Source: Desulfovibrionales bacterium | GTDB taxonomy: Bacteria > Desulfobacterota > Desulfovibrionia > Desulfovibrionales > Desulfomicrobiaceae | DNA length: 10,938 bases | Assembly (NCBI GenBank): GCA_012727515.1 | Contig: JAAYGZ010000035.1 | Location: 1-10,938, forward strand | Direction of reading: 5' to 3' | In this document: one piece after another, positions 1 through 10,938 of the stretch | How the letters are laid out: every line of letters starts with the position of its first letter | How positions within the stretch are numbered: the first letter of the stretch is position 1 | Translations under genes and position numbers: made by a program | Notes under the pieces: model-generated | Databases searched by the model: none | The model's input: only the letters and a program-made list of their open reading frames with translations | Told to the model about the DNA's origin: nothing

Positions 1-9
1 GCACAGGAA

Positions 10-618
10 ATGAGCGAACCACAAACGGCAATGCCTGAAAAAACAACGCCAGGCCTTTCAGACAGGGCGGGTTCTGCGTCCTCAACTGCATGGGATCATT
101 CCCGCAATCTTCATTTCAGGCCAGGCCAGCCTGCAGGAGATCAGGAAATACACAAAGTACGCCCTGATAAACATGAAGATCCTCCCCCACAGCTTCCAAC
201 CGACTCTGTGGCAAGCCTGTTCAGCCAGCGCATGATGCCCATGGCCGAGCCACAACCTGTCACCAGCGCAGCGCCTCTCTCTGAACCAGCTCTGGATCAC
301 CTGGTAGATCAGATTTTAGTTGGTCGCAGTGCTGATGGTGGACATGAAATTCGCCTGCATATAGACCCGAAAATCCTGCCTGGCACGGAAATTCGCATTC
401 AGCAAAATCAGGATGGCTCCCTGCATATACGCCTGATTTCCAATAATGCCACTTCGTTTCAGACATTGGTATCCAGTCAGGACATACTGCAACAGCGTCT
501 TGAAAATTCAGGCAGCCAGGCCCGTGTTGAAGTCAGCTCTGAGGCCGAAGCTGAACACAATGACAGTCGCAGACGCTCTCGCGGCTATATTGATCCTGCT
601 GATGAACTCCCCTCATAG
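10..618 (+). CDS. sctP: SctP-like T3SS needle-length / substrate-switch protein (FliK/HpaP-type C-terminus)
   Basis: 202 residues if it starts at the ATG at 10. Residues 1-90 are polar, rich in Pro, Ser, Gln and charged residues, with no clear fold. Residues 96-176 form a compact domain with the pattern of the FliK/HpaP/YscP C-terminus: a short helix (DHLVDQILV), two beta-type stretches (HEIRLHIDPKILPGTEIRI and DGSLHIRLI), then an amphipathic helix with QDILQQRLENSG. In known systems such proteins set needle or hook length and switch the export gate from early to late substrates. The stop lies 8 bases before sctQ, which fits the usual order sctP-sctQ-sctR. The frame is open to the window edge, and the AGGAA touches the ATG, too close for a normal ribosome site, so the true start may lie upstream. 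A second reading frame stops at 11-13, so the ATG at 10 could form an ATGA overlap with a preceding gene such as sctO. The family call rests on pattern and context and is moderately sure. Confidence 0.68.
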   Translation: MSEPQTAMPEKTTPGLSDRAGSASSTAWDHSRNLHFRPGQPAGDQEIHKVRPDKHEDPPPQLPTDSVASLFSQRMMPMAEPQPVTSAAPLSEPALDHLVDQILVGRSADGGHEIRLHIDPKILPGTEIRIQQNQDGSLHIRLISNNATSFQTLVSSQDILQQRLENSGSQARVEVSSEAEAEHNDSRRRSRGYIDPADELPS

Positions 619-626
619 GACAGAAT

Positions 627-1775
627 ATGCCTGATCATCACATTGCGCCCTTTGTTCCACCGCGCCGGGAACCTTTGCAAACGCACCTGGATAATGTTTT
701 GCTTACCCGGCAGCATCCGTGGAAATATACGTTATGGGAACACACAGTCCTGGCCCGTCCTGAGCCAGGAGCCTTTGCTTTTTCTCCTGTTGCCCATATC
801 CGTGTTCCCCAGGGCGATCAGTGTTGGTATGTAGAATTAGACAGCCTGGCCTTTATACACTGGCATCCGGCCCTGGCTGATCTTCCAGCCACCATGCCTG
901 TGCCTGAAGAACTCCAACTGGCGCTTCTTGATCTGGCCTGCGCTCCTGTGCAGACTGCTATCGCCCATTTCACAGGGCAGACATTTGAGTTTTCTGAAGC
1001 TGCATGGGGGCCTGCTCCTGTATCCTCCCCTGTGGCCGCGCTGACCCTGAGCGTGCACGCTCCTGATGCCCAGACCACTACACCGCCTTTTGCTGTACGC
1101 ATTCATGTTCCGGATCGCCAACATGCTTTATTTTTAGCTGACCGCCTCTCAACCCTGCCCCTGCGTGCTGAAAACAACCTGTGCACGCACCTGAGTGCTG
1201 AAGTGAGCACTATTGCCGGCTCCATGCCCATTACTATCGCGGAGCTGGCTGATGTGCAGCCAGGAGATGTTCTCCTGCCGCAGGACTACCACGCAGCTCA
1301 GGGCACAATTATATTGCGCCCGTGCTCCTGGCGATCAGAAAACAGAGAAAGCACCCCCTGTTATCAGGATATCAGGTGCACCATACAGGACAACCAGGCT
1401 ACCGTTGTGGCTATAACACGCACACCTAAGGAATCTGCTATGACTACTGATCCATCCACCCCGCAGACCGAAAATTCAACCACAGAGACTGCTCCGCAAT
1501 CAACTGCCACAACCGCTGATACTGCAACAATTGACACAGGCGCACTTGAAGTTGAACTCTGCTTTGAGCTTGATAGACGGCTCATGAGCATCACAGACAT
1601 GGCCGCTCTGGTGCCTGGCTATACCTTTACCCTGGGCTGCGATCCTTTGGCCCCTGTAACATTGCGGGTTCATGGCACTGTTGTGGGCATGGGTCGTCTG
1701 GTGGACATCAATGGTCTGCTGGGCGTTCAGGTTACCAGCCTGGCTCAGCCTGGAGGGCAGGATGCTGGGCTTTAA
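627..1775 (+). CDS. sctQ: SctQ T3SS cytoplasmic ring (C-ring / sorting platform) protein
   Basis: 382 residues. The ATG at 627 has AGGA at 617-620, six bases upstream and overlapping the sctP stop. The C-terminus (about residues 305-372) is a clear SpoA/FliN-type domain. It has GALEVELCFELDRRLMS, then the VPGYTFTLGCDPLAPVTLRV core, a glycine turn (GMGRLVDINGLLGVQV) and a short tail. The N-terminal 270 residues are less conserved, as is usual in SctQ. SctQ builds the cytosolic pods under the injectisome base and binds SctK, SctL and the ATPase to sort cargo. Residues 273-303 are a Thr/Ser/Pro/Ala-rich linker that starts just after an in-frame ATG with a strong ribosome site (separate entry). 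A C-terminal product like that of YscQ, SpaO and SsaQ is therefore likely. The end overlaps sctR by 14 bases, which suggests coupled translation. Confidence 0.88.
   Translation: MPDHHIAPFVPPRREPLQTHLDNVLLTRQHPWKYTLWEHTVLARPEPGAFAFSPVAHIRVPQGDQCWYVELDSLAFIHWHPALADLPATMPVPEELQLALLDLACAPVQTAIAHFTGQTFEFSEAAWGPAPVSSPVAALTLSVHAPDAQTTTPPFAVRIHVPDRQHALFLADRLSTLPLRAENNLCTHLSAEVSTIAGSMPITIAELADVQPGDVLLPQDYHAAQGTIILRPCSWRSENRESTPCYQDIRCTIQDNQATVVAITRTPKESAMTTDPSTPQTENSTTETAPQSTATTADTATIDTGALEVELCFELDRRLMSITDMAALVPGYTFTLGCDPLAPVTLRVHGTVVGMGRLVDINGLLGVQVTSLAQPGGQDAGL
1428..1775 (+). promoter_or_regulatory. Internal ribosome site and start for a short C-terminal SctQ product
   Basis: AAGGA at 1428-1432 lies seven bases before an ATG at 1440-1442 that is in frame with sctQ (Met272). 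Translation from there would give 111 residues: a Thr/Ser-rich leader of about 33 residues followed by the whole SpoA domain. YscQ, SsaQ and SpaO are known to make a short SctQ-C this way, and it pairs with full-length SctQ. The site is better placed than most ribosome sites in this window. That it is used here is an inference. Confidence 0.7.
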
Positions 1776-2415
1776 TCCTGTTTATTTTCTCATAGGCATG
1801 GCCGTGCTTGGCCTGGCCCCGTTTTTACTGATGATGGTGACCTCCTATGTTAAAATTGTGGTCGTTACCTCCTTGATACGCAATGCCCTGGGCGTGCAGC
1901 AGGTACCGCCAACCATGGTCTTGAATGGCCTGGCCATTATCTTAACCATTTTTATCATGGCCCCCATGGCGATGAAAACCACAGAATTATTAGAAACAGT
2001 ATCCATAGAAGCCAATCCTACTCCAAAAGAACTCGTAGAAATACTTCAAACTGTTGCCCCTCCCTTACGACAATTTCTTGCTGCCAATTCCAGCGATTCA
2101 GTTACGCGCGTCTTTATCAGCACAGCCAAACGCATGTGGCCCAAGGAGCTTCATGAGCACATTGCAGCAGATAATTTTTTTATCCTGGTGCCCTCGTTTA
2201 CTATTTCAGAACTGACTAAAGCCTTTCAGATTGGCTTTTTGCTCTACCTTCCTTTTGTAGCCATAGATCTTATTATTTCAAACATCTTGCTTGCCATGGG
2301 CATGATGATGGTCTCGCCCATGACCATTTCCCTGCCCTTTAAGCTACTGCTTTTTGTTACTCTGGACGGCTGGATAAAAGTCAGTCAAGGACTGCTTCTG
2401 AGTTACGCGCAATAA
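1762..2415 (+). CDS. sctR: SctR T3SS export-gate membrane protein (FliP/YscR family)
   Basis: 217 residues, the usual SctR length. I chose the ATG at 1762 because GGAGG at 1752-1756 sits five bases upstream; an earlier in-frame ATG would lie deep inside sctQ. The protein shows the FliP/SctR signature after the first membrane segment: TSYVKIVVVTSLIRNALG followed by QQVPPTMVLNGLAI. Hydrophobic segments lie near residues 9-29, 52-70, 153-178 and 190-214. The MGMMMVSP stretch (Met181-183) matches the methionine gasket that closes the SctR pore in SpaP and FliP. A polar loop (residues 72-150) separates the two membrane halves, as in the family. SctR forms the pentamer at the core of the export gate with SctS and SctT. 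Here no sctS follows: the next gene, 14 bases on, encodes a STAS protein. Start and family are very secure. Confidence 0.95.
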   Translation: MLGFNPVYFLIGMAVLGLAPFLLMMVTSYVKIVVVTSLIRNALGVQQVPPTMVLNGLAIILTIFIMAPMAMKTTELLETVSIEANPTPKELVEILQTVAPPLRQFLAANSSDSVTRVFISTAKRMWPKELHEHIAADNFFILVPSFTISELTKAFQIGFLLYLPFVAIDLIISNILLAMGMMMVSPMTISLPFKLLLFVTLDGWIKVSQGLLLSYAQ

Positions 2416-2429
2416 AAAAGGAGAATTCT

Positions 2430-2762
2430 ATGCATATTGAAAACCTGGAACAAAACGGAATCATCATTATCAAACCAGCAGGCAGCATGGATGCGACCAC
2501 CACCAGCATCTTTGTCAATGCCTGCCAGGAACAGCTCAATACAGGGAAAACCAAAATAGCCGTGGACCTGTCCGGCATTGAATATATCAGTTCCGCCGGA
2601 CTCCGTGGTGTTCTGACCATTCTCAAGGCCAGCCGCGCTTTAAGTGCCGCAGTCGCATTTTGCTGTTTACAACCCATGGTCGCAGAAGTGTTCAAAATTT
2701 CAGGATTTACTTCAATGATGACCATTACTGACAGTCTTGAAGCAGCCCTTGCCTCACTCTGA
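2430..2762 (+). CDS. STAS-domain anti-sigma factor antagonist (RsbV/SpoIIAA/BtrV type)
   Basis: 110 residues, one STAS domain over the full length. AAGGAG at 2418-2423 is six bases before the ATG, one of the best ribosome sites here. The phosphorylation loop reads DLSGIEYISSAGLRGVL (residues 47-63). Ser55, just before AGL, is the likely target of the partner kinase, with Ser54 as the alternative. Family members bind the HATPase anti-sigma protein when unphosphorylated and so free its target; phosphorylation breaks the binding. The next gene, 13 bases on, encodes such a HATPase, so this is a classic antagonist/kinase pair. Its place directly behind sctR suggests a role in T3SS control, like BtrV in Bordetella, but the target is unknown. 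No PP2C-type phosphatase (RsbU/BtrU role) is in the window. Confidence 0.9.
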   Translation: MHIENLEQNGIIIIKPAGSMDATTTSIFVNACQEQLNTGKTKIAVDLSGIEYISSAGLRGVLTILKASRALSAAVAFCCLQPMVAEVFKISGFTSMMTITDSLEAALASL

Positions 2763-2775
2763 GTTGGAGCCAGCC

Positions 2776-3192
2776 ATGCCATCCCTGACCGTGCCTGCCA
2801 GTCTGGAACAGCTTGCTCGTGTTCACGCCTACATCCGCGAGCATGTTCCGTGCGAATATGAAGAGGTACTTGGCCATGTTCTGCTTGCCGCTGAAGAACT
2901 GCTGGTCAATATATTTACGTATGCATATCAGGGCGCGCATGGCCCGGCTGAAGTGGATTGCCGCCTTGTCCAGCGCGATGGACAGAAATTTCTCTGTTTT
3001 ATGGTCAAAGACTGGGGCCCGGCCTTTGACCCTTTTCACGAGGCCCCTGCCCCTGATCTGGATCGTCCAATTGATGATCGTCCTATTGGCGGGCTGGGCA
3101 TTCATCTTATTAAACCCCTGGCCACTCATGTCAGTTATACACGCCTGCACGATGCCAATGTTGTTGAACTGTATTTTGCAAAAAGCACCTGA
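2776..3192 (+). CDS. HATPase anti-sigma factor / serine kinase (RsbW/SpoIIAB/BtrW type)
   Basis: 138 residues, GHKL ATPase fold. I chose the ATG at 2776 because GGAG at 2766-2769 is six bases upstream and it follows the STAS stop; an earlier in-frame ATG (2737) would lie inside the STAS gene. The N-box is Glu41-Leu-Leu-Val-Asn45, with both the probable catalytic base and the Mg-binding Asn present. The G1 box is Asp79-Trp-Gly-Pro-Ala-Phe-Asp85 and the G2 box GGLGIHLI at 105-112. All key positions are intact, so it should be an active kinase of the STAS partner. In the family the free form binds a sigma factor or another target. No sigma factor gene is in the window, so the target is unknown. 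The 3' end overlaps the most likely start of the next gene. Confidence 0.9.
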   Translation: MPSLTVPASLEQLARVHAYIREHVPCEYEEVLGHVLLAAEELLVNIFTYAYQGAHGPAEVDCRLVQRDGQKFLCFMVKDWGPAFDPFHEAPAPDLDRPIDDRPIGGLGIHLIKPLATHVSYTRLHDANVVELYFAKST

Positions 3193-3952
3193 AGGCCTCC
3201 TGGTGCTTGTTCTGCTTGCAGGTCTTTGTGCTCAGGGCACCACGGCTTACTGCAACCCTCGTGAACATGCGGTACATCCTGGCATTATACATGAGGAAAT
3301 CACAACCACCCAACGCCCGGCCCAGGCTCTGCATCCACTGACCTCTTCTGCCCCGCGCCAGACAGATTCCCAGGAACATACTGTGGCCCACACACCACTG
3401 CTGTGCCCGGACCAGGATGCAGAAATGGAAAACCTGCTCCAGCACATGGATGTATATGCCTTATCAGACCATGCGCACCTGCTGGCCCTGCCCCGCATGG
3501 TTTCACCGCGTATTGTCATGGAAGCAGCCCAAGGCCGCTACCACCTGCCTACACAGGCCCAGTGGCAGCCCATTATTAAAGATTCCAGCCAAATTTCTGG
3601 CCTGGACCCCTGGCTCATTGCAGCGGTCATTGCAGTGGAATCTGGTAACAACCCAGCCGCAATTTCTCCCAAAGGCGCCCAGGGTCTCATGCAGCTCATG
3701 CCAGCCACCCAGGCCTATCTTGGCCTTATTGATCCGTTTGATCCCCAGGCCAATGTTCGGGCCGGGAGCCTGTATCTTAAAGAGCAGCTGGATCTGTTTG
3801 GCTCACTGGAATTAGCTCTGGCCGCCTATAATGCCGGACCTGGAAATGTACAAAAATATAAGGGAATTCCACCCTTTGCTGAAACAAAAAACTTCATCCA
3901 TCGTGTTCTGAGCCTGTACCAGAACAGGGACAGAGCAGATCAAAACAAATAA
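3158..3952 (+). CDS. Soluble lytic transglycosylase (SLT/LysM-less, goose-lysozyme-like fold), periplasmic
   Basis: 264 residues from the ATG at 3158. A signal peptide is likely: hydrophobic run LLVLVLLAGLCA (residues 14-25), possible cleavage after TTA30. A variable linker follows, then the SLT domain at about 135-255. Catalytic Glu161 lies in AVESGNNP. The family motifs GLMQLMPAT (176-184) and AYNAGPGNV (223-231) are intact. Such enzymes cut the glycan strand of peptidoglycan, and T3SS clusters often carry one to open the wall for the injectisome. Its position in the T3SS unit fits that role. The start is uncertain: the ATGs at 3152 and 3158 have no ribosome site and overlap the previous gene, while a GTG at 3203 has GAAGG at 3191-3195 seven bases before it but gives a very short signal sequence. 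The enzyme call is secure, the start is not. Confidence 0.88.
   Translation: MLLNCILQKAPEGLLVLVLLAGLCAQGTTAYCNPREHAVHPGIIHEEITTTQRPAQALHPLTSSAPRQTDSQEHTVAHTPLLCPDQDAEMENLLQHMDVYALSDHAHLLALPRMVSPRIVMEAAQGRYHLPTQAQWQPIIKDSSQISGLDPWLIAAVIAVESGNNPAAISPKGAQGLMQLMPATQAYLGLIDPFDPQANVRAGSLYLKEQLDLFGSLELALAAYNAGPGNVQKYKGIPPFAETKNFIHRVLSLYQNRDRADQNK
3183..3208 (+). other. Hairpin over the anti-sigma stop and transglycosylase start region
   Basis: AAGCACC (3183-3189) pairs perfectly with GGTGCTT (3202-3208), leaving a 12-base loop that holds the previous gene's stop and the GAAGG sequence. No T-run follows, so it is not a terminator. It could modulate the transglycosylase start, but this is a guess from base pairing only. 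Confidence 0.35.
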
Positions 3953-3965
3953 GGATTCAGCATTC

Positions 3966-4565
3966 ATGCGACAGTATCTCATTATACTTGTGTGTGCGTT
4001 GCTCTCGGCCTGCGCGGCCGGAAATGCCAACTTCACCTATGCCCCAGGAGTTGAAAGCATTTCTGTGTGGAATGGCGAGCACATCCCCCTGGAGCGGGAC
4101 TGGCAGTACCTGGACACCACGCGCGTTTCGGTTCAGGGAACATTGTGGAATTCATATCTGCCCGTTACCGACACCATGGAGACCATGCTTTTTACTCGCC
4201 CCTCTCAGGCAGGTGAAGAAGTGCTGCTTATTTCCAGAGTGCTTAAAGTGCACGCATGGAGCACTTTTATTTTTTTGGGCGGTACCAAGGCCGAGTTGGG
4301 CACACGCTTGTATCGACATAATTTCTACGAACTGCGAGCGGATACCACAAACGCTGAATACAGAAATTATTTCAGCATCTTACAAACAGCAGGCACTGCT
4401 GTGGCAGCATCATACACAGCCGAAGTCTGGGACCGTTTACCCCTGGACACCATACTGGTCCGGGTCATGCATCTGCGCCCAGGCACAGCGGCAAACACGT
4501 TGCCAGCCTATGCCAAACTCTACCCGCAGGAGCGCTTTGAACCGCTGCTGCGTATTCGGGATTAA
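3966..4565 (+). CDS. Lipoprotein of unknown function in the T3SS unit
   Basis: 199 residues; ATG at 3966 with AAGGA at 3951-3955, ten bases upstream, and only 13 bases after the transglycosylase stop. The N-terminus is a lipoprotein signal: Arg2, hydrophobic run LIILVCALL, then the lipobox Leu13-Ser-Ala-Cys16. Residue +2 is Ala, which favours outer-membrane sorting. The mature part looks like a mixed beta-rich globular domain with Trp-containing segments (NGEHIPLERDWQYLDTTRV, VLKVHAWSTFIFLGGTKAE). I do not recognise a family. Because it closes the T3SS operon, it could act in the system, for example as a pilotin that places the secretin, but no sequence evidence supports that. An AT-rich terminator-like hairpin lies within the gene at 4245-4276. 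Confidence 0.8.
   Translation: MRQYLIILVCALLSACAAGNANFTYAPGVESISVWNGEHIPLERDWQYLDTTRVSVQGTLWNSYLPVTDTMETMLFTRPSQAGEEVLLISRVLKVHAWSTFIFLGGTKAELGTRLYRHNFYELRADTTNAEYRNYFSILQTAGTAVAASYTAEVWDRLPLDTILVRVMHLRPGTAANTLPAYAKLYPQERFEPLLRIRD
4245..4276 (+). other. Terminator-like hairpin inside the lipoprotein gene
   Basis: AAAGTGC (4245-4251) pairs with GCACTTT (4261-4267) around a nine-base loop. The right arm runs directly into TTTTATTTTTTT (4265-4276). This has the form of an intrinsic terminator but lies in the middle of a coding region, at about codon 94-104. The stem is short and only moderately GC-rich, so real termination is uncertain. Confidence 0.4.
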
Positions 4566-4601
4566 AAGATCAGTGCCGGGTGAATCAGGCTTTTCCCTTT
4601 C

Positions 4602-4628
4602 TTGACCTGTGCTGAGCAATTCTTTAAT
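4602..4628 (+). promoter_or_regulatory. Candidate sigma-70 promoter upstream of the ABC transporter genes
   Basis: TTGACC (4602-4607) is one base from the -35 consensus, and TTTAAT (4623-4628) is one base from the -10 consensus. The spacing is 15 bases, shorter than the usual 17. It lies in the only real gap (4566-4696) between the T3SS unit and the transporter genes. The site is plausible but weak. Confidence 0.35.
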
Positions 4629-4632
4629 CGTA

Positions 4633-4648
4633 TGGGTTGATTTTTGCG
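4633..4648 (+). promoter_or_regulatory. Candidate sigma-54 promoter upstream of the ABC transporter genes
   Basis: TGGGTTGATTTTTGCG has the required GG at 4634-4635 and GC at 4646-4647 with exactly ten bases between, plus TTGC at the -12 box. It differs from the consensus at the middle of the -24 box. The start of transcription would be near 4659, leaving a leader of about 38 bases before the binding-protein ATG. Sigma-54 control of amino acid uptake is common, which fits the next gene. Confidence 0.4.
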
Positions 4649-4696
4649 CGTGTCTCTCTCCCCTGTATCCACATTTTTTGCCTAGAAGGAGGATGT

Positions 4697-5437
4697 ATGT
4701 ACAAAAAATTGATGCTCACCGTACTTGCCCTGTGTTTTCTGAGCAGTTCGGCCCTGGCTAAAGACGTTGTTTTTGCCGTGGACGCCACCTACCCACCCAT
4801 GGAAATGGTGGACGCCAATAAAAACATTGTTGGCTTTGGTCCGGAGGTAGTTATGGCCATTGGCAAGGCGGCTGGGTTTACTCCGATTCTGAAAAATACA
4901 GCCTGGGATGGTATTTTTGCTGGCCTGGCTGCTGGAAAATACGATGCCATCTGCTCATCTGTTTCCATTACTGAAGAACGTAAAAATGGCATGGATTTTA
5001 CAGAGCCGTATTTTGACGTCAAACAAGGCGTTGTTGTGTCCAAGGAGTTTGCCTTTACCTCTCTTGATGACCTGACAGGCAAAACAGTAGCGTCCCAGCT
5101 TGGAACCACCGGATATTTTGCTGCCAAAAAAATTAAAGGCGTCAATGCCAAATCCTACGATGAAATTGGTCTGGCCTTTGAAGATCTCTACAATGGTCGT
5201 GTAGATGCAGTTATTGCTGACGATGCGGTTGCTTCTGACTATGCCTTGCAGAATGAGCAGTATGCACAAAAATTAGCCCTGGTTCATTTTATTACTCCGG
5301 ACAGCCCGGAATACCTGGGCATTGCCGTTAAAAAAGGCAATAATGAAATTCGTGAACTCATCAATGATGGTCTGCGTAAGATCAAGGCCAGCGGAGAATA
5401 TGAGGCTATTTACGCCAAATGGTTTGCGACCAGATAA
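4697..5437 (+). CDS. Polar amino acid ABC transporter, periplasmic binding protein (HisJ/GlnH family)
   Basis: 246 residues. The start at 4697 is chosen because AAGGAGG at 4686-4692 is directly upstream; an in-frame ATG at 4637 would add 20 residues before a good signal peptide. The signal peptide is MYKKLMLTVLALCFLSSSALA, with cleavage after Ala21. The mature protein is a bacterial family-3 solute-binding fold with two lobes. It shows ATYPPMEMVD near the start, SVSITEER (88-95; Arg95 probably holds the substrate carboxylate), DFTEPYFD (100-107), QLGTTGYFA and DAVIADD (170-176; an Asp there probably holds the amino group). The family takes up glutamine, histidine, glutamate or related amino acids; I cannot tell which one. 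The end is followed by a strong terminator, so this gene is probably made in excess over the permease. The family call is secure. Confidence 0.92.
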   Translation: MYKKLMLTVLALCFLSSSALAKDVVFAVDATYPPMEMVDANKNIVGFGPEVVMAIGKAAGFTPILKNTAWDGIFAGLAAGKYDAICSSVSITEERKNGMDFTEPYFDVKQGVVVSKEFAFTSLDDLTGKTVASQLGTTGYFAAKKIKGVNAKSYDEIGLAFEDLYNGRVDAVIADDAVASDYALQNEQYAQKLALVHFITPDSPEYLGIAVKKGNNEIRELINDGLRKIKASGEYEAIYAKWFATR

Positions 5438-5455
5438 CCATCCCCTACATAACAT

Positions 5456-5489
5456 GACCGGAGTACAACAGCTCCGGTCTTTATTTTTT
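5456..5489 (+). terminator. Intrinsic terminator between binding protein and permease genes
   Basis: GACCGGAG (5456-5463) pairs perfectly over 8 bases with CTCCGGTC (5472-5479), with an 8-base loop. TTTATTTTTT (5480-5489) follows directly. It lies 18 bases after the binding-protein stop and before the permease start. It most likely lets some transcripts stop, giving more binding protein than membrane parts, a pattern common in such operons. Confidence 0.85.
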
Positions 5490-5508
5490 AGTGTGTAAAA
5501 GGCCTTCC

Positions 5509-6315
5509 ATGACTCAAAACGCCGCAAACAAAATAGTCAAAATTGATATTGGCGATGGCGCAGCTATTCCGTGTAAAAAAGACTCAGGCCTGTTCACAGC
5601 CTGGTGGATTACGCTCATTGGCGCCATTTTTTTTATTACTTACCTCTGTGTTGTTGAGCCTGACCCCTATTGGCGCATCCTGACCTTTCTGCCCGATGGA
5701 GTACTGGTCACCTTTCAGGTTACAATTTTCTCTATCCTGCTCTCTTTGGTTTTAGGACTCATAACTGGTCTGGGCCGCCTGTCCCGCAATCGCGTTTTTA
5801 ATCTTATTGCCTCGACCTATGTCGAGGTCATTCGTGGCATTCCCCTGCTGGTGCAGCTTTTTTATATTTACTACGCTTTGGGCCGCATTTCACTTTTTCA
5901 GAATCTTCCTCCCCTGGCCGCTGCCGTAGTTGCCATGGGCATTTGTTACGGGGCCTATATGGGCGAAGTTTTTCGCGCTGGCATCCAGTCTATTGACAAA
6001 GGGCAGACCGAAGCTGCCAGGTCACTGGGCTTCAGCCGTGCCCAGACCATGATACTGGTCATCCTGCCCCAGGCCTGGCGCACTATCCTGCCGCCTGTGG
6101 GCAATGAGTTCATTGCCCTGCTGAAAGATAGTTCCCTGGTTTCTATCCTGGCAGTTTCTGATTTACTGCGCCGGGGACGTGAATTTGCCAGCGAGTCCTT
6201 TTTGTATTTTGAAGCCTATACCATGGTTGCCCTGGTGTATCTGGTCATCACCTTATTTTTATCCAAGGCTGTCAGCAAAATGGAGCAGAGGTTAAGCTAT
6301 TATGAACGGGACTAG
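5509..6315 (+). CDS. Polar amino acid ABC transporter, permease (HisM/GlnP family)
   Basis: 268 residues. The ATG at 5509 has AAAAGG at 5497-5502 six bases upstream; an in-frame GTG at 5491 lacks a ribosome site. A 27-residue cytoplasmic tail precedes the first membrane segment (about 29-49). Further membrane segments lie at about 65-88, 112-125, 135-155, 202-218 and 234-254. The motif [20 protein letters not shown] (103-122) is typical of the family. The cytoplasmic EAA loop reads [20 protein letters not shown] (168-187), the surface that docks the ATPase. The permease carries the substrate across the inner membrane with the ATPase encoded by the next gene. Its stop overlaps the ATPase start by 14 bases, so the two are translated together. 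The promoter must read through or lie after the terminator at 5456-5489. Confidence 0.93.
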
Positions 6316-7042
6316 GCCCATCATTGAAATTTCCAATGTCTATAAATTTTATGGCCAGCTCCAGGCCCTCAATGACATTACCCTGACTATTAATGCCGGA
6401 GAAAAAGTGGTTATTATTGGCCCCAGCGGGTCAGGCAAATCCACATTACTGCGCTCCATTAACCGCTTGGAAACCATTGATAGCGGCTCCATTGTGGTCA
6501 ATGGTCAGGATATTTACGCTCCTGGCAATGATATCAATATTATTCGCCAGGAACTGGGCATGGTATTTCAGAGCTTTAATCTGTTTCCGCACAAAACAGT
6601 CCTGGGCAACCTGATCATGGCCCCTATGAAGCTCAAAAAAGTACCCAAACTGGAAGCCAAAAAACTTGCCCTTAATCTTCTGGACAAGGTTGGCATCAGA
6701 GACAAGGCCGGGGTTTATCCATCCATGCTTTCTGGCGGACAACAACAACGTGTGGCCATTGCCCGCGCCCTGGCCATGAATCCAAAAATCATGCTTTTTG
6801 ACGAGCCAACATCAGCCCTGGATCCGGAAATGATCGGAGAAGTGCTTGATGTTATGGTCACTCTGGCCCGCGAAGGCATGACCATGGTTGTGGTGACCCA
6901 TGAAATGGGCTTTGCCCGCGAAGTGGCGGACCGCATTATTTTCATGGATTACGGACAGATTGTGGAGCAAGGAACGCCGGATCATTTTTTTAATCATCCT
7001 GAGCACCCGCGTACCCAGAAATTTCTCAGCCAGATTTTATAG
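6302..7042 (+). CDS. Polar amino acid ABC transporter, ATPase (GlnQ/HisP family)
   Basis: 246 residues, the usual length. It starts inside the permease end (14-base overlap) with AGAGG at 6287-6291. All ATPase motifs are present: Walker [10 protein letters not shown] (40-48), Q-loop Gln90 in [11 protein letters not shown], signature LSGGQQQR (143-150), Walker [15 protein letters not shown] (163-176) and the switch His200 in VTHEMGFA. The [14 protein letters not shown] and [19 protein letters not shown] stretches are typical of the polar amino acid uptake (PAAT) subgroup. It powers transport with the permease. The next gene begins 9 bases after the stop. Confidence 0.95.
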
Positions 7043-7051
7043 GCAGATATC

Positions 7052-7540
7052 ATGAAAACACTGCACGCTCCCTGGCGCATTGAATATATTCTTGGCCCCA
7101 AGCCAGATTCATGTGTATTTTGTCTGCCGGAAAGCCCTGACCAGGACGCAGAGCGCTTTGTTCTGCACCGTGCCCGGCATTGTTTTGTGATTATGAATAT
7201 TTACCCCTACAGTAGCGGGCATATCATGGTCACGCCGTACCGCCATGTCTCACACATCACGGCCCTGACTGCGGACGAATGTCATGAGGTCATGGACTAT
7301 GTACAAAAATCTGCTTTTATCTTAGAGCAGGCTTTCAATCCACATGGGATAAATATTGGAATTAACATTGGCGAAGCTGCTGGCGCAGGCATCCGGGAGC
7401 ACCTGCATGTGCATCTCGTGCCTCGATGGAATGGAGATCATTCATTTATGGCCGTTATGTCTGAAACCAGCGTCTTGCCAGAGCATCTTCGTGCAACATA
7501 CGAACGTTTACTGCCTTTTTTTACTAATCTTCAACGGTAG
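7052..7540 (+). CDS. HIT-family nucleotide hydrolase/phosphorylase
   Basis: 162 residues. The HIT triad is EHLHVHLV with His117, His119 and His121; the middle His119 is the likely nucleophile. Just before it is a Gly-rich turn (NIGINIGEAAGAGIREHLH). Near the N-terminus are PWRIEYILG and the Cys pair CVFC (Cys21/Cys24). This layout resembles diadenosine-tetraphosphate (Ap4A) phosphorylase-like HIT proteins. The likely reaction is attack on a nucleotide phosphate or phosphoramidate bond; the substrate is not clear from sequence. The ATG at 7052 follows the ATPase stop by 9 bases with only AGGCAG as a weak ribosome site, so coupling with the ATPase is likely. The next gene starts 11 bases on. 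The link to amino acid transport is only positional. Confidence 0.92.
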   Translation: MKTLHAPWRIEYILGPKPDSCVFCLPESPDQDAERFVLHRARHCFVIMNIYPYSSGHIMVTPYRHVSHITALTADECHEVMDYVQKSAFILEQAFNPHGINIGINIGEAAGAGIREHLHVHLVPRWNGDHSFMAVMSETSVLPEHLRATYERLLPFFTNLQR

Positions 7541-7551
7541 AGGTGATCCGG

Positions 7552-7902
7552 ATGCGTTATCTCAAAGTGCTAGGCTTAGTTGCCCTCTTCTTTTTCTCCA
7601 TGCTTTTTTTCATTCAAAACAACGCCACCTTAACTCAGGACCTGGCGCTGGAGCTAAAAGTTTTTGGCTGGCTATATCAGACAGAAGCCGTGCCCTTTTA
7701 CCTGCTTATTTTACTTTCCTTTGTGCTTGGTTCACTCATGTGCACCCTGTATTTTTTTCTGGAGCGCATTCGCCTTTCCAAGCAGTGTAAACAGTATAAA
7801 AAAGAAATACATACCCTGGAACAGGAACTGTCTGCCCAGCGGCCCAAATCTTTTGAAGAAACATACGCTGCACCTGAATCTGTAGATAACGCACAAAACT
7901 GA
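7552..7902 (+). CDS. LapA-type (DUF1049) small inner-membrane protein
   Basis: 116 residues. The ATG at 7552 is chosen because AGAGGTGA at 7539-7546 precedes it; a GTG at 7543 would lie inside that ribosome site. There are two membrane segments (about 5-22 and 48-69) joined by a short loop, with the family's QNN just after the first (22-24). After the second come a basic stretch ([15 protein letters not shown]) and a helical, coiled-coil-like tail rich in Glu and Gln. In enterobacteria the related LapA/YciS works with LapB in control of lipopolysaccharide synthesis. No lapB-like gene is seen here. The ribosome site overlaps the end of the HIT gene. Confidence 0.78.
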
Positions 7903-7926
7903 TTTCCCTGCAGCTTGTTTGGAACG

Positions 7927-7966
7927 TGCGTCCTGCGGCCACAGGCTTCAGGGCGCAATTTTATTT
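7927..7966 (+). terminator. Probable intrinsic terminator after the LapA-type gene
   Basis: TGCGTCCTG (7927-7935) pairs with CAGGGCGCA (7949-7957) over nine bases, with one G-T pair and a 13-base loop. AATTTTATTT follows the right arm. It would end the transporter/HIT/LapA unit. It lies only 21 bases before the next gene's likely start, so that gene would need a promoter overlapping this site or readthrough. Confidence 0.55.
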
Positions 7967-7987
7967 CACATTCTTGCCCATTTTTCC

Positions 7988-9031
7988 ATGTTCCACATGC
8001 TTCAACCTCACCTCCCCCCTGCTCCACTACACTGGCTCATTACTGGTGTGGCTGGTTTTATTGGCTCTAATCTTTTGGAAGCCCTGTTGCGCCTTGATCA
8101 GCAGGTCACTGGCCTGGATAATTTTTCCACAGGCTATCAACATAACCTTGATGAAGTACGCGCAGCAGTGTCCCCGGCCCAATGGGAGCGCTTTTATTTT
8201 CTTGAAGGAGATATCCGGGATAGCACAACCTGCGTCAAAGCCTGTGCCAAGGCAGATATTGTCTTGCATCAGGCAGCCCTGGGCTCTGTGCCCAGGTCCA
8301 TCATAGACCCTGCGCTGACCAACGCCAACAATGTGACTGGATTTTTGAACATGCTGGTGGCGGCAAAAGAAGCTGGGGTGCGGCGTTTTGTCTATGCAGC
8401 GTCAAGCTCTACCTACGGAGATCATCCTGGCCTGCCCAAAGTTGAGAATATCATTGGCCAGCCGCTTTCTCCCTATGCCGTGACCAAATATGTCAATGAA
8501 CTCTATGCCTCTGTTTTTGGCCGCGCCTATGGGCTGGACTGTGTTGGGCTGCGCTATTTTAATATCTTTGGCAAACGCCAGGACCCACAGGGAGCCTATG
8601 CTGCTGTTATCCCGACCTGGTTTGCCGGACTTATGCGCAAGGAAGAGGTCTGGATCAATGGAGACGGCAGCACAAGCCGGGATTTTTGTTTTATTGATAA
8701 TTGTGTGCAGGCTAATATCCTGGCCGCGCTGAGCACGCATCCTGAGGTGCCTGGGCAGGTTTTTAACGTGGCCTGCGGAGAGCGCACCAGTTTAACAGAG
8801 CTGTTTTTTCTTATTCGCGCAGAAGCAGCCCGACATGCTCCGCACTGTGCCCAGGCCCAACCCTTATACCGCGATTTTCGCCCTGGCGATGTCCGCCATT
8901 CCCTGGCTGATATTACAAAAATCACCACCATGCTTGGTTATAGTCCGGCCATACGCATCCAGCAGGGCATTGGCATGGCTGGTCCGTGGTATGCAGAAAT
9001 GGTCCGCGCCATGAGTGAGTCAACCCCATGA
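7988..9031 (+). CDS. UDP-N-acetylglucosamine 4-epimerase-like SDR (WbpP/TviC type)
   Basis: 347 residues from the ATG at 7988; ATG 7997 and TTG 7919 are alternatives, and none has a visible ribosome site. The extended SDR fold shows the NAD-binding [13 protein letters not shown] (Gly20, Gly23, Gly26) and Asp44 in GLDNFSTG, which selects NAD. The active site has [10 protein letters not shown] (136-145), then Tyr163 and Lys167 in [39 protein letters not shown] and the SRDFCFIDN segment match my recollection of the WbpP/TviC subgroup, which interconverts UDP-GlcNAc and UDP-GalNAc (or their uronates) for surface polysaccharides. The exact sugar needs testing. The last four bases overlap the mutS start (ATGA), an odd pairing. 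No glycosyltransferase lies nearby in the window. Confidence 0.9.
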
Positions 9032-10938
9032 GCGCACCAAAACTGACCCCCATGATGGAACAGTATATGCGGGTCAAAAACGAATACCCTGATGCCCTGC
9101 TCTTTTTTCGCATGGGTGATTTTTTTGAACTTTTTTGCGAGGATGCTGAAATTGCAGCCCGCGAGCTGCAAATTGCCCTGACCAGCCGCAATCCCAATGC
9201 GGAAAACCCGGTGCCCATGTGCGGAATGCCCCACCATGCCATCAATGAATACCTGCGCCAGCTCCTGGACAAGGGCTATAAAATTGCCCTCTGCGATCAG
9301 GTCGAAGATCCCCGCCAGGCCAAGGGCCTGGTGCGCCGTGAAGTAACCAGGGTCTTTACGCCCGGCACAGTGCTGGAGGACATAAACCTTGACGCCAAAG
9401 AGCATAATTTTCTGGCGGCTCTGTTCTGGGACCCGGATCTGGGTGGTGGCCTGGCCTGGGTGGATTATTCCACCGGAACCTGGAGCGGCCTGCAAAGCAA
9501 GACAGAGGCTACTCTTTGGCAATGGCTTGTCAAAATGAATCCGCGTGAAGTCCTGCTGACAGAAGCTCAGGCCCTGCCCGTAAGCCTGGATGACTGGAAG
9601 CCGCGTATCTCCCGCTATCCACAAAAATCCTATTTTGATGGCCCTGGTGCAGTAGCAAAAATACTCAGTGCCCAGGGGGTTGCTTCGTTAACCACCCTTG
9701 ATCTGGATGATAAGCCAGCCCTGGTACGCTGTTGCGGAGCCCTGCTCACCTATCTGGAGCTCACACAAAAACAGGAAACCCATCACCTGCGGCCTTTTTC
9801 CCCGCTCAATCTTTCAGCCACCCTGCTGCTGGATGAAATTACCGAACGCAATCTGGAGCTGTTTCGCACCATGGATGGCCGCAAAGGTCGGGGCACATTG
9901 TGGCAGGTGCTTGATCAGACCCAAACGCCCATGGGGGGCCGTTTATTAGAATCCAGACTGCGCCAGCCCTACAAAGACCTGGCTTCTATTGCTTCCTGCC
10001 AGGACATGGTGGCTTTTTTTCATGCCCAGGATGCACTGCGCGAGTCCCTGCGCCAGCACCTCAAGCAGGTCTATGACCTGGAACGCCTGTGCACCCGCAT
10101 AGCTGTAAACCGGTGTACACCCAGAGATTTTTCAGCTCTTATCGCAACCCTGACAGTTCTGCCCGCTCTTCAGGACGCTCTTGCCCAGGCTGATCAGGCT
10201 CCGGCCCGTTTACGCACTATGCTGGCCACCTGGGATAATGCCGTGGACGTACACACCCTGCTCTCCCAGGCCCTGGCTGATTCTTTGCCTCCGGTTATTA
10301 CTGACGGGGGCTTGTTTCGCCTGGGCTATGACCCTGTGCTGGATGGACTTATTGAATTAACGGACAATGGCGAAGCAGCTCTGCGCTCCATGCTGGAGCA
10401 GGAACGCGCCGCCTCTGACCTGCCCAGACTCAAGCTGGGCTACACAAAAGTCTTTGGCTATTATTTTGAACTCTCCAAAGCGCAGCAGGCAGAGCCTCCG
10501 GCACATTTTATCCGCCGTCAGACCCTGGTCAATGCAGAGCGCTATATCACCGAAGAGCTTAAAAACCTGGAAGAAAACCTGCTCAGCGCATCAGACAAGC
10601 GCAAAGCCAGGGAATACGAGCTGTTTGTGGCCCTGCGTGAAGAAGTGGCCTCGCACCGGGAACGTTTTATGGCCATGGCTATGATTCTGGCAGAACTGGA
10701 TGTGGCGGTGGGCCTGGCCCAGGCAGCCCGCAAATGGGACTGGACCAGACCAGAACTGCATGATGGCCTGGATATAACAATACGCGCTGGCAGGCATCCT
10801 GTGGTTGAGGCCGTACAAGGCCGAGCCGCCTATATCCCTAATGACCTGACCGTGGATGATCAGGGCCGGTTACTGATCATTACCGGCCCGAACATGGCTG
10901 GTAAATCCACAATCCTGCGTCAGGCAGCCCTGATCTGC
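9028..10938 (+). CDS. mutS: DNA mismatch repair ATPase MutS (3' end beyond window)
   Basis: 637 codons with no stop; the gene is cut by the window end. MutS binds mismatched bases as a dimer and recruits MutL. The mismatch-reading motif is intact in RMGDFFELF, with Phe32 and Glu34 forming the FxE pair. Domain I is at about 1-115 (ITSRNPNA-type region and [10 protein letters not shown]), then the connector and the lever region with [19 protein letters not shown]. Next come [14 protein letters not shown] and the clamp ([13 protein letters not shown], then [18 protein letters not shown]). The ATPase domain begins near residue 590 (AGRHPVVE), with Walker [10 protein letters not shown] at 620-628. 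The window ends at residue 637. The start (ATGA overlap with the epimerase) has no strong ribosome site, so translation is probably coupled. Family certain; it is MutS1, not MutS2, given the N-terminal mismatch domain. Confidence 0.96.

Follow-up and report, generated by a model that had tools for sequence, protein, structure and literature searches.

Which output is served by an RsbV/RsbW-like gene pair that lies inside an operon of structural T3SS genes? The known role of partner switches is to control sigma factors. For several of them (in Vibrio fischeri, Rhodobacter and Nostoc), the available part of PMC8256260 gives the targets as still unknown, and the mechanism of the Bordetella switch is likewise called unknown in the available part of PMC7498569.

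The pair was found in the window, i.e. the whole stretch of 10,938 nucleotides analysed here, which is the whole of contig C279 of the MAG G000 (2.32 Mb, 453 contigs, about 94% complete). The gene order is sctP, sctQ, sctR, STAS, HATPase, lytic transglycosylase and a 199-aa protein, followed by genes unrelated to T3SS:

10..618, + strand: sctP-like needle-length protein (PF09483 above cut-off, TIGR02514 below its own cut-off)
627..1775, + strand: sctQ, cytoplasmic ring (TIGR02551 above cut-off)
1762..2415, + strand: sctR, T3SS export apparatus (TIGR01102 above cut-off)
2416..2429, + strand: 14-base gap 3' of sctR with an AAGGAG ribosome-binding-like site (sequence)
2430..2762, + strand: STAS antagonist (RsbV-like), 110 aa, ATG at 2430 (profile matches, conserved residues)
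2776..3192, + strand: HATPase_c_2 switch kinase (RsbW-like), 138 aa (profile matches, residues, predicted fold)
3143..3952, + strand: SLT lytic transglycosylase (PF01464), overlapping the HATPase end, start codon provisional

The 199-aa protein directly after the transglycosylase (3966-4565) is a putative lipoprotein and showed no Pfam or NCBIfam match.

Key residues and predicted fold of the pair

The first-pass annotation had described an RsbV/RsbW-like pair with its key residues 14 bases after sctR. Boundaries, Ser55, Glu41, Asn45 and the boxes were all found as described. The STAS protein matched PF01740 (E 8e-17) and, above the cut-off, TIGR00377 ant_ant_sig (E 3e-19); the HATPase matched PF13581 (E 2e-21). 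The RsbW equivalog PRK04069 was not reached by the HATPase (25.6 bits, cut-off 145 bits). We placed the HATPase start at the ATG at 2776 because homologues begin there; the listed ORF of 151 aa uses an upstream TTG.

Ser55 of the STAS protein (codon 2592-2594), which we take to be the position of Ser58 in SpoIIAA numbering, is kept as phosphorylatable serine in 84 of 85 distinct STAS sequences from T3SS-linked and unlinked homologues. The HATPase carries Glu41 (codon 2896-2898) and Asn45 (codon 2908-2910), and the equivalents of E41, N45, D79, G105, G106 and G108 are kept in all 86 HATPases compared, again T3SS-linked and unlinked. It possesses the N, G1 and G2 boxes and a predicted switch-kinase fold. 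The best PDB matches of the predicted structure (18 sequences, mean pLDDT 88) were anti-sigma kinases of the SpoIIAB, RsbW and UsfX type with 14-19% identity, and by sequence the closest solved protein was RsbW 6m36 (E 5e-8). The assignment as an RsbV/RsbW-type pair inside a T3SS structural operon was confirmed at the sequence level.

Conservation of the pair within the order

We searched 348 genomes of the order for SctR. T3SS-type SctR (E<=1e-50) was detected in 69 genomes, and all 69 neighbourhoods were scanned. The first-pass annotation had made the link between pair and T3SS dependent on the presence of the pair in related T3SS clusters. It is present there: STAS and HATPase genes follow directly downstream of sctR on the same strand in 53 of the 69 genomes, the SctR proteins of these being 63-100% identical to that of the window. 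Chance is excluded as an explanation because this same order occurs in 53/69 T3SS-bearing genomes. Hereafter, type A denotes pairs directly after sctR, and type B the PP2C-STAS-HATPase-EBP kind in more divergent T3SS. In the tree, the type-A pairs form a single clade (55 sequences, support 1.0).

The other T3SS genomes presented different pictures. The contigs of G079 and G254 end 263 and 563 bases after sctR, and in G079 the STAS gene starts before the end. The pair lies within the T3SS locus apart from sctR in G130 and G081, only on another contig in G100, and together with PP2C and EBP genes, not directly after sctR, in G186, G190, G208, G343, G344 and G345. HATPase, PP2C and EBP genes were found in the T3SS locus of G018, and no STAS gene. 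In G204, sctR is about 24 kb from a group of HATPase, EBP and PP2C genes, and two STAS matches are 5 kb away. Switch-type genes of G210 are on contigs other than the sctR contig, and G342 and G073 showed SctR but no linked pair.

The order sctR-STAS-HATPase-transglycosylase was also seen in N. vulgaris plasmids from DP4 and L2 and in an 'uncultured Desulfovibrio' MAG (L003); a third N. vulgaris plasmid (RCH1) gave a HATPase match. Judged from this context, a partner switch dedicated to the T3SS is well supported and, in our estimation, highly probable.

Two loci deserve separate mention. In G116 (L067:2166-2515) the STAS coding sequence downstream of sctR is broken into two reading frames, by a sequencing error or by real loss. 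In G081 (L231, L232), a small genome with a main contig of 1.46 Mb, sctQ-STAS-HATPase-SLT and EBP-PP2C are encoded in one T3SS region, about 0.75 Mb away from sctR.

A phosphatase and an activator in the second T3SS operon

The T3SS genes of pDVUL01 are arranged in two divergent runs. One of these goes through sctR-STAS-HATPase-SLT. The other contains sctW...sctV-S-T-U followed by the gene of a sigma-54-type activator (EBP), a small overlapping hypothetical ORF and the gene of a SpoIIE phosphatase of 720 aa with HAMP and a weak Cache match. The order sctU-EBP-PP2C was detected in G004, G007, G013, G054, G231, G092 and G236 as well, and also in G090, a fragmented genome without SctR match that has sctV-S-T-U. 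In the closest relative of the window's genome, G005, the EBP and PP2C genes overlap by 10 nt, and sctU is on another contig. The phosphatase had been reported as missing from the window. This still applies to the window and, for the T3SS type, to its own MAG, but relatives encode one in the second T3SS operon.

In the order-wide searches, the best 3 candidates (PP2C) or 5 candidates (EBP) per genome were scored. On this basis, PP2C relatives (E<=1e-60) occurred in 59/69 T3SS genomes vs 83/279 others (p 2e-17, ignoring shared ancestry) and EBP matches (E<=1e-95) in 43/69 vs 22/279 (p 5e-21, likewise ignoring shared ancestry); as the genomes are related, both p-values are indicative only. Linkage says more than this enrichment of mere presence: among genomes with an EBP match, EBP and PP2C genes lie within 1 kb of each other in 36 of 43 that have T3SS SctR vs 2 of 22 others, one of the two being G090 (10 of these 22 genomes were assessed by script and 12 by reading the matches). 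PP2C and sctR genes share a contig in 29 genomes and are within 30 kb of each other in 28 of these. The PP2C gene of G081 is located 0.75 Mb from sctR, beside the rest of that T3SS. At the thresholds given, 26/69 T3SS genomes yielded no EBP match and 10/69 no PP2C match, G000 being among both.

It might be that the pair serves a stress or envelope network of general scope and that its place in the T3SS operon only provides co-expression. Related HATPases are indeed common (44 of 61 near genomes at E<=1e-3), and G012 and G003 (L134, L135), without T3SS SctR, carry a PP2C-STAS-HATPase run related to the T3SS one. With the T3SS pair forming a clade of its own, its position kept across the order and PP2C relatives enriched with T3SS (with the p-value read as above), we regard such a role as very improbable. 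Within the order, STAS-HATPase gene pairs are commonly encountered in genomes lacking T3SS SctR (L013-L018, L020-L028 and similar loci).

Domains, motif and putative sites of the activator

The linked activator of the relatives comprises an AAA+ Sigma54_activat domain and a Fis HTH. No Pfam sensor domain was found in the two EBPs scanned. The model of the G005 EBP (15 sequences, mean pLDDT 85) shows an all-helical N-terminus with a long helix at 42-100 and no globular sensor, and its 50 best PDB matches are AAA+ proteins of the sigma-54-activator type. The predicted lack of a recognised sensor domain would fit control in trans.

Instead of GAFTGA with Phe/Tyr and Thr/Ser at the respective positions, this EBP carries G[VAI]A[TS]GV. 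Ala at the Phe position was present in 28 of the 34 EBPs gathered and in all 11 taken from window-type T3SS loci, including G090 and G100. Six of the 34 have Phe, namely four from the subgroup G104, G130, G136 and G141 and two others. The T3SS loci of this subgroup encode a different EBP with canonical GAFTGA; in the two that were scanned, the N-terminus is long and gives a GAF match that stays under the cut-off. A single HATPase-EBP contact may therefore not hold for all. In one subgroup (L145:11442-13661, L148:9136-11352, L153 and L188), an EBP gene with intact GAFTGA and an sctF-like gene adjoin the T3SS PP2C gene.

The activators with G[VAI]A[TS]GV form a clade of T3SS-linked and unlinked members (L126, L127, L087, L159 and others). 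We rejected EBPs with Ala in GAFTGA as markers of partner switches, since the same kind adjoins genes for ABC transporters and SIS-domain proteins (10 neighbour proteins at 6 loci).

For DVUA0100, Kazakov et al. 2015 (PMC4641369) remarked on the motif GVATGV and nevertheless predicted regulation of both T3SS operons. By motif and place it is apparently the same gene as the EBP gene of pDVUL01. In PspF, that Phe was replaceable only by Tyr according to the available part of PMC2941729, and in a comparative study (PMC3162934) such motif defects are connected with lost activation of sigma-54 and, for some proteins, with a dependence on sigma-70. As the sigma-54 contact loop is degenerate, the EBP may contact RNA polymerase in a new way.

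Sites resembling -24/-12 elements upstream of sctW or between the divergent operons gave a weak signal, being present in several but not all type-A loci; 7 of 13 regions reached a joint p<=0.05 (both strands, without correction). G081, G186, G190 and G345 did not reach this value, and G092 and G136 were borderline. A scan of the window itself revealed no excess of sigma-54-like -24/-12 sites.

Operons with the activator in the place of sigB

In Bacillus, the gene order is rsbU-rsbV-rsbW-sigB. Five genomes with a more divergent T3SS (G186, G190, G343, G344, G345) encode PP2C, STAS, HATPase and EBP on one strand, and four of them have T3SS genes on that contig as well; the exception is G344 with a contig of 4 kb. 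Counted from the HATPase stop, the EBP gene begins at -4 nt in G190, at 3 in G344, at 7 or -8 in G343, at 8 or -34 in G186 and at 17 to 119 in G345, depending on the start codon. Between PP2C and STAS genes the gap is wider in G186 (265 nt). STAS-HATPase-EBP genes are contiguous with a divergent PP2C gene in G208 and in G209, the latter without SctR match. As far as can be read from the genes, the type-B operon is the rsbU-rsbV-rsbW-sigB order with a putative EBP gene replacing sigB.

Outside the order, 395 genomes of the phylum were searched for the EBP. Eight of these have an EBP that matches from its N-terminus (model position 1-3) with at least about 518 bits, the next match having 409 bits and starting at position 70. 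In three of the eight, belonging to other families (G451, G499, G573), the EBP gene is found with HATPase and STAS genes among T3SS genes, and in two of them with PP2C. The stretches examined around the EBP gene in the other five contained no sct gene. As a control, 21 HATPase loci (L011-L018, L020-L032) of near genomes lacking T3SS SctR were examined, and no EBP gene was detected in their flanks of about 1.5 kb.

In the tree, the type-B pairs are scattered among other pairs and are not, as a group, sister to the type-A pairs; transferring the target from type B to type A is therefore an assumption. Either the pairs were swapped or the EBPs recruited partner switches more than once; both would fit the tree. 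Repeated recruitment, if true, would favour a functional link.

The arrangement bears on the idea that the pair works post-transcriptionally, targeting the secretion machine or the way it is assembled. Its place between sctR and the transglycosylase gene would agree with this. In Bordetella, BtrU, BtrV and BtrW are all needed for secretion, none is a negative regulator, and an effect on secretion or at a post-transcriptional level is assumed for them (PMC7498569); the Bordetella analogy alone therefore predicts no anti-sigma. The divergent clusters, however, place the pair beside PP2C and EBP genes and not among structural genes, and we consider such an action, as assumed for BtrU and BtrW, rather unlikely.

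Sigma factors as possible targets

Sigma70_r2 genes were searched in 15 of the 69 T3SS genomes, a set excluding G000. No such gene was found inside the T3SS cluster in any of the 15, i.e. neither a sigma gene with the pair nor an ECF gene in the locus. In 12 of the 15, none was present on any module-bearing contig; G158 and G252 have one more than 100 kb from the module, and in G013 an ECF-sized one is situated 9 kb beyond the cluster. G231 (99% complete) and G343 (89%) contain a single Sigma70_r2 gene in all, and G054, G116, G136, G158 and G190 (83% complete) contain two.

The first-pass annotation had drawn on Bordetella and proposed a search for anti-sigma targets. A dedicated T3SS switch, kept in 53/69, stood up to the comparison; a Bordetella-like sigma target did not, and the candidate output found in its place is a sigma-54-type activator. 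The HATPase may still be a true anti-sigma holding a sigma-70-family factor encoded elsewhere (ECF or RpoD), which the STAS protein would free for the T3SS genes. This is the textbook role of the family, the closest folds (SpoIIAB, RsbW, UsfX) are anti-sigma kinases, some of them solved with a sigma factor, and possible targets are the ECF-size gene of G013 or RpoD, the latter in line with the sigma-66 target reported for Chlamydia RsbW. Against it stand the 15 clusters without Sigma70_r2 gene and the total of one such gene in G231 and two in G054, G116, G136, G158 and G190, so that we assign this role a low probability.

A proposed partner switch with an activator as output

The best single reading, to which we give marginally more than an even chance, is that the pair forms the core of a T3SS-dedicated partner switch with the linked EBP as output. 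What the genes are, their key residues, the conserved linkage, the order within operons and an EBP lacking a recognised sensor domain were observed; from these we infer the following sensing, binding, phosphorylation and regulatory steps. The membrane PP2C encoded in the second T3SS operon (HAMP-SpoIIE, in some with a weak Cache match) would sense a periplasmic or envelope signal and dephosphorylate the STAS protein at Ser55. Dephosphorylated STAS would bind the HATPase, and the HATPase would then release its target. This target would be the EBP encoded beside the phosphatase, which would activate the T3SS operons including that of the pair itself. The HATPase would thus be an anti-activator kinase and not an anti-sigma.

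Besides the anti-sigma folds, the degenerate GAFTGA, the occurrence of the same kind of EBP away from partner switches and the other EBP in one subgroup speak against an EBP output. It is quite conceivable, at a little under an even chance, that the HATPase captures and releases an EBP instead of a sigma factor, that an rsbU-rsbV-rsbW-'activator' operon is built into the T3SS of Desulfovibrionales and of several further families in the phylum, and that the degenerate-loop EBP may contact the polymerase in a new way.

An EBP in the place of the sigma gene would be one concrete, testable target class for partner switches and would link Ser/Thr partner switching to sigma-54-type activation. Such a locus would also provide the T3SS of sulfate reducers, on which little work exists, with a candidate signal input. 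The odd GVATGV activators would become testable, too; they may depend on the switch or make a different contact with the polymerase.

Comparison with known systems

The RsbU-RsbV-RsbW-SigB system of Bacillus shares phosphatase, STAS antagonist, HATPase kinase and key residues with the genes described here, and five type-B operons share its order, the EBP gene standing for sigB. In contrast, the type-A genes are split over two T3SS operons. Bordetella has partner-switch genes with its T3SS locus, too, including a SpoIIE phosphatase. According to the texts available, the btr locus differs in gene order and encodes the ECF sigma factor BtrS and the secreted anti-sigma BtrA, whereas an EBP gene and no sigma gene is found here. 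Chlamydia RsbU/V/W is another partner switch in a T3SS-bearing bacterium, but its target, as far as the available text reports, is the housekeeping sigma-66.

To our knowledge, NifL-NifA involves no STAS or PP2C partner. NifL is a GHKL-domain protein able to inhibit a sigma-54 EBP by direct binding, as is proposed here for the HATPase. It differs from the HATPase in carrying its own PAS sensors and, reportedly, in binding ATP/ADP but not hydrolysing it (PMC9866876).

DVUA0100 of N. vulgaris Hildenborough is the nearest precedent on the activator side, being a predicted T3SS EBP with GVATGV. The main text of PMC4641369, as available, mentions neither anti-sigma nor SpoIIE nor phosphatase, and the link to a switch was therefore not drawn there. 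The accessible parts of two Lawsonia papers (PMC11355991, PMC3463550) contain no mention of anti-sigma or SpoIIE either. In the open-licence literature, covered by titles and abstract starts for the closest matches, we found no paper in which partner switching is connected with an EBP as target.

The genome of the window and incomplete relatives

The MAG G000 shows, through an assembly gap or through loss, no T3SS-type PP2C (E<=1e-60), no EBP (E<=1e-95) and no T3SS SctU; the best SctU match is 31% identical and FlhB-like. Its one SpoIIE-family match is a receiver-linked phosphatase that looks general. We rejected this receiver-PP2C (on C174) as the T3SS phosphatase; it has an overlapping HATPase gene of its own. 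Similarly short PP2C matches (domain positions 8-191) recur in genus members without T3SS SctR, e.g. G001 and G012, and are read as probably the same general type.

G000, G002 and G014 possess the pair and gave neither an EBP nor a PP2C match. In G002 (99% complete), no second operon was found within 36 kb above sctC and no T3SS SctU; the pair can therefore persist beside what looks like an incomplete T3SS. The contig of G014 ends inside sctU. A full circuit in the genome of the window would be an analogy drawn from the close relative G005.

P0013 and P0014 were considered as natural fusions and rejected. In these, SctQ or STAS pieces are joined to a HATPase tail that is identical in both, and they are therefore read as assembly chimeras.
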